A stretch of 64,000 bases of DNA from Methylocella silvestris (lineage in GTDB: Bacteria; Pseudomonadota; Alphaproteobacteria; Rhizobiales; Beijerinckiaceae), in assembly GCF_002891535.1 (NCBI RefSeq), contig NZ_PDZR01000010.1:62001-126000 (forward strand). Direction: 5' to 3'. The stretch's first letter is position 1. Each line of letters starts with the position of its first letter. Position numbers and translations under genes: made by a program. Under the pieces are notes generated by a model. It was not told the origin of the DNA. It saw only the letters and a program-made list of their open reading frames with translations, and searched no databases. This document shows positions 1-64,000 of this stretch, in pieces.

Positions 1-363
1 CGGATCGCGGAACGTCGCAAAGCGCGTTCCCCAAAAGGATTTGGTCGGAGGCGTTTCCGACTTTCCGCCGAGGGATGTCGCCTTGGCGAAGATTTCATCG
101 ACCTGATCGGCGCTCGCATATTCGAGACTGACGGAGGACGTAACGAGTTCGCCCGGAACCGACATACGCGTGTGGCCGAGCTCGGGAAAGGCGTCCGCGA
201 GCATGATCGAGCCGCCATTGATCGCAAGCTCGCAATGCATGATTCGCAGCCCGTCGAAGGCCGGCATGATGGATTTTTGCTGCGCGCCGAAGACCGCGCT
301 GTAATAGGCGATCGCCGCGAGGGCGGGCGAAACCGTCAGATAGGGCGCAACCGGCGGGCGCAT
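1..363 (-). CDS. VOC (glyoxalase/PhnB-like) family protein, 3' end cut by window edge
   Basis: The reading frame opens at the ATG at 363 and runs off the left edge, giving the first 121 residues. The N-terminus (PPVAPYLTVSPALAAIAYYS) and the later FDGLRIMHCELAINGGSIML segment are the classic first beta-alpha-beta-beta module of PhnB/YdcE-type vicinal oxygen chelate proteins. These small cytosolic proteins have mostly unassigned substrates. It is divergent from leuC, with 135 bp between the two starts. The family call is firm; the substrate cannot be told. Confidence 0.8.
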   Translation of the reverse strand, partial: MRPPVAPYLTVSPALAAIAYYSAVFGAQQKSIMPAFDGLRIMHCELAINGGSIMLADAFPELGHTRMSVPGELVTSSVSLEYASADQVDEIFAKATSLGGKSETPPTKSFWGTRFATFRDP

Positions 364-498
364 TGATCTCTTCGCTCCTATATAGGCACAAACGCCCACG
401 GGCAGGGTACTTCCCCGCGAGCCCGGTTGCGAGTAAGAACTGCCGCGTCGCGAGGATTTTTAACAGAACGCGCATCCGGCGCATCACGGAAGTAGTAA

Positions 499-1905
499 AT
501 GGACAAGCCGCGTACGCTCTACGATAAGATCTGGGACGAACATCTGGTGCATGAATCCGCCGATGGCTCGAGCCTTCTCTATATCGATCGTCATCTCGTT
601 CATGAAGTGACCAGTCCGCAGGCCTTTGAGGGGCTGCGGGTGACTGGCCGGAAGGTTCGCGCGCCGCAGAAAACGCTCGCTGTCGTCGATCATAATGTGC
701 CGACGACCGATCGCAGCAAGGGCATTGCGGATCACGAGAGCCGCACCCAGGTCGAGCAGCTCGCGATCAACGCCAAGGAATTCGGCGTCGAATATTTCAA
801 CGAGCTCGATCCGCGCCAGGGCGTCGTCCATATCATCGGACCGGAGCAGGGCTTTACGCTTCCCGGCGCCACCATCGTCTGCGGCGACAGCCATACCTCG
901 ACGCATGGCGCCTTTGGCGCGCTGGCCCATGGCATCGGCACCTCGGAAGTCGAGCATGTACTCGCGACCCAGACGCTGATCCAGAGCAAAGCCAAAAATA
1001 TGCGCGTCATCGTCGACGGGCTGCCGTCCGAAGGCGTCAGCGCCAAGGATATCGTGCTGGCGATCATCGGCGAGATCGGCACGGCCGGCGGCACCGGCCA
1101 TGTCATTGAATATGCCGGCGAGGCGATCCGCGCGCTGTCGATGGAAGGCCGCATGACGGTCTGCAATATGAGCATCGAGGGCGGCGCGCGGGCCGGATTG
1201 ATCGCGCCCGACGAAAAAACCTTCGCCTTTCTGAAGGACCGTCCGAAATCGCCGAAGGGAAAAGCCTGGGACGAGGCGGTCGCGCATTGGCGCACGCTCC
1301 ATTCCGACGAGGGCGCCCATTTTGACAAGGAAGTGCGGCTTGATGCGGCAAGCCTGCCGCCGATCGTCACCTGGGGCACCAGCCCCGAGGACGTCGCAAC
1401 CATCAACGGCGAAGTGCCGCGCGTCGAATCGGCAATGAGCGAGGCCAAACGCGTCTCAATCGCCCGCGCGCTCGACTATATGGGATTGAAGGGCGGCGAA
1501 AAGATCACGGATATCTCGATCGACCGCGTGTTCATCGGCTCCTGCACCAATGGGCGGCTGGAGGATTTGCGCGCCGCCGCGAAAATCCTTGCGGGCAAGC
1601 ATATCGCCGCGCATGTCAACGGAATGGTCGTGCCGGGCTCGGGGCTCGTGAAGCAGCAGGCGGAAGCCGAAGGCCTCGACGTCGTGTTCCGCGAGGCGGG
1701 CTTTGAATGGCGCGAGCCCGGCTGCTCGATGTGCCTCGCCATGAACCCTGATCGGCTGGAGCCAGGCGAGCGCTGCGCCTCGACCTCGAACCGCAATTTC
1801 GAGGGGCGTCAGGGTTTCAAGGGACGCACACATCTGGTCTCGCCGGCGATGGCCGCCGCTGCGGGCGTCGCCGGCCATTTCGTCGATATCCGCACCTGGC
1901 GTTAG
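499..1905 (+). CDS. leuC: 3-isopropylmalate dehydratase large subunit
   Basis: LeuC isomerises 2-isopropylmalate to 3-isopropylmalate in leucine synthesis, together with the small subunit LeuD, which is not in this window. The 468-residue protein has the normal length of the family. The three [4Fe-4S] cysteines are visible at about residues 349 (FIGSCTNGR), 409 and 412 (PGCSMC). The [12 protein letters not shown] aconitase signature lies near 129-140. The start is an ATG after a weak purine-rich stretch. leuC stands alone here: the next gene downstream is on the opposite strand. Confidence 0.97.
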
Positions 1906-1934
1906 CGGTCTAGCCGGGCTTCGGGAAGATCCGG

Positions 1935-2750
1935 TCAGCAGGTGCTCTCAACGCGATAGCCGGCGCTGGAGATAAAGCCGCGATAGGCGCAGCCGCCGAA
2001 CGTGCCAGAGAAATTATAGGCGTTCGGCGCGGCTGCGGGGCGATAGGCCGGCTCGCTTTGCCATCTCACCGCGCGGATGGCGTGCGGACGGTGTTGTTCG
2101 CGCGGCGCCTCGTCCAAGTCGCGCTCTGCTTGGCGCGCGGCGTCGCGTTTGGCGAGCCGGACGCTTTGGCGCGCGGGATCCCCGCTCTTTTGCTTTTCCG
2201 CTTTCTCCGTCGTGGCTTTTGCCGGAGCCGGCTTGACCATGACCGGCTTTACGACGGCCGTTTTTGGTTCGCTGGGCGCGACTTTATCGGACTCGATGGA
2301 GGTTTTCGGCTCGAGCGCCGGGACGGGCGCGGCGGCGGCCGCCTTTGCCGCAATGGCGGCCTTGGTTTCCGCGATGATTTCATCCGCCGTTTTCATGGGC
2401 GCCGTGCTCGCCGGCTGCGGCGACGCGGGAGCCGAGGTCAGAGGCGATGCGTCACGCATCGCCGCGGGCTCGACGGGAGTGGCGGCCTTGGCCCAGGCTG
2501 GCAAGGGCGACGGCAGGCTGTCGCCGGACGGTTGAGCGACGGCCGTGGGCGCGGGGAGCGAAACTGCGGGGGCGATCTCGGCGGGCGGATCGGCCGCCAA
2601 GGGGGCTGACGGGGGCGCTTGCTCGGCGTCGAGGACAGCCGTCGCCTTTGCCTGCGGCTCGGGAGCAGACTGGCGCCGCGCCATTTCGACCGCCATGGCC
2701 GTGGTCACGAGGGCGAAAGTTGTTGCGACAACGATCGTAACATTCTTCAT
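1935..2750 (-). CDS. Hypothetical Pro/Ala/Lys-rich protein with N-terminal signal or anchor
   Basis: The 271-residue protein begins with a short hydrophobic segment (NVTIVVATTFALVTTAMAV), consistent with a signal peptide or membrane anchor. A long low-complexity region rich in Ala, Pro and Lys follows. The C-terminus is compact and aromatic, with two cysteines (GTFGGCAYRG and a final ESTC). This layout suggests an envelope protein with an extended periplasmic linker. I do not recognise a catalytic domain. It is convergent with leuC and apparently monocistronic. Confidence 0.6.
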   Translation of the reverse strand: MKNVTIVVATTFALVTTAMAVEMARRQSAPEPQAKATAVLDAEQAPPSAPLAADPPAEIAPAVSLPAPTAVAQPSGDSLPSPLPAWAKAATPVEPAAMRDASPLTSAPASPQPASTAPMKTADEIIAETKAAIAAKAAAAAPVPALEPKTSIESDKVAPSEPKTAVVKPVMVKPAPAKATTEKAEKQKSGDPARQSVRLAKRDAARQAERDLDEAPREQHRPHAIRAVRWQSEPAYRPAAAPNAYNFSGTFGGCAYRGFISSAGYRVESTC

Positions 2751-2982
2751 GACTGCGTTTCCTTATCGCCGCCTATCAATTGGGCGCTCCGTCAATGCCA
2801 AGCGTCCTTTGTCGTCAGCGCAGAATGAACCGTGTTGCTGCCCTCGATCTGTGCGCAGATGCACCCAAACGGGCTATGGTCAGCCCGACGAAGCTTGGGT
2901 TGCGCAAGCAAGGTTGCAGGGCTCGCCGTAATCGGCTAACGCAACGGGCGTGGACAAGCGGCGGCGCAAAGCCGCGGCTTTT

Positions 2983-3067
2983 GCGGGTGTGGTGGAACTG
3001 GTAGACGCGCCGGACTCAAAATCCGGTTCCGCAAGGAGTGTCGGTTCGATTCCGACCACCCGCACCA
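2983..3067 (+). tRNA. tRNA-Leu(CAA)
   Basis: The acceptor stem pairs GCGGGTG (2983-2989) with CACCCGC (3057-3063), followed by discriminator A and an encoded CCA. The D arm contains GGTAGACGCG. The anticodon stem CCGGA/TCCGG encloses loop CTCAAAA, whose anticodon is CAA. A long variable arm of the leucine type is present, and the T arm reads TCGGTTCGATTCCGA. At 85 nt it is the length of a class II tRNA. Confidence 0.97.
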
Positions 3068-3281
3068 CCTTCTTGGCGATGTTCAGCTACGCGCTTGCTC
3101 TACGCCGGGCCCCACCAACAAGGGAGTTCCGGCTTCGACCATCGCCGAAATCGTCGACGATATCGTGTTGCCGTTGCTGAGGCTTCTTGACCTTCCGAAA
3201 CGGTAGCGCCCGTCCTGCGGACGGGTGATCGCCGGGTTGCAAGAAATCCCACGCGCTATCTCTCCACCGGCTGACACAGGC

Positions 3282-4061
3282 TTAATTCACGGGCTTTGCC
3301 GGCGGCGCGGCTTCCGCGCGGAAAGCCTCGACAAATGTCCGCAGATCGGCCGGAGCGATATCCGACACCGCGACATAGGCAAGATCGCCGACGGTCCATC
3401 GCTCGAACGAAAAGCCCGCCCGGCTTTCGCTGCCGGGCAAGGACGCCAACGTCTCGCTGGGCAGCGCGGTGACGCTGATGACATGGGGACCGCGCCGGTA
3501 GACCAGCGTTGGCGCCGGCCTGCCCTCGATCACGTCGACGCGGCCTCCCACCAGCGGAAAGCCGCGCTCCGCGAGATCGACCGCGTCGGGCGCGATCGTC
3601 GTCTTGCCGTTGAACCAGGGTTTCACGACATGGCGGTTCGATGAGGCGACATCGAACGGCTGCGGCGCCATCATTGCGCGCAGATGCGCCGACAGAATCG
3701 CGGCGGAGGTCTCGGCGTCGGGGCGATTCATCGCCAGAAAAGTCGTTCCGCTGCCAAGCAGGACGCCGCCCGCCAGCCCGACCAGCAAAGTCGCCGCGAG
3801 CGGCGACAGAAAACGGGTCAGCCGGCCGCTTGGCGCTCCATCGCGAAAGCCGATCTCCTGAATGATCCGGCCCCGCAGCCCGTGCGGAACGGGGGCGCCG
3901 GCGAGCGCGCCGCGCAGGGCGAGCGACAAGGATTCCAGCCGTTGCGCCTGCGCCCGGAGTTCGGGCTCCTCAGCGAGCCGCCGCTCCATGGCCAGCGCCT
4001 CGCCCGGCGATAATTCTCCGTCCCGGTAGGCGTTCAGCAGTAGAATGTCCTCGTCCGTCAT
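3282..4061 (-). CDS. Anti-sigma factor, transmembrane
   Basis: The start ATG at 4061 overlaps the stop of the upstream ECF sigma gene by one base (TGATG), so the pair is translationally coupled. The 259-residue protein has an N-terminal acidic/helical domain (DILLLNAYRDGELSPGEALA) typical of zf-HC2-like anti-sigma domains, but without the His-x3-Cys-x2-Cys zinc motif. One membrane span lies near residues 84-108 (FLSPLAATLLVGLAGGVLLG). The periplasmic domain is about 150 residues. By context it sequesters the neighbouring sigma factor until an envelope signal releases it. The signal is unknown, but the operon also encodes a cupredoxin. Confidence 0.85.
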   Translation of the reverse strand: MTDEDILLLNAYRDGELSPGEALAMERRLAEEPELRAQAQRLESLSLALRGALAGAPVPHGLRGRIIQEIGFRDGAPSGRLTRFLSPLAATLLVGLAGGVLLGSGTTFLAMNRPDAETSAAILSAHLRAMMAPQPFDVASSNRHVVKPWFNGKTTIAPDAVDLAERGFPLVGGRVDVIEGRPAPTLVYRRGPHVISVTALPSETLASLPGSESRAGFSFERWTVGDLAYVAVSDIAPADLRTFVEAFRAEAAPPAKPVN

Positions 4062-4606
4062 CAATTTTGCGCCTCTAACCCCTTGAGGAGCTGTTGTCTG
4101 GCTCGCGCGAGACGCGACATCACCGTGCCAATCGGCGCGCCGCTGACTTCGGCGATCTCGCGATAGCTCAATCCATGATATTCGCGCAGCACGAGCGCCT
4201 CCTTCAGGGTGACGGGAAGAGCGTCGACGGCGCGCGCCAGCCGCGCGGCCTCGTCCTTGGCGAGAAGCAGGCTTTCGGGCGTCTCGAAGGCGGGCGCGAA
4301 CACGCCCCCCTGTTCCAGCGTCGCCGCGTCGGAAGCATCCAACACTTCGCTCGACAGCGTTACGCCCGGCCGCCTTTTTTCGAGCCACGAGTAGCAGGCG
4401 TTGCGCACGATGGTCAGGAACCAGGCGCGAGCATTGCCCTCCGCAAAGCTCTCGATCGCGCGGTAAGCGCGCAGACTTGCGTCCTGGAGTACGTCCTCGG
4501 CGTCCGTCGCGCTTCCCGTCAGCCAGCGCGCGAGCCGATAGCCCTCATCGAGCCGCGGCAGCACGAGCTGCGAGAAACGCGCCTTGGCGAGCGTCGTCAC
4601 CAGCAA
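4061..4606 (-). CDS. RNA polymerase ECF-type sigma factor
   Basis: The 181-residue protein shows sigma region 2 (LARWLTGSATDAEDVLQDAS, then WFLTIVRNACYSWLEKRR) and region 4 (LREYHGLSYREIAEVSGAPI followed by GTVMSRLARAR), linked by about 50 residues. This is the two-domain architecture of ECF sigma factors. It is followed immediately by a membrane anti-sigma factor and preceded by cupredoxin and metallophosphoesterase genes on the same strand, with a 31-bp gap to the cupredoxin. The likely regulon includes this operon, but I could not identify a promoter motif. Confidence 0.92.
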   Translation of the reverse strand: MLVTTLAKARFSQLVLPRLDEGYRLARWLTGSATDAEDVLQDASLRAYRAIESFAEGNARAWFLTIVRNACYSWLEKRRPGVTLSSEVLDASDAATLEQGGVFAPAFETPESLLLAKDEAARLARAVDALPVTLKEALVLREYHGLSYREIAEVSGAPIGTVMSRLARARQQLLKGLEAQN

Positions 4607-4637
4607 ACTCCTCGCGACCTGAAGGGGATGCCCTCCA

Positions 4638-4982
4638 TCACGGCGTCCTCACGATGATTTTGCCGGTCATATGCGGATGAATCGAGCAGAAATAATCATA
4701 CTGGCCCGGCTCCTTGAAAGTGAAACTGAACTTGTCGTCGGAATCGAGCGGCTTCGACTTGAAGGATTTGTCGACGCCGACGACGGTATGGGGAATATCG
4801 TCGCCATTGGTCCAGGTCACCGTATCGCCGGGGGCGATTGTCAGCTCTGGCGGATTGAAGGTGAAATTATCGATCTTTACGCTCACGGCGGCGGCGCCAG
4901 CGGGGAGAGGGCTGACGAGCGCCGCCGCAAGCAGGAATGGGAAAAGGCTTCGGCGCTTCGCTGTCATGAAGGTTTGAGGCAT
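4638..4982 (-). CDS. Secreted cupredoxin (plastocyanin/amicyanin-like blue copper protein)
   Basis: The 114-residue precursor has a signal peptide (hydrophobic stretch SLFPFLLAAALVSPLPAGAA) and then one cupredoxin domain. Type I copper ligands are visible: His65 (DDIPHTVVG), Cys99, His102 and Met105 (YFCSIHPHMTG). It should act in the periplasm as a one-electron carrier or copper-binding protein. The start at 4982 lies 11 bp after the metallophosphoesterase stop; a second in-frame ATG five codons on (MTAKRR) is also possible. Co-transcription with an ECF sigma/anti-sigma pair suggests envelope or redox stress control, which is inference. Confidence 0.9.
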   Translation of the reverse strand: MPQTFMTAKRRSLFPFLLAAALVSPLPAGAAAVSVKIDNFTFNPPELTIAPGDTVTWTNGDDIPHTVVGVDKSFKSKPLDSDDKFSFTFKEPGQYDYFCSIHPHMTGKIIVRTP

Positions 4983-4993
4983 GCTCCGCTCCC

Positions 4994-5935
4994 TCAGCTT
5001 GCCAGCGCGCTGTCGACGATGGCGAGCGGCTCGCCGCCCCGCACGAAATTCAGCTCCGTGACGCCGAGATAGGTTCGCAGCGCGCCGGGCGGCGTCTTCA
5101 TCGGTCCGGGCGAGGGCGCCGTCCCCGGCGCCGGCTGCGGGAAGGCGGTCGAGCGAGCGGTGTGGAAGGTGACCGCGCCTTCGACCTTTTGCATAACCTG
5201 ATGAATATGGCCGTTCAGCACCGTGACGGATCCGAATCGCTTCAGCAGCTCCAGCGCCTGCGCGCTGTCCTGCGTGCCCCAGCCCCATTCGGGATAGACC
5301 GTCCACAGCGGAATATGCGCGAAGACGACGATCGGCGTCGATGATGACAATCCGCGAAGGTCGTCGGCGAGCCAGGCGAGCTGCGCCTCGCCGAGATTGC
5401 CGAGCCCGCCGGCCTTGAGGTCGACGACATTGACGCAGCCGATAAAGTGGACGCCGTTTTCGTCGAAGGAGCGCCAGCCGGCGCCTTTGGTTCCCTTGCC
5501 ATAGCGGGCGAGATAGGCCTTGCCCGGTTCTTCATCGACAATGTCATGCTCGCCGGGCACATAGAAGATCGGCGCGTTGAGCTCTTTCAGGACCTGGTCG
5601 GCGTCGTCGAATTGCGAATCCTTGGAAAGATGCGTGATATCGCCGGTGTGGATGAAGAAGGAGGGCTGCGTCGGCAGGGATTTGATACGGGCGACCGCCT
5701 CGCGCAGCGTGCCGAGGGCGTCGGGATTGGCCGGCTTGTCGAACCCGACATGGCTGTCGCTGAGTTGCAGGAAGCTGAAGGGTTTTTGCTCCGCGAGCGT
5801 CGCCGCTTTGGCGAGGCTGATCGAACTCGGCACGCCGCCGGAGACGGTCCAGACGACGGCGGACCCCGCCCAAAGCATACATTCCAGCGCGCCGCGGCGG
5901 CTCACGCCGCCCAATTCGGTTTCATCATGAGTCAT
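4994..5935 (-). CDS. Calcineurin-like metallophosphoesterase, Tat-type signal
   Basis: The 313-residue protein starts with a twin-arginine-like signal (VSRRGALECM followed by a hydrophobic stretch), so export is likely. The metallophosphoesterase blocks are in order: LQLSDSHVG (about 57-64), HTGDITH (96-102), VPGEHDI (126-132), VFAHIPLW, and NGHIHQ near the C-terminal third. The third block reads GEHD instead of the usual GNHD, so a bridging Asn is replaced by Glu. It is the first gene of an operon with the cupredoxin, ECF sigma and anti-sigma genes. The substrate is unknown; a phosphodiester or phosphomonoester in the periplasm is the reasonable inference. Confidence 0.85.
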   Translation of the reverse strand: MTHDETELGGVSRRGALECMLWAGSAVVWTVSGGVPSSISLAKAATLAEQKPFSFLQLSDSHVGFDKPANPDALGTLREAVARIKSLPTQPSFFIHTGDITHLSKDSQFDDADQVLKELNAPIFYVPGEHDIVDEEPGKAYLARYGKGTKGAGWRSFDENGVHFIGCVNVVDLKAGGLGNLGEAQLAWLADDLRGLSSSTPIVVFAHIPLWTVYPEWGWGTQDSAQALELLKRFGSVTVLNGHIHQVMQKVEGAVTFHTARSTAFPQPAPGTAPSPGPMKTPPGALRTYLGVTELNFVRGGEPLAIVDSALAS

Positions 5936-6056
5936 GTTGATTCTCCGCGAAAAGCGCTTCGCAAAGAAAGAACCGGAGCGGGGCGACGTTTATTCCTTGG
6001 CCCCAACCGAAAAATGCGCGCGGCGATGGCGCTCCCAAGTTTAGAAGGCGCTTTCA

Positions 6057-6920
6057 TTGACGGATGACGACAGCCAGCGCCAACCGCCCGCGGCGCTGAG
6101 CAAGGGGCCGCGGATTATTTCGATTCAGAGCCAGGTCGTTCATGGCTCGGTCGGCCATAATGCGGCGCTGTTTCCCATGCAGGCGCTTGGCGTCGCAGTG
6201 GCCGCCGTGCCGACGACGCTTCTGTCCAACCATCCGCGCTACCCGACGTTGCGCGGACGCGTGCTCGATGCGGCTCTTGTCGCCGACCTGCTTGTTGGCG
6301 TCGCCGAGCGCGGGCTGATCGAGACCACTTCGATCCTGCTCACTGGCTATCTTGGCTCGGCTGAAATCGGCGCCGTCGTCGGGGATTTCGTCGATCGCGC
6401 AAAAGCGCGCAATCCGCAGCTTGTCTATCTCTGCGATCCGGTGATCGGCGACGACGGGCCGGGCGTCTTCGTCGCGCCGGGTCTTGTCGATCTGATCCGC
6501 GATCGCCTCGTCCCGGCCGCCGCGATTTTGACTCCCAATCAGTTCGAACTCGAAATTTTGGCGGGCGCGCCAGCGCGCGATCTTTCTTCGCTGAAACGGG
6601 CCGCAGCGCTGATTTCCACCCGCGGACCGGGCCGGATCGTTGTCACCGGCTGCGCGCTTGCGGATACGCCGCCCGATCGCATCGAGACCATTGTTTACGA
6701 TCGGGGCGTTGTTCATCGCATAGCGGCCCCGCGGCTGCCGATCCGGCCGAATGGCGCCGGCGACCTGTTCGCGGGGCTGCTCGCAGCCCACCTCGCCAAC
6801 GGCAAAGCGCTCTTCGAGGCGAGCCAATCCGCCGTGCGCGGCGTATCTGCCGTGCTCGCGCGGACGTTGGCCGAAGGCGCTTATGAATTGCGGATCCTCG
6901 CCAAGGATATTCTCCCCTGA
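6057..6920 (+). CDS. pdxY: Pyridoxal kinase (PdxY-type)
   Basis: The enzyme phosphorylates pyridoxal in the vitamin B6 salvage pathway, in the cytosol. It belongs to the ribokinase/PfkB fold. Family motifs are IQSQVVHGSVGHNAALFPMQ near the N-terminus, LCDPVIGDDG around residue 125, ILTPNQFELEIL, and the C-terminal anion-hole motif RPNGAGDLFAG. Its 287 residues match the usual length. The start is a TTG at 6057: an in-frame stop lies at 6042-6044, no earlier ATG or GTG exists, and AGAAGG sits 8 bp upstream. Confidence 0.93.
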   Translation: MTDDDSQRQPPAALSKGPRIISIQSQVVHGSVGHNAALFPMQALGVAVAAVPTTLLSNHPRYPTLRGRVLDAALVADLLVGVAERGLIETTSILLTGYLGSAEIGAVVGDFVDRAKARNPQLVYLCDPVIGDDGPGVFVAPGLVDLIRDRLVPAAAILTPNQFELEILAGAPARDLSSLKRAAALISTRGPGRIVVTGCALADTPPDRIETIVYDRGVVHRIAAPRLPIRPNGAGDLFAGLLAAHLANGKALFEASQSAVRGVSAVLARTLAEGAYELRILAKDILP

Positions 6921-6984
6921 TTGCTATCGCCGCGCCTTTGGGGCAACACCGGCGGAGAATGAAATCAGAAGGATCTCGCCGCCC

Positions 6985-7830
6985 ATGACCGGGGCCGGAA
7001 CCGACCATACCAAGAAATGCCTGACCGGCGGCCCGGCGATCATCCTTGTTCGTCCGCAGCTTGCCGTGAATATCGGCATGTGCGCGCGGGCGATGGCCAA
7101 TTTCGGGCTGTCCGACCTAAGGCTCGTCTCGCCGCGCGAGGGCTGGCCGCGCACCGGCGCCTTGAAGAAGGGCGCGCATGCCGCCGCAGCCGGAGCCGTC
7201 CATCTGCTCGAAGGGGCGAAGCTTTACGATACGCCGGAGGAGGCGGTTGCCGACCTCAATTTCGTCTTCGCGACGACGGCGCGCGAACGCGGCCAGCACA
7301 AGCCCGTGCTGACGCCCGCCGAGGCGTTGCCGGGCGCGGCGTTGGCGATTGCCGGCGGCGCGAAGGGCGGGGTGATGTTCGGGCCCGAACGCACCGGCCT
7401 CTCCAACGACGAGGTGGCGCTCGCCGACAGGCTGATCACCTTTCCGGTTAATCCAGCCTATGCCTCGCTCAATCTGGCGCAGGCGGTGCTGCTGATCGGC
7501 TATGAATGGATGCGCGCGTCAACCGAGGCGAAAGCGCCCTTCGTCGCCGATCCGCGCTCGCCCCCGGCGCCGCGCGAGATGGTGCTGTCCTTCTTTGCCT
7601 ATCTCGAAGACGAATTGGAGCGCGTCGGATTTTTCCGCCCGCTCGACAAGGCTCCGGTGATGCGGCGAAACATCAAGAACATTTTTCATCGGCTCGATCT
7701 TTCTGCGCAGGATGTGAGCACGCTGCGGGGCGCGATCGTGCGGCTCGTCGAGGGGCCGCGGGCAGAGGCCAAGGCGCGCGCCAAGAAAACGGAGGCCGAG
7801 CCTCAATCCGTGACCGAAGACAAGGGCTGA
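6985..7830 (+). CDS. trmJ: SpoU/TrmH-family RNA methyltransferase, TrmJ-like
   Basis: This is a knotted SPOUT methyltransferase that probably 2'-O-methylates position 32 of tRNAs using S-adenosylmethionine. The three knot motifs are present: NIGMCARAMANFGLSDLRLV (about residues 29-48), MFGPERTGLSNDEV, and NPAYASLNLAQAVLL. The C-terminal extension with FFRPLDKAPVMRRNIKNIFH is typical of TrmJ. The open frame extends upstream, but the ATG at 6985 fits the family start. The last 28 bp overlap the convergent MFS gene. Confidence 0.88.
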   Translation: MTGAGTDHTKKCLTGGPAIILVRPQLAVNIGMCARAMANFGLSDLRLVSPREGWPRTGALKKGAHAAAAGAVHLLEGAKLYDTPEEAVADLNFVFATTARERGQHKPVLTPAEALPGAALAIAGGAKGGVMFGPERTGLSNDEVALADRLITFPVNPAYASLNLAQAVLLIGYEWMRASTEAKAPFVADPRSPPAPREMVLSFFAYLEDELERVGFFRPLDKAPVMRRNIKNIFHRLDLSAQDVSTLRGAIVRLVEGPRAEAKARAKKTEAEPQSVTEDKG

Positions 7831-9221
7831 GCGACAGCCTCCAGAGGTTTGCCCTCAGCCGCGACGCCATAAAGCCATTGCGCCAGCGCGGCGGCCAGCA
7901 TCAGCGCCGCGCCGATCAGATAGCCAATGAGGACGCTCATTCGTGAGCCGGTGGCGATCAGGACACCAAGCAGATATGGGGCGCCGGCGCCGCCGATCGC
8001 CGTCCCTGCGGCATAGAAGACGGCGATCGCGAGCGCCCTGATCTCGACCGGAAAAATCTCGCTAACTGTGAGATAGGCGGCGCCCGCCGCGGCCGAGGCG
8101 AAAAAGAAAACGATCATCCAGGCGATGGTCAATTGCGCCGCGCTGACCCATTCGAACGCGAACAGCAATCCGCTCAAGGCGAGAAGCACGCCGGAAATGG
8201 CATAGGTAAAGGTAATCATCGGCCTGCGGCCAAGGGTGTCGAAGAACCTCCCGAGCGCCAGCGGGCCCATAAAATTCGCGAGCGCAAAGGGAAGGATGAA
8301 CCAGCCGATTTGATTGGCCGGAACGCCATAAAACCGGCTTAACACAAGCGCATAAGTAAAAAAGATCGCGTTATAGAAGAACGCCTGCGCGGCCATCAGC
8401 GCAAGGCCGACGAGCGCGCGATGGCGGTAGACCACGAAGAGAGTGTGAAACACCTCGCGTAGCGGCGTGAAGCGGCGCGGACGGATGCGCAGGGGGGTGA
8501 GCGTTCCGGTGGCCTTGCCGTTCCCGGCCCTCGCCTCGATTTCATCCATGATCAGGTCCGCCTCGGCGAACCGGCCGTGGATAACCAGCCAGCGCGGGCT
8601 TTCGGGAATGAAGCGGCGCATGACCAGTACCGCGAGGCCGAGCAGCGAGCCAATCATGAAGGCGAGGCGCCAGCCGATTTCGGGGTCGATAATCGCCGGA
8701 TCAAGCAGTGCCAGGGAACTCGCCGCGCCAAGAGCGCCGCCGATCCAGAACGAACCATTGATGACAAGGTCCGTGCGGCCGCGATAACGCGCCGGGATCA
8801 TCTCCTGAATCGTCGAATTGATCGCGCTATATTCGCCGCCGATGCCGGCGCCCGTGAGAAGGCGGAAGAGGCAGAAGCTCGGCAGATCCCAGGACAAGGC
8901 GGTGGCGGCGCCGCCGACAAGATAGAGCCCGAGAGTCGCGAAAAACATGAGGCGGCGGCCGAGGCGGTCGGTCATCCAGCCAAACAGCACCGCGCCTGCC
9001 ACCGCGCCGGCAAGATAGGCGGTCGAGGCGAGTCCAACGTCGGCGTCGGAGAATTGCAGTCTTGGGCTGGCCTTGAGCGCGCCGGCGACAGAGCCTGCCA
9101 GCGTCACTTCGAGCCCGTCGAGAACCCAGGTGACGCCGAGCGCGACGACCACAAGGGTATGAAATCGGCTCCAGGCCAGCCGATCGAGCCGCGCGGGAAT
9201 CACGGTCTCGACCGGCGCCAT
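7803..9221 (-). CDS. MFS transporter, sugar-porter-like
   Basis: This inner-membrane transporter of 472 residues from the chosen start has about 12 hydrophobic segments. Major facilitator motifs are GWMTDRLGRRLMFF between TM2 and TM3, RLLTGAGIGGEYSA in TM4, and FIPESPRWLV after TM6. The second half repeats the motif as GRFFDTLGRRPMITF. These resemble metabolite:H+ symporters for sugars or aromatic acids; the substrate cannot be read. I chose the ATG at 9221 because the preceding 31 in-frame residues are basic and unlike the family. Confidence 0.87.
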   Translation of the reverse strand: MAPVETVIPARLDRLAWSRFHTLVVVALGVTWVLDGLEVTLAGSVAGALKASPRLQFSDADVGLASTAYLAGAVAGAVLFGWMTDRLGRRLMFFATLGLYLVGGAATALSWDLPSFCLFRLLTGAGIGGEYSAINSTIQEMIPARYRGRTDLVINGSFWIGGALGAASSLALLDPAIIDPEIGWRLAFMIGSLLGLAVLVMRRFIPESPRWLVIHGRFAEADLIMDEIEARAGNGKATGTLTPLRIRPRRFTPLREVFHTLFVVYRHRALVGLALMAAQAFFYNAIFFTYALVLSRFYGVPANQIGWFILPFALANFMGPLALGRFFDTLGRRPMITFTYAISGVLLALSGLLFAFEWVSAAQLTIAWMIVFFFASAAAGAAYLTVSEIFPVEIRALAIAVFYAAGTAIGGAGAPYLLGVLIATGSRMSVLIGYLIGAALMLAAALAQWLYGVAAEGKPLEAVAQPLSSVTD

Positions 9222-9352
9222 CTTTGCGTCTTGTTTTACGCCAATCAAGACTGCCTTAACCTTTCGCGCGCTTGCATGCCGACGCTGCGGAGCTTGCACG
9301 CGCCCGCGGCTCAAGGTGACGAAAGGCCGGAAAGATCGCTACGGTTCCATCG

Positions 9353-10192
9353 ATGTCCCGCCCGCCAAAAATTCTCGTGTTCGATTCGGGCCTCGGCGGC
9401 CTCACCGTGTTCGCCGAGATCGCGGCGTTGCGTCCCGACGCCGAATTCGTCTATGCGGCCGATGAAGCGGGCTTTCCCTATGGCGCTCTGCCGGCGAGCG
9501 CGCTCGCCCCTCGCGTTCTCGCCGTGATGGGACGGCTGATCGAATTATTTTCGCCCGACGTCGCGGTCATCGCCTGCAACACGGCCTCGACCCTTGTGCT
9601 GCCGCATCTGCGCGCGGCCTTCCCAAATCTTCCCTTTGTCGGAACCGTGCCGGCAATCAAGCCTGCGGCGCAGACCTCGCGGTCGAAGATGATTTCCGTG
9701 CTGGCGACGCCCGGAACCGTCGCGCGCGACTATACCCGCGGCCTGATCGAGGCCTATGCCGCCGATTGCAAGGTGACGCTGGTCGGATCCAGCCGCCTCG
9801 CGACCCTCGCCGAAGATTTCATGCAGGGCGACGCGCCGCCCGACGCCGCGATTCTTGACGAAATCGCGCCGGCCTTTGTCGAGACGGAGGGACGCCGCAC
9901 CGACGCCATCGCGCTCGCCTGCACCCATTACCCCTTGCTGATCGCGCAATTCGAGCGCCTTGCGCCCTGGCCCGTCGCCTGGATCGATCCGGCGCCGGCG
10001 ATCGCGCGCCGCACGGATCATGTGCTTACGGCTGAACTGGGTTTTGCTGCCGGCGCCGGCGACCCTGCTCGAAAGTCCGCGCTCGCGCTGTTTACGGGCT
10101 CCAAAGAGGCGGGGCCGAAACTGAGCGAGGCGCTGCGCTTGCGCGGCATTGCAAAAATCGCCCTGGAGCCAATGCCGCTGGTCTTTGCATGA
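9353..10192 (+). CDS. murI: Glutamate racemase
   Basis: MurI converts L-glutamate to D-glutamate for peptidoglycan. The 279-residue protein carries both catalytic cysteines: Cys75 in VIACNTAST and Cys190 in ALACTHYPLL. The N-terminal FDSGLGGLTVF motif contains the catalytic Asp. The start is an ATG. A VOC-family gene follows after 7 bp and is probably co-transcribed. Confidence 0.95.
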   Translation: MSRPPKILVFDSGLGGLTVFAEIAALRPDAEFVYAADEAGFPYGALPASALAPRVLAVMGRLIELFSPDVAVIACNTASTLVLPHLRAAFPNLPFVGTVPAIKPAAQTSRSKMISVLATPGTVARDYTRGLIEAYAADCKVTLVGSSRLATLAEDFMQGDAPPDAAILDEIAPAFVETEGRRTDAIALACTHYPLLIAQFERLAPWPVAWIDPAPAIARRTDHVLTAELGFAAGAGDPARKSALALFTGSKEAGPKLSEALRLRGIAKIALEPMPLVFA

Positions 10193-10199
10193 GGCTCCG

Positions 10200-10586
10200 A
10201 TGATCGATCATATGGGCTTCCCCGTCGCGGATTTTTCCCGGTCGAAGGCGTTTTTCGACCGGGCTTTGGCGCCGCTCGGGATTGAAATCGTGATGCAGGT
10301 CTCGGCGCAAGAGACCGGCGGCTCGGCCCATGCGGGATACGGAAATAACGGGAAGCCGTTTTTCTGGATCGGCGACGGGAGCGCCCCAGCTGGCGCCATT
10401 CACATCGCGTTCGAGGCGCTGTCGCGGTCACAGGTCGATGCATTTTACGCGGCGGCGCTGGCGGCCGGCGCAAAGGACAATGGACCGCCGGGCCTGCGCG
10501 CAGACTATCATCCGAATTATTATGCCGCCTTCGTGCTTGATCCCGACGGCAATAATATCGAGGCCGTCTGTCATCATGCGGAATAG
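10200..10586 (+). CDS. VOC (glyoxalase) family protein
   Basis: This 128-residue single-domain protein begins with MIDHMGFPVADFSRSKAFFD, in which the first His is the usual metal ligand of glyoxalase-fold proteins. It ends with FVLDPDGNNIEAVCH, which carries the C-terminal Glu ligand. It resembles small glyoxalase/bleomycin-resistance-like proteins of unknown substrate. It sits 7 bp after murI and is probably expressed with it. A 7-bp inverted repeat (10594-10609) follows at the convergent junction with xseA, without a T-tract. Confidence 0.82.
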   Translation: MIDHMGFPVADFSRSKAFFDRALAPLGIEIVMQVSAQETGGSAHAGYGNNGKPFFWIGDGSAPAGAIHIAFEALSRSQVDAFYAAALAAGAKDNGPPGLRADYHPNYYAAFVLDPDGNNIEAVCHHAE

Positions 10587-10598
10587 GCGCAAGCGCTG

Positions 10599-12377
10599 TT
10601 AGAACAGCGAGCCTTGGCTCGGCTTGGGGCGGGCGGCTGCCGGCTTTCGCGGCGCGGCAGGCGCAGCGCCGGCGATCGCGGGTTTGTCGCCATCGCTAAA
10701 TTGCAGAGTGAGAAGGGCGCCGTCCGCGATTGTGGCGGCCGAGCGTAGTGGGTTGTTCTCCGCGTCACGCACCAGCGCAAAGCCGCGCGCCAGCACATTT
10801 TTGTAGCCGAGACTTTCGCGGAGCTGATCGAGCCGCCGGATCTCACCGCGCCGCGCGGCAATTTTTTCCTGGACCGCGCGCAACATGCGCGCTTCCAGCA
10901 TCCCGAGCCGCTGCCGCGCCGCCGCCGTTCTCTCCTGCTCGGTGCGGGCTTGAGCGAGATGCGCATTGGTGAGACGTTCGGAAAGGCCGCTCAGCGCTTG
11001 CGCGCGCCATTCGGCACTGATCGTGGCCGAGCGTTGTATCCGCCGTTCAAGCGCCACCAGCTTTTCTCTTGCGCGCATCAGCTGTGCCTGAGGCGATTGT
11101 CGCGCCAACCGCTGCGCGACCCAGCCGAGCGTGAGGCGGTGATGGTCACAGATGCGCGGGATCGTTTTGACGAGGCGGTCGCCCAATCCCTTTAGCGCCG
11201 CGGCGCGACGCTCGCGCCCGATCACGGCCGATCGTTCCAAGCGCTGCTGGAGCCCGGCGAGCTTTTCGCCTGCGCGCGCCATCCGCGCCCGCGGCGCCTG
11301 CCGCGCGAGACGCTGCGCCGCGCGCCCGAGCGCCAGCGCATAGCGGTCGTGCGCGCGCAAAATGGCGTTGGCGAAGCGCCGGCCGGCATGATCGAGCTTT
11401 TGCCGGGGCAGGGCCAGAATCTCTTCCGGCAGCGGCAGGGCGCGGGCGAGCGCGCGCGCCTCGCCGCGCCGCCGGTCGAGAAGGCGGGCCATGGCCCCCG
11501 CGTGTCGGCGCGAGAGATCGGCGACGTCGGCGATGAGCTGGAGGCGCACCGGCACCGCCTTTTCGGCGGCGCCCGTCGGGGTCGGCGCGCGGAGATCGGC
11601 GGCGTGGTCGATCAGCGTCCAGTCCGTCTCATGCCCGATCGCCGAGATCAGCGGAATGGCGCTCGCCGCCACAGCCCGGACGACAATCTCCTCGTTGAAA
11701 CTCCAGAGGTCTTCAAGCGAGCCGCCGCCGCGCGCGACGATGATCACATGCGGCCGCGCCAGCGGACCGTACTCGGGCAGGGCGCCGAATCCGGCGATAG
11801 CGGCGGCGACTTCCGCCGCGGAAGTCTCGCCCTGAACCCGGACCGGCCAGACCAGAACATGCCGGGGAAACCGGTCCTTGATGCGATGCAGAATGTCGCG
11901 GATCACCGCGCCGGTCGGCGAGGTGATGACGCCGATCCGCAGCGGCAGAAACGGCAGCGCCTTCTTGCGCGCTTCGTCGAACAGGCCTTCGGCCGCAAGC
12001 TTGCGGCGCCGTTCTTCGAACAGCGCCATTAGGGCGCCGACGCCGGCGGGTTCGATCGCCTCGACAATGATCTGATAGCTCGATTTACCCGGGAAAGTCG
12101 TGATCTTGCCGGTCGCGATGACCTCGAGGCCTTCCTCGGGCTTGACGCGCAAACGGCCGAAGACGCCCTTCCAGATGACCGCGTCGATGCGTGCGCCGGC
12201 GTCCTTCAGGCAGAAATAGGCGTGGCCGGAGGAATGCGGCCCGCGATAGTTGGAGATCTCGCCGCGCAGCCGGACAAAGCCGAAGCGGTCTTCGATCGTC
12301 CGCTTGAGGGCGCTCGAGAGTTCGGAAACGGTGAGTTCGGGCGCATTGCTCGCGAGGGGCTCTGGCATGAGGCTCAA
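10599..12377 (-). CDS. xseA: Exodeoxyribonuclease VII large subunit
   Basis: XseA, with the small subunit XseB, degrades single-stranded DNA into oligonucleotides. The N-terminal OB-fold domain ([19 protein letters not shown] to about residue 105) and the catalytic domain with [20 protein letters not shown] and [16 protein letters not shown] are clear. At 592 residues it is longer than the roughly 450-residue enterobacterial protein. The extra length lies in the C-terminal helical region, where about 66 residues are duplicated in tandem (343-408 and 411-475). The final [13 protein letters not shown] block is intact. Two starts, residues 1 and 4, are possible. Confidence 0.95.
10953..11351 (-). 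repeat. Tandem duplication inside xseA coiled-coil region
   Basis: Two adjacent copies of about 200 bp encode residues 343-410 and 411-475 of XseA. Both share AQRLARQ(A/S)P, then (A/M)RA(G/R)EKL, a QRLERSA/RIQRSAT block, and a final GL(G/S)(D/E)RL block. The two copies have diverged, so the duplication is not recent. It probably lengthens the helical arm that binds XseB. Confidence 0.75.
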
Positions 12378-12443
12378 ATTTTCAACGGGTTCTGGCGCGG
12401 AGCCGAGCGCATCGCTGTTTTGAAGTCAAGCCGCGCCTACGTC

Positions 12444-13412
12444 TCAAAAATCGACGCCGATCGTCATCTGCGCCTTGTTGCGCGTGAAATTGCCAAGATC
12501 AAAAAGATTGGGGTCGCTCGCCTGACGCCCCGTAATCTGCGTCGAGATGGCGGCGGCGAGAAACAGCCTGTCGTTGAAATGAACGTAAAGGGTCGGGCCG
12601 AAAAACAACGCGTCGCCGGCAAAGCGCGTCAGGCCAAAATTTTCATGGGCGGTTTCATATTCAAGCTCGGCGCCGAGAACGATCTGCTTCGCGCCGAGCG
12701 TCAATGCGGGATCCAGGGAATAGGCGAGCGCGGCTGAAACGCCGAGGCGCGCGGTTCGTTCAACGGCCGAGCCTTCGAGATCGCTCGAAAGCTCCGGCGC
12801 ATAGATGGCGTTCAGCGCGGCGTAGAGCTTTGCAGGAACAAGCTCGGTATCGACGATAATTCGCGTCTCCGCCGAAAAGGCCCAGTTCAGCCGGCCGGCC
12901 TCGCTGACGCGCGACCATTCGGGCTCAATTGAAACGGTAAGGCCGACCGGCGTCTCAACGCTTCTATGCACCAGAACGAAGCTGAATTTCGAGTCGACGC
13001 CGCCGAAATTCGCGCCACTGCGATCATTGAGGCCATCGACGCCGCGGATTCGATCGAACGCCCCGCTGAATCCCGTGTCGATCTCCAGCCAATCGGTCGG
13101 ATTGACTTCCAGCGTCGCTTTCTGGCTGCCGACATTATAGACGCCGTTTCGCTTGCCGAAGGCGAGATTGGTTTCGAATTCCATCTCGCGATCCTGGTCC
13201 GGACCGATGTCCGTGCCGGAGGTGAAACCGAAGATATTCTTGGTTTCGAGCGGGCGGGATTTTTCGTTGGCCTCGCTATCCGCCTCCTGCGCCCGCAGAT
13301 TGGCCGTCGACAGGAGAAGGGCGGCGGCCAGAGCGGCGAAAAGGCCGAATGCCTCTCGCGCTCGCGCGGGGATTGGGCTGCGCGCGGCCTGCGGTCCCGT
13401 TTGCGCGCGCAC
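12444..13412 (-). CDS. Predicted outer-membrane beta-barrel protein
   Basis: The protein has a signal peptide (FGLFAALAAALLLSTANLRA) and no later hydrophobic helix. It shows alternating amphipathic strands and ends in a terminal Phe (TIGVDF), which is typical of outer-membrane barrels. I chose the GTG at 13412 because GGAGG lies 5 bp before it; a TTG 10 codons earlier is less likely. No specific family is recognised. It lies 131 bp downstream of an ECF sigma/anti-sigma pair on the same strand and may belong to its regulon. Confidence 0.7.
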   Translation of the reverse strand: MRAQTGPQAARSPIPARAREAFGLFAALAAALLLSTANLRAQEADSEANEKSRPLETKNIFGFTSGTDIGPDQDREMEFETNLAFGKRNGVYNVGSQKATLEVNPTDWLEIDTGFSGAFDRIRGVDGLNDRSGANFGGVDSKFSFVLVHRSVETPVGLTVSIEPEWSRVSEAGRLNWAFSAETRIIVDTELVPAKLYAALNAIYAPELSSDLEGSAVERTARLGVSAALAYSLDPALTLGAKQIVLGAELEYETAHENFGLTRFAGDALFFGPTLYVHFNDRLFLAAAISTQITGRQASDPNLFDLGNFTRNKAQMTIGVDF

Positions 13413-13543
13413 GCGTTCCTCCGGCCTCCATGACGGCGCCAATCTCGCGGGATCGGCGTGAAGGGGAGTATTCCTGCAAACCGGGAAAAATTCTACTACA
13501 TTTGATGAATAATTCCACTTGAGTGAGCATCGCCCGCAGGCGC

Positions 13544-14260
13544 TTACTCCTTGATCAATTGGCCGGAATAGACCACCGGGCCTGTCGGGTCGCCTGTCGG
13601 CGAGCCGCCTTGCGGTTCGAGCGTGACGGCGAAAACCGTTTTTTGGGTGGAGAGCCCGGCCGGGAGCGGCATTTTTGCCGCGGCGTCGCTGATGACGCCC
13701 ATCGATTTCGGCGCCTTGCCCTCGCCGATGTACCAGAGTTCGAGGCTCTTGCCGGCCGGCGTTTGCGCGGCGACCGGGCGCACATAAACGGTTCCGTCAG
13801 CCAGATCGACGCGCACGACGAGCGCCGGCAGATCGCCGCCGCGATTGACCACTGCGACATAGGATGATTGCAGGGCGGGATGGCGCGTCAGTTCGCGCGA
13901 GAGGGTCAGAAGCGCGAGTCCCGCGGCGAGCGCGCCGGCGGAAAGAGCGGCGCCGCGCCAGATCGACACCGTGCGGCGCAGCGTCGTCACATTGGAAACG
14001 TCGTCATCGTGGTCGCTGTCAATGACGGCGGCAGAAGCTGTCGGGGGCAGGGCGTCCTCGATCCGCTCCCACACTTCTGCCGGCGGCGCGATTTCGTCGA
14101 CCGCCTGGCGCAGGGGGGCAAGGCGCTTTTCCCAGGCGGCGACGGCGTCCCGCGCCTCGGCGTCATTGGCGAGCGCGCTCGAGAACAGGGTGCGCTCGTC
14201 GGCATGCAGCGTGCCGAGCACATATTCCGCCGCGGCTATTTCGCGTTCGTCGCTCATCAT
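13544..14260 (-). CDS. Anti-sigma factor, RskA family
   Basis: The 238-residue protein has an N-terminal anti-sigma domain (AAAEYVLGTLHADERTLFSS), one membrane span near residues 100-120 (GAALSAGALAAGLALLTL), and a C-terminal RskA domain with LELWYIGEGKAPKSMGVIS and FAVTLEPQGGSPTG. RskA-type proteins hold a sigma factor at the membrane and are cut by regulated proteolysis. Its start overlaps the stop of the ECF sigma gene (ATGATGA), so the two are coupled. Confidence 0.9.
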   Translation of the reverse strand: MMSDEREIAAAEYVLGTLHADERTLFSSALANDAEARDAVAAWEKRLAPLRQAVDEIAPPAEVWERIEDALPPTASAAVIDSDHDDDVSNVTTLRRTVSIWRGAALSAGALAAGLALLTLSRELTRHPALQSSYVAVVNRGGDLPALVVRVDLADGTVYVRPVAAQTPAGKSLELWYIGEGKAPKSMGVISDAAAKMPLPAGLSTQKTVFAVTLEPQGGSPTGDPTGPVVYSGQLIKE

Positions 14261-14805
14261 AGTTTGTCCAGGCACGCCCGAAGAGCGAGAAGGCTGCGGT
14301 GCAGCCAGGTTTTGATCGTGTTCACAGGCTTGTCGAAACGGGCGGCGAGCTCCTCGCGCGAATAGCCTTCGTAATAGGCGAGAAGCACGCAGCTGCGGTT
14401 CGGCTCCTCGATGGCGCCAAGACAATGGCGCAGCGCGCCGATGTCGATGAGATCAGCCTCCTCGTCGCGCGGCGAGGCGATCTTCTCATACCAGTCGGTT
14501 TCGTCCGGCATCGGCGGGGCAAAGAAGCTCTTTCGACGCAACACGTCGATGGTCCGGTTTCGCGCGATGGAATTCAGCCAGGCCATCGGCGGTCCCGCCT
14601 CGGGCGCATAGCTCGAAGCATTGCGCCAGACCCGCAGATAAACGTCCTGTAAAATGTCTTCCGCCGTCGATTTGTTGCGGATGATACGCAAGATGATCGC
14701 GAAAAGTTTCCCGCTGGTGGCGTTGTAGAGCGCTTGAAACGCGTCGCGGTCACCGTCCGCTGTGGCGGCGATCAAATCGGCGAGGCTCGCGTCATCTTTC
14801 GGCAT
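14257..14805 (-). CDS. RNA polymerase ECF-type sigma factor, SigK/RpoE-like
   Basis: The 182-residue protein has sigma region 2 (STAEDILQDVYLRVWRNASS, then AWLNSIARNRTIDVLRRK) and region 4 (LLAYYEGYSREELAARFDKP followed by NTIKTWLHRSLLALR). It is coupled to an RskA-type anti-sigma factor. The promoter it recognises is not identifiable by eye. This is the second ECF system in the window and is not closely similar to the one at 4061-4606. Confidence 0.93.
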   Translation of the reverse strand: MPKDDASLADLIAATADGDRDAFQALYNATSGKLFAIILRIIRNKSTAEDILQDVYLRVWRNASSYAPEAGPPMAWLNSIARNRTIDVLRRKSFFAPPMPDETDWYEKIASPRDEEADLIDIGALRHCLGAIEEPNRSCVLLAYYEGYSREELAARFDKPVNTIKTWLHRSLLALRACLDKL

Positions 14806-14914
14806 GAAGGCGCTTCTCCCGCGGCGATGCTGGTCTTCCGGCGCAATCTTCGATCGAAGAAAGACAGCGGGCGAACTCTAGCAAAATCCGCGACGGGCGC
14901 CAGCGTCGCGGCGG

Positions 14915-16615
14915 TTACGCGCCGCTCTTTGCCGCCTCGCGGCCGAATCGTTGCAGCACATAATGGGTCATGCCATTGGCGAGCTCCTGCTCGCCGAGGA
15001 ACACGACGCCGGCCTTTTCCTGCCGCAGCAGGCCGGCTTCTTCTTCATTATGGGTGCGTACCACGGTTTCGATCGCCGAATTGACCTTGCGCGCGGTGCT
15101 GATCATCGTGCGCACGTCGAGCGTGTCGGGCGTTGCGATGACGAGCAGGCTCGCCTTGGAGATATGCGCCTGGATCAGCACCGCGATTTCCGCAGCGTCG
15201 CCAAAAACAGCGGGGATATTCTTGCTTCGGCATTGCTCGACCAGCTCGCGATTCTGGTCGACCACCACGAAGGGAATGCCGGCTTCGGTCATCGCGGCGC
15301 CGATGCGCCGTCCAACCCGCCCATAGCCGACCAGCACAACCTGTCCCGCAAGATATTTATCCTCGGTCGACATCGGCAGTTCGGAGAGCGGATCATCCGA
15401 GCGCTCGACCATTCGCGCCAGCGCAGAATTCGAGCGGATCCAGCGCTGGATCGGCTCGAGGCCACTGAAGACCAGGGAGTTCAACGTGATCGATATCAGC
15501 GCGCCGGCGAGGATCAGGCTTTGTCCTTCACGCGGCAGAAGGCCAAGGCTCATGCCAAGGCTCGCCAGAATGAATGAAAATTCGCCGATCTGGGCAAGGC
15601 TGGCAGAGACGGTCAGCGCGGTGTTCAGCGGATAGCGGAACAAAAGAACGAGGCCCGCCGCCGCCAGCGACTTGCCGATGATAATGATCGCAACGACGGC
15701 CAGGACGCGCCAGGGCTGTTCGATCAGGATGTGGGGGTCAAACAGCATGCCGACCGAGACGAAGAACAGCACGGCGAAAGCGTCGCGCAGCGGCAATGTC
15801 TCTTCTGCTGCGCGGTGGCTGAATTCCGATTCGCGGATCACCATGCCGGCGAAAAAGGCGCCGAGCGCGAAGGAGACGCCGAAGAGTTCGGCCGCGCCAT
15901 AAGCGAGGCTGACCGCGGCGGCGACGACGCAGAGGGTAAACAATTCGCGCGAGCCGGTGCGGGTCACCTGCCACAAAAGCCACGGAAAAACCCGCCGCCC
16001 GATCACCAGCATCAAGGCGACGAAAGCGGCGATCTTGGCGATCGTAACTTCGAGCGTCCACCAGATGTCCGGGCCGGCTTCGCCGCCGCTCAGGGCGTTT
16101 GACAGCGGCGGCAGCAGAACGAGGACAAGCACCATGGCGAGATCCTCGACGATCAGCCAGCCAACCGCGATGCGGCCGTTGGTGGTGTCAAGGATGCCGC
16201 GCGTCTCCAGCGCCTTCAAAAGTACGACCGTGCTGGCGACGGACAGCGCAAGGCCAAATACCAGCGCGCCGCCAAGGCTCCAGCCCCAAAGATGAGCGAG
16301 CGCTGCGCCGAGCGCAGTCGCGACGGTGATCTGCAGGACGGCGCCCGGCAGCGCGACCTTGCGCACGTCCCAGAGATCGTCGAGCGAGAAATGCAGCCCG
16401 ACGCCAAACATCAGCAGCATCACGCCGATCTCGGCGAGCTGCGCAGCAATTTCGGCATTGGCGGTGAAGCCCGGCGAATAGGGACCGATGATGACGCCGG
16501 CGATGAGATAGCCGACAAGCGCGGGCAATTTCAGTTTGGCCGCGGCAAATCCCAGAACAAGAGCAAATCCGAAGGCCGCGGCGATCGTGGTGATAAGCGG
16601 GACTTCGTGATGCAC
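14915..16615 (-). CDS. Monovalent cation:proton antiporter with TrkA-N domain (YbaL/KefB type)
   Basis: The 566-residue protein is an inner-membrane CPA2 antiporter. The first roughly 390 residues are mostly hydrophobic, with about 12 spans, and include the ion-binding region and LMFGVGLHFSLDDLWDVRKV. A cytosolic TrkA-N/RCK domain starts near residue 416 (QVVLVGYGRVGRRIGAAMTE), with the Rossmann GxGxxG motif. This domain usually binds a nucleotide and gates K+ or Na+/H+ exchange. The gene stands alone. Confidence 0.9.
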   Translation of the reverse strand: MHHEVPLITTIAAAFGFALVLGFAAAKLKLPALVGYLIAGVIIGPYSPGFTANAEIAAQLAEIGVMLLMFGVGLHFSLDDLWDVRKVALPGAVLQITVATALGAALAHLWGWSLGGALVFGLALSVASTVVLLKALETRGILDTTNGRIAVGWLIVEDLAMVLVLVLLPPLSNALSGGEAGPDIWWTLEVTIAKIAAFVALMLVIGRRVFPWLLWQVTRTGSRELFTLCVVAAAVSLAYGAAELFGVSFALGAFFAGMVIRESEFSHRAAEETLPLRDAFAVLFFVSVGMLFDPHILIEQPWRVLAVVAIIIIGKSLAAAGLVLLFRYPLNTALTVSASLAQIGEFSFILASLGMSLGLLPREGQSLILAGALISITLNSLVFSGLEPIQRWIRSNSALARMVERSDDPLSELPMSTEDKYLAGQVVLVGYGRVGRRIGAAMTEAGIPFVVVDQNRELVEQCRSKNIPAVFGDAAEIAVLIQAHISKASLLVIATPDTLDVRTMISTARKVNSAIETVVRTHNEEEAGLLRQEKAGVVFLGEQELANGMTHYVLQRFGREAAKSGA

Positions 16616-16736
16616 AGGTGATTTTTCCTTTTGCCAGGCTAGCGCTCGACGCGCCGCCGCGCATCATAAGGATCGCCGCGACCCTTCGCCACCTGCAGTG
16701 CGGCCGGATAAAGCACAATAAGCGTGAACGAGGCGG

Positions 16737-18056
16737 TCAGTCGACCGGATGGCGCTCACGCAGGCGGCGCACATTCCACCAGACGAAACCGGCGATGAAA
16801 GGCACGGCGATTGCTGTCGCAAGCGCCGGATTCAGCTCATGTTCCTGCTGATGCGCGCCCTCAAGCATCAGATGCACGATCGAGGAGATGTAATAGGTGA
16901 TCGCTGCGACGGAGAGGCCTTCAACCGTTTGCTGCAACCGCAATTGCATGCGCACGCGCTCATTCATGGTGCGCAGCAAATTCTGGTTCTGGCTCTCGAG
17001 TTCGACTTCGACGCGGGTTCTGAGCAATTGCGCCGCGCGGGCGAGCTTTTGCGAGAGCGTGTCCTGACGGGCTTCGATCGCGCCGACTGTGCGGATCGCC
17101 GGCGTCAGCCGCCGGCTGAGGAAGGCGGCGAGGGTCGGAATGTCGCCGATCGCATGTTCGCCGATCGCCTTGAGGCGCAGCTCGACGACCTCATGATAGG
17201 CTTTGGTCGCGCCGAAGCGATAGAGGCTTTGCGCCGCGCCCGTTTCAAGTTCGGCGGCCAGCGCGTTGAGCCGCCCGAGCAATTGCCGGCTGGCCTCGAG
17301 GCCTTCGCTGTCGCTCATTTGCGCGATCAGGCGCGGCAGCTCGGCCTCGATGCGGCTGATGGACGGAGAGAGATCCTGCGCGCGCGGCAGGCCAAGCAGC
17401 GCCAGCGTTCGATAGGTTTCGAGTTCGAGCAGCCGCTGCGCCAGCGCGCCCGCTTCGAGCTCGGTCAGATTGCGGTCGAGCACGAGAATGCGGACAAACC
17501 CATAAACGTCGGCGCGAAAATCCGTCGCCACGATCGCGGCGCCATGCGAGACCTCGGCCGCCGCGAGTTCCGCCTGCCCGAACAAGCGCATCCAGCCATC
17601 GCCGAGGCGGGCCTCCGGCAAGACGTCGAGATCGACCGCGACGATAAGCGGACCCGGCTGCGGCAGCATGCGCATGATTTTGGCCAGTTCACCGGCGCCG
17701 GGCCTGAAGGCGGTTCGTTCGGGATCGCCGCCATTCTCCTGCGAAAACTCCCATGTGTAGGTCAGGAATTCGCCGTGCCGCTCCCAGCGCAGCACGGTGG
17801 GCGCAAGTTCGACGCGGTGGCGCCTTGCGCCCGCAAGCGGCGGCGGCGCGGCGCGGTCGAGGCAGAATTGCGCCAGCGCGGCCTGCGCCCGTTCGGCCTC
17901 CTCATAGTCGGTCATGAAAGCAAAATGCAGGATACGCTTTGCGCCCGCCATCGACTCGAACGGTCGGGCATGGACCTCGGCCAGCACGCGCGAGCGAAGG
18001 GCGTGCTCCCGAAAGCCGATATCGGATGAGGTCGTTTCATCGATCACGCAAATCAT
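16737..18056 (-). CDS. DUF3422 family membrane protein
   Basis: The 439-residue protein matches DUF3422, a family of unknown function common in alpha- and betaproteobacteria. It begins with GFREHALRSRVLAEVHARPF, has a long predicted-soluble helical region, and ends with two membrane spans near residues 385-430 (VAAITYYISSIVHLML and ALATAIAVPFIAGFVWW). The start ATG at 18056 fits the family. It lies 88 bp after the LysR gene on the same strand and may be co-transcribed with the glycan locus. Confidence 0.82.
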   Translation of the reverse strand: MICVIDETTSSDIGFREHALRSRVLAEVHARPFESMAGAKRILHFAFMTDYEEAERAQAALAQFCLDRAAPPPLAGARRHRVELAPTVLRWERHGEFLTYTWEFSQENGGDPERTAFRPGAGELAKIMRMLPQPGPLIVAVDLDVLPEARLGDGWMRLFGQAELAAAEVSHGAAIVATDFRADVYGFVRILVLDRNLTELEAGALAQRLLELETYRTLALLGLPRAQDLSPSISRIEAELPRLIAQMSDSEGLEASRQLLGRLNALAAELETGAAQSLYRFGATKAYHEVVELRLKAIGEHAIGDIPTLAAFLSRRLTPAIRTVGAIEARQDTLSQKLARAAQLLRTRVEVELESQNQNLLRTMNERVRMQLRLQQTVEGLSVAAITYYISSIVHLMLEGAHQQEHELNPALATAIAVPFIAGFVWWNVRRLRERHPVD

Positions 18057-18144
18057 CCCCGAAATTTGAGTCTTGATAGTTTTGGCGCGGCCGGACCATG
18101 GGTCGCGGCAAAGGCTGGAAAAAGTCAATCCTCGCCCGGCGCCT

Positions 18145-19044
18145 TCATGCGCCGACGCCTTCGATAGCGGCGAGGCGGGTCGCCTCCGCCAGCAAGGCGC
18201 GCGAGAGCGGCGGCATCGGTTCGCGGCGCGGCAGGACGAGCCCGATCGTTTGCACCTCCTTAGGCTCGACGATCGGAATCGAACGCAGCGCCTGCGTCGA
18301 GTCGAGGATATCGGCAAAGGTTTCGGGAATGATGCTCGCCCATCGACCCGTTCTCACATGAGCGGCGAGCACCACCATCGAATTCGATTCAAGCATTGGC
18401 GTATCGTTCGACGCCGAGCTTGCGAGCATGCGGTCGATGATGCGGCGGTTCTGCATGTCCGGCGTCAGCAGGCATAGCGGGATCTTCGCCACCTCTTTCC
18501 AGGTCACGGTGGCGCGGTCGCCGAGCGGCTGATCGGCGGAGGTCAGCAAGCTATATCTCTCACGATATAGAGGCGTCGCGCGAATGTGGCCGAGTGGTTC
18601 ATTGTCGACATAGGTGAGGCCGGCGTCGATCTGCAATCCGTCGAGCATGATCAAAATCTCGCGCGAGGTTTGCGAGAGAATCGTGAAGCGCACTTGCGGG
18701 TGCTTTTCGCGGAAGGGAATGGTGAGTTTTTGCACCATGCCGAGCGCGGTCGGCACGACGGCGAGGGTCAGATGGCCGATGAGGGATTTATTCGGCGAGC
18801 GAATTTCCTGACGCATCGCGCGCGCGTCGGCGACGATGCGCTTCGCCCATTCCAGCACGCGCTCGCCATCCGGCGTCAGGCTATGGAACCGCGAGCTGCG
18901 GTTGACGAGCAGCACGCCGAGCGTTTCCTCCAACTGCTTGATGCCGGCCGACAGCGTCGGCTGGGTGACGCCGCAAAATTCCGCGGCGCGGCTGAAATTA
19001 CGCTCCCGCGCCAGCGCCAGCAGAAATTCCAGTTTCTCGATCAT
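18145..19044 (-). CDS. LysR-family transcriptional regulator
   Basis: The 299-residue protein has an N-terminal winged helix-turn-helix (FLLALARERNFSRAAEFCGV followed by TQPTLSAGIKQLEE) and a periplasmic-binding-like effector domain. Its ATG overlaps the stop of the GH15 gene by 4 bp, which ties its expression to the glycan operon and makes self-regulation or operon control likely. From memory, LysR proteins of this sequence type also occur beside formate dehydrogenase genes, so the effector need not be a sugar; I could not verify this. Confidence 0.9.
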   Translation of the reverse strand: MIEKLEFLLALARERNFSRAAEFCGVTQPTLSAGIKQLEETLGVLLVNRSSRFHSLTPDGERVLEWAKRIVADARAMRQEIRSPNKSLIGHLTLAVVPTALGMVQKLTIPFREKHPQVRFTILSQTSREILIMLDGLQIDAGLTYVDNEPLGHIRATPLYRERYSLLTSADQPLGDRATVTWKEVAKIPLCLLTPDMQNRRIIDRMLASSASNDTPMLESNSMVVLAAHVRTGRWASIIPETFADILDSTQALRSIPIVEPKEVQTIGLVLPRREPMPPLSRALLAEATRLAAIEGVGA

Positions 19045-20474
19045 GGCGAGCCGCCCTTGGCGGCGCGGATTGCCTTCGTCCGGCTGGCGTAGGCGCTAAT
19101 GAAAGCGGCGTGACTCCAGGCGAGATTTTTGGCCGATGTCTGAGCGCCGTCTGTCTGGTCGAATTGTTCCGACAGGTCGCCGCTTTCGGGCGTGTAGGCC
19201 GCGACCGTCGCCATGAACTGGTCGCCGCGCCGCATGAGCGCGTCAAAGAGATGATTGTTGTCATGTTCTGTTTCGAGCCCGAGGCGCGCCCATTGCGAGG
19301 CGTCGTCGAGCAAACCCTTCGCCACGGCCTGCGCCGCTTTGAAATAAAACTCTGCGGCGCCAAGCGTCGAGAAAAAATAGGCGCCGCCGCTGTAGTAGCG
19401 GTCACCGTCATAGCGGCCCATCGCCGGGGCGTCCGCGCCCGGCCGCGCCGCGTTGATTGCATAGGCTTTGGCGAAAAGCGCTTCGAGCCGGCCGAGGGTT
19501 GCAATCAGTCTCGAATCGCAGATGCTATGCGGGCCAGCGTTGCGCCCGGCGTGGATCACGGCGAGAACGGTTGCGATGTCGAGCTCCTTTTGCGGGCCGG
19601 AGTCCGGCGCGGCGATGCGGCTTCGCAGAAAACCGTGTGGCGCGCTCCAGAAATCATCAAGGCCCGTGGCGATCTCCTGCGCGGCGTCGAGATAGGCGCT
19701 GGCGCTCTCGATCGCGCCGCGCGACAGGAGCCATAAGCCGCCCTCGCGCAATGCCTCGCATTGGATGAGCTGCGTGTAATAATGGCGCCCGAGTTCTTCC
19801 TCCCAGATGTCGAAAGATGGCGCGCGCCAGCGGGCGAAGGTGAAGCCGAGATCGCGCAGGATGAGTTGCTCGGCCTGCTTTAGGATGTCCGGCCCTGGGC
19901 CGACAGACCGGCAGAAGCGGGCGACCGCGAGCACACGCAGCGCCGGCCCATCATGCTGCGGCCGCGACCATTTCAGGATGTCGATCGAACCGTCGGGATC
20001 GAATCTCGGTTCGCCCAGAATATCGTCGCCCGAGATGGCGAGAAGCTCTGTTTCGGGCCGCAGAAATTGCGCGAAATGTGGCTCGACCTTCCCCCGGTAA
20101 TCGCCGGCGCCCGCCAGAAACGAGCGCCCATCGAGGCCGCACAGCGTCAGGCTGAAGCCGAGGAAATCGGAAAAATGCGCCAGGCCGTCGGACCGCGCGA
20201 TTTCACCGCTCTCGATCAACAGGCGCAAGGCGTCGATGATAACGGCAGAGTCGCGCAGCCAGTGGAAGAAATAGTCGGGGTCCGGATCATAGGCGGCGAT
20301 CACCGGCGAAGCGAGGATCGAGCCCTTTACCGGCCGCACCTGCCGTCCAAAACCGCGCCGCTCCTTGACGAGATCGACCCGTGAAATGGCGCTCATCATC
20401 TTGGCGGCGGACAGCGCATATTGACGGCGCATCCAGGCATCAAGCGACGCCTGTTGTTTGAATGGCGCGCTCAT
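19041..20474 (-). CDS. Glycoside hydrolase family 15 (glucoamylase-like) protein
   Basis: The 477-residue protein forms an (alpha/alpha)6 barrel. YDPDPDYFFHWLRDSAVIID matches the GH15 substrate-site block. SFDIWEEELGRHYYTQLIQC contains the expected catalytic acid Glu, and LSEQFDQTDG near the C-terminus contains the expected base Glu. No signal peptide is visible, so it should be cytosolic. It overlaps the upstream GH144-type gene by 4 bp (ATGA) and the downstream LysR gene by 4 bp. GH15 enzymes usually release glucose from alpha-glucans. Pairing with a beta-1,2-glucanase-type enzyme is unusual, so the linkage specificity is open. Confidence 0.88.
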   Translation of the reverse strand: MSAPFKQQASLDAWMRRQYALSAAKMMSAISRVDLVKERRGFGRQVRPVKGSILASPVIAAYDPDPDYFFHWLRDSAVIIDALRLLIESGEIARSDGLAHFSDFLGFSLTLCGLDGRSFLAGAGDYRGKVEPHFAQFLRPETELLAISGDDILGEPRFDPDGSIDILKWSRPQHDGPALRVLAVARFCRSVGPGPDILKQAEQLILRDLGFTFARWRAPSFDIWEEELGRHYYTQLIQCEALREGGLWLLSRGAIESASAYLDAAQEIATGLDDFWSAPHGFLRSRIAAPDSGPQKELDIATVLAVIHAGRNAGPHSICDSRLIATLGRLEALFAKAYAINAARPGADAPAMGRYDGDRYYSGGAYFFSTLGAAEFYFKAAQAVAKGLLDDASQWARLGLETEHDNNHLFDALMRRGDQFMATVAAYTPESGDLSEQFDQTDGAQTSAKNLAWSHAAFISAYASRTKAIRAAKGGSP

Positions 20475-21733
20475 GCCTGCCCGCCAAGATGCGGCGAGCG
20501 AAAGCGCAGACGCGTGAGGCCGCGCCGGACGTCAGGATCCGACATGAACAGCCGCCACAACAATCCTGAGCGGTAGTTCTCGATCATGGCGACGATCGGC
20601 CCCTGATCGATCGCGAGATAGGTCTCCGCCCGCCATCCATGCGTTTGGCTGAAAGCGTCGACGAAGCCGAATCTTCCGAAAATCCAGTCGCCCAGATCGT
20701 CGTGAAAATGGCGCAGCGCCCGCATCGCCTCTGCCGGCGCATAGGGAAAGCTGGAGAGGGCGGCGGTTGGCGAAATGACGCCATTATCGAGGTCCGGCGC
20801 ATGCGCCATATAGCCGGCGGGATCGTCGCTCGCCGTCAATCCCCAGCTCGACGGGCCATAGCCTTTAAAGCCGCCGGGGTTCAGCACGCAGTGGGTATGG
20901 TTGATTAGCGTGTGCTGCACGTTCTGGCGCCAGTAATCGGCGTAGTCGTCGAGGAGTCCGCGCGGATCGAGCCCGCAGAATGAGTAATGCGCAAAGAACA
21001 GCGGGCCGCCGTAATCGGGCCCCAAGGGCAGATCCAGCCCGTAGAAGGTTCGGCCGTTGAGAAAAGTGCGGCTCTGCGCGTAGCCGGCATGATAGACAAT
21101 CGGATCAATGCAATAGCGCGGCGCGGCGGCGGCCAGGACATAGGCGATCAGGCATTCGTTCCAGCCGCGGACCTCGACGTCGATGCTGAAGCCATTATTC
21201 GGGCTCCAGTGCCAGGTCAGCGCCTTGCGGCCGTCTCGAGCATGCCAGCTCCACTCCACCTCGCTCCACAGCCAGGTGATATGATTGCGCAGCTCCTGTT
21301 CGACGCCGTCGGCGTCGAAATAGGCCCGCGCGCACAACAGCCCCTGAAACAGCAGCGCCGTTTCGACGAGGTCGCCGCCGTCGTCCTTGCGGCCGAAGGG
21401 GATCGTCGCGCCCGTGCGTCCGTTCATGAAATGCGGAAAAAGACCGTGGTAGGAAGGCGTGCGCTCGAGAAAGCGCACCATCGCCATGAGCCTTTCCGCC
21501 GCGGCCTCTCGCGTGACAAAGCCCCGCTCCGCCGCGACGATGATGGCAAGGACGCCGAAGCCGCTGCCGCCGATCGAAACGAGATCGTCCGTAGCGTCGT
21601 TCTCAAGCCCGGTGCGGTCACGCGCGAGGAAGCTGACGGGATGCGCCCCTTCCCAGAAAAAGTGAAAGCTCTTGCGCTGAACGAGATCGAGCAGGGCGTC
21701 ATCGGAGCGTTGCGGAGGTTTGGCGTTGGTCAT
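20471..21733 (-). CDS. GH144-type glucanase (PF10091 'glucoamylase' family), putative endo-beta-1,2-glucanase
   Basis: The 420-residue protein begins with LLDLVQRKSFHFFWEGAHPV and contains SIGGSGFGVLAIIVAAERGF, SWHARDGRKALTWHWSPNNG, NECLIAYVLAAAAPRY and PLFFAHYSFCGLDPRG. These are hallmark blocks of PF10091, now GH144. Characterised members are endo-beta-1,2-glucanases, and linkage preference here is inferred from that. There is no signal peptide, unlike many secreted members, so the substrate would have to enter the cytosol. The gene follows the fused ABC transporter by 39 bp and is coupled to the GH15 gene. Confidence 0.85.
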   Translation of the reverse strand: MTNAKPPQRSDDALLDLVQRKSFHFFWEGAHPVSFLARDRTGLENDATDDLVSIGGSGFGVLAIIVAAERGFVTREAAAERLMAMVRFLERTPSYHGLFPHFMNGRTGATIPFGRKDDGGDLVETALLFQGLLCARAYFDADGVEQELRNHITWLWSEVEWSWHARDGRKALTWHWSPNNGFSIDVEVRGWNECLIAYVLAAAAPRYCIDPIVYHAGYAQSRTFLNGRTFYGLDLPLGPDYGGPLFFAHYSFCGLDPRGLLDDYADYWRQNVQHTLINHTHCVLNPGGFKGYGPSSWGLTASDDPAGYMAHAPDLDNGVISPTAALSSFPYAPAEAMRALRHFHDDLGDWIFGRFGFVDAFSQTHGWRAETYLAIDQGPIVAMIENYRSGLLWRLFMSDPDVRRGLTRLRFRSPHLGGQA

Positions 21734-21772
21734 GGAGTTCCCCGCGATTCTTTTTCTTATTAGCGCCCCAGT

Positions 21773-23605
21773 CTAGCCAGGATAGCTGGCGTTCGTCGAT
21801 GTTGCGACGGAGACGCCGGGCGAGGTCGCAATCGCCGGCGCCTCGGGGCGGGGCGCAAGGCGTTCGCCGCCGGGATCGTCAATGAGATGGAGCACTCGGG
21901 CGAAGAAGCCGTTTTGCGTGTCGGGACGCCCGACGTTGAGGACTGTCGCTCCTGCAAGCTCGAGCGTGAAGATATCAAGCACGATCGCGCGGGTTTCCTC
22001 GTCGAGCGCGTCGAGCGCTTCGTTGATCAGGATCCAGCGCGGCTTGTGCAGCAGCAGCCGCGCGAAATGCAGGCTCTGCTGCTCATCGCCGCCAAGCTCG
22101 CGATCCCAGCGTCTCTGACTATCAAGCCCGGGCTTCAAATGAGAAAGACCAATGCGGTCGAGCGCTTCGGCGAATGCCGTTTCCGGAAAGTTCGAGACTG
22201 GCGCCGGATAGGCCAGCGTCGTGCGCAGCGATCCCGGCGGCAGATAGGGACGGCTCGACATGAACATCATTGAAGCGGGCTCCGGCACGCTGATGCGGCC
22301 GGCCCCCCAGGGCCAGAGGCCAGCGATGGCGCAGAAGAAATTGCTCCGGCCGGCGCTGGACCGCGCGATAATCAGGATGCGCTCGCCGGGCTTGATCGTG
22401 ACATGGCGCTCGCTGAGCCGCGTGCAGGTCGAAGCGGAGGAGACCCTCAAATCGTCGAACTGGATCATGTCCGACTGATTGACGACGCGATCGATGCGGC
22501 CGGTTTTGTCGCCAAGATTGTCGAGTTCGATCAGCGCGCGCCGGAAGGTCGAGATCCGGATCATCGTCGCGCGCCAGTCGGCGATCACGCTGAAATTGTC
22601 GACGAACCAGCGCAACGCCAGCTGGACCTGATTGAACGCGCCGACGACCATCATCAATCCGCCGAGCGACAGGTCGCCCGAAAAGAACCCCGGCGCCGCG
22701 ACGACGATGGGCGCGACGATGGTGAACCAGCCATAGCCGGCCGTCACCCAGGTCAGCCGCGTCACCCCCGAGACGAGGCGGCGCATGATGGAGAGCACCG
22801 GCTCGAGCTCGTTGCGCAGCCGCTGCTTCTCATCCTCTTCGCCGCCGTAGAAGGCGATGGCGTCATTGCGCTCATTGGCGCGCACGAGCGCGAAGCGAAG
22901 ATCCGCTTCGCGGCTGTAACGCTCGGCATTGATCGCGATCAGCGGTCGGCCGACGCGCCAGCTCATCCAGGACGCCGCGCCGGAATAAAGCAGCGCCGCC
23001 CAGACCATATAGCCGGGGATGTCGGCGCGGTAGCCGAACAGGGTCAGCGCGACGCCCTCGGACAGAACCCAAAGGACGCCGATGAAGCAGACGAGGAGCA
23101 GCGTCGCCTGCAACAGGCCAACGCCAAGATCGGTCGTCAGCTCGACGAGATGACGCGCGTCCTCGTGGATACGCTGATCGGGATTGACGCCAATCTCGCC
23201 CGCATTGGCGAGGCGGAAGGCTCTGGTCGGGCCAAGCCAGAGATCGATCAGATTACGCGTCAGCCGGCTGCGCAGCTTGAGCTTGGTCATCTGGTTGAGC
23301 CAGATCTGTGCGACGTTCAGGATCAGAAGGCCGCCCGCGATAAACGCGAAATTCCACAGCTGGCTAACGAATTCATCCATGTCCTTGCGTGCAAGGGCGT
23401 CATAGAAGGGATGATTCCAGGCGTTGAGCTTGATCTGACCGAAAGCGGTCGCCCCGACCACGGCGCAGAGCGCGAAGGCGAGCAGGAGAAACTGGTTGCG
23501 TTCGGGCGCAGCCATAAGCGAGCGAGCCATGCCGAGCAACTGCGTCGCGAAGCCCTCGTCGCGGAAGTTAGACTGACCCTCGTTACGGTCTTCTTGGCTC
23601 ATCAA
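21773..23605 (-). CDS. Fused ABC transporter (YddA/BclA/SbmA-like) with degenerate ATP-binding domain
   Basis: The 610-residue protein has an ABC_membrane_2/SbmA-like membrane domain (residues 30-355, including FGQIKLNAWNHPFYDALARK and LRWFVDNFSVIADWRA) and a C-terminal nucleotide-binding domain. The latter keeps the AIAGLWPWGAGRI, SRPYLPPGSLR and FARLLLHKPRW framework but has lost its catalytic residues. Walker A reads ARSSAGRSN (414-422) in place of GxSGxGKST. The Q-loop Gln is Ser451. The signature reads LGGDEQQ (504-510) in place of LSxGEQQ. Walker B reads ILINE with Asn528 for Asp. The H-loop His is Arg560. The frame is intact over its full length. It is the first gene of the operon with GH144, GH15 and LysR. 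Confidence 0.87.
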   Translation of the reverse strand: MMSQEDRNEGQSNFRDEGFATQLLGMARSLMAAPERNQFLLLAFALCAVVGATAFGQIKLNAWNHPFYDALARKDMDEFVSQLWNFAFIAGGLLILNVAQIWLNQMTKLKLRSRLTRNLIDLWLGPTRAFRLANAGEIGVNPDQRIHEDARHLVELTTDLGVGLLQATLLLVCFIGVLWVLSEGVALTLFGYRADIPGYMVWAALLYSGAASWMSWRVGRPLIAINAERYSREADLRFALVRANERNDAIAFYGGEEDEKQRLRNELEPVLSIMRRLVSGVTRLTWVTAGYGWFTIVAPIVVAAPGFFSGDLSLGGLMMVVGAFNQVQLALRWFVDNFSVIADWRATMIRISTFRRALIELDNLGDKTGRIDRVVNQSDMIQFDDLRVSSASTCTRLSERHVTIKPGERILIIARSSAGRSNFFCAIAGLWPWGAGRISVPEPASMMFMSSRPYLPPGSLRTTLAYPAPVSNFPETAFAEALDRIGLSHLKPGLDSQRRWDRELGGDEQQSLHFARLLLHKPRWILINEALDALDEETRAIVLDIFTLELAGATVLNVGRPDTQNGFFARVLHLIDDPGGERLAPRPEAPAIATSPGVSVATSTNASYPG

Positions 23606-23830
23606 ACCCGGGCGCCGCCTGTCACTGATGCTTCCTTCGATATATTAAGCGAATCGAAATAGTCACGCGCAGGTTCCGATATCCCGCCGTGCGCCCGCGC
23701 ACGGTAAATCGTTTCCAAAGCCCTTTCGCGTGTATTTTTCTGATCGATTGAGCGATCCAGCTTGGCCGCGACTGAATGAGGGCGGCTGACCGCGGCTGTT
23801 TTCCGGCCGCGGAGGAAGGGGAGGAACGGC

Positions 23831-25972
23831 GTGGCGCTCGATCTCAAGACACTTCTCGCCGCCATGACGCTGGAGGAAAAAATCGGCCAGCTCACCATGG
23901 CCGCGGGAAGCTATGCGGTCACCGGGCCAATCATTGGCGGCGACGTTGAGGCCGCCATTCGCGCCGGACGCGTTGGCAGCTTGCTCAATCTTTGGGGCGC
24001 AACGGAAATCGCCGCTATTCAAAAGATTGCGATGGAGGAGTCGCGTCTTGGCATTCCGCTGATCGTCGGCTTCGACGTTCTGCACGGCCATCGGACGATC
24101 TTTCCCATTCCGCTCGCCGAAGCCTGCGCCTTCGATCCGGCGCTGTGGAAGGCGACCGCGCGGGCCGCGGCGGGGGAGGCCGCGGCCGATGGCGTCTCCA
24201 TGGTCTTTGCGCCAATGCTCGACATCGCGCGCGATCCGCGCTGGGGCCGCATCGCTGAGGGCGCTGGCGAGGACCCCTTCGTCACATGCGAATTCGCCAA
24301 GGCCAAGATCGCCGGTTTTCAGGGCGAGGATCTCGCCGATCCGGCGGCCGTCGCCGCCGTCGCCAAGCATTTTTGCGCCTATGGCGCGGCGGAGGGCGGG
24401 CGCGACTATGCTTCCGCAGACGTGTCCGAGCGCGCTTTGCATGAAATCTATATGCCGCCTTTCGCCGCCGCGATTGAGGCCGGCTGCGCCGCCATCATGC
24501 CGGCCTTCATGGATCTCGCTGGCGTCCCCATGACCGCGCATCAACCGCTTCTGCGCGGCTGGCTGCGCGAGGCGCAGCGCTTTGAGGGCGTCATCGTTAG
24601 TGATTACAACGCGTTGGCGGAACTGATGCAGCATGGCGTCGCCGCCGATCTGACTGCGGCGGCCGTGCTGGCGCTGCGGGCGGGCGTCGACATCGACATG
24701 ATGAGTTCGGCTTACGCTGACGGCCTGCCGCAGGCTTTGGCGCGGGGGCTTGTCGCGGAGGAGGAGATCGACGCCTGCGTGCATCGCGTGCTGAAGCTGA
24801 AACAGAGACTTGGGTTGTTTGACGGCGTTCTTCGGGGCGCAAGGCGCCAAGGCGGCGACAGCGCGGAGCCGGCGCTTGCGCGCGACGCCGCGCGGCGTTC
24901 GATCGTTCTTTTGACCAATCATGGCGCGCTGCCGCTTTCCCCGACTCTACGTAAAATCGCTCTGATCGGACCTCTCGCAGAGGCCGCCGGCGAAATGGAC
25001 GGCCCCTGGGGCGCGGCGGGCGACAGAAATGACGCCGTTTCCATTCTGAACGGGTTGAAAGCCGCGCTCCCTGCAGCGGAGATTTTTTACGCGGCGGGCG
25101 TTGCCATCAAAGAAGGGGACGCGGCAAGCATTGCTGAAGCGATGCCGCTCTGCGCGGAAGCGGAGCTCATCATCCTCTGTCTTGGCGAGAGCGCCGAAAT
25201 GAGCGGGGAGGCGGCCTCGCGCGCGGAGCTTGGCCTGCCCGGGCGACAAAGGGAGCTTGCTGAAGCCGCGCTGGATCTGGGGCAAAAACTTGGGCGCCCC
25301 GTCGTCGCGCTGCTCTCGAGCGGGCGCCCGCTCACGCTGCCCTGGCTTTTCGAGCGCGCCGACGCCGTCGTGGCGACCTGGTTTCTTGGCGCCGAAGCCG
25401 GCCATGCGATCGCCGATGTCCTGACCGCCCGCTTCAATCCGGTCGGGCGCCTGGCGCTCAGCTGGCCGCGCGCGGTCGGACAGATCCCGATCTATTACGC
25501 GCGCCGGCCGACCGGCCGACCCTTCGCGGCCGAAGATCACTACACTACCAAATACATTGACTGCGCCGTGGAGCCGCAGTTTCCGTTCGGCCACGGCCTG
25601 TCTTACAGTCGGTTTTCGCTCGAAAAATTCGCCGCCGGGCGGCAGAGTTTCCGCTCCGGCGACACGCTCCATTTTTCGGTGGAGGTCCATAATCATGGGC
25701 CCTTCGACGGCGAGGCGACCGTATTTCTGTTCGCGCACGATCTCGTCGCCTCAGTGGCAAGGCCGGTGCTTGAGCTGAAGCGCTTCGGTAAAATCGCGTT
25801 GCCGGCGGGCGAGAGCGGCGCCCTATGCTTCGCGCTTGCGGCAAGCGAACTCGCCTTTCGAGGCGCCGATTTCCAGCCCTGCTTCGAGCCCGGCGCTTTC
25901 GCCTTTTCAGTTGGATTCGACGCAGATCCAAGTCGGCACAGGAAGCTGACCCTCGAAGCCTTGGAGCGCTAA
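23831..25972 (+). CDS. bglX: Glycoside hydrolase family 3 beta-glucosidase (BglX-like)
   Basis: The 713-residue protein removes terminal beta-linked glucose. Domain 1 carries PIPLAEACAFDPALWKATAR, KHFCAYGAAEGGRDY (179-193) and the nucleophile Asp258 in GVIVSDYNAL. Domain 2 and a C-terminal fibronectin III-like domain (LHFSVEVHNHGPFDGEATVF) follow. It is BglX-like, but no signal peptide is visible, so it is probably cytosolic. The start is GTG with GGGGAGG 6 bp upstream. It diverges from the ABC-GH144-GH15 operon. Together they could split beta-1,2-gluco-oligosaccharides to glucose, which is inference. Confidence 0.92.
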   Translation: MALDLKTLLAAMTLEEKIGQLTMAAGSYAVTGPIIGGDVEAAIRAGRVGSLLNLWGATEIAAIQKIAMEESRLGIPLIVGFDVLHGHRTIFPIPLAEACAFDPALWKATARAAAGEAAADGVSMVFAPMLDIARDPRWGRIAEGAGEDPFVTCEFAKAKIAGFQGEDLADPAAVAAVAKHFCAYGAAEGGRDYASADVSERALHEIYMPPFAAAIEAGCAAIMPAFMDLAGVPMTAHQPLLRGWLREAQRFEGVIVSDYNALAELMQHGVAADLTAAAVLALRAGVDIDMMSSAYADGLPQALARGLVAEEEIDACVHRVLKLKQRLGLFDGVLRGARRQGGDSAEPALARDAARRSIVLLTNHGALPLSPTLRKIALIGPLAEAAGEMDGPWGAAGDRNDAVSILNGLKAALPAAEIFYAAGVAIKEGDAASIAEAMPLCAEAELIILCLGESAEMSGEAASRAELGLPGRQRELAEAALDLGQKLGRPVVALLSSGRPLTLPWLFERADAVVATWFLGAEAGHAIADVLTARFNPVGRLALSWPRAVGQIPIYYARRPTGRPFAAEDHYTTKYIDCAVEPQFPFGHGLSYSRFSLEKFAAGRQSFRSGDTLHFSVEVHNHGPFDGEATVFLFAHDLVASVARPVLELKRFGKIALPAGESGALCFALAASELAFRGADFQPCFEPGAFAFSVGFDADPSRHRKLTLEALER

Positions 25973-26613
25973 ACGGTGTCTTGTTCAAGCGCCCAGGCCG
26001 GCGCCATCTCGTCGAGGACGCGGCGGATCGCGGGATGCTGGTTCACTTGCAAAACATACCGGCCGACTCCGGGATAGGCCTGCAGCAATCCCGATTTGCC
26101 ATAGGCGGCAGTGATTTTCGGAAGCATGAACAGCGCCGGCGCCACCACGCAATCGGCCAGCGTCAGCCGCCACCCGGCCGCGAACGGATCATCGCCGATC
26201 GTGGTCTGCAACGACGACAATCCGCGCACTACGCGCGTCAGCCAGGCCGCCGCATACGGATCTTCAAGCTCGGGAACATTCCGCCGGGAGAGCTCGACCA
26301 ACGGCGTCATGATGAGCAATTCGCCGATGCGCTGCAGCAGTCTGACGCGGGCCCGGGCTTCTGGCGACTCCGGCCGCAGCGACGGCTCGGCGAATTTATC
26401 TTCGAGATATTCCATGATCGCCGCCGACTCCGGCAGCGGGGTTCCATCGTCGAGAATGAGGCAGGGGATCGTCCCCATCGAGTTGATGGCGTGGAACCTT
26501 GCCGAGAGCAGTCCGCCCGGCGGCGGCTCGATGTCGATCTGCAATCCCTTCGCATAGATTGTCGCCCTGACCGGGGCGGAAAAGGGCGAACTGTCTTCCG
26601 AATAGAGCTTCAT
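25969..26613 (-). CDS. Glutathione S-transferase family protein
   Basis: The 214-residue protein has an N-terminal thioredoxin-like domain (MKLYSEDSSPFSAPVRATIY) with the glutathione-binding block PCLILDDGTPLPESAAIMEY, and a helical C-terminal domain. The N-terminal Ser/Pro motif SSPFS takes the place of the catalytic Tyr/Ser/Cys. The substrate is unknown. Its stop overlaps the convergent GH3 gene by 4 bp. Confidence 0.88.
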   Translation of the reverse strand: MKLYSEDSSPFSAPVRATIYAKGLQIDIEPPPGGLLSARFHAINSMGTIPCLILDDGTPLPESAAIMEYLEDKFAEPSLRPESPEARARVRLLQRIGELLIMTPLVELSRRNVPELEDPYAAAWLTRVVRGLSSLQTTIGDDPFAAGWRLTLADCVVAPALFMLPKITAAYGKSGLLQAYPGVGRYVLQVNQHPAIRRVLDEMAPAWALEQDTV

Positions 26614-26930
26614 GGCGCCTCCGGGCCCCGATGGTCCTCAGCCCAAGGCGGTTATCAATCAGAGCGGCGGGTGTCGAGTGGAAAGGCTTTCGCACCGTCC
26701 GAATGGCCGACAAATCGCGCGCTTTTGAACGCGCAGCCGGAGTTTTCGCATAAAATCAACAAGTTATTTGACATTTTCTTCCGATGCAGCGGCTGGATCC
26801 CGGCGCGTCATCGGCATAGGGAATTTTTGCTGGAGTCACTATGGACTATTCGCCCGATCGGCCCCGAGCTTTGGCAGGCCAGAATGGATCGGGCTAATTA
26901 TGTCGCAATCCAAACGTCGGGGGGGTGACG
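26614..26930. other. Gene-free interval between GST and truncated SRPBCC gene
   Basis: This stretch of about 317 bp is visibly more AT-rich in its middle (around 26745-26790) than its surroundings. A TTGACA hexamer lies near 26768, which could be a -35 element for the truncated gene downstream. I see only short meaningless frames and no RNA fold. Confidence 0.4.
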
Positions 26931-27050
26931 ATGCCGTCTGAAAAATTTGAACTGACGATCGGGCGTTTCATCAATGCGCCGCCAGCCGCCGTCTGGAGAC
27001 ACGCCGAAAATGACCCTTTGGGCCTAAAGCAGTCATTGCTGCTCTGCTGA
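26931..27050 (+). pseudogene. Truncated SRPBCC (AHSA1/polyketide cyclase-like) gene fragment
   Basis: An ATG preceded by GGGGGGTGACG opens a 39-codon frame. Residues 5-23 (KFELTIGRFINAPPAAVWR) are the unmistakable N-terminal beta-strand and helix of SRPBCC/AHSA1 proteins, which are normally about 150 residues. The sequence then departs from the family and stops at 27050. The bases after the break (about 27006-27045) resemble a dispersed intergenic sequence rather than coding DNA, so deletion or insertion probably destroyed the gene. The remaining peptide is unlikely to fold. Confidence 0.65.
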
Positions 27051-27067
27051 TTTGATCGCTTTTGACC

Positions 27068-27817
27068 CTAGGCCGGCGCCGAAAAGCTCAACAGGCGATC
27101 TTGCGGAAAATCATACAGTCTCCCGGTCGCTGTCCAGTCCGGCGCGCAAATCTCCGCGATCTTCGGCGCGAGATCTTCGGGCGTCCTGAGGCTCAGCGGA
27201 TTTTCGCCCGGCATGGCGAGCGCGCGCATTTTGGTGCGCAACGGGCCGGGATTGACGATCATGACCCGCACTGGCGTGATGTTCTTCGTCTCGGCGGCGT
27301 AGGTGCGGGCGAGGGCTTCGAGAGCTGCTTTCGAGGCCGCATAGGGGCCCCAATAGGGCCGCGTCTCTGCGGTGTGCGCGACGCCTGACGAGATAAACAC
27401 CGCGCGGCCGGCGTCCGAGGCGCGCAGCAGCGGATCGAGCGAGCGGATCAGCCGCCAGTTGGCGGTCACATTGACCGCAAAGACATCGTCCCATTGCTTC
27501 GGCTCGACATGACCGATTGGCGTCACCGGGCCCAGCACGCCGGCGTTGCCGACAAGAATATCGAGCTTGCCCCAGCGTTGAAAGATCGCCCCGCCCAACC
27601 GGTCGAGAGCGTCGAAATCCTTGATATCGCAGGGCGTCAACGTCGCCTGGCCGCCGACGGCTCGGATCTCGTCGTCGAGTTCTTCAAGCGCGCCCTGCGT
27701 GCGCGCCAGCGCGATGATATGGGCGCCCGCCCGCGCGAGTTCGAGCGCGACGGCGCGGCCGATGCCGCGCGAGGCGCCGGTGACGAGGGCGATGCGGCCT
27801 TGAAGGGATGCTGACAT
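27068..27817 (-). CDS. Short-chain dehydrogenase/reductase
   Basis: The 249-residue protein has the SDR Rossmann motif TGASRGIG (13-20), the NAG block at 91-93, catalytic Ser144, and Tyr159/Lys163 in the YAASK motif. The C-terminus (TATGRLYDFPQDRLLSF) is typical of an SDR found after purF in many Hyphomicrobiales. The cofactor is probably NAD(P); the substrate is unknown. It follows purF on the same strand after 136 bp. Confidence 0.9.
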   Translation of the reverse strand: MSASLQGRIALVTGASRGIGRAVALELARAGAHIIALARTQGALEELDDEIRAVGGQATLTPCDIKDFDALDRLGGAIFQRWGKLDILVGNAGVLGPVTPIGHVEPKQWDDVFAVNVTANWRLIRSLDPLLRASDAGRAVFISSGVAHTAETRPYWGPYAASKAALEALARTYAAETKNITPVRVMIVNPGPLRTKMRALAMPGENPLSLRTPEDLAPKIAEICAPDWTATGRLYDFPQDRLLSFSAPA

Positions 27818-27856
27818 GAAAAAGCGACGCTCGACTGTTGATGTGCGAGCGAATGT

Positions 27857-27895
27857 CTAGAGCATGATCCTGCAAAGGGGAAACCTTGCAGCAAA
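27857..27895. repeat. Fragment resembling a dispersed rhizobial intergenic palindrome
   Basis: The sequence TAGAGCATGATCC followed by an imperfect inverted repeat (CTGCAAAGG ... CCTTGCAG) resembles, from memory, a dispersed AGAGCATGAT-type intergenic element of Hyphomicrobiales. A similar AGAGCATGAT core recurs near 59202 upstream of the UDG gene. Both look like decayed copies. Confidence 0.35.
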
Positions 27896-27953
27896 TCTGC
27901 CCGATAAACCGACTAAGTTTCTGCGAGAAGGGCCGTGAGAGCCTTCAGAGGAT

Positions 27954-29429
27954 CTAACTCGCCTCAGCAAGAAGCGACAGCTGGCTCTTTGTTTCGCCGG
28001 TGAGGTCGGTGAGGCAGGTCGGATAGTCGCCGGTAAAGCAATGGTCGGTGAATTGCGGGCGCTGCGGATCGCGGCCCTTCTCGCCCATCGCGCGGTAGGT
28101 GCCTTCGATCGAGAGGAAGGCCAGAGAATCGCAGCCGATGTAGTCGCGCATCTCGTCCAGCGTATGCGTCGCGGCGAGGAGATTTTCACGCACCGGCGTG
28201 TCGATGCCGTAATAATCGGGGTAGGTGATTGGCGGCGACGAAATGCGGAAATGAACTTCGGCGGCGCCGGCGTCGCGCATCATCTGCACGATTTTCACGG
28301 AGGTGGTGCCGCGTACGATCGAATCATCGATCAGAATGATTCGCTTGCCTTCGACGACGGCGCGGTTGGCGCTGTGTTTCAGCCTGACGCCGAGCTCGCG
28401 TACGGTTTGCGTCGGTTGGATGAAAGTTCGGCCCACATAATGGTTGCGGATGATGCCGAGCTCGAACGGGATGCCCGCAGCCTGCGCGTAGCCGATCGCC
28501 GCCGGAACGCCGGAATCGGGCACCGGCACCACGACGTCAGCGTCGACGCCTGATTCGCGGGCGAGTTCAGCGCCCATCGCCTTGCGCACATTATAGACCG
28601 GGCGCCCGTGCACCACGGAATCGGGTCTTGCGAAATAAATATACTCGAAGATGCAGGGACGCATCGGCCGCGGCGGGAAGGGATGCAGGCTCTCGATGCC
28701 TTCCTTCGAGATCACGACGATCTCGCCGTTCTCGACGTCGCGCACGAAGCGCGCGCCGATGATGTCGAGGGCGCAGGTTTCCGAGGCGAGAATATAATGG
28801 CCGTCGAGTTCGCCGATCACCAGCGGACGAATGCCGAGCGGATCGCGCGCGCCGATCATCATGGTGTTCGCAAGCGCGACGAGCGCATAGGAGCCTTCAA
28901 GCGCGCGCACCGCCTCAATGAAGCGCTCAACGATGCGAAGCTTGCGGCTGCGCGCCATGAGATGAAGTATAACTTCCGTGTCGGAGGTCGATTGATAGAT
29001 TGCGCCGCTCTGGACCAGGTCACGCCGCAGCGTCAGCCCATTGGTCAGATTGCCATTATGCGCAACGGAGAAACCGCCGGAATTCAGTTCGGCGAACAGG
29101 GGCTGCACATTGCGCAGGATGGTTTCGCCGGTCGTCGAATAGCGGACATGACCGATTGCGGCTTCGCCGGGCAGGCGGGCGATCGTCGAGGCCTTGGAGA
29201 AATGATCGCCGACAAGGCCGAGGCGGCGTTCGGAATTATAGCGCGCGCCGTCGAAGGAGACGATGCCGGCCGCCTCCTGTCCGCGATGCTGAAGCGCATG
29301 CAGGCCGAGCGCGGTGATCGCCGCTGCATCGGGGTGGCCGAAAATGCCGAAGACGCCGCATTCCTCGCGAAGCCGGTCCGCTTCGAGATCGAGATCAAAC
29401 CAGGCGTCGCTCTGAGCCTCAGTATCCAT
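27954..29429 (-). CDS. purF: Amidophosphoribosyltransferase
   Basis: PurF makes phosphoribosylamine from PRPP and glutamine, the first step of purine synthesis. The class II amidotransferase nucleophile is Cys24 (REECGVFGIFG), so an N-terminal propeptide must be removed. The PRPP site is IILIDDSIVRGTTS. I chose the ATG at 29429 because GGAGG lies 5 bp before it; a TTG six codons earlier is an alternative. Compared with the Bacillus iron-sulfur enzyme, PCxYG is PDYYG, and CxxCFTG has only its last Cys (DHCFTG), so an Fe-S cluster is unlikely. Confidence 0.96.
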   Translation of the reverse strand: MDTEAQSDAWFDLDLEADRLREECGVFGIFGHPDAAAITALGLHALQHRGQEAAGIVSFDGARYNSERRLGLVGDHFSKASTIARLPGEAAIGHVRYSTTGETILRNVQPLFAELNSGGFSVAHNGNLTNGLTLRRDLVQSGAIYQSTSDTEVILHLMARSRKLRIVERFIEAVRALEGSYALVALANTMMIGARDPLGIRPLVIGELDGHYILASETCALDIIGARFVRDVENGEIVVISKEGIESLHPFPPRPMRPCIFEYIYFARPDSVVHGRPVYNVRKAMGAELARESGVDADVVVPVPDSGVPAAIGYAQAAGIPFELGIIRNHYVGRTFIQPTQTVRELGVRLKHSANRAVVEGKRIILIDDSIVRGTTSVKIVQMMRDAGAAEVHFRISSPPITYPDYYGIDTPVRENLLAATHTLDEMRDYIGCDSLAFLSIEGTYRAMGEKGRDPQRPQFTDHCFTGDYPTCLTDLTGETKSQLSLLAEAS

Positions 29430-29672
29430 AACCGCCTCCGCAACCAACGCTTGTTGTATGGAGGCGCTGGCCGTCTAAGGCTTAACGCCCGCCGCAGCGG
29501 CGCAGATTCAAATCGTCTCGAAGAGCTTGACGTGAGCCGCGCCGGCGCCACAAAACTTACATAGTGGAGATGAGGCGTTTAGTCGACCCCGCGCGCAGGC
29601 GGGATTTGTCGCACCCCCCGCTTTTTTGAAATATCGCACGCGGAATCTGCCTGCGAAGCCTTCAGGCGGCGC

Positions 29673-30284
29673 TCAGCTCTTCTTGCCGGGGGGCTTTGGC
29701 GGCGCGGCGGGCGCTGCCGGCGCGGGTTTGGGCTCGACGTCGGCGTCCGGAGCCGCTTCCTCGCTTGGCGCGGCTTTCGGCTGCTTCAGCTTGGCGAGTA
29801 TGCCCTCCGGATCGTCGGGAAGCATGGCCATCAGCTGATCCCCCGTCGCCTGCAACAACGGACGCATCTTTGCAGCCTTGACCCATTCCGGCTGGGTTTT
29901 CTCCGGCACCAGCCAATTGAAGAAGATGAAGGCGATCACGCAAAGCAACAGGCCGCGCACCGCCCCGAAGACGAAGCCGAGCGAACGATCGAGCGCCCCG
30001 ACCTTGGAATCAAGAATCGCGTCGGAAAATTTGATGGTGATCAGCGAGACGATGATGAGCGTTACGAAGAACACGGCGGCGGCGGAAAGGGCGAGGGCGA
30101 TCACGTCCTTCGAGACGTAGGGCTTTATATAGGGCAGCACCAAAGGGTGCAGATAGATCGCCGCGACCGCCGCCGCGCCCCAGGAAGCGATGGCCAAAAC
30201 CTCGCGCGTAAATCCGCGCAGCATGGCGAGCAGGGCCGAGATCAAGATGACGACAATCAAGCCTAGGTCGAGATAGGACGGCAT
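29673..30284 (-). CDS. cvpA: CvpA family membrane protein
   Basis: The 203-residue inner-membrane protein has four hydrophobic segments beginning with YLDLGLIVVILISALLAMLR and including GALDRSLGFVFGAVRGLLLC, the conserved CvpA block. A Pro/Ala/Lys-rich C-terminal tail follows. CvpA is linked genetically to colicin V production and envelope function; the biochemical role is unsettled. It lies between radA and purF, the usual order in this group. Confidence 0.9.
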   Translation of the reverse strand: MPSYLDLGLIVVILISALLAMLRGFTREVLAIASWGAAAVAAIYLHPLVLPYIKPYVSKDVIALALSAAAVFFVTLIIVSLITIKFSDAILDSKVGALDRSLGFVFGAVRGLLLCVIAFIFFNWLVPEKTQPEWVKAAKMRPLLQATGDQLMAMLPDDPEGILAKLKQPKAAPSEEAAPDADVEPKPAPAAPAAPPKPPGKKS

Positions 30285-30487
30285 GTGTTCCCTGGCCTTT
30301 TCGGTCCGGCGGTTCTGGCCTCGGACCCATGCTTTGGGCCTTGAGCGAACGGCGAAGGCTCGATTGCGATCGGTGCATGGTGATCGGCTCGATGGAGGTA
30401 GCCGCGAGCGCGAGCGGCTCCCCCCTGAAAGCGCCGCGACTTTCCTATAAAGAACCGCATCTTCAAAGAAAAGCCTCAGCTCTTGCG

Positions 30488-31900
30488 TCAACCGTGCCGG
30501 CCGGAGCGCAAGGCTGTGCGCGGCGGCTTCGAGCCGATGTCCGCCGCAAGGCCGGAAATATGCCTCATCGGCTTGGCGGCGATCGATTTCGGGGCGGCGT
30601 CCTCGCGTTCCGCCGCAGCGGGAATCGTCGCATGGCGGAAGCCGAGTTTTGCCGCCTCCTTCAGCCGCGCCGGCCCCTGCGCGACCGAGCGGATCACGCC
30701 GGAGAGCGCAATCTCGCCGAAATAAACCGAATCGGCGGCAAGCGCGATATTGCTCAAGGAGGAAATGAGCGCGGCGGCGGCGGCAAGATCCGCCGCCGGC
30801 TCGCGAACCCTGAGGCCGCCGGCGACGCTGAGATAGATGTCGTGCTGGCCAAGTTTTATGCCCGCGTGGGTTTCGAGCACGGCGACGATCATCGATAGGC
30901 GCGAGGCGTCCCAGCCGACGACGGCGCGGCGCGGCGTTCCGAGCGTGCTTGGCGCGACAAGCGCCTGGAATTCGACGAGCAGCGGGCGCGAGCCTTCCAT
31001 CCCGGCAAAGACGGCCGCGCCCGGCGCCGCCTCGTCGCGCGCCGACAGAAACAATGAAGAAGGGTTGGCGACCTCCGCCAGCCCGCGCCCGGTCATCTCG
31101 AACACGCCGATCTCGTCGGTCGGTCCGAATCGGTTCTTGACGCCGCGCAGCAAGCGCAGGTCACGCCCGCCCTCGCCTTCGAAGGAGAGCACGGCGTCAA
31201 CCATATGTTCGACGACGCGCGGGCCGGCGATCTGGCCGTCCTTGGTGACATGGCCGACGAGAATCACCGCCGCGCCGCTCATCTTGGCGAAGCGGATCAA
31301 CGCCTGCGCCGCGCCGCGCACCTGTCCGACCGTGCCGGGCGCCGCCTCGATCACGCTCGACCACATGGTCTGGATCGAATCGATGATGACGAGCGACGGG
31401 CGCTCCCCGCGCGAGAGCGTGGCGACAATGTCCTCGACGCTGGTCTCGGCGGCGAGCTCGACGGGGCTCTGGCCAAGGCCGAGACGACAGGCGCGAAGGC
31501 GCACCTGATCGACCGCCTCCTCGCCGGAAATATAGACGACGCGGCGGTTCTTCGCCGCGAGCGCGGCGCATGCCTGGATCAACAGGGTCGATTTGCCGAT
31601 TCCGGGCTCGCCGCCGAGCAGCAGGGCGGAGCCGGCGACAAAGCCGCCGCCCGTGACGCGATCAAGTTCATTGATGCCGGTCAGGATGCGCGGCGGGGCG
31701 GGTCGATCCGTAGCGGCCAGACTCGCAAGGTCGAACACGCGGCCCTTGCGCGCGCCGGCGGCCTGTTGCGCGCCAATGCCCGAGGCGGCGCTCTCCTCGA
31801 TGATCGTGTTCCATTCGCCGCAGGCCTCGCAGCGCCCTTGCCAGCGGCTCGTGACGGCGCCGCAATTCTGGCACACGAAGGAAGCTTGCGACTTCGCCAT
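30488..31900 (-). CDS. radA: DNA repair protein RadA
   Basis: RadA is a RecA-like, DnaB-type helicase that drives branch migration in recombination. The 470-residue protein has an N-terminal C4 zinc finger (Cys10, Cys13, Cys24, Cys27), Walker A GGEPGIGKSTLL, the RadA-specific KNRFG motif (VKNRFGPTDEIG) and a Lon-like C-terminal domain. The ATG at 31900 places the zinc finger at the usual position. Confidence 0.96.
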   Translation of the reverse strand: MAKSQASFVCQNCGAVTSRWQGRCEACGEWNTIIEESAASGIGAQQAAGARKGRVFDLASLAATDRPAPPRILTGINELDRVTGGGFVAGSALLLGGEPGIGKSTLLIQACAALAAKNRRVVYISGEEAVDQVRLRACRLGLGQSPVELAAETSVEDIVATLSRGERPSLVIIDSIQTMWSSVIEAAPGTVGQVRGAAQALIRFAKMSGAAVILVGHVTKDGQIAGPRVVEHMVDAVLSFEGEGGRDLRLLRGVKNRFGPTDEIGVFEMTGRGLAEVANPSSLFLSARDEAAPGAAVFAGMEGSRPLLVEFQALVAPSTLGTPRRAVVGWDASRLSMIVAVLETHAGIKLGQHDIYLSVAGGLRVREPAADLAAAAALISSLSNIALAADSVYFGEIALSGVIRSVAQGPARLKEAAKLGFRHATIPAAAEREDAAPKSIAAKPMRHISGLAADIGSKPPRTALRSGRHG

Positions 31901-31938
31901 CAAAATCCCGCCGGGTTCTGCGTCCGATCGCCCAAAAC

Positions 31939-33435
31939 TCAAATCCGATCGGGCAGGGAGTCTTCCCGGGCGAGATTGGAAAAGCGCGTCAGTTCGGCCT
32001 CGAAGGCAAGCTCCACCGTTCCGGTCGGGCCGTGGCGCTGCTTGCCGATGATCACTTCCGCCTTGCCGTGGACGCGCTCCATATCCGTCTGCCAGGTTAC
32101 GAATTCCTCGGTGCCTTCGCGCGGCTGCTTGTTGTTCAGATAATATTCCTCGCGGAACACGAACATGACGACATCGGCATCCTGCTCGATCGAACCGGAT
32201 TCGCGCAAATCCGACAGCTGCGGCCGCTTGTCGTCGCGCGATTCGACCTGACGCGACAGCTGCGAGAGCGCGATCACCGGCACGTTGAGCTCTTTCGCCA
32301 GAGCCTTCAGGCCGGTGGTGATCTCGGTCACCTCCTGTACGCGGCTGTCGGAGCGGTTTTTCGATCCCCCAAGCAATTGCAGATAGTCGATGACAAGCAC
32401 GTCGAGTCCGCGCTGGCGTTTCAGGCGGCGCGCCCGCGCGGTCAGCTGCGCGATGGAAAGGCCGCCGGTCTGGTCGATATAGAGCGGCACCTGCTGCATC
32501 GTCCGCGCCGCGTCGGCGATGCGATGGAATTCGCTTTCCGTCATGTCGCCGCGCCGGATTTTATAAGACGCGACGCCGGATTGTTCGGCGATGACGCGGG
32601 TCGCCAGCTGCTCGGCCGACATTTCGAGCGAGAAGAAGCCGACGACGCCGCCATTCATCGTCTCATGCGTCCCGTCCGGCCGCACGGTGAATTCATAGGC
32701 CTTGGCGATATTGAAAGCGACATTGGTCGCGAGCGCCGTTTTTCCCATGCCGGGACGGCCGGCGATGATGATGAGATCGGACGCCTGCAAGCCGCCCATA
32801 TAGCGGTCGAGGTCGGAAAGGCCGGTGGCGATGCCGGACAGGCGCCCGTCGCGCTCGAAAGCCTTTGCAGCCATGTCGACGGCGGTGACGAGCGCGTCGG
32901 AAAAGCGCTGAAAACCGCCCTCATAGCGGCCGAGTTCGGCGACCGAATAGAGTTTTCGCTCGGCCTCCTCGATCTGCTCGCGCGGCGAGGCGGCGACGGG
33001 GGCGTCATAGGCGGAATTGACGATGTCCTCGCCGATCAGAATCAGATCGCGGCGGACCGCCAGATCGTGGATGGTGCGGCCGTAATCCTCGGCGTTGATG
33101 ATCGTGGTCGCCTCGGCGGCGAGGCGGGCGAGATATTGTGGCGCGGTGACGCCGCCAAGGTCATGCTCGCCCAAAAAGGTTTTCAGGGTGATCGGCGAGG
33201 CGATCTTTCCTGCCCGGATCAGCTGGCTGGCGATATCGTAGATGCGCCGATGCACCTCTTCGGAAAAATGCTCGGGCTTCAGAAAATCCGAGACGCGATC
33301 GAAGGCGTCATTGTTGACGAGTACGGCGCCCAGCAGCGCCTGTTCGGCCTCGATATTGTGGGGCGCAAGGCGATAGGTCGGGGTTTCGGCGCTTTGGCGG
33401 GCCGCGCCGGGGCGAAGATTGTCGATCGCTGACAT
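31939..33435 (-). CDS. dnaB: Replicative DNA helicase
   Basis: DnaB is the hexameric helicase of the replication fork. The 498-residue protein has the N-terminal domain (YRLAPHNIEAEQALLGAVLV) and the RecA-like domain with Walker A GRPGMGKTALA, VIDYLQLL and the signature ALSQLSRQVESRDDKRPQLS. It has no sign of an intein. It is followed by radA after 38 bp. Confidence 0.97.
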   Translation of the reverse strand: MSAIDNLRPGAARQSAETPTYRLAPHNIEAEQALLGAVLVNNDAFDRVSDFLKPEHFSEEVHRRIYDIASQLIRAGKIASPITLKTFLGEHDLGGVTAPQYLARLAAEATTIINAEDYGRTIHDLAVRRDLILIGEDIVNSAYDAPVAASPREQIEEAERKLYSVAELGRYEGGFQRFSDALVTAVDMAAKAFERDGRLSGIATGLSDLDRYMGGLQASDLIIIAGRPGMGKTALATNVAFNIAKAYEFTVRPDGTHETMNGGVVGFFSLEMSAEQLATRVIAEQSGVASYKIRRGDMTESEFHRIADAARTMQQVPLYIDQTGGLSIAQLTARARRLKRQRGLDVLVIDYLQLLGGSKNRSDSRVQEVTEITTGLKALAKELNVPVIALSQLSRQVESRDDKRPQLSDLRESGSIEQDADVVMFVFREEYYLNNKQPREGTEEFVTWQTDMERVHGKAEVIIGKQRHGPTGTVELAFEAELTRFSNLAREDSLPDRI

Positions 33436-33671
33436 CAGGTCTTTCTTGCAGTTTTGCTTGGCTTTTCGCCGCCAGCGAATCAGCCGCGCAATGGGTCGCC
33501 CTTGATGCCATGTCCGCCCCGCGCGCGCAAAAGACGAGTCGATCCGCGCCCGCTATTCACATGGCGGGTCGCCGATGAGACGCTTGTTTGCGCCAGCGCC
33601 GTCGGATAAGAGCTCGACGGTCACGAAAGAGCGTCCGCGCTCCTGGCGGAGCCAACGCGCAAGGCGGCGCC

Positions 33672-34385
33672 ATGACCGATCTTCTTCATAGCAACGCGGT
33701 CGACCCGAAGGGCTCCCAATGGGTTTACTGGCGCCCGATGATCGACGGGATTTCGGAACTCGGCATATTGCGCGGGCGCGGCAGTGAGCTCGCCATGCAT
33801 TTCCACGAAGAATTTCAGGTCACCTTTGTTCTTGCCGGCCGCCGCGCGCTGCAATTGGGGGACGCCGTCATCGAACTGACGTCCCCTCGCTGCGTCTGCA
33901 TTCCCGCCGGGACGCCGCATCGCTCCCTTGAGGGATCGTCCGATCTCGTCAGCGTCAACGCCTATCTTCCGGCCGGCGACTATGCCGTGGCGGCGATGCA
34001 GGCGGCGATCGAACGCGAATGGCGCATGGTCGAGGGATTTGACTGGCGCGAGCTTGCGGCGCTCATCCGCGCCCACCGCAAGGACGGCTGCGCCGCCGAC
34101 CGATCGATCGCGATCCGTCCTGACCGCCAGGAATCCGTAAGCCGGCGCGCCTCACGCAGGGGGCAGAGCCGCGAAGGATTTTCGCGCGCTTTCGCCAGGC
34201 GCCACGGCATGCCGCCGCACGCGTTTGAGCTGATCGGCCGGCTCAATCGCGCAAGGGAATTGCTGCGGGCCGGAGAAGCCGTCGCGGCCACAGCGGCGGA
34301 GACCGGCTTTGCCGATCAAAGCCATCTTGGCCGATGGTTTCGGCGCGCCTTCGGCGTGACCCCTGGCCGCTATCGCCTCGGCTGA
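33672..34385 (+). CDS. AraC-family transcriptional regulator
   Basis: The 237-residue protein has an N-terminal cupin-like ligand domain (AMHFHEEFQVTFVLAGRRAL) and a C-terminal double helix-turn-helix ending in HLGRWFRRAFGVTPGRYRLG. A small DMT transporter gene follows after 71 bp on the same strand, so the regulator may control that exporter. The effector is unknown. Confidence 0.88.
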   Translation: MTDLLHSNAVDPKGSQWVYWRPMIDGISELGILRGRGSELAMHFHEEFQVTFVLAGRRALQLGDAVIELTSPRCVCIPAGTPHRSLEGSSDLVSVNAYLPAGDYAVAAMQAAIEREWRMVEGFDWRELAALIRAHRKDGCAADRSIAIRPDRQESVSRRASRRGQSREGFSRAFARRHGMPPHAFELIGRLNRARELLRAGEAVAATAAETGFADQSHLGRWFRRAFGVTPGRYRLG

Positions 34386-34456
34386 CGCGCGGTCACAAAC
34401 GTTCCAGACTTACCCGTTTCCCTCTGCTCAAAGGCTTGCAGACGGGAGAAACGGGC

Positions 34457-34894
34457 ATGGATTTCGGACTTTATTTGCTGGTTGTCGGCGCGGGAGCGAG
34501 CCTTGTCCTGCAGCAGGCGCTTAACTCGAATTTGCGCTTGGAGCTCGGGTCGCCGTGGTGGGCCGGATTGGTCAGCTATCTTGGCGGCGCATTCGCCATG
34601 CTGGCGATGGTTGTTGCGCGGGGCGATCGCCTGCCGGCGGGCGCGGCGGCGCAAACATCGTGGCATTCATGGACCGGGGGCCTGTTCGGGGCGATCTTCA
34701 TCGCAGTTGCGATCTTCATGGTCCCACGGCTTGGCGCCGCGACCGTCGTCGCTCTGATCGTCGTCGGTCAGATGCTTGGATCGCTGATTTTCGATCATTT
34801 CGGTTTTCTCGGCGTGCCGCAGCACGACGCCAATCCCGTCCGCCTAGCCGGAGCGGCGTTTTTGATCCTTGGCGTGGTTTTGATCCGCTATTGA
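34457..34894 (+). CDS. DMT-family transporter (DUF606/YdcZ type)
   Basis: The 145-residue protein is almost entirely hydrophobic, with about five spans, and starts with LYLLVVGAGASLVLQQALNS. This is the DUF606/YdcZ half-size drug/metabolite transporter type, which probably works as a dimer. The start ATG lies 71 bp after the AraC gene. The substrate is unknown. Confidence 0.82.
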   Translation: MDFGLYLLVVGAGASLVLQQALNSNLRLELGSPWWAGLVSYLGGAFAMLAMVVARGDRLPAGAAAQTSWHSWTGGLFGAIFIAVAIFMVPRLGAATVVALIVVGQMLGSLIFDHFGFLGVPQHDANPVRLAGAAFLILGVVLIRY

Positions 34895-34911
34895 TCGCCG
34901 CAGCGCCGCCC

Positions 34912-35142
34912 CTACCACTCCTCGTCCTGCTTGCCGCCGCAGGCGCGCCGTTCGAGGCACTGACACCGCCCGGTGCCTTGCTGGCAATAGGGTTTTCGGG
35001 TCGGCCCGCAGGGATAGCTGGCGCGGTCCTGACCGGTGTAGGAGCCGCCGCACGCGCCTTCGGAATCCTGCGCCCTGGCTGCGTCAAGCATGGCGAGGCT
35101 CAGAAGGGCGCAAGCGACAATGAGAAAAACTCTGTAGATCAT
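34912..35142 (-). CDS. Small secreted cysteine-rich protein of unknown function
   Basis: The 76-residue precursor has a clear signal peptide (FLIVACALLSLAMLDAARAQ). The mature part of about 51 residues has six cysteines (EGAC, YPCG, YCQQ, RCQC, ERRACGG), so three disulfides are possible in the periplasm. It ends in an acidic KQDEEW tail. I do not recognise the family. It is convergent with the DMT transporter gene. Confidence 0.65.
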   Translation of the reverse strand: MIYRVFLIVACALLSLAMLDAARAQDSEGACGGSYTGQDRASYPCGPTRKPYCQQGTGRCQCLERRACGGKQDEEW

Positions 35143-35177
35143 TCGGGGTCCTGTCGTCGCAGCTTTTAATCACACAA

Positions 35178-35273
35178 CCTCATCCTGGGGAGGGCTCGAA
35201 GAGCCCGTCTCGAAGGATGGGCCGCCCTCGTGGTTCGAGACGCAGGCTTTGTCTGCTCCTCACCCATGAGGGC
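35178..35273. repeat. Intergenic palindromic repeat, two stacked hairpins
   Basis: Between the Cys-rich gene and hemB lie two adjacent hairpins. The first pairs CTCATCCT...AGGATG around GGGCTC-GAA-GAGCCC. The second spans CCCTCGTGGTTCGAGACG to CTCACCCATGAGGG. This CTCATCCTGRGGAG / TCTCGAAGGATG wording is what I remember of a widely dispersed intergenic element in Bradyrhizobium and relatives. It lies just before the hemB stop codon and may also act as a transcription barrier. Confidence 0.6.
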
Positions 35274-35282
35274 TCAGGCTCA

Positions 35283-36395
<1,113 letters not shown>

Positions 36396-36457
36396 TTAGG
36401 CCGGGCCAAGGGCGCCCGCAAGCGCCGGTCGCCCAGTGCAAACAGATGTGAGGCTTT

Positions 36458-37447
36458 ATGGGACTGCTCGTCGACGGCGTCTGGCGCGATCAATGGTATG
36501 ACACGCAAAGCCATGGCGGACGATTTGAGCGCGACGCCGCCAAATTCCGCAACTGGATCACGCCGGACGGCGCACCCGGCCCATCGGGGCGCGGCGGCTT
36601 CAAGGCTGAGGCAGGCCGCTACCATCTCTATGCCGCCTATTTCTGCCCCTGGGCGCATCGCACGCTGATCTTTCGCGAGCTGAAGGGCCTCGCTCCGCTG
36701 ATCGACGTCTCGATCGTCAACTGGCTGATGCGCGAGAATGGCATCACCTTCGCCCCCGCCGACGGCGTCATTGGCGATCCGCTGTTTGGCGCGCGCTATC
36801 TCTATGAGATCTATCAGGCCGCCGATCCCGCCTATAGCGGCCGGGTGACCGTCCCGACGCTGTGGGACAAGGAGACAAAGGCGATCGTCTCGACCGAATC
36901 TTCCGAGATCATCCGCATGTTCAATTCGGCCTTCGACGGCGTCGGGGCGGCGGCGGGGGATTATTATCCCACGGAGTCGCGCGAGGAAATCGACGCGCTC
37001 AACGCGCGGATTTATCCGACGGTGAACAATGGCGTCTATCGCGCGGGCTTTGCGACGACTCAAACGGCCTATGAGGAGGCGATCGGCCCGCTGTTCGAGA
37101 CGCTGGATTATCTTGAGGCGTTGCTGGACGAGCGCCGCTATCTCTGCGGCGAGCGGATGACAGAGGCGGACATAAGGCTACTCACCACCCTTTTGCGCTT
37201 CGACATCGTCTATGTCGGCCATTTCAAATGCAATGTGCGGCGGATCGCCGATTATCCAAATCTTTGGGGCTATGTGCGCGACCTCTATCAGACCGGGACG
37301 ATCGCAAAAACCTTTCGGCCGGACCACATCAAGGGCCACTATTATCAGAGCCATCTGCAGATCAATCCGACCGGCATCGTCCCCCTTGGGCCGCATATCG
37401 ACTTTGACGCCCCGCATGACCGCGCGCGGCTTGGCGGGGCCGGTTGA
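36458..37447 (+). CDS. yqjG: Glutathionyl-hydroquinone reductase (YqjG/PcpF-like)
   Basis: The 329-residue GST-fold enzyme reduces glutathionyl-hydroquinones. The catalytic Cys63 lies in YFCPWAHRTL, and the family blocks TLWDKETKAIVSTESSEIIR and HFKCNVRRIADYPNLWGYVR are present. The start is an ATG 107 bp from the divergent hemB start. It probably protects against quinones and other electrophiles. Confidence 0.92.
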   Translation: MGLLVDGVWRDQWYDTQSHGGRFERDAAKFRNWITPDGAPGPSGRGGFKAEAGRYHLYAAYFCPWAHRTLIFRELKGLAPLIDVSIVNWLMRENGITFAPADGVIGDPLFGARYLYEIYQAADPAYSGRVTVPTLWDKETKAIVSTESSEIIRMFNSAFDGVGAAAGDYYPTESREEIDALNARIYPTVNNGVYRAGFATTQTAYEEAIGPLFETLDYLEALLDERRYLCGERMTEADIRLLTTLLRFDIVYVGHFKCNVRRIADYPNLWGYVRDLYQTGTIAKTFRPDHIKGHYYQSHLQINPTGIVPLGPHIDFDAPHDRARLGGAG

Positions 37448-37454
37448 GACGCCT

Positions 37455-37763
37455 TCAGATGGCCTCGGGCGCAAGGGCCTCGCGCGCGCGCTCGACCTCT
37501 GTCGGATTGCGTCCGGCGTTCGCCGTAAAGGCCAGCAGCAAGGCCTCGTCGGAGGCTAGAAAATCGAGCACGCCGGCGAGAAATCCGGGCTCGGCGGCCG
37601 CCGCGCGCAGATTGTCGGGTTGCAGCCCCGAAAGACTCATGAATCGCTCGAGCGCTTTGGCGTCGCCCGCGATATAACCCAAGGCCTCGATCGCCAGCGT
37701 TTCGGCGCGCTCCCGCGACTGATTGATTTTTCCTGGAAAGCGGCGATTGCCGAAACTTTGCAT
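37455..37763 (-). CDS. DUF3572 family protein
   Basis: The 102-residue soluble protein matches DUF3572, a small family of unknown function found next to divK in Hyphomicrobiales. The blocks [20 protein letters not shown] and [16 protein letters not shown] are characteristic. It is divergent from divK; the 110-bp gap should hold both promoters. Confidence 0.83.
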
Positions 37764-37873
37764 ATTGGCGTTTTCCCTTTCGTCAAGTTCTATCCGTTAC
37801 CCCTTGCAGATCGGATCAGGTGGCGCTGAGGCATGGCGTGCGACCGACTCGCAAGGGCTCAACAGGGTCTTTC

Positions 37874-38245
37874 ATGCAAAAAACCATCCTGATCGTAGAA
37901 GACAACGAACTGAATATGAAGCTGTTCAACGATCTTCTCGAAGCGCACGGCTACAAGACCGTGCAGACCCGCAGCGGGCTCGAGGCGGTCGGACTGACGC
38001 GCGAGCACATGCCGGATCTGATCCTGATGGATATCCAGCTTCCAGAGGTCTCGGGGCTCGAAGTCACACAATGGCTCAAGCAGGATGAGGCGCTGCGCCA
38101 CATTCCCGTGATCGCGATCACCGCCTTCGCGATGAAGGGCGACGAGGAAAAGATCCGTCAGGGCGGCTGCGAGGCCTATCTGTCGAAGCCGATCTCGATC
38201 GTCAAATTTCTCGAGACGGTGCGCAGCTATCTGAACGACCGCTGA
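37874..38245 (+). CDS. divK: Single-domain response regulator DivK
   Basis: DivK is a receiver-only protein that controls the CckA-CtrA cell-cycle pathway through DivL in alphaproteobacteria. The 123-residue protein has the acidic pocket ED (9-10), phosphoacceptor Asp53 (LILMDIQLP), the Thr/Lys switch ([10 protein letters not shown] and YLSKPIS), and no output domain. pleD follows after 41 bp, the standard operon. Confidence 0.95.
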
Positions 38246-38286
38246 TCCGCGCCCCGCGGGCGGCCGCATGACGGAAGGAAGGCTTT

Positions 38287-39696
38287 ATGACCGCTCGCGT
38301 TCTGGTCGTCGACGACAACCTTCCCAACGTCAAGCTGCTCGAAGCGCGGCTGTCGACCGAATATTACGAGGTCGTCACCGCGAGCAATGGGGCCGACGCG
38401 CTTGCGATCTGCGCCCGCGGCGAATGCGATATCGTCCTGCTCGACGTGATGATGCCGGGCATGAACGGTTTTGAGGTCTGCCGCCGGCTGAAGGCGGACC
38501 CCCTCACCGCCCACATCCCCGTCGTGATGGTCACAGCGCTCGACCAGACGTCCGACCGGCTGATGGGGCTTGAGGCCGGCGCCGATGATTTTCTGACAAA
38601 GCCGATCGACGAAGCAGCGCTGCTCGCCCGCGTCCGCTCTCTCGCCCGGCTGCGATTGTCGCTCGACGAATTGCGCATGCGGGCGATGCGCGCGGCGAAA
38701 ATGGGAATTGGCAAGTCGTTCGATTCTGCCGCCGTTGAGACCGGCCTTGGCGGGCGCGTTCTGGTTGTCGATGACCGCCGCTCGTCGGCCGGGACGATTT
38801 ATGGCGCGCTGAAGGATCTGCATGAAGTCGAAGTCGAGCCCGACGCATCGGAGGCCCTGATCGAGGGCGCCGCGGGCGGCTACGATCTTCTGATCGTCAG
38901 CCTCAGCCTTGAGGCCTATGACGGATTGCGGCTATGCAGCCAGATACGCTCCATCGAAGCGACGCGGGAGCTGCCCATTTTGGCGATCGCCGAACCGGAG
39001 GAGCGCGTCAGGATGCTTCGTTGTCTTGACCTCGGCGTCAATGACTATCTCCTGCGTCCGATCGAGCGCCACGAACTGGTCGCGCGGGTGCGCACACAAT
39101 TGCGGCGCAAGCGCTACGCCGACAATCTGCGCGAGAAGGTCGAGGCTTCGCTCGAAATGGCGGTGGTCGACGCTTTGACCGGTCTCCACAACCGCCGGTT
39201 CTTCGACGGCGTGTTTCCCTCGCTGATGGAAGAGGCAAAACGCAAGGCGCGGCCGCTCTCGGTGATGATGTTCGACATCGACCATTTCAAGAGCGTCAAT
39301 GACGCGCATGGCCATGAAGCCGGCGACCGGCTGCTGCAGGGGCTTGCCGGACGGGTCAGGGCCCTCGTGCGCGGCTCCGACATGTTCTGCCGGCTGAGCG
39401 GCGATGAATTTGTCATTCTGATGCCTGACACCCGGGTCGACGTCGGCGCCAAGGTCGCCGAGCGCGTGCGGGCGGGCGTCGCGGGCGCTGCTTTCCCGAT
39501 CGGCAAGTCGCGCTCCCTTTCGACGACGATCTCGATCGGACTTGCCGAAAGCGCCCATGCCGGACCGGATCTGTTGCGTGAGGCGGACAGGGCGCTCTAC
39601 CGCTCGAAGGAGGGCGGGCGCAATCGCGTTTTCGTCGATACGCCGGCCGAGCAGTCTGGCAAATTTACGGGATTCAGGGTTGTGCGGACGGGGTAA
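38287..39696 (+). CDS. pleD: Response regulator PleD, diguanylate cyclase
   Basis: PleD makes cyclic di-GMP at the pole during cell differentiation. The 469-residue protein has REC1 with Asp53, a second REC-like domain whose phosphoacceptor position is Ser205 (an adaptor domain), and a GGDEF domain from about residue 292. The active-site loop reads SGDEF (371-375) rather than GGDEF/GGEEF. The inhibitory I-site RGSD (362-365) sits the usual five residues upstream. Activity is likely but not certain given the Gly to Ser change. Confidence 0.93.
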   Translation: MTARVLVVDDNLPNVKLLEARLSTEYYEVVTASNGADALAICARGECDIVLLDVMMPGMNGFEVCRRLKADPLTAHIPVVMVTALDQTSDRLMGLEAGADDFLTKPIDEAALLARVRSLARLRLSLDELRMRAMRAAKMGIGKSFDSAAVETGLGGRVLVVDDRRSSAGTIYGALKDLHEVEVEPDASEALIEGAAGGYDLLIVSLSLEAYDGLRLCSQIRSIEATRELPILAIAEPEERVRMLRCLDLGVNDYLLRPIERHELVARVRTQLRRKRYADNLREKVEASLEMAVVDALTGLHNRRFFDGVFPSLMEEAKRKARPLSVMMFDIDHFKSVNDAHGHEAGDRLLQGLAGRVRALVRGSDMFCRLSGDEFVILMPDTRVDVGAKVAERVRAGVAGAAFPIGKSRSLSTTISIGLAESAHAGPDLLREADRALYRSKEGGRNRVFVDTPAEQSGKFTGFRVVRTG

Positions 39697-40028
39697 GGCA
39701 GACCGCTTCGCGCGCGTTAACGAAACAAGGATTTCGCCGCCAACAAGTGATTGCATTTAGCCGCCGCCGCGCGCTAACGTCTTTGCGCCGAGCCCGAAAG
39801 GGCGTGGCGCGGAAGGGGTCCTTGAAGAAATATCCGCCGCGCCCTGCGCCATCGAAGCGCATTTGGCGACTTGACTGGAAGTTGCCCTACGGAGTGCTCA
39901 GGTCCGCCGCATCTCCTGGGTCCGTAGGGTCGGCCGGCGCGCAAGTAGTTGGAGTGGCCTCCTCGAAACGCTACTTGCCGCCGGCCACCTTCAGGCGCCG
40001 CCCTTGTGCGAGCAGGTTATGCCGAAAT
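39697..40028. other. Gene-free interval between convergent pleD and parE
   Basis: This stretch of 332 bp has no plausible coding frame. It holds a run of three strong inverted repeats (39784-39977), described separately. No rpmG gene, which follows pleD in Caulobacter, is present. Confidence 0.5.
39784..39977. ncRNA. Candidate structured RNA or composite terminator: three consecutive stem-loops
   Basis: Stem 1 pairs GCGCC-GA-GCCC with GGGC-GT-GGCGC around a GAAA tetraloop (39784-39809). Stem 2 pairs CCCTACGGA (39885-39893) with TCCGTAGGG (39921-39929) and has an inner CTCAGG/CCTGGG helix. Stem 3 pairs CAAGTAG (39942-39948) with CTACTTG (39971-39977) and has an inner GGAG/CTCC. No T-tract follows any stem on either strand, so ordinary intrinsic terminators do not explain them. 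The strand of any transcript is unknown. Confidence 0.35.
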
Positions 40029-42119
40029 TCACACCACGACGAGATCTGCCGCATTGGCAAAAGCGGCGCGCTCCTGAATGAAGGCGAAACGGGCTTCCGG
40101 CTTGTTGCCCATCAGCCGTTCGACGGAATCCGATGTGCCCTCGCGGTCTTCCGGCAGCACGACGACGCGCAGAAGATTGCGCTTTGCCGGATCCATCGTC
40201 GTCTCTTTAAGCTGTGCGGGAAGCATTTCACCCAATCCCTTGAATCGACTGATTTCAATCTTGCCGCGTCCGGTGAGAACCCGCGTGATCAATTCGTCAC
40301 GATGCGCGTCGTCGCGGGCATAGACCTGCCGTGCGCCCTGCGTCAGCCGGTATAGCGGCGGCACGGCGAGATAAAGATGGCCGCCCTCGATCAGCTTTGG
40401 CGTCTGCCGATAGAAAAAGGTGATCAAGAGCGAAGCGATATGGGCCCCGTCCACGTCGGCGTCAGTCATGATGATGATCTTTTCGTAGCGCAGATCGTCG
40501 TCGCGGTATTGCGCGCCGACGCCGCAGCCAAGCGCCAGCATCAGATCGCTCAATTGCTGATTGGCGGCGAGCTTGTCGCGCGTGGCGCTGGCGACATTCA
40601 GGATTTTGCCCCGCAGGGGCAGGATCGCCTGGCTCGCGCGATTGCGACCCTGCTTTGCCGAACCGCCGGCGGAATCGCCCTCGACGATAAAGAGTTCAGA
40701 CCCTTGCGCCGCTGTATTCGAGCAATCTGCGAGTTTCCCAGGCAGGCGCAATTTGCGGCTCGCGGTCTTGCGCGCGACATCCTTTTCAGCTCGCCGCCGC
40801 AGCCGCTCATCGGCGCGCTCGACGGCCCAGTCGAGCAGTTTCAACGCATGCGAGGGCGCCGCCGCAAGCCAATGATCGAAGGCGTCGCGCACCGCCTGAT
40901 CAACGATGCGGGAAGCCTCGGAGGACATTAGCCGGCTTTTGTTCTGACCCTGGAATTCGGGTTCCCGGATAAAGATCGAGACGAGAGCGGCGCAGGAGCC
41001 CATGACGTCGTCGGCCGTGATCGCCGCCGCGCGGCGCGACTGGCCGATCCGCTCGGCGTGATCCTTGAGGCCGCGGAGCAGGGCGGCGCGCAGGCCCGAC
41101 TCATGAGCGCCGCCGTCGGGCGTCGGAATCGTGTTGCAATAGGAGTGGACGAAGCCGTCGTCCATGGCGAGCCAGGACAAGGCCCATTCGAGCGAGCCAT
41201 GACCGCCGGGCTTTTCGATCTTGCCGGCGAAAATCGGCTCGATGACGCGCTCCTTGCCCTCGATATCGACGGCCAGAAAATCCTTGAGGCCGCCGGGAAA
41301 ATGGAAAACCGCCTCGCGCGGCGTCGATGAGCCGGGCTCAATGCGCTCCGGCGCGCAGCGCCAGCGGATTTCGACCCCGCCGAACAGATAGGCCTTGGCG
41401 CGGGCCATTTTGACGAGCCGGGCGGGCTTGAACTGCGCGCCCTTGCCGAAAATCTGCGGGTCGGGCGTAAAGCGCACCCGGGTGCCGCGCCGGTTCGGCG
41501 CCTTTCCGACTTCCTCGAGCTTGCCCAGCGGCTTCCCGCGCGAAAAACTCTGCCGATAGAGCGTCTGACCACGCGCGACCTCAACCTCGAGGCTTTCGGA
41601 CAGCGCATTGACGACGGAGACGCCGACCCCATGCAGTCCGCCGGAGGTCTGATAGGCGCCGGAATCGAATTTGCCGCCCGCATGCAGGGTTGTCATGATG
41701 ACTTCGAGCGCGGATTTCTTTGGAAATTTGGGGTGCGGATCAACCGGAATGCCGCGGCCATTGTCGGTCACGGACAGAAAGCCGGCCGCGTCGTAATAGA
41801 CCTCGATGAAACTGGCGTGGCCCGCGACGGCCTCATCCATGGCATTGTCGAGCACTTCGGCGAAGAGATGATGCAGCGCGGCCTCGTCCGTGCCGCCAAT
41901 ATACATTCCCGGCCGGCGGCGCACCGGCTCCAGCCCTTCGAGCACCTCAATCGAAGCCGCGGTGTACCCGGCCTCCCCGGGCGTTCCGAGCCGCGCCGGC
42001 TCCGACGCCGCGCTTTTGATGTCGGCGCCCTTCGCGGCGCTGCCTTTGGCGCCAGCCACGGGCCGCGCCGCTGCCGGCTTGCGCGCGGCGGCTCCAAAAA
42101 GATCACCATGATTGGCCAT
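40029..42119 (-). CDS. parE: DNA topoisomerase IV subunit B
   Basis: ParE is the ATPase subunit of topoisomerase IV, which decatenates daughter chromosomes. The 696-residue protein has the GHKL ATPase motifs (EVLDNAMDEAVAGHA, VTDNGRGIPVD, and the ATP-lid QTSGGLHGVGVSVVNALS), the TOPRIM motifs (ELFIVEGDSAGGSAKQGRNR and IMTDADVDGAHI), and the C-terminal RFKGLGEMLPAQLKETTMDP block. The N-terminus is extended by about 45 Ala/Lys-rich residues. Confidence 0.95.
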   Translation of the reverse strand: MANHGDLFGAAARKPAAARPVAGAKGSAAKGADIKSAASEPARLGTPGEAGYTAASIEVLEGLEPVRRRPGMYIGGTDEAALHHLFAEVLDNAMDEAVAGHASFIEVYYDAAGFLSVTDNGRGIPVDPHPKFPKKSALEVIMTTLHAGGKFDSGAYQTSGGLHGVGVSVVNALSESLEVEVARGQTLYRQSFSRGKPLGKLEEVGKAPNRRGTRVRFTPDPQIFGKGAQFKPARLVKMARAKAYLFGGVEIRWRCAPERIEPGSSTPREAVFHFPGGLKDFLAVDIEGKERVIEPIFAGKIEKPGGHGSLEWALSWLAMDDGFVHSYCNTIPTPDGGAHESGLRAALLRGLKDHAERIGQSRRAAAITADDVMGSCAALVSIFIREPEFQGQNKSRLMSSEASRIVDQAVRDAFDHWLAAAPSHALKLLDWAVERADERLRRRAEKDVARKTASRKLRLPGKLADCSNTAAQGSELFIVEGDSAGGSAKQGRNRASQAILPLRGKILNVASATRDKLAANQQLSDLMLALGCGVGAQYRDDDLRYEKIIIMTDADVDGAHIASLLITFFYRQTPKLIEGGHLYLAVPPLYRLTQGARQVYARDDAHRDELITRVLTGRGKIEISRFKGLGEMLPAQLKETTMDPAKRNLLRVVVLPEDREGTSDSVERLMGNKPEARFAFIQERAAFANAADLVVV

Positions 42120-42270
42120 TGAACGCCATACACTCCGAAACTGCTCGTCAGAACTGCCGGGGCCTTTATGCCATGTCGGACCCGGGAAAGGAACAGAACA
42201 GAAACAAATAAAAGGGGATAGATTGACGCGCGGTAAATGCGGCGATCAATCTTCACGCCGAAGGCGATGC

Positions 42271-42301
42271 AAAAGAAAAAGGGGCGGCCCTATGGCCGCC
42301 C
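42271..42301 (-). terminator. Rho-independent terminator of glnII
   Basis: Read on the minus strand, a perfect 9-bp stem GGGGCGGCC/GGCCGCCCC with a 4-nt ATAG loop is followed by TTTTTCTTT. It lies 30 bp after the glnII stop. Confidence 0.9.
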
Positions 42302-42331
42302 CTCGCTTTCGTTCGTCCGGATGCTGCAGGC

Positions 42332-43375
42332 TTAGGCGCTGGCCGCTTTCAGCTGGGCGACAGTCGGGACGGAGTCGATCGTCTTCAGGATGACGGAAGC
42401 GATCTGGTAGGGGTCCCCCTGGGAGTTAGGGCGGCGATCTTCCATGTAACCCTTGTAGCCGTTCTTGATGAAGCTGTGCGGGAGACGGATGGACGCGCCG
42501 CGGTCCGCCACGCCATAGCTGAACATGTCGATCGATTGGGTCTCGTGCTGACCCGTCAGACGGAGGTGATTGTCCGGACCGTAGACGGCGATGTGTTCCG
42601 GCACATTCCGCTCGAAGGCGGCCATCAGAGCCTCGAGATATTCCTTGCCGCCAGTTTCGCGAAGGAAGGTGGTCGAGAAATTGGCGTGCATCCCGGAGCC
42701 GTTCCAATCCGTGGCGCCGAGCGGCTTGCAATGATATTCGATGTCGATCTTATATTTTTCGGTCAGGCGCTGGAGGATGTAGCGGGCGACCCACATTTCG
42801 TCAGCGGCTTTCTTGGAGCCTTTGCCGAAAATCTGGAATTCCCACTGCCCTTTCGCCACTTCCGCGTTGATGCCTTCGTGGTTGATGCCGGCGTCGAGGC
42901 AGATGTCGAGATGCTCCTCGACGATCTGGCGAGCGATATCGCCGACATTCTTGTAGCCGACGCCCGTGTAATAAGGGCCTTGCGGCGGGGGGAAACCGTT
43001 TTCCGGGAAGCCGAGCGGACGGCCATCCTTATAGAAGAAATATTCCTGTTCAAATCCGAACCAGGCGCCGGGATCGTCCAGAATGGTGGCGCGGGCGTTG
43101 GTGGCGTGGGGCGTGACGCCGTCAGGCATCATCACTTCGCACATGACAAGCGCGCCGTTCTTGCGCGTGCTGTCAGGATAGACGGCGACCGGCTTCAGAA
43201 CGCAGTCCGAGCTTCTGCCTTCGGCCTGTTTGGTCGAGCTGCCGTCAAAACCCCAATTGGGAAGCTGCTCCAGCGTCGGGAAGGACGCATAATCCTTAAT
43301 GAGCGTTTTACCGCGAAGATTCGGGACGGGCTTGTAGCCGTCGAGCCAGAGGTACTCGAGCTTATATTTGGCCAT
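42332..43375 (-). CDS. glnII: Glutamine synthetase type II (eukaryotic-like)
   Basis: GSII makes glutamine from glutamate and ammonium with ATP. The 347-residue length, the N-terminal YKLEYLWLDGYKPVPNLRGK, and the blocks NWGFDGSSTKQAEG, FGFEQEYFFYKDGRPLGFP, NGSGMHANFS and RGASIRLPH are typical of GSII rather than the 469-residue GSI. The start ATG at 43375 has AGGAGG-type purines upstream. Unlike GSI it has no adenylylation site, so control is mainly transcriptional; a sigma-54-type promoter lies upstream. Confidence 0.96.
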   Translation of the reverse strand: MAKYKLEYLWLDGYKPVPNLRGKTLIKDYASFPTLEQLPNWGFDGSSTKQAEGRSSDCVLKPVAVYPDSTRKNGALVMCEVMMPDGVTPHATNARATILDDPGAWFGFEQEYFFYKDGRPLGFPENGFPPPQGPYYTGVGYKNVGDIARQIVEEHLDICLDAGINHEGINAEVAKGQWEFQIFGKGSKKAADEMWVARYILQRLTEKYKIDIEYHCKPLGATDWNGSGMHANFSTTFLRETGGKEYLEALMAAFERNVPEHIAVYGPDNHLRLTGQHETQSIDMFSYGVADRGASIRLPHSFIKNGYKGYMEDRRPNSQGDPYQIASVILKTIDSVPTVAQLKAASA

Positions 43376-43885
43376 GTTTCCTCTAGCCTCCTTTCGTTGT
43401 TGACGCAGTAGCGCCGCGGTGGATTTCAACGCTACTTGCGTAAGCAGTTTTCACAGCTGCAAGGGCGCGGGCACGGCGCGTCCTCGCATCATCCATGCCA
43501 CAACGCGCGAATCCGCTGCTCTCTTTCCCGTTACCGGGCCTGCGCAGGAAACTCTCGCAAATCCAAGATGATAGGAGAAAGGGAGGGCCCGCTCCGCGCG
43601 CCGTGACCAAGCTTTCGCCGGAGCAGCCAGAATGACCGGCTGCCGTCAAGCCCTGGACTCGGCTCCGGGCGTCAAGGGGCGCCTGTCTTTTAGGCAGCTT
43701 GGGCTTCTAGCGAGCAGTCGGGTGTCATGAAAACCCGCTGCGGTTGCGCGCCCGGGAGCCGCGCAACCACTCTTTTCGGGGTCGTTGGCAATATAAAATG
43801 CGAACGGCGGGAGAGTCGGGGCCAGCGCCGCCGTCTCTCTCGCCGTAGAAACTTGACCTTCAGCTCAAGACTAGAAAGGCAATCC
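43376..43885. promoter_or_regulatory. 510-bp glnA-glnII intergenic region
   Basis: No convincing gene lies here. The region contains the sigma-54-type promoter at 43485-43500. A GCAGCC/GGCTGC inverted repeat near 43622-43642 could form a hairpin after glnA. I found no clear GCAC-N7-GTGC NtrC site. The length suggests that glnII has its own control and is not simply read through from glnBA. Confidence 0.55.
43485..43500 (-). promoter_or_regulatory. Putative sigma-54 (-24/-12) promoter of glnII
   Basis: On the minus strand the sequence is TGGCATGGATGATGCG. It has the invariant GG and GC with exactly 10 bp between them and matches TGGCAC-N5-TTGCW at most positions. The glnII start is about 110 bp downstream, leaving a leader of roughly 100 nt. 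In rhizobia glnII is controlled by NtrC and sigma-54. Confidence 0.55.
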
Positions 43886-45295
43886 TCAGTAGGAATAATA
43901 CATGTCGAATTCAACCGGATGCGGCGTCATTTCAAAGCGCATCACATCGGCCATCTTGAGTTCGATGTAGCTATCGATGAAATCATCGTCGAACACGCCG
44001 CCTGCCTTGAGGAAGGCGCGGTCCTTGTCAAGATTGGCGAGCGCTTCGCGCAGCGAGCCGCAGACGGTCGGGATCTTCTTCAATTCGCGCGGCGGCAGAT
44101 CGTAAAGATCCTTGTCCATCGCCGGGCCGGGATCGATCTTGTTGATGATGCCGTCGAGGCCGGCCATCAGCATCGCGGCGAAAGCGAGATAGGGGTTAGC
44201 CATCGGATCCGGGAAGCGGACCTCGACGCGTTTGGCTTTCGGGTTCGAGGCGGTCGGGATGCGGCAGGAAGCCGAGCGGTTGCGCGCCGAATAGGCGAGC
44301 AGGACCGGGGCTTCATAGCCGGGCACGAGGCGCTTGTAGGAGTTGGTCGAGGGGTTGGTGAAGGCGTTCAGCGCGCGGGCGTGCCGGATGACGCCGCCGA
44401 TGTAATACAGGCATTCCTGGCTGAGGTCGGCGTATTTGTCGCCGGCGAACAAGGGCTTGCCCCCTTTCCAGATCGACTGGTGCACATGCATCCCTGAGCC
44501 GTTGTCGCCAAATACCGGCTTCGGCATGAAGGTCGCCGTCTTGCCGTAGCTCTGCGCGACCTGATGAATGCAATATTTATAGATCTGAAGGTGATCGGCC
44601 ATGGTGGTGAGCGGGCCGAACTTCAGGCCGAGTTCGTGCTGGGCGGAGGCCACTTCGTGGTGATGCTTTTCGACCTTCGCGCCCATCGCGGCCATGGCGG
44701 CGAGCATTTCGCCGCGCATGTCCTGTGCGGAGTCTTGCGGCGGAACCGGGAAATAGCCGCCCTTGGTGCGGATGCGGTGGCCGAGATTGCCGCCTTCATA
44801 GGGCGTGTCGGAATTCGACGGCAATTCGGCGGAATCGAGCACGAAGCCCGTATTATAGGGATCGGCGCGATAGCGGACGTCGTCGAAGACGAAGAATTCA
44901 GCCTCGGGGCCGACGAAAACGGCATCGCCGACGCCCGATGAGACGAGGAAGGCTTCGGCTTTCTTGGCGATGCCGCGCGGATCGCGGCTGTAGGGCTCGT
45001 TGCTGTTCGGCTCCAGAATGTCGCAAACGATAACCATCGTCGGCGCCGCGAAGAAGGGATCCATCACGGCGGTCGCGGGGTCGGGCATCAGCAGCATGTC
45101 GGATTCATTGATCGCCTTCCAGCCGGCGATCGACGAGCCGTCGAACATCGTTCCTTCAGCAAAAATCTCCTCGTCGATGAGGGAGATGTCGAAGGTCACG
45201 TGCTGCCATTTGCCACGCGGATCCGTGAAGCGGAAATCGACGTATTTCACGTCGTTGTCCTTGATTTCCTTGAGCACGTCGGCAACGGTCTTCAT
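43886..45295 (-). CDS. glnA: Glutamine synthetase type I
   Basis: This is the dodecameric GSI of 469 residues. Motifs are [10 protein letters not shown] (50-59), [10 protein letters not shown] (131-140), [13 protein letters not shown], and the adenylylation site Tyr398 in [10 protein letters not shown], which shows that GlnE can switch it off. It follows glnB by 89 bp, the standard glnBA operon of alphaproteobacteria, presumably driven by the sigma-54-type promoter in front of glnB. Confidence 0.97.
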
Positions 45296-45384
45296 AGTCC
45301 TGCCTTTCGGATTAATGGATAGCCGATCTGATTGATAGCGCCGGAAAATCGGCGAGGCGAAGCCTCAGCGCAAACGGGTGGGGA

Positions 45385-45732
<348 letters not shown>

Positions 45733-45871
45733 TTATGTCGCTCTTAATTGTGGGAGCCATTCGGGTTTCGAGCGGGCATTTATCATTTACACGATGAAAA
45801 CGCCATCGAATTTCGGCGAGATCGCCGGCGGGACGGCCTTAGGGCATTTGTGCGGAAGGCAGCTCGTTTAT

Positions 45872-45887
45872 AGCAATCAGCAGGCCA
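45872..45887 (-). promoter_or_regulatory. Putative sigma-54 (-24/-12) promoter of glnBA
   Basis: On the minus strand the sequence is TGGCCTGCTGATTGCT, which matches the TGGCACG-N4-TTGCW consensus at nearly every defined position, with GG and GC 10 bp apart. It lies about 150 bp upstream of the glnB ATG, giving a leader of about 138 nt. No clear NtrC palindrome was found further upstream. Confidence 0.65.
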
Positions 45888-46023
45888 AACTTGCAATCAG
45901 CAGAGAAGCGCGACTTGGCCAAAACGCGCCGCGCGCCGCAAGCCGCAGGGCCGACGTGGATCAATGATGTCTGAACCGCGGGGGACGCCCCAACAGGCAG
46001 CTGCTGTTGCGGCCGGACCCCAT

Positions 46024-46054
46024 AAAAAAACCCGCTCCAAACAGGGAGCGGGTT
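46024..46054 (-). terminator. Rho-independent terminator
   Basis: On the minus strand a perfect 10-bp stem AACCCGCTCC/GGAGCGGGTT with a 6-nt loop runs directly into a run of seven Ts. It lies 40 bp after the stop of the gene at 46094-46480 and insulates it from the glnB promoter region. Confidence 0.9.
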
Positions 46055-46093
46055 CTGCGGGAAGCAAGCCAAATTAACGAGAAAGCGCGACCA

Positions 46094-46480
46094 TTATTCC
46101 GCCGGTTCGAGAACTTCCTCCACCTTTGCCGGCGTCTCTTCCTTGGCGGGCCGGACGTCGACCAGCGTCACGCTGACGCCAGAGCCGAGCAATTGCAGTG
46201 AAATCTCCTTGCCATTGCCGAATTTAACGCCGTCCCTGTAGGCGCCGTGCTCGAGCCGCGCGAACACCACATGTTCGGCGGGCTGCACGCCGAGCCGCGT
46301 TTGCAGATCGCTGGAGATGCCTTCGAGGTTAAGGTGCGTATCATATTGCACGCACACGGCGGTGGAGCAGTCGCCCGGCGTTGCAAGACCGATGCTCCCC
46401 GAGGGGAACCGCGTCGTCACATATTTCTCCGACTCGCGCGCAGGCCGCGAGGCATACATTTCAAGCGAATAATCACACAT
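46094..46480 (-). CDS. Conserved hypothetical protein (MCDYSLE family)
   Basis: The 128-residue soluble protein begins MCDYSLEMYASRPARESE and contains RFPSGSIGLATPGDCSTAVC. I recognise this as a conserved family in alphaproteobacteria without an assigned function. It has three cysteines in the first half and an acidic, Glu-rich C-terminus. The ATG at 46480 is supported by the family start. It is monocistronic with its own strong terminator. Confidence 0.75.
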   Translation of the reverse strand: MCDYSLEMYASRPARESEKYVTTRFPSGSIGLATPGDCSTAVCVQYDTHLNLEGISSDLQTRLGVQPAEHVVFARLEHGAYRDGVKFGNGKEISLQLLGSGVSVTLVDVRPAKEETPAKVEEVLEPAE

Positions 46481-46844
46481 GTGAACCACTCCAAATGTCT
46501 CGAGATGCGGAGTCCCTTCCGTGCGGAGGCGTTCTCGGCGCACAGGGCGACGAGTTGGGCTACGAGCTGTGAAGATATTCAGCCCCCCAAGAAGGAAGGG
46601 GAATGTGGAGGCCTCTCAGGGCCAGCCTGGCTCGATCTAGAAAAACGCTGGCGCTTGGCTGCGTCGACCGATACCGCGCCTGACGGTCGTCAGGCGCTCC
46701 ACTTAACGCTTCGAACGCGAGGATTCCAATTTGGTTCGCCTCGAGTCGCGCTTAATGTGATGATAGCTCAGCCCTTTGCATCGTCAAGCTCTTTTGGCCG
46801 ATCTGCGATCAAATCCCGGACGTGCAATGGGCCGCGGGCAAGCA
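46481..46844. other. Gene-free interval with a perfect inverted repeat
   Basis: These 364 bp contain no convincing gene. They hold a perfect 10-bp inverted repeat (46676-46697). The promoter of the MCDYSLE gene must lie at the left end. Most of the interval shows no recognisable element. Confidence 0.45.
46676..46697. repeat. Perfect 10-bp inverted repeat
   Basis: GCGCCTGACG is followed by GT and its exact complement CGTCAGGCGC. It lies about 150 bp downstream of the sseA stop on the minus strand and about 196 bp upstream of the MCDYSLE gene. There is no T-tract. It could be an operator or a Rho-linked hairpin. Confidence 0.5.
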
Positions 46845-47705
46845 TCAATCGGCGATTTCTTCCGCTTCTCCGGTTGCGATCGGCAGGTCAAGACGCCCGC
46901 CCCATTCGCTCCAGGAGCCGTCATAGAGCGCGACGCCTTGCTTGCCGACGCTTTCGAGGGCGAGCAGCAGGATCGCCGCGGTGACGCCCGAGCCGCAGGT
47001 CGTGATGATCGGGCGCGACAAGTCGACGCCGGCCTTGGCGAAGGCGGTTTTCACTTCTTCCGGCGGTTTGACGCGACCCTTTGCGGCGACCTCGGGCCAT
47101 GGCACGTTGCGGCTTCCCGGAACATGGCCCGAGCGGAGTCCCGGCCGCGGCTCGGCGACCTCTCCCGTAAAGCGTCCGGCGCTGCGCGCATCGACGACTT
47201 GCGCCGATCTCATTTCGCTCGCCTTCAGAACGTCGGCGGCGGTCGCGACCCCGGCCCGGTTCAGCTTCGCTGTAAAATTCCGCGGCTTGTGCAGCCGCTC
47301 GCCCGTCTCGAGAAGCCGTCCTTCCTTGCGCCATTTGGCGAGGCCGCCCTCAAGGACTTTCACGTCTTTTGCGCCGAACAACCGGAGGGTCCACCAGACG
47401 CGCGCCGCGCCGACGAGATCGGAATTGTCGTAAACGACGATCGTCATTGCCTCGCTCAGACCGAGTTTTCCCGCCGCGGCCGCAAACGCCTCGGGCGATG
47501 GCAGCATATGCGGCAAGGACGTCGAGCGATCGGCGATGGCGTCGATGTCGAAAAACACCGCTCCTGGAATATGCCCGGCGGCGAATTCGGCGCGGGCGTC
47601 GCGCTGTTCGGCGGGCATGAAGAAACTGCCGTCGACAATGGCTAAATCCGCCGAGCCGAGCCGATCCGCTAGCCATTCGGTGGAAACGAAGAGATTCTGG
47701 TTCAC
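46845..47705 (-). CDS. sseA: 3-mercaptopyruvate sulfurtransferase
   Basis: The enzyme transfers sulfur from 3-mercaptopyruvate to thiols or cyanide. The 286-residue protein has two rhodanese domains; the second has the catalytic loop CGSGVT at 237-242, the mercaptopyruvate-type loop. RWWxLR-like VWWTLRLFGAKDVKVLEGGL ends domain 1. I chose the GTG at 47705 (VNQNLFVSTEWLADRL), which matches the family N-terminus; the frame stays open about 64 codons upstream. Confidence 0.92.
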   Translation of the reverse strand: MNQNLFVSTEWLADRLGSADLAIVDGSFFMPAEQRDARAEFAAGHIPGAVFFDIDAIADRSTSLPHMLPSPEAFAAAAGKLGLSEAMTIVVYDNSDLVGAARVWWTLRLFGAKDVKVLEGGLAKWRKEGRLLETGERLHKPRNFTAKLNRAGVATAADVLKASEMRSAQVVDARSAGRFTGEVAEPRPGLRSGHVPGSRNVPWPEVAAKGRVKPPEEVKTAFAKAGVDLSRPIITTCGSGVTAAILLLALESVGKQGVALYDGSWSEWGGRLDLPIATGEAEEIAD

Positions 47706-48019
47706 TTGCGTCGCCTTCGTCCTCGGGCGAGCCCGCGCGATAGGATTGCGGGGTCGCGGCGGCCTCATTCGATAGCCAAACCCAGATGTAAAGCGCGCCG
47801 CCGCGTCTTCCAACTGCAAAACTTTTGGCTTTCGCTTGTAAAATTTTGTCGCAGGGTCCGCCTGCTGGCGCGGCATAAGGCAGCGCGCCTTTGCCAAGCC
47901 GCCGGCCCCGCGCCGAAGGCCCTCAATTCCATCCGAACCATTTGCGCCGCCGTCCGTTAGGCCCGCCGCAAGCGGCCGAGCAAACCCGGCTGCGTTTGTC
48001 CATACGGAGGAGTTTTCGA
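47706..48019. other. Intergenic region between divergent sseA and a small secreted-protein gene
   Basis: This stretch of 314 bp has no convincing gene. It must carry the promoters of both flanking genes. ACGGAGGAG at about 48003-48012 is the ribosome-binding site of the gene on the right. Confidence 0.4.
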
Positions 48020-48292
48020 ATGAAGTCTGCTGCCGCTATCTTAGCTGCCATGCTGGCTCTCGCGCCGGCCGTCGCTTTTGCTCAGTCAGAGTCCGCCACC
48101 GGAAGGGGAAATGGCGATAAGGCTGTCGGACCGGCCTCCGAGAACGGCGACACCGCGACCAGCAATACGAAGCGTCCGGACGGCATGGGACGCTCGGCCT
48201 ATCCAGACAATTCGGCGACATCGGCGCCCGAGACGCCGCCCGCCGCTGGGTCAGTCCCGCCGACAGGGACGACCGGTTCAGGCAAATACTAG
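48020..48292 (+). CDS. Small secreted low-complexity protein
   Basis: The 90-residue precursor has a signal peptide (SAAAILAAMLALAPAVAFAQ). The mature part is hydrophilic and disordered-looking, rich in Gly, Ser, Thr, Asn and Pro, without cysteines. A GGAGGAG sequence lies about 7 bp before the ATG. No family is recognised; a periplasmic role is all that can be said. Confidence 0.65.
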   Translation: MKSAAAILAAMLALAPAVAFAQSESATGRGNGDKAVGPASENGDTATSNTKRPDGMGRSAYPDNSATSAPETPPAAGSVPPTGTTGSGKY

Positions 48293-48317
48293 CCAGAGCT
48301 TGCTAAGACGATGGCGG

Positions 48318-49063
48318 TCACCGCCAGGCGTGAAGCGCAGACGCGATCCACGCCTTCTGCGGCCCCGTCAGGATCGCTTGAGTGAGGGCGCCGCATGCGG
48401 CGCCCTTTTCGCCGCTGGCCCATGTGGCGATTGCGACCAGCCGGCCGTCGAGAAGCAAGGGCGCGCCGGAATCGCCGACGCAAGCGCCGGACCCAGATCC
48501 CGGCCGGCCCCGCGCCCATAGCAACACGGATGACAATGGCGCAGTCGTGATCAGCTCAGCCGAACGCAACACGCCGCCGGTTTTTGGCTTGCCTTCGAGG
48601 CCAAGGCCAAATCCGGCGAGGCGGACGCTTTGCCCCAGCGCGGCAGAAGCTCGGCAAAACCAACCGGCGAAAAAGCTGGCGGAAGGTCGCGGGAGAGGCG
48701 CAGCAGCGCAAGGTCGATCGAAACCACGCGGCGCCGGATCGCGTCCGCGCGGTAAAGCGGATGAATCCGCGTTGCGGCGATTTCAAGCAACTGCGTTCCA
48801 CTCGCCGTTTTGACATAAACCCGCATATCCATGGGTGCCGCGGCGCAATGCGCCGCGGTGAGAATGACGTTTTGGGCAACAACTGCGCCGGTACAAAAGC
48901 CGGCCGACCCTGCGGTCCGCGTCAGCACCATCACGGCAGATCGGGCGAGGTCCGCCGCGTCCTCCGAGGCGCCGACGATTGCGTTTGCCGGCGCGGCCAG
49001 CAGAAGCGCAGAGAAAAGCTGCAACAGGAGCCGAAAAAGCGTCCGCCAGGGGCCTGCGTTCAT
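48318..49063 (-). pseudogene. Trypsin-like serine protease gene with a single frameshift
   Basis: Frame 1 from the ATG at 49063 encodes a signal peptide (LLLQLFSALLLAAPANA), His72 (LTAAHC) and Asp117 (SIDLALLRL) of a chymotrypsin-fold protease, then runs into an early stop at 48551. The adjacent frame, in 48318-48640, continues with VRLAGFGLGLEGKPKTGGVL and carries the catalytic Ser (GACVGDSGAPL). The frames join if one G is added to the GGGG run at 48633-48636, giving WGQSVRLAGFG. The rest of the gene is well preserved. It is either a recent null mutation, a sequencing error in a homopolymer, or programmed slippage. Confidence 0.85.
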
Positions 49064-49097
49064 TGACGGTTCAGTCTTCGCGCGGCAGCGTATTGGC

Positions 49098-49421
49098 ATG
49101 AACGGCGTCATTCTTTCGCTAGGGCTCCTGGTCGGCCTCTGCCTTTGCGTGCGCACGCAGGCGGCGCCGCGATGCTATTCGACCGGGGAAACGCGCGAAA
49201 AGATAGCCACCGACGGCCTGACCGAGCCGTTCAGGGCGATGCAGAAGGCGGCCGCGCGGACGCAGGCGGAGGCGCTGGCGGCAAAACTCTGCCTGGGGGA
49301 CGATGATTTTGTCTACGAGATTAGCCTGTTGCGTCGGGACGGAAAAATCATTCGGGCCTTCGTCAACGCCAAGAGCGGCCAGATGCTCGACGCAAAAAGC
49401 GAAAAGAAACGCGGCGATTAG
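49098..49421 (+). CDS. Secreted PepSY-like protein
   Basis: The 107-residue precursor has a signal peptide (VILSLGLLVGLCLCVRTQAA). The rest resembles a PepSY module: EISLLRRDGKIIRAFVNAKS then GQML, the beta-strand pair with G-x-x-L. It sits 152 bp upstream of a FeuP/FeuQ-like two-component pair on the same strand. Small periplasmic proteins encoded beside such kinases often modulate them, so it may be an input or brake for the kinase. That role is inference. Confidence 0.72.
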   Translation: MNGVILSLGLLVGLCLCVRTQAAPRCYSTGETREKIATDGLTEPFRAMQKAAARTQAEALAAKLCLGDDDFVYEISLLRRDGKIIRAFVNAKSGQMLDAKSEKKRGD

Positions 49422-49573
49422 AGCGTGAGGCGGAAACACGGCCCGACATTGCGCGGCAATCCTCGAAATTATTGGAATTGATCCGGTTCATGAATCCAAG
49501 ACCGCCCATGAGTGATCTTCATCGAGGAACGCCGCGAATGGTCGCGCTTTAGCCGCCGGGCGGGAGAATCACG

Positions 49574-50284
49574 ATGCGCCTGCTCGTTGTCGAGGACGAC
49601 AAGGATTTGAACCGGCAGATTGTCTCTGCGCTTGAGCGCGCCGGTTACGCCGTCGATCGCGCCTTCGACGGCGAGGAGGGCTGGTTCCTCGGCGACACGG
49701 AGCCATATGATGGCGTCGTGCTCGATCTCGGCCTGCCGGAAAAGGATGGCGTCGCCGTGCTTTCCGATTGGCGCAAGGCCGGCCGCGTGATGCCGGTGCT
49801 GATCCTCACGGCGCGCGACCGCTGGGGCGAAAAGGTCAAAGGGTTCGACGCTGGCGCTGACGATTATGTCACCAAGCCCTTCCACATCGAGGAGCTTCTC
49901 GCCCGGCTGCGGGCTCTTCTGCGCCGCGCCGCAGGGCACGCCTCAAGCGTGTTTTCCTGCGGCCCGGTCAGTTTCGACGAACGCGGCGGCAAGGTTTCGG
50001 TCGAAGGCCAGCCGATCAAGCTCACCTCGCATGAATATCGGCTGCTCGGCTATCTGATGCATCATCAGGGCAAGATCGTTTCGAGGGCAGAGATCGTCGA
50101 GCATCTTTACGATCAGGATTTCGACCGCGACTCCAATACGATCGAGGTTTTTGTCGGGCGCCTGCGCAAAAAACTCGGCGTCGACGTCATCCATACGATG
50201 CGTGGGCTTGGCTATATATTGGCGCCTCCGAGGGCGGACGACGGCGCGGCCGCAAGCCGAGCCGGGCCGCCGACCGGCCGCTGA
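49574..50284 (+). CDS. feuP: OmpR-family response regulator, FeuP-like
   Basis: The 236-residue protein has a receiver domain with Asp51 (GVVLDLGLPEKDG), Lys in DYVTKPFH, and a winged-helix output domain ending with RKKLGVDVIHTMRGLGYILA. Its stop overlaps the start of the kinase gene by one base. The identification as FeuP rests on position: in Rhizobium feuPQ lies beside cycHJKL, as here. In Rhizobium leguminosarum feuPQ affects iron uptake, and in Sinorhizobium it controls cyclic glucan export. Confidence 0.85.
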   Translation: MRLLVVEDDKDLNRQIVSALERAGYAVDRAFDGEEGWFLGDTEPYDGVVLDLGLPEKDGVAVLSDWRKAGRVMPVLILTARDRWGEKVKGFDAGADDYVTKPFHIEELLARLRALLRRAAGHASSVFSCGPVSFDERGGKVSVEGQPIKLTSHEYRLLGYLMHHQGKIVSRAEIVEHLYDQDFDRDSNTIEVFVGRLRKKLGVDVIHTMRGLGYILAPPRADDGAAASRAGPPTGR

Positions 50285-51729
50285 TGCCGCGTCCGGATCC
50301 CGTTGCGGGCAAAGCCTCGGGCTGGGCAACAAGCAGGATTTCGATCGCCAAACGGCTTTTCGTGTCGGCGGCGATTTTAAGTTTCGCCATCCTGTTCCTC
50401 GCCGGCGCGCTCCTGACCGCCGCCTACCGGCAGGCCGCCGAGCGCAATTTCGACGAGCGTCTCAACGTCTATCTGCGCGCGCTCATCACCGACATTGCCA
50501 CCGCAAGCGAGGCCGAGCGGGTAGGGCCGGACGAATTGAGCGATCCGCAATTCGCGCTCGCTCTTTCCGGCTGGTACTGGCAGATCACGAGGCTCGACGG
50601 TGATCAGCGCCAGATCAGGAGTTCGCGTTCTCTCTTCGCCGCGCGCCTTCCTCGGCTGTCGGATCTCGGTGTTCCGGTCGGGATCGGCGGCGCGCGTCAG
50701 GGCTACGCCAAGGGTCCTGACGACCGGCGCCTGCGCATCGTCGAGCGTATCGTCGATGCGGGCGACGATGGCATCTATCTCGTTCAGGTGGGGGCGACGA
50801 CGGCCGAACTCGAATCCGCCATCCAGCAATTCGAAGCCTATCTGACCGTCACTTTCACGCTGCTCGCCCTCGCGCTCATCGCATCCTCGGCGCTGCAACT
50901 ACGTTATGGCCTTGCACCCTTGCGCCAGCTGCGCGAGGGCGTTGCGGCGATCCGCCGCGGCGAGGCCGAATCGATCTCCGGCGTCTATCCCTTGGACCTC
51001 GCCCCGCTCGCCGGCGAGCTTAATCTGCTGATCGGCGCCAATCGCGCCGTGGTCGAGCGCGCCCGCACCCAGGTCGGCAATCTGGCGCATGCGCTGAAAA
51101 CGCCGCTGAGCGTCGTCATCAACGAGGCGGCGCTGGAGCCGGGGCCGCTTTCGGCCAAGGTTACGGAGCAGGCGGCGATCATGCGCGATCAGGTTGGCTA
51201 TTATCTTGACCGCGCCAGAGCCGCTGTGCGCGCCGGAATGCTCACCGGATCGACCGAGGTCGAGCCCGTGATCCGCGCGCTGCTGGCCGCCTTCGAGAAG
51301 ATCTACGCCGACCGCGCGCTCGAATTTTCGCTCGACGCGCCATTCCCCATTCGCTTTTTGGGCGAGAAGCAGGATCTTGAGGAGATGATCGGCAATTTGA
51401 TCGACAATGCCGGCAAATGGGCGCGCAGCCGCGTCAATGTGACCGTCGCCGCCGAGACGCTCGATCGCGACGCCGAACGCTCCTTTTTCCATATTGTCAT
51501 CGATGATGATGGGCCGGGCCTTCCGGCGAACCGGCGCGAGGAGGCGATCGCGCGCGGCCGTCGGCTCGACGAAACCAAGCCGGGCTCGGGGCTTGGCCTC
51601 TCGATTGTCGTCGATCTTGCGACGATGTATGGCGGCGGCCTGACGCTCGACGCCAGCCCGGCCGGGGGGCTTCGCGCGCAATTGCTCCTGCCGTCGACGC
51701 AGAACCCGCCCGAGCCAACGCGTTCGTGA
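50284..51729 (+). CDS. feuQ: Sensor histidine kinase, FeuQ-like
   Basis: The 481-residue membrane kinase has TM1 near 28-47 and TM2 near 187-206 flanking a periplasmic domain of about 140 residues. A HAMP-like linker follows, then the dimerisation box with His269 (NLAHALKTPLSVV), the N-box (NLIDNAGKW) and the G-boxes (DDDGPGLP and GSGLGLSIV). It is PhoQ/FeuQ-like. The start ATG overlaps the feuP stop. cycH follows after 47 bp. Confidence 0.87.
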   Translation: MPRPDPVAGKASGWATSRISIAKRLFVSAAILSFAILFLAGALLTAAYRQAAERNFDERLNVYLRALITDIATASEAERVGPDELSDPQFALALSGWYWQITRLDGDQRQIRSSRSLFAARLPRLSDLGVPVGIGGARQGYAKGPDDRRLRIVERIVDAGDDGIYLVQVGATTAELESAIQQFEAYLTVTFTLLALALIASSALQLRYGLAPLRQLREGVAAIRRGEAESISGVYPLDLAPLAGELNLLIGANRAVVERARTQVGNLAHALKTPLSVVINEAALEPGPLSAKVTEQAAIMRDQVGYYLDRARAAVRAGMLTGSTEVEPVIRALLAAFEKIYADRALEFSLDAPFPIRFLGEKQDLEEMIGNLIDNAGKWARSRVNVTVAAETLDRDAERSFFHIVIDDDGPGLPANRREEAIARGRRLDETKPGSGLGLSIVVDLATMYGGGLTLDASPAGGLRAQLLLPSTQNPPEPTRS

Positions 51730-51776
51730 GCGAAAGACCCTTTGCAAGGCCGCGCGCCGATGACTAAGAGAACGTC

Positions 51777-52898
51777 ATGTTGTGGGTATTTTTTGCAGCC
51801 TTGACGGTCGCCGCCCTGACAAGCGTGTTCTGGCCGCTCCTTCGAACGCCGCGCGGGCCCTCGCGCAGCGCGATCGAGGTCGCCTTTTACAAGGCGCAGG
51901 TGGCCGAGATCGAACGCGACGCCGCGCGAGGGCTTGTCGCCAAGCATGACGCCGAAGGCGCCAAGGCCGAGGCGGCGCGGCGCCTCATTATGGCGTCGGA
52001 AACGCCGGGTCCCGGCGCCGCCGATGCGTCTCCAGCCAAAGCGCGCGCCGCCATCGCTGTGGCGGTTCTGTTCGTGCCCGCGCTCGCGATCGGCCTTTAT
52101 TCATCCATCGGCCATCCGGGACTGCCGGACCTGCCGCTGACCGCCCGAATGGCGCAGCCCGCCGCAAAACTCGACATCATGGCGGCGATCGGCAAGGTCG
52201 AGGCGCATCTTGCCGAAAGCCCCAACGACGCAAGGGGCTATGCGATCCTCGCGCCGATTTATATGCGCCTCGGCCGCTACGAGGACGCCGCCAAAGCTTA
52301 TGCTGCGATGCTGCGGCTTGAGGGCGAGACGGAAGAGCGCCTGTCGCTTTACGGCGAAGCGCTTGTCGCGGCGGCGCAAGGCGACGTCACGGCAGAGGCG
52401 AAAAAAGCCTTCGAGAGCGCCAAGGCGAAAGATCCGGCGGCGCCGCGCCCGCGCTTCTATCTTGGCCTTGCCGCCGCTGAGGCCGGCGACAAGGCTGGGG
52501 CGAAGAAAATCTGGACTGAACTGCTCGAGCAATCGCCGCCGGACGCCCCCTATGCGCCAGCCCTGCGTGAAAAACTCGCCGCGCTCGACGGAGCGCCCGC
52601 GCCCGCGGCCCTGCCGGGGCCGGAGCAAAACCCGGCGCTGGCGGCAAACATCAAAGCCATGGCCGGCCCGGAGCAGGCGCAGGCGATCAAGGGCATGGTC
52701 GATCGGCTCGCGGCGAAGCTTGCAGAGAACGGACAGGACGTCGAAGGATGGCTTCGCCTCGTGCGCGCCTACGCCGTGCTGCATGAATCCGAAAAGGCGC
52801 GCTCGGCCGTTGTCGACGCCAAACGCAATCTCGCCGACGACGCGACGGCGAGCGCCCGCATCGACGCGCTCGCACGCGAACTTGGTCTTGAAGGATAA
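51777..52898 (+). CDS. ccmI: Cytochrome c biogenesis protein CcmI (CycH)
   Basis: CcmI presents apocytochrome c to the CcmF/H heme ligase. The 373-residue protein has an N-terminal span (LWVFFAALTVAALTSVFWPL), a leucine-zipper-like loop, a second span near 82-100, and TPR repeats from about 125 (DIMAAIGKVEAHLAESPNDA, then RGYAILAPIYMRLGRYEDAA). It is the first gene of cycHJKL, in one operon with tight spacing. Confidence 0.94.
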   Translation: MLWVFFAALTVAALTSVFWPLLRTPRGPSRSAIEVAFYKAQVAEIERDAARGLVAKHDAEGAKAEAARRLIMASETPGPGAADASPAKARAAIAVAVLFVPALAIGLYSSIGHPGLPDLPLTARMAQPAAKLDIMAAIGKVEAHLAESPNDARGYAILAPIYMRLGRYEDAAKAYAAMLRLEGETEERLSLYGEALVAAAQGDVTAEAKKAFESAKAKDPAAPRPRFYLGLAAAEAGDKAGAKKIWTELLEQSPPDAPYAPALREKLAALDGAPAPAALPGPEQNPALAANIKAMAGPEQAQAIKGMVDRLAAKLAENGQDVEGWLRLVRAYAVLHESEKARSAVVDAKRNLADDATASARIDALARELGLEG

Positions 52899-52907
52899 AA
52901 GCCTGAC

Positions 52908-53408
52908 ATGACGCGCAAGCAAAAGCGCCTTGCCTTGATCGCATCGGGAGCGGCCGTCGTCAGCCTCGCCGTGGGCCTTGTGATGTTCGCCCTGCGCGAC
53001 AACATCGTCTTTTTCTATTCGCCGACCGAGCTTGCCGAAAAGCCGGCGACGAACGGCGCGCGTCTGCGCATCGGCGGACTCGTCAAGCCGGCCTCGCTCG
53101 ACCGTCAGGGCGATCAGACGGTGCGCTTCACCGTGACCGACATGAAGCACGACATCGCCGTGACCTACACCGGCCTGTTGCCGGATCTGTTCCGGGAAGG
53201 GCAGGGCGTCGTCGCCGAGGGCGCCCTGCGGCCGGATGGGGTTTTCCACGCCGACAGCGTCCTCGCCAAGCATGATGAGCGCTATATGCCGCGCGAAGTC
53301 GCCGACGCCTTGAAGAAACAGGGCGTCTGGCAGGAAGAGGGCAAGTCGGAGGGCAAGCCTGCCGCTGTTCCAGCCCAGACAGCGCCGCAGGGCGCACAGG
53401 CCTACTGA
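52908..53408 (+). CDS. ccmE: Cytochrome c maturation heme chaperone CcmE (CycJ)
   Basis: CcmE carries heme covalently through the periplasm to CcmF. The 166-residue protein has an N-terminal membrane anchor ([20 protein letters not shown]), an OB fold, and the heme-binding His122 with Tyr126 in [12 protein letters not shown]. It lies 9 bp after cycH and 14 bp before ccmF. Confidence 0.96.
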
Positions 53409-53422
53409 AAGATGAAGCTGGC

Positions 53423-55405
53423 ATGATCGTCGAAACCGGCCATTACGCGCTCGTCCTTGCGCTGGCGCTCGCGCTCGTCAATTCCGTGCTGCCGATCTGG
53501 GGCTCGCTTGCGGGCGACCGCCGCCTGATGGCCGTCGCGCCGCCGGTCGCGATCATGAGCTTCCTGCTGATCGGCTATTCCTATTTCGCGCTGACCTATG
53601 CGCATGTGACGTCGGATTTCTCGCTGCTGAATGTCGTCGAGAATTCGCATTCGGCCAAGCCCTTGATTTACAAGATCAGCGGCGTCTGGGGCAATCACGA
53701 GGGCTCGATGCTCTTGTGGGTGCTGGTGTTGGCCCTGTTCGGCGCAGCGGTCGCTATGTTCTCCGCCTCGATGCCCGAGGATCTGCGGGCGAACACGCTC
53801 GCCGTCCAGTCCTGGATCAGCGCCGCTTTCGTGCTGTTTATTCTTCTCACCTCCAACCCCTTCGCCCGGCTCGGCGCGCCGCCGGCTGAGGGCAACGACC
53901 TCAATCCGCTATTGCAGGATCCCGGCCTCGCGATCCATCCGCCGCTGCTTTATCTTGGCTATGTCGGACTTTCGATCACCTATTCCTTCGCCGCCGCCGC
54001 TCTTATCTGCGGGCGCATCGACGCCGTCTTCGCACGCTTCGTGCGGCCGTGGACGCTCGCCGCCTGGATTTGCCTGACGCTTGGCATCGCAATGGGGTCT
54101 TACTGGGCCTATTACACGCTCGGCTGGGGCGGCTTCTGGTTTTGGGACCCTGTCGAAAACGCCTCGCTGATGCCCTGGCTTGCCGCCACGGCGCTGCTCC
54201 ACTGCACGAGCGTGATGGAGAAACGCGAAGCGCTGAAGATCTGGACGATTTTCCTGGCGATCCTCGCCTTTTCGCTCTCGCTGCTCGGCACCTTCCTGGT
54301 GCGTTCCGGCGTGCTCACCTCGGTGCATGCTTTCGCCACCGACCCGATGCGCGGCGTGTTCATTCTGTTGATTCTCGTCCTGTTTATCGGCGGTTCGCTG
54401 GTTTTGTTCGCGGCGCGCGCGGGCGGCCTGAAGCAGGGCGGCCTGTTCGCCCCGATCTCGCGCGAAGGCGCGATCGTCGTCAACAATCTGATCCTCTCGA
54501 CCTGCTGCGCCACCGTCTTCGTCGGCACGCTCTATCCGCTGGCGCTCGAAGCCGTGACGGGCGAGAAAATCTCTGTCGGCGCGCCGTTCTTCAATCTGAC
54601 CTTCGTTCCGCTGTTCGTCCCGCTGTTCATCCTGATGCCGGTTGGCCAGATGCTCGCCTGGAAGCGCGGCGATCTCCTTGGCGTGGCGCAACGGCTGATC
54701 TACGCCTTCGGCGCCGGCCTCCTGATGGCGGCGGCGCTGGCGGCGATCCACGGCGGTCCGGCGGTCAGCTTCCTGCTTGGCGGTCTTGCCGCCTATGTCA
54801 TCGTCGGGGCCTTCACGGACATCGGCAGGCGCCTTCTAGGCGCCGGCGCCTCGCCCGCGGCGATCCTGCGCCGCCTGTCAGGACTGCCGCGACAGGCGCT
54901 CGGCACGGCTTTCGCCCATGCCGGCATCGGCGTCACCCTGCTTGGCCTTGCGGCGTCCGGCTGGGGCGTCGAAAAGATAACCACCTTGCGCCCGGGCGAT
55001 ACGCTTGACGTCGGCCCGTTTCAGCTGACGCTGCGGGATCTCGCCAAGCGCGAGGGGCCGAATTATTCGGAAATTTTTGCAACGACGGTGATTCGATCCG
55101 GGGGCGTCGTCGCCGCGGTGGTCGAGCCTTCCTTGCGCTCCTATCCGACCCGGCGCAGCAACAGGACGGAAGCCGGCATCGCGACTCTTTCGTTGGGCCA
55201 GGTCTATATCAGCATCGGCGGCCTCGAGCCCGACGGCAAAGTGGACGCGCGCATTTTCTGGAAGCCGCTCGTCTCGCTGATCTGGGGCGGCGCGCTGATC
55301 ATGGCCTTCGGCGGCGCGCTTTCTTTAAGCGACATGCGGCTTCGCGTCGGCGTCGGTCGGCGCGCGCGCAAGCCGGCCGCGCCGCAAGCCGCGCCGGCGG
55401 AATGA
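53423..55405 (+). CDS. ccmF: Cytochrome c heme lyase subunit CcmF (CycK)
   Basis: CcmF is the integral membrane core of the heme ligase. The 660-residue protein has about 15 spans, the heme-handling WWD motif ([20 protein letters not shown], about residues 233-252), and the block [16 protein letters not shown]. It overlaps ccmH by 4 bp (ATGA). Confidence 0.97.
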
Positions 55406-55884
55406 GCATGAAAGCTTCGCTTCGCGCCCTCCTGCTGCTTGGCTCCCTTGCGCTGGGCCCTGTCACAGCCGGAGCCGTCGAGCCCGATGAAATCCTCGGT
55501 GACGCAACCCTCGAGGCGCGCGCGAGAGACCTCTCCGCGCATTTGCGTTGCATGGTCTGCCAGAATGAATCGATCGACGACTCTCATGCGCCGCTGGCGC
55601 GCGATCTGCGCCTCCTCGTCCGCGAACGCCTCAAGGTGGGCGACAGCGATGAGGCGATTCGCGACTATCTCGTGCGCCGTTATGGCGATTTCATCCTCTT
55701 GAAACCGCCGCTGAAAGCCGAGACGCTGGCGCTGTGGGGCGCGCCGCTGATCGTTCTGATTGTCGGGGCCGCCGCGATCATCGCCAATATGCGGCGGCGT
55801 GACGCGAACGCTTTGGCGCCAAAAGAGCTCAGCGAGGCGGAGGCAGCTAAGCTCAAGTCCGCGCTCGAACGCGATCATTCCTGA
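55402..55884 (+). CDS. ccmH: Cytochrome c biogenesis protein CcmH (CycL)
   Basis: CcmH is a periplasmic thioredoxin-like reductant of apocytochrome c. The 160-residue precursor has a signal peptide, the redox motif [13 protein letters not shown] (Cys50 and Cys53), and a C-terminal span ([18 protein letters not shown]). It is the last gene of cycHJKL and overlaps the convergent aat gene by 10 bp. Confidence 0.96.
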
Positions 55885-56564
55885 GGCGGCGCGCCGCGCT
55901 TCGGCAAAGCCTCGATCGCTTCGGCGCCGGTAACCTCGCGACTCTTCGGCCAGACCCAGAAATCGGCCGACTGGGCCATCGCTCGCGCAAGACGGCGACG
56001 GTAGGTCTCCTTGGGGATTTCGACGGCGCCGAGCGATTGCAGATGCGGCGTCACGAATTGCGCGTCGAGCAGGCTGAAGCCGCCCTTCCGCAGCCGCGCT
56101 ACAAGATGCGCCAGCGCGACTTTCGAGGCGTCTGTCTTGCGGTGAAACATGCTCTCGCCGAAAAACGCGCCGCCAAGGTGGACGCCGTAGAGACCGCCGA
56201 CCAGCACGCCGTCTTGCCAGGTTTCGACCGTATGCACCCGTCCGGCGTCGAACAGCTGGCGGTAGAGGCTCCGGATGCGTTTGTTGATCCAAGTCTTTTC
56301 GCGGTCGGGATAGGAGGCGGCGCATCCATCGATCACGGCGTCAAAATCATGGTCGACCTTTGCCTCGAACACGTCGGAGCGTATGGTTTTCGCAAGGCTT
56401 TTCGACACGATGAGCCCGTCAAGGGGAAAGACCCCGCGAAACTCGGGATCGACCCAGAAGAGGCTCGAATCCTCAGCGCTCTCGGCCATGGGAAACAGGC
56501 CAATCGAATAGGCGCGCAGCAGAATGTCGGCGGTGATCTCGAACGGGTCGCGCGCGCGGCTCAT
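55875..56564 (-). CDS. aat: Leucyl/phenylalanyl-tRNA--protein transferase
   Basis: Aat adds Leu or Phe to N-terminal Arg/Lys of proteins and so marks them for ClpAP. The 229-residue protein has the family blocks [55 protein letters not shown] and [21 protein letters not shown] chose the ATG at 56564; 22 further in-frame residues upstream are not family-like. Confidence 0.96.
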
Positions 56565-56748
56565 GCAGCCTGCCTTGTTTGTGACGATTGGAGCCGCGGA
56601 CAGCATGCCTTGCGGGCGGCGCTTGCGCAATTGCGGCGGCCCCGCCGCCGCGTCCAGGCGTCATATTCCACTTTGCCCGGATCGTCGGCTCGTATAAGGC
56701 CAATCGACGCCCTTGCGCCCCTTGCCCAAAGAATGTTTCGATCTGCTT

Positions 56749-57282
56749 ATGCTTTCAGCCGTCGTGCTTTACGAAGTGACGCATCGCTCGCCCGGGGTCG
56801 ATCCCGCCGAGACGCTCGTCCGCACGCTGAGCTCGCTGGTGAGGGCGAACGTCGAGGGGCTTTTACGTGACGTCGCCATTGCCGGGCCCGCCAGCCAGGG
56901 GCTTGAAATCATCGCCGACCACGCCGGTTGCGGCCTGATCGAGGCGATCGGCGAGCCGGAGTGGCTGCGCGAGGCGATCGAGGCGGCGCGAGGCCCGCAT
57001 ATTCTTCTGATTCGCTCGGGCTTCGCGCCGCAGCAGGGCTTTATCGAGGAAGCCGGCGATTTTCTCCAACGGCCGCCGCGCGCCAACGGAGCGGAAGTCG
57101 CCGTGCTGCGCGCCGCGCCTGAACGTCTGTTTGAGCGGATGTTTCCTGGAGCGGCGCCGCTTGCGGGGCTTATCGCGCCGCGCGATCGTTGTCTCAAAGG
57201 CTCAGCCAAGCGACTCGTCGGGCTCGCCCAATTCCTCCGCCCGGCGACGACGCTGCGCACCCATGCGCGGCGGATCGCGTAA
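56749..57282 (+). CDS. Glycosyltransferase family 2-like protein, degenerate
   Basis: The 177-residue protein begins MLSAVVLYEVTHRSPGVDPA and continues with LVRTLSSLVRANVEGLLRDV and EIIADHAGCGLIEA. This pattern matches the GT-A nucleotide-binding half of family 2 glycosyltransferases (usually MLSVVI...T...L), but the DxD-type motif is not evident, so catalysis is doubtful. A TTG 12 codons earlier is an alternative start. Confidence 0.6.
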   Translation: MLSAVVLYEVTHRSPGVDPAETLVRTLSSLVRANVEGLLRDVAIAGPASQGLEIIADHAGCGLIEAIGEPEWLREAIEAARGPHILLIRSGFAPQQGFIEEAGDFLQRPPRANGAEVAVLRAAPERLFERMFPGAAPLAGLIAPRDRCLKGSAKRLVGLAQFLRPATTLRTHARRIA

Positions 57283-57304
57283 AGCGCGAACGCCTTTTGC
57301 GAGC

Positions 57305-58207
57305 CTACCTCTTGAAGGTATTGCAGGCGTTGACCTCGCCGGATTTCAGCCCGGTGTTTAGCCATTGCTCGCGCTGCGCCGCCGATCCATGCGTGAAGGA
57401 ATCCGGCACCACATAGCCCTGCGCCTGCTTTTGCAGAAGATCGTCGCCGATCGCCTGCGCCGTATTGATCGCCTTGTCGACGTCGCCCGGCTGCAGGATC
57501 TGATATTTTTTCTGCGCATTTGCGGCCCAGACGCCGGCGAGGCAGTCGGCCATCAGCTCGACGCGGACTGACAGCGCATTGGCGTCGGCTTTCGAAGCCC
57601 GCTGCTGCGCCGCCTGCACCTTCGGCAAAATTCCCAGCAAATTCTGGATGTGGTGGCCGATCTCATGCGAGATGACATAGGCGTAGGCGAAATCGCCGCC
57701 GCCGCCCAGTTTTTCCTTCATGTCGCGAAAGAACGACGTATCGAGATAGACCTTCTGGTCGTTCGGGCAATAAAACGGCCCCATCGACGCGCTGGCGCCG
57801 CCGCAGCCGGACCGCGTCGAGCCGCTATAAAGAACCAGCTTCGGCTTCACATAATTAACGCCGGCCTGCGAGGGGAGGATGTCCGTCCAGACGTCCTCGT
57901 TTTCGGCGAGAACCGCCGCGACGAACTGGCCCATCTGGTCGGTCGGCGTTCCCGCCTGCCGGGATTGCGGCTGCGGCGGCGCGCTCTGCGTCTGCGAATG
58001 CCGCGCGCCGTTAAAGAGTTCGGCGCCGCCAATGAGAAGACGCGGATCGATGCCGAAGGCCCAGCCGATCAACCCGAGCACGACAATGGCGCCGATGCCC
58101 AGTCCACCGCCCCCGCCGCCGCCAAAGCTTTGCCCCGCGCTGGCGTATTCCGTCTCGCCGCGCCGGTCCTCGACATTGTCGGATCGGCGATAATCTTCCC
58201 ATCTCAT
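57305..58207 (-). CDS. Neutral zinc metallopeptidase (YpfJ/KPN_02809 family)
   Basis: The 300-residue protein begins MRWEDYRRSDNVEDRRGE, has a Gly-rich stretch and one membrane span (GIGAIVVLGLIGWAFGID), and contains the zinc-binding motif HEIGHH in YVISHEIGHHIQNLLG with the downstream Glu region AVRVELMADCLAG-type block (VRVELMADCLAGVWA). It is membrane-anchored with the peptidase domain probably outside. The substrate is unknown. Confidence 0.92.
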   Translation of the reverse strand: MRWEDYRRSDNVEDRRGETEYASAGQSFGGGGGGGLGIGAIVVLGLIGWAFGIDPRLLIGGAELFNGARHSQTQSAPPQPQSRQAGTPTDQMGQFVAAVLAENEDVWTDILPSQAGVNYVKPKLVLYSGSTRSGCGGASASMGPFYCPNDQKVYLDTSFFRDMKEKLGGGGDFAYAYVISHEIGHHIQNLLGILPKVQAAQQRASKADANALSVRVELMADCLAGVWAANAQKKYQILQPGDVDKAINTAQAIGDDLLQKQAQGYVVPDSFTHGSAAQREQWLNTGLKSGEVNACNTFKR

Positions 58208-58312
58208 AAACCGGCTCCAGGCTTTCGGCGTGCAGAAGTCTTGCAGCATCGCAGGAAACTGCAAGACTTCTGGACGAGATCATCCGATCAAACAAGATGC
58301 GAAAGGCGCGGC

Positions 58313-59149
58313 CTAGACGCCTTCGCCGGACGTCGCCGGCTCGCCCGCGCGCATTTGCTCCAGCGCCCGCGCGAGCATCCGCAAATCCTGCCAGGCGAGC
58401 TTCTTCTGCCCCGGCTGGCGCAGCAGATAGGCCGGGTGAAACAGGGCGATCGCGCGGATTGGCGTTCCGCCGCAATCATAGGTCAGCCAGCGGCCGCGTA
58501 TCCGCGTCATGCTGTCCTTGGCGCCAAGGAGGGTCTGCGCCGAGGGCAGGCCGAGGCAGACCAGTATTTTGGGGCCGACCAGCTCGATCTGGCGGCGTGT
58601 GAACGGCAGACAGGCCGCGGTCTCGATCATCGTCGGGGTGCGGTTTCCGGGCGGACGCCAGGGCACGACGTTGGAAATATAGACATCGCGCCGGTCGAGA
58701 CCGATCGCCGCAAGCATCCGGTTTAACAGCTGCCCGGCGCGGCCAACGAAGGGGACGCCCTGCCGATCCTCGTCGGCGCCGGGCGCTTCGCCGACGAACA
58801 TGATTTTTGCGCCCGCCTCGCCATCGCCGAACACGAGCTGCGTCGCGGTCGTCTTGAGGCCGCAGCCTTCGAAGGCGAGAAGCTCCGCGCGCAGCTCTTC
58901 GAGGGTCTTCGACGCCGCGGCGGCAGCGCGCGCATCGCGCTCGACAGTTTCGGCGCCCGCGACTGTCACGGGCGGGCGGGCTGCCGGAGGTTGCGGCGGC
59001 TCCTCAATTGCGATCGCAGGCGGCGCGCGATCAGGCTGCGCCGGCGCGGCCGTGCGGTCGTGCGGAATCTCATCGAGCGCAATGTCGACTCCCATCTCCG
59101 CATACCAGCGCAAAAGCGCGATCAGGCTTTCGGCCACTTTGTCTTCCAC
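58313..59149 (-). CDS. Uracil-DNA glycosylase, family 4
   Basis: The enzyme removes uracil from DNA. The 278-residue protein has a Pro/Ala-rich N-terminal arm of about 80 residues, then the family 4 core with [20 protein letters not shown] (120-139), [13 protein letters not shown] and the HPAYLLRQP motif. Only one cysteine (Cys96, EGCGLK) stands where family 4 proteins usually have CxxC for the [4Fe-4S] cluster; this one-Cys pattern is common in related rhizobial proteins as I remember them. Confidence 0.9.
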
Positions 59150-59314
59150 CCGAGACGAATTTTCGCGCGCGCGGCGTCGAAAAGACTAATCTCAATTTGT
59201 AGAGCATGATTTATAAACGCGCAGATTTTTCGCGAACGGGACGCGGCGGAATAGGGTTCGAGCGGGCATAAGACGATGGTTTGGCTGGGCGCAAGATCTT
59301 ATGACTGAAGGCCG

Positions 59315-60988
59315 ATGAGCAGCGAACTGGCGCAGCCGCGCGAAAGCATGGATTTCGACGTCGTCATTGTCGGCGGCGGTCCGGCCGGGCTTGCCGCGGC
59401 CATCCGGCTGAAACAGCTCCAGCCCGATCTCGCCGTCGTCCTTATTGAAAAGGGCTCCGAGCTTGGCGCGCATATTTTGTCGGGCGCCATTATCGATCCC
59501 GCTCCGCTCGACGCGCTGCTGCCCGGCTGGCGCGAGGACAAGGACCCGCCGCTGCGCACTGGCGTCAACGCCGATGAATTCTTCTGGCTCACGGAGCGCA
59601 GGGCGGTCCGGCTGCCTCATTTTCTGATGCCGAAACTAATGAGCAATCATGGCGCCTTCATCGGTTCGCTCGGCAATCTCGTGCGCTGGCTGGGCGCGAA
59701 AGCGGAAGCCCTCGGGGTCGATGTCTTTCCGGGCTTCGCCGGCGCCGAGCTTCTGTTTGGACCAAGGGGCGAGGTTCTTGGCGTCGCGACCGGCGATATG
59801 GGGATCGGCCGCGACGGGCTGCCGAAAGACTCATTGACCCGGGGCATCGAGCTGCGCGGCAAATATGTGCTGATCGCCGAGGGCGCGCATGGCTCGCTGG
59901 CAAAAAAACTGATCGCCCATTTCCGCCTTTCGGAGGGGCGCGAGCCGCAGAAATTCGGCCTCGGCCTCAAGGAGTTGTGGCAGATCGACAAGGCGCTCTG
60001 CCGGCCGGGCCTCGCGCGCCATTCCTTCGGCTGGCCGCTCGATGATTCAACGGGCGGCGGCTCGTTTCTCTATCATTTCGATGAGGATCACGTTTCGGTC
60101 GGCTTCGTCGTCCATCTGAATTACGCCAACCCGACCTTGTCGCCCTTTGACGAGTTCCAGCGCTTCAAGACGCATCCTTCCGTCGCGCCGCTGTTCGAGG
60201 GCGCGCGCCGTATCTCCTATGGTGCACGGGCGATCACCGAAGGCGGCTGGCAGTCGGTCCCAAAACTCGCCTTTCCGGGCGGAGCGCTGATCGGTTGCGC
60301 AGCCGGCTTCGTCAATGTCCCGCGCATAAAAGGCTCGCACAACGCGATCGCCTCCGGCGCGCTCGCCGCCGAACATGTCATTGAGGCGCTTGGCCAGGGC
60401 CGCGCCAATGACGAATTGAGCGCCTACGAAGCCGCGTGGCGCGGGTCCGTCATCGGCCGCGATCTCTTCCCGGTGCGCAACGTCAAGCCGCTGTGGTCGA
60501 AATTCGGCACGATCAAGGGGATCGGCCTTGGCGGGATCGACATGTGGCTGAATACGCTCACTGGCCATTCGCCGTTCGGCACGATGGCTCATGGCAAGCC
60601 GGATCATGCCTGCCTGAAGCCGCTCGCGGAGGGTCAGCCGCTCGCCTATGGCAAGCCCGACGGGCGACTGACCTTCGACAGACTGTCCTCGGTGTTTATC
60701 TCAAATACCAATCACGAAGAGGATCAGCCGATCCATCTGCGGCTGAAGGACCCGTCAATTCCGATCGCCTACAATCTGCCGGTCTATGGCGAACCGGCGC
60801 GGCTTTATTGCCCGGCCGGCGTCTATGAATTGACCTATGCGGATGAAGCGCAAAAGTCCGATCCGCGCTTCGTCATCAACGCGCAGAATTGCGTGCATTG
60901 CAAAACCTGCGACATCAAAGACCCCGCGCAGAACATCGACTGGACGCCGCCCGAGGGCGGCGGCGGCCCGAATTATCCGAATATGTAG
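59315..60988 (+). CDS. etfD: Electron transfer flavoprotein-ubiquinone oxidoreductase
   Basis: ETF-QO passes electrons from ETF to ubiquinone, linking fatty-acid and amino-acid oxidation to respiration. The 557-residue protein has an N-terminal FAD motif (DVVIVGGGPAGLAAAIRLKQ), the block GAHILSGAIIDPAPLDALLP, and C-terminal [4Fe-4S] ligands in LYCPAGVYE and NCVHCKTCDIKDPAQNIDW. Its stop is 1 bp from the stop of the convergent threonylcarbamoyl-AMP synthase gene. Confidence 0.96.
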   Translation: MSSELAQPRESMDFDVVIVGGGPAGLAAAIRLKQLQPDLAVVLIEKGSELGAHILSGAIIDPAPLDALLPGWREDKDPPLRTGVNADEFFWLTERRAVRLPHFLMPKLMSNHGAFIGSLGNLVRWLGAKAEALGVDVFPGFAGAELLFGPRGEVLGVATGDMGIGRDGLPKDSLTRGIELRGKYVLIAEGAHGSLAKKLIAHFRLSEGREPQKFGLGLKELWQIDKALCRPGLARHSFGWPLDDSTGGGSFLYHFDEDHVSVGFVVHLNYANPTLSPFDEFQRFKTHPSVAPLFEGARRISYGARAITEGGWQSVPKLAFPGGALIGCAAGFVNVPRIKGSHNAIASGALAAEHVIEALGQGRANDELSAYEAAWRGSVIGRDLFPVRNVKPLWSKFGTIKGIGLGGIDMWLNTLTGHSPFGTMAHGKPDHACLKPLAEGQPLAYGKPDGRLTFDRLSSVFISNTNHEEDQPIHLRLKDPSIPIAYNLPVYGEPARLYCPAGVYELTYADEAQKSDPRFVINAQNCVHCKTCDIKDPAQNIDWTPPEGGGGPNYPNM

Positions 60989-60989
60989 T

Positions 60990-61979
60990 TTAGCTGCGCG
61001 GCGCTGCGGCGCGCTTCAGCCGGTCGTTGATGGCCTCGCCAATGCCGTGGCGGGGAATTGGCGCAACCGCGATCGAAACGGGGCCTCTTGAGTCGAGCTC
61101 GCGCAGAAAAGCGAACAGATTGGCCGCCGCCTCATCGAGATCCGCCGCGGGCGACAGATCGAGCGTCGCCGGGCCTTGCGAAAAACGCCCGCCGAAGTCG
61201 AGCCCGGCCTCGCCCGGCTCAAGCCTTTCAGCATTAAGCCGCACCAGGGCGGACGGCGCGTAATGCGAAGCAAGCGCTCCCGGCGCGACGATTTCATGCG
61301 AAGCGACGCGCTCGGGCAGGGCGAGGCCGAGCGCTTCCTCGATCAGGGCTCGGCAGAGCCCGCCCGGGCGTAGCAACTGCGTCGTCTCGCCAAGGCAGGC
61401 GATGATGGTCGATTCGACGCCGACGGGGCAGGCGCCGCCGTCGAGAATAAGATCGACGTCAGGGCCAAGATCCTCTGCGACGTGGCGGGCCGTCACCGGG
61501 CTGATGCGCCCGGAGCGGTTGGCGGAGGGGGCGGCGACCGGCAGCCCGGCCGCGGCGATCAAGGCGAGGGCGTTCTTGTGGGCGGGAATACGCAGCGCAA
61601 CAGTTTCCCGACCAGCCCGCGCCAGCTCGCAGACCAGGTTGGTCGCCGCGACAGGCAGAACAAGCGTCAGCGGACCTGGCCAGAATTTTTCGGCAAGGCG
61701 CAGGGCGGCGGCCGAAAAAACGCCGTGCCGGGAGGCCTCTGCAAGGGTCGCGACATGGGCTATCAGCGGATTAAAGGCCGGGCGGCCCTTCGCCGCGTAA
61801 ATGCGGGCGACCGCGGCGTTGCTGGAGGCGTCGGCGCCGAGGCCATAGACGGTCTCGGTCGGAAAGGCGACGAGTTTTTCCGCGCGAAGAAGCCGGGCTC
61901 CTTCGGCGATTCCCGCCGCATTGGCCGGAACGATGCGCGCGGCCGTTCGCTCGGTCGGCCGGATTGCGGACCCGCTCAC
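60990..61979 (-). CDS. tsaC: L-threonylcarbamoyladenylate synthase (TsaC/Sua5 type)
   Basis: The enzyme makes threonylcarbamoyl-AMP for the t6A modification of tRNAs reading ANN codons. The 329-residue length with a C-terminal Sua5 domain marks the long form. YrdC-domain motifs are [33 protein letters not shown] and [17 protein letters not shown]. The start is a GTG that overlaps the stop of the HxlR gene (GTGA), so translation is coupled. Confidence 0.94.
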
Positions 61980-62383
61980 GGCGAAAACCTCAAGGGCGGC
62001 GGGGGGGCGGGCTCGCGCTTGGCGGCTTCATCGAAGCGAAGCCGGGCGTCTTCGATTGTCTCGAGGTTTTGCAGCGCCCAGCTTCCGAGCGCCTGCACCG
62101 GCGCGCGCAACGATTGGCCAAGCGGAGTCAATTCATAATCGACCCGCGGCGGAACAGTCGGAAAAACGGTGCGGGTCAAAAATCCGTCCCGCTCCAATCC
62201 ACGAAGCGTGAACGTCAGCATTCGCTGCGAGACGCTGCCGATGCGCCGCCGCAATTCATTGAAGCGGATCGGGCCGTCGCCCAAGATCATGATGACGAGG
62301 ATGCTCCATTTATCGCCAATCCGCGCAAGGATCGGCGCGACGCGAGCGCATTGCGAGGGAACATGCGCGTGACTGGGTTCCAA
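61976..62383 (-). CDS. HxlR-family transcriptional regulator
   Basis: The 135-residue winged-helix protein contains [20 protein letters not shown] and [20 protein letters not shown], the HxlR/MarR-like core. An N-terminal Cys12 sits where redox- and quinone-sensing HxlR proteins such as YodB have theirs. The start is a TTG with a perfect AAGGAGG 7 bp upstream. It diverges from azoR across 80 bp containing a palindrome, the usual arrangement of a quinone-responsive repressor and its azoreductase. Confidence 0.9.
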
Positions 62384-62430
62384 ATCTGTGCCTCCTTGCG
62401 CGGTCCCGACAGGATTGCATAGTGCCTTGG

Positions 62431-62449
62431 TTACAAATTTATACTGTAA
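62431..62449. promoter_or_regulatory. Candidate HxlR operator between HxlR gene and azoR
   Basis: TTACAAATTTATACTGTAA is a palindrome with TTAC/GTAA half-sites and an AT-rich centre. It stands out in a GC-rich background and ends 14 bp before the azoR ATG, where a bound repressor would block transcription. HxlR operators have this general form. Confidence 0.6.
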
Positions 62450-62463
62450 AAAGGCGTCCGTCC

Positions 62464-63078
62464 ATGAAACTTCTGCACATCGATTCCAGCATCCTTGGCG
62501 ATCATTCCGTCAGCCGCCAGCTGACGGCGGCGATTGTTACGAGGCTGCAAGAGGTCACACCCCATCTCGACGTGACGCATCGCGATCTTGCCGCAAATCC
62601 GCTGCCGCATCTGTCCGGAGCGCTCCTTGCCGCGAGCGCGCCGGGCGCCCCCGCATCCGATCCAGCGACGCAGGCCACGCTCGAAGAGAGCGCCGCAATT
62701 CTTGCGGAGTTCCTTGCCGCCGATATCGTCGTCCTCGGCGCGCCTATGTATAACTTTACGATTTCGAGCCAGCTCAAAGCCTGGATCGACAGGCTGGTCA
62801 TCGCCGGAAAGACGTTTCGTTATGCCAATGGCGCGGTCGAGGGCCTAGCCGGCGGCAGGCGCTTGATCATCGCCTCTTCGCGCGGCGGCGTTTTCGAAGC
62901 GGGCGCGGCCGCCGCGGCGCTCGACTATCAGGAGACCTATTTGCGGGCGATTTTCGGCTTCATTGGGATCGCCGACGTTGAAATCATCCGGGCCGAGGGC
63001 CTCTCATTTGGCGAAGACGCGCGCGCCTTGGCCATCAAACGGGCCGGAGACGCTATTTTGCAGCTCGAGGCCGCCTGA
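62464..63078 (+). CDS. azoR: FMN-dependent NADH-azoreductase
   Basis: AzoR reduces quinones and azo compounds with NADH in the cytosol. The 204-residue flavodoxin-fold protein begins [20 protein letters not shown], with the FMN-binding SSxxGxxSxS pattern, and contains [20 protein letters not shown] and [13 protein letters not shown] chose the ATG at 62464; upstream in-frame residues are not family-like. It is divergent from the HxlR gene. Confidence 0.94.
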
Positions 63079-63089
63079 GCGGGAAGGCC

Positions 63090-64000
63090 CTATTTCGCCA
63101 GCACCTCGACGTCACGGTCGAGCGTTGATTCCACCTTGAAATTGGTCTGGTAAACATTGTTGTCGTGCCGGGCGATCACGACATATTCGCCTTCCGCGAG
63201 CACAAGCGAGGGAAAGGCGCCGATCATTTCCCGGATGACGTCGCCGCCAGGCGTCAGGATCGTGAAAGAGGTGTTGGCGAGGGCCTCGCCCGACGGGCCG
63301 CTGACGAGCTTCAGCGTCATCGTCGCGGCGCGGTGACGCAGCGAGGCGTCGGTCAGTTTTCCGGCCTGCACGCGAAGGTCCGCGTTGATGACGGAATTGG
63401 TCGAATTGACCGCCCCCGTGGTTTGCGGATCGAGCAGCGTTGAGACGGCGTGGTAATTGCCTTCCGGCAGACCGATCGTCTCGCCGGATTTGATATTGGC
63501 GACGAGCTTTGCTTCGGAATTGTTGCGCTCGGGCACATAGATCGAGATCTGCGATTTTGCGGCCGGGAGCGGGGCGTCGCCGAGCATTCCGGTAATCCGC
63601 AGCGCGCCCGCGTTGAGCGCGACGCGCTCGCTGACGCCCTTGCCCTCGATCGTCACGCGCTTGGTCGCTCCGGCAAGGCCGAAGGCGGCGTGCACAATGA
63701 AGGCGCCGTCGGGCAGCGTCAGCGCCGGAGTCGAATCGATCGATTCGGCGACGAGCGCATGCGATCCGTCGAGTTCGACGCGCTCGTTGAAGACGCGCCA
63801 ATGCACGCCGCCGCGCAGCGGCTGCGCGTCCGTCGCACTGAGATAAGCCGTCAAATGCAGGATATTGCCGGAGTCGGTCTCTGGCTTGGCCGGCGTCTGG
63901 CCAGCGGGCAGGCGCAGCGGCGGGATGGCATCGGCGTCGGCCGGAGGAGCGCCGGAGGGGGCTGCGGAGGGCGCGACTGGCGGAGCCTGCGCGGCGGAGG
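63090..64000 (-). CDS. Hypothetical secreted protein with repeated beta-domains, 5' end cut by window edge
   Basis: The frame is open from the right edge (first full codon at 63998) to the stop at 63090, giving about 303 residues. The visible N-terminal part is Ala/Pro-rich linker. Then three or more Ig-like or carboxypeptidase-regulatory-like beta modules follow (for example TPALTLPDGAFIVHAAFGLA, IGLPEGNYHAVSTLL and LVLAEGEYVVIARHDNNVYQ), each with a (L/P)-x-G-x-(Y/F) turn. It is probably a periplasmic or surface protein. I do not recognise a named family. Confidence 0.65.
   Translation of the reverse strand, partial: SAAQAPPVAPSAAPSGAPPADADAIPPLRLPAGQTPAKPETDSGNILHLTAYLSATDAQPLRGGVHWRVFNERVELDGSHALVAESIDSTPALTLPDGAFIVHAAFGLAGATKRVTIEGKGVSERVALNAGALRITGMLGDAPLPAAKSQISIYVPERNNSEAKLVANIKSGETIGLPEGNYHAVSTLLDPQTTGAVNSTNSVINADLRVQAGKLTDASLRHRAATMTLKLVSGPSGEALANTSFTILTPGGDVIREMIGAFPSLVLAEGEYVVIARHDNNVYQTNFKVESTLDRDVEVLAK

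Follow-up and report, generated by a model that had tools for sequence, protein, structure and literature searches.

SbmA and BacA are proton-driven transporters with an ABC-type membrane domain, and their origin is the question on which the families described here bear. A 2026 paper speculates, in the part available to us, that the SbmA membrane domain became separated from its nucleotide-binding domain (NBD) (PMC13316013). Living families possibly hold an alternative route, in which the chemistry of the NBD is lost while the domain stays fused. The family considered here, ExsE, is named but little examined, and searches of the open-access literature turned up no description of a dead NBD in ExsE or related proteins. 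According to the accessible sections of Smith et al. (2025, PMC12003926), ExsE transports long-chain fatty acids, and exsE of P. zundukense complements the gentamicin phenotype of an S. meliloti delta-bacA mutant intermediately, with little to no complementation for NCR247; the same authors caution that missing complementation may stem from poor expression.

The transporter gene and its ATPase motifs

The window, i.e. the whole stretch of 64,000 nucleotides of Methylocella silvestris DNA analysed here, carries on the minus strand a gene for a fused ABC half transporter of the ExsE family (21773..23605), which is open for 610 codons (610 aa counted from TTG). Since its second codon is ATG, the true start is probably at 23602 (609 aa); all residue numbers given for the window protein are counted from the TTG. 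As in the ATP-driven ABC transporters of the BclA/YddA type, an ABC_membrane_2/SbmA_BacA transmembrane domain (TMD) is fused to an NBD. The TMD spans residues 34–362 (22520..23506, minus strand) and is recognized by Pfam PF06472 (E 7.7e-38) and PF05992 (E 2.8e-24). The NBD, residues 376–575 (21881..22480, minus strand), is degenerate and scores 23.0 bits with Pfam ABC_tran, below the curated cut-off of 25 bits, as against 72.4 and 73.9 bits in the canonical relatives L113 and L117, the latter a Microvirga protein. In the best of five AF2 models, the pLDDT of the NBD block is mostly 80–93 and that of the membrane domain is lower (mean 72.5; other four models 60–64).

An intact set of Walker A, Walker B, Q-loop, signature and H-loop is absent in the window protein. 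On the minus strand, Walker A reads ARSSAGRS (residues 414–421, 22343..22366), with the changes G414A, G417S and K420R; the Q-loop Gln at residue 451 is Ser (Q451S, 22253..22255); the signature is LGGDE (residues 504–508, 22082..22096), with S505G and G507D, so that its second Gly is Asp507; Walker B is WILINE (residues 524–529, 22019..22036), with D528N and Glu529 kept; and the H-loop His at residue 560 is Arg (H560R, 21926..21928). All the motif substitutions named in the preliminary description are thus present in the frame, numbered from TTG. It had also stated that every catalytic motif was lost; each motif is indeed damaged, but the catalytic Glu (E529), G419 and S421 of Walker A, and G506 and E508 of the signature are kept.

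In three other genomes of the genus (L002 to L004), the normal residue is also missing at positions 414, 420, 451, 505, 507, 528 and 560, a sharing by sister genomes that had been suggested as a check. Because these genomes carry the losses too, chance and sequencing error do not account for them. L003 and L004 retain G417 and have Asn at 451 and Ser at 506.

A clade of transporters with damaged NBDs

Scanning the named genomes with an alignment of 20 relatives yielded at least 581 encoding stretches, of which the best 80 loci were used. Three of them (L053 to L055) are duplicates of G005, G004 and G013 and were left out of alignments and counts; contig ends truncate L016 and L119, which were left out of counts where the column was missing. 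Among the remaining 77 of these best loci, the H-loop His and the signature Gly507 are lost together in 67 and kept together in 8; L116 keeps the Gly only and L119 is cut.

On a tree of the TMD alone, rooted on YddA, 90 of the 110 rows form one clade (local support 99). As this clade was drawn from the membrane domain alone, it is not defined by its NBD motifs. It was found again on a TMD tree of 112 rows (68 rows, support 98) and on a mixture-model TMD tree of 81 rows (47 rows, support 97), standing beside the canonical L111/L113 on all three, and takes in Methylocapsa relatives and members from Mesorhizobium, Phyllobacterium, Rhizobium and others. Within the clade, His560 of the H-loop is found in 1 of 88 rows (Arg in 59), Gly507 of the signature in 1 of 89 (Asp in 63 and Glu in 10, i.e. 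acidic in 73) and Gln451 of the Q-loop in 16 of 90 (Arg in 53). Walker A Lys420 is present in 76 of 90 rows, the other 14 having Arg, Walker B Asp528 in 82 of 89 and the catalytic Glu529 in 69 of 89. The ten near-canonical rows keep all six of these residues (10/10 each); this sister group has an odd signature, LSLGQ, with the first Gly in 0/10, and is therefore canonical at the counted residues and not at every letter. The position of the Gly507 to Asp change is, we assume, that of the CFTR mutation G551D. Two exceptions occur inside the degenerate clade: L009 has His at the H-loop and L116 has Gly at 507.

The losses are nested. His and Gly507 are both missing from 86 of the 90 rows, 73 of which also lack the Gln and 12 the Lys as well; among these 12, the Walker B Asp is lost too only in L001 to L004, i.e. 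the window and its three sister genomes. The earliest branches of the clade (L050p, L114, L068, L017 and L064) have kept the Gln and Lys and lost the His and Gly507, which indicates that the losses began with the His and the signature Gly and ended with Walker A; L132, beside them, has lost the Gln as well. By parsimony, the Walker A Lys changed three times over the tree. On our reading of the tree, two of these changes fall in the degenerate clade and one in L145/L168; within the clade, the Lys changed separately in the window lineage and in the group holding Phyllobacterium. No NBD-less member was found among the 90 rows.

A charge swap, in which Arg or Lys at 560 or 451 is paired with an acid at 507 or 506, was also considered and stays conjectural. 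Of 68 rows, 41 have both members of the 560/507 pair, 9 have neither, and 13 and 5 are mixed, so that the raw counts lean towards it. Phylogenetically independent pairs, however, were uninformative, on average 0.6 changing the same way, 0.4 the opposite way and 6.0 showing no difference.

Selection on the two domains

An ortholog was identified in 14 of the 15 genus genomes searched (G000 to G014), one being truncated at a contig end; the best match in G008 was L178, a distant relative with a canonical NBD. The 14 orthologs have no stops within the matched stretch. For the window pair (L001/L002), dN/dS was 0.047 in the TMD and 0.058 in the NBD, so that the comparison of the two domains proposed earlier gave low values in both. 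Medians over 11 genus members were 0.137 (TMD) and 0.255 (NBD), with dS above 1 and hence near saturation, and the pair L003/L004 gave an NBD ratio of 0.99, from very few changes. The ratio of NBD dN to TMD dN was 1.5 to 2.8 in seven degenerate groups, and the four canonical control groups gave 1.00, 1.33, 1.45 and 1.77; these ranges overlap, the value for Phyllobacterium ExsE (1.51) being lower than that for a canonical paralog of the same genus (1.77). The NBD is plainly under selection, perhaps somewhat relaxed. Neither relaxed selection over the whole gene nor a broken frame was seen. The view that selection maintains the protein and the fold of its NBD, but not the residues for ATP hydrolysis, is supported by the losses shared by the sisters, the low dN/dS and the best model, in which the NBD is folded.

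Relationship to ExsE

The S. meliloti member of the clade is flanked on one side by queE, followed by queD, queC and an ABC gene, and on the other by genes for a small HTH regulator, a response regulator and a PAS protein and by exsH. We take this locus to match the exsA–exsH gene order, and the member is therefore presumably ExsE, a name that rests on gene order and not on annotation. The gene order was taken from another strain, as for S. meliloti 1021 the gene table of pSymB in PLSDB contained nothing in the exsE stretch. The window protein falls inside the clade with S. meliloti ExsE on the TMD trees (SH-aLRT 98 and 97) and shares 50.4% identity with it over 564 residues. Identity to S. 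meliloti ExsE is 51–56% for 20 Phyllobacterium orthologs, 43–44% for the canonical L117, L113 and L019, and 26–32% for Phyllobacterium paralogs. Judged by gene order and identity, the window protein belongs to the ExsE family.

The NBD of S. meliloti ExsE is itself degenerate (GDPRAGKT, Q-loop Arg, LGDDE, H-loop Arg). In Phyllobacterium, an ortholog at 77% or above is present in all 20 genomes searched, and all 20 have Arg in Walker A, Arg in the Q-loop, LSDDE and Arg in the H-loop. Among the matches listed, 10 of these 20 genomes have no second family member with both domains; some of the 10 have other ABC exporters at 24–25% identity. If P. zundukense ExsE resembles its 20 congeners, a member with a dead NBD has already been seen to work, going by the accessible sections of PMC12003926, and the published gentamicin assay may already show such a transporter in action. 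The family, which is annotated as ATP-binding and includes the ExsE proteins of rhizobia, may not use ATP for transport, and a fused NBD alone would be no ground to assume ATP-dependence.

Gene neighbourhood and putative cargo

The transporter gene heads a close-packed row on the minus strand. The next gene, endo-beta-1,2-glucanase-like (20471..21733; PF10091, E 7e-72; 5gzh, endo-beta-1,2-glucanase, E 1.6e-143) and presumably of the GH144 type, starts 39 bases after it and is followed by genes for a GH15 glucoamylase-like hydrolase (19041..20474, minus strand) and a LysR-type regulator (18145..19044, minus strand; PF03466, PF00126), each overlapping the preceding gene by 4 bases. A divergent gene on the plus strand (23831..25972) encodes a GH3 beta-glucosidase similar to BglX and Lin1840. 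By a rule of our own, applied at the chosen starts, the three hydrolases, glucanase and GH3 included, showed no signal-like N-terminus either in the window or in 20 further loci (best 15-residue hydropathy 1.53).

Among the genus loci with long flanks, all 11 carry the ABC, glucanase, GH15 and GH3 genes together; the overall figure is 25 of 101 loci (104 less 3 duplicates, some of them short). No glucan gene neighbours turned up next to the members from Mesorhizobium, Phyllobacterium and Sinorhizobium. L111 and L113, which have canonical NBDs, share the glucan locus, suggesting that the partnership is older than the loss of the NBD. Since the cytoplasmic-looking hydrolases need an importer and no other transporter was found among the six neighbouring genes scanned, an import role is suggested for the window protein; the chances that it takes up glucan fragments, a direction deduced from these neighbours, seem to us about even.

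Proposed mechanism and alternatives

Two coupling motifs are kept in the window protein, NPDQR in ICL1 (residues 141–145, 23171..23185, minus strand), where E. coli SbmA differs in the same alignment, and AFYGGE in ICL2 (residues 251–256, 22838..22855, minus strand). Both face the NBD in an ABC fold of this type, and their retention suggests that the dead NBD is probably still mechanically attached.

We lean towards an account in which the window protein is an ExsE-family half transporter of the type IV ABC fold whose ATPase is disabled and which runs without ATP. This account builds on motif losses, their sharing among relatives, purifying selection, phylogeny and synteny, all established here by sequence analysis. 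That the protein hydrolyses no ATP is very likely, and that it is still a transporter is probable. It would most likely be homodimeric, with an ATPase disabled before the ExsE family radiated, the H-loop His and second signature Gly having been lost before the Q-loop Gln; the Walker A Lys and Walker B Asp would have gone last, and only in a few lineages, including that of the window. The NBD would then probably serve as a structural module for dimerisation or gating and not as a motor. The driving force could be an ion gradient, or a substrate gradient steepened by hydrolysis inside the cell, with beta-1,2-gluco-oligosaccharides likely being imported to supply the glucanase, GH15 and GH3 enzymes of the cytoplasm. 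Breakdown in the cell would maintain a steep inward gradient, so that there is no need to postulate a pump; a mode driven by protons is just as possible. Given the neighbouring hydrolase genes, the likeliest role is uptake of gluco-oligosaccharides without ATP, the NBD being structural.

With regard to a proton drive, the glutamate ladder of SbmA (E193, E203, E269, E276, E287 and E378) corresponds to E148, T158, N226, E233, N244 and D343 of the window protein, the counterpart of E287 being uncertain (E256 by alignment, N244 by ungapped counting). Two of the six positions are thus Glu (E148 and E233) and one is Asp (D343), and the near-canonical relatives have the same three; a complete SbmA-type ladder was not found in the window protein, nor anything beyond what these relatives have. 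E148, aligned with SbmA E193, is Glu in 61 of the 90 degenerate rows and lies close to a clade-specific His, H152 (E148 to H152, 23150..23164, minus strand). His152 is present in 81 of 90 degenerate rows and Asp118 in 79 of 90 (Asn in the window protein), as against 0 of 10 near-canonical rows for either, and in this comparison the two are protonatable residues special to the degenerate clade. Proton coupling of the window protein is a possibility that we regard as somewhat less than even.

The alternative that survives best is that the NBD binds ATP or another nucleotide without turnover, gating the transporter in the manner of the degenerate sites in CFTR or SUR1. The Walker A Lys (76/90), Walker B Asp (82/89) and catalytic Glu (69/89) are retained in most of the ExsE clade, where ATP could accordingly bind and regulate, and both the purifying selection on the NBD and the kept coupling motifs are consistent with gating. 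However, the Walker A Lys was changed separately in the window lineage and in the Phyllobacterium group, the Walker B Asp is lost in the window and its three sisters, and residue 507, acidic in 73 of 89 rows, should repel the gamma-phosphate. We consider nucleotide gating a serious but not the favoured possibility.

It is rather unlikely that the window protein has ceased to be a transporter and serves the glucan enzymes or the exs system as a membrane-bound sensor or scaffold. A damaged NBD, the position of the window gene at the head of a row with hydrolase and LysR genes, and the location of S. meliloti ExsE in the exs region would all suit such a role, but the TMD is strongly conserved, and P. 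zundukense exsE altered the gentamicin sensitivity of S. meliloti in the portion of PMC12003926 at hand.

A heterodimer in which the window protein contributes the degenerate site to a canonical half transporter is improbable. The window genome does have a canonical relative (L176), and heterodimers with one degenerate site are described as common in the accessible text of PMC7756269. According to the same text, each site combines Walker A, Walker B, the Q-loop and the H-loop from one NBD with the signature contributed by its partner; since both the Walker/loop side and the signature side are broken in one protein, both sites should fail. Moreover, no ABC partner was found among the six neighbouring genes scanned, and the matches listed gave no second family member with both domains in the 10 Phyllobacterium genomes mentioned above.

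The preliminary description had proposed an intermediate towards SbmA/BacA. A direct evolutionary intermediate between BclA/YddA and the proton-driven SbmA/BacA would share their membrane-domain families, as the window protein does, and E148, E233 and D343 align with ladder residues. However, the near-canonical relatives have identical ladder residues, the ICL1 and ICL2 motifs are still there, and the degenerate clade lies apart from SbmA/BacA on the TMD trees of 112 and 81 rows, on which the SbmA/BacA branch is long and its neighbour weakly supported (58 and 69, respectively), as is the position of YddA in the 112-row tree (58). An AU test in which the degenerate clade and SbmA/BacA were constrained to one clade rejected this grouping under the model used (p = 0.00015); like the other two AU tests given below, it used 56 rows, YddA not among them, and a quick tree, and the SbmA question was posed beforehand although the degenerate-clade rows were picked from trees. 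The proposal is therefore not upheld, and we consider it highly improbable.

A decaying pseudogene, as might be suspected from the damage to every motif and the Pfam NBD score below the cut-off, can be dismissed: the matched stretch is free of stops in all 14 genus orthologs, dN/dS is 0.047 and 0.058 in the window pair, and the 90-row clade has replacement residues in common, the NBD ratio of 0.99 for L003/L004 coming from very few changes.

NBD loss in a second clade

The general idea of a damaged-NBD stage finds support in a second clade, drawn from genomes of the family to which the window belongs (59 searched) and one other, which holds canonical members besides damaged and NBD-less ones. 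The six damaged members (L023 and L202 to L206) have lost the H-loop His and have altered signatures. Unlike ExsE, they keep the second signature Gly, and the two clades therefore have just the loss of the His in common. Five members (L199, L200, L201, L212 and L218) are without a full NBD, having at most 43 codons past the match; a search of the sequence around two of them, L199 and L212, covering about 7 to 10 kb on each side, gave no NBD. In all five, the ICL2 motif is degraded and ICL1 is retained. Four of the five nest with the six damaged members (10 rows, 96/97), separate from the ExsE clade, whereas L218 lies outside this nest on the best tree, a single clade of all eleven being still compatible with the data (p = 0.34). 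The second clade fits decay followed by deletion as a route to an NBD-less transporter, beside the separation proposed in PMC13316013.

Two simpler histories were rejected by AU tests: i) one origin for all damaged NBDs, with the ExsE clade and L023/L180/L181 together (p = 6e-42), and ii) a single loss shared by SbmA/BacA and the NBD-less L180/L181 (p = 4e-5). As both groups were named after the tree had been seen, these values are only a guide. Glu at position 105, considered as a gain in the damaged and most NBD-less members, is also present in the canonical L019 and L021 and was discarded.

A wider reading, which we offer tentatively, is that membrane domains of the YddA/BclA/ExsE type were freed from ATP several times and that ExsE was halted mid-stage. 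The H-loop His would have been lost early in at least two cases and Walker A late, and in one clade the entire NBD would have been deleted along with the ICL2 coupling motif. On this reading, ExsE is an ABC-shaped transporter working on an ion or substrate gradient, in which the NBD pair is perhaps held without nucleotide by Q- and H-loop Arg residues facing the signature Asp. In members that have both residues, a candidate proton site would be His152, which lies one helical turn from Glu148, the latter occupying what would be the pH-switch position of SbmA. The ExsE family, widespread in bacteria, suggests how an ATP pump can turn into another kind of transporter.

Comparison with known systems

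The mycobacterial Rv1819c (6tqe), an ATP-dependent transporter, is the best solved relative of the window protein both by sequence (E 7.5e-54) and by fold, its match to the AF2 model having a TM-score of about 0.55. It has the signature LSPGE and a His at the aligned H-loop position, whereas the window protein has neither. Heterodimeric ABC exporters resemble the window protein in having lost catalytic residues that are nevertheless carried by proteins kept under selection, but they retain one working site, while in the window protein both halves of both sites are damaged. BclA of Bradyrhizobium has, like the window protein, an SbmA_BacA membrane domain fused to a C-terminal NBD, as described in the available part of PMC5567381; its transport is reported to need ATP hydrolysis in the accessible sections of PMC12003926, and the likeness is one of description and not of sequence alignment. 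SbmA/BacA (SLiPT) have a related membrane domain and transport without ATP, but lack an NBD, possess a complete glutamate ladder and have lost the coupling helices, as stated in the part of PMC13316013 at hand, in contrast to the full-length degenerate NBD of the window protein. S. meliloti ExsE differs from the window protein in keeping the Walker A Lys and Walker B Asp, and it lies in the exs region without glucan hydrolases, whereas the window gene stands beside them.

Degenerate and absent nucleotide-binding domains among the homologues

Proteins with a canonical NBD, with a damaged NBD (L023 and L202 to L206 among the homologous loci) and without an NBD (L199, L200, L201, L212 and L218) all occur within one second YddA-like clade, separate from that of ExsE; the motif ICL2, which faces the NBD, is degraded in the NBD-less members. 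Another damaged-NBD lineage is formed by L145, L168 and L169 of Phyllobacterium, with a Walker A of the type GPNQPAGAA, lacking the Lys, and with the catalytic Glu replaced by Arg. L009, from the genus of the window, lies inside the dead-NBD clade of ExsE proteins, yet has His at the H-loop position, possibly a reversal; its signature is damaged (LTRED). L186 (G045:C8) is an open frame of 734 codons, which matches SbmA at 60% over approximately the last 400 codons, the first 320 codons being a candidate fused part.

Conserved, predicted glucan gene cluster

The exsE-like ABC gene belongs to a conserved, predicted beta-1,2-glucan cluster (window 18145–25972), in which a divergent GH3 gene is followed by the ABC gene, a glucanase gene (PF10091), GH15 and LysR. 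Locus comparison found the set GH3, exsE-like ABC, glucanase and GH15 also together in Chelatococcus, Microvirga alba, Aestuariivirga and Taklimakanibacter, as well as on a Methylocystis rosea plasmid and in gammaproteobacterial MAGs.
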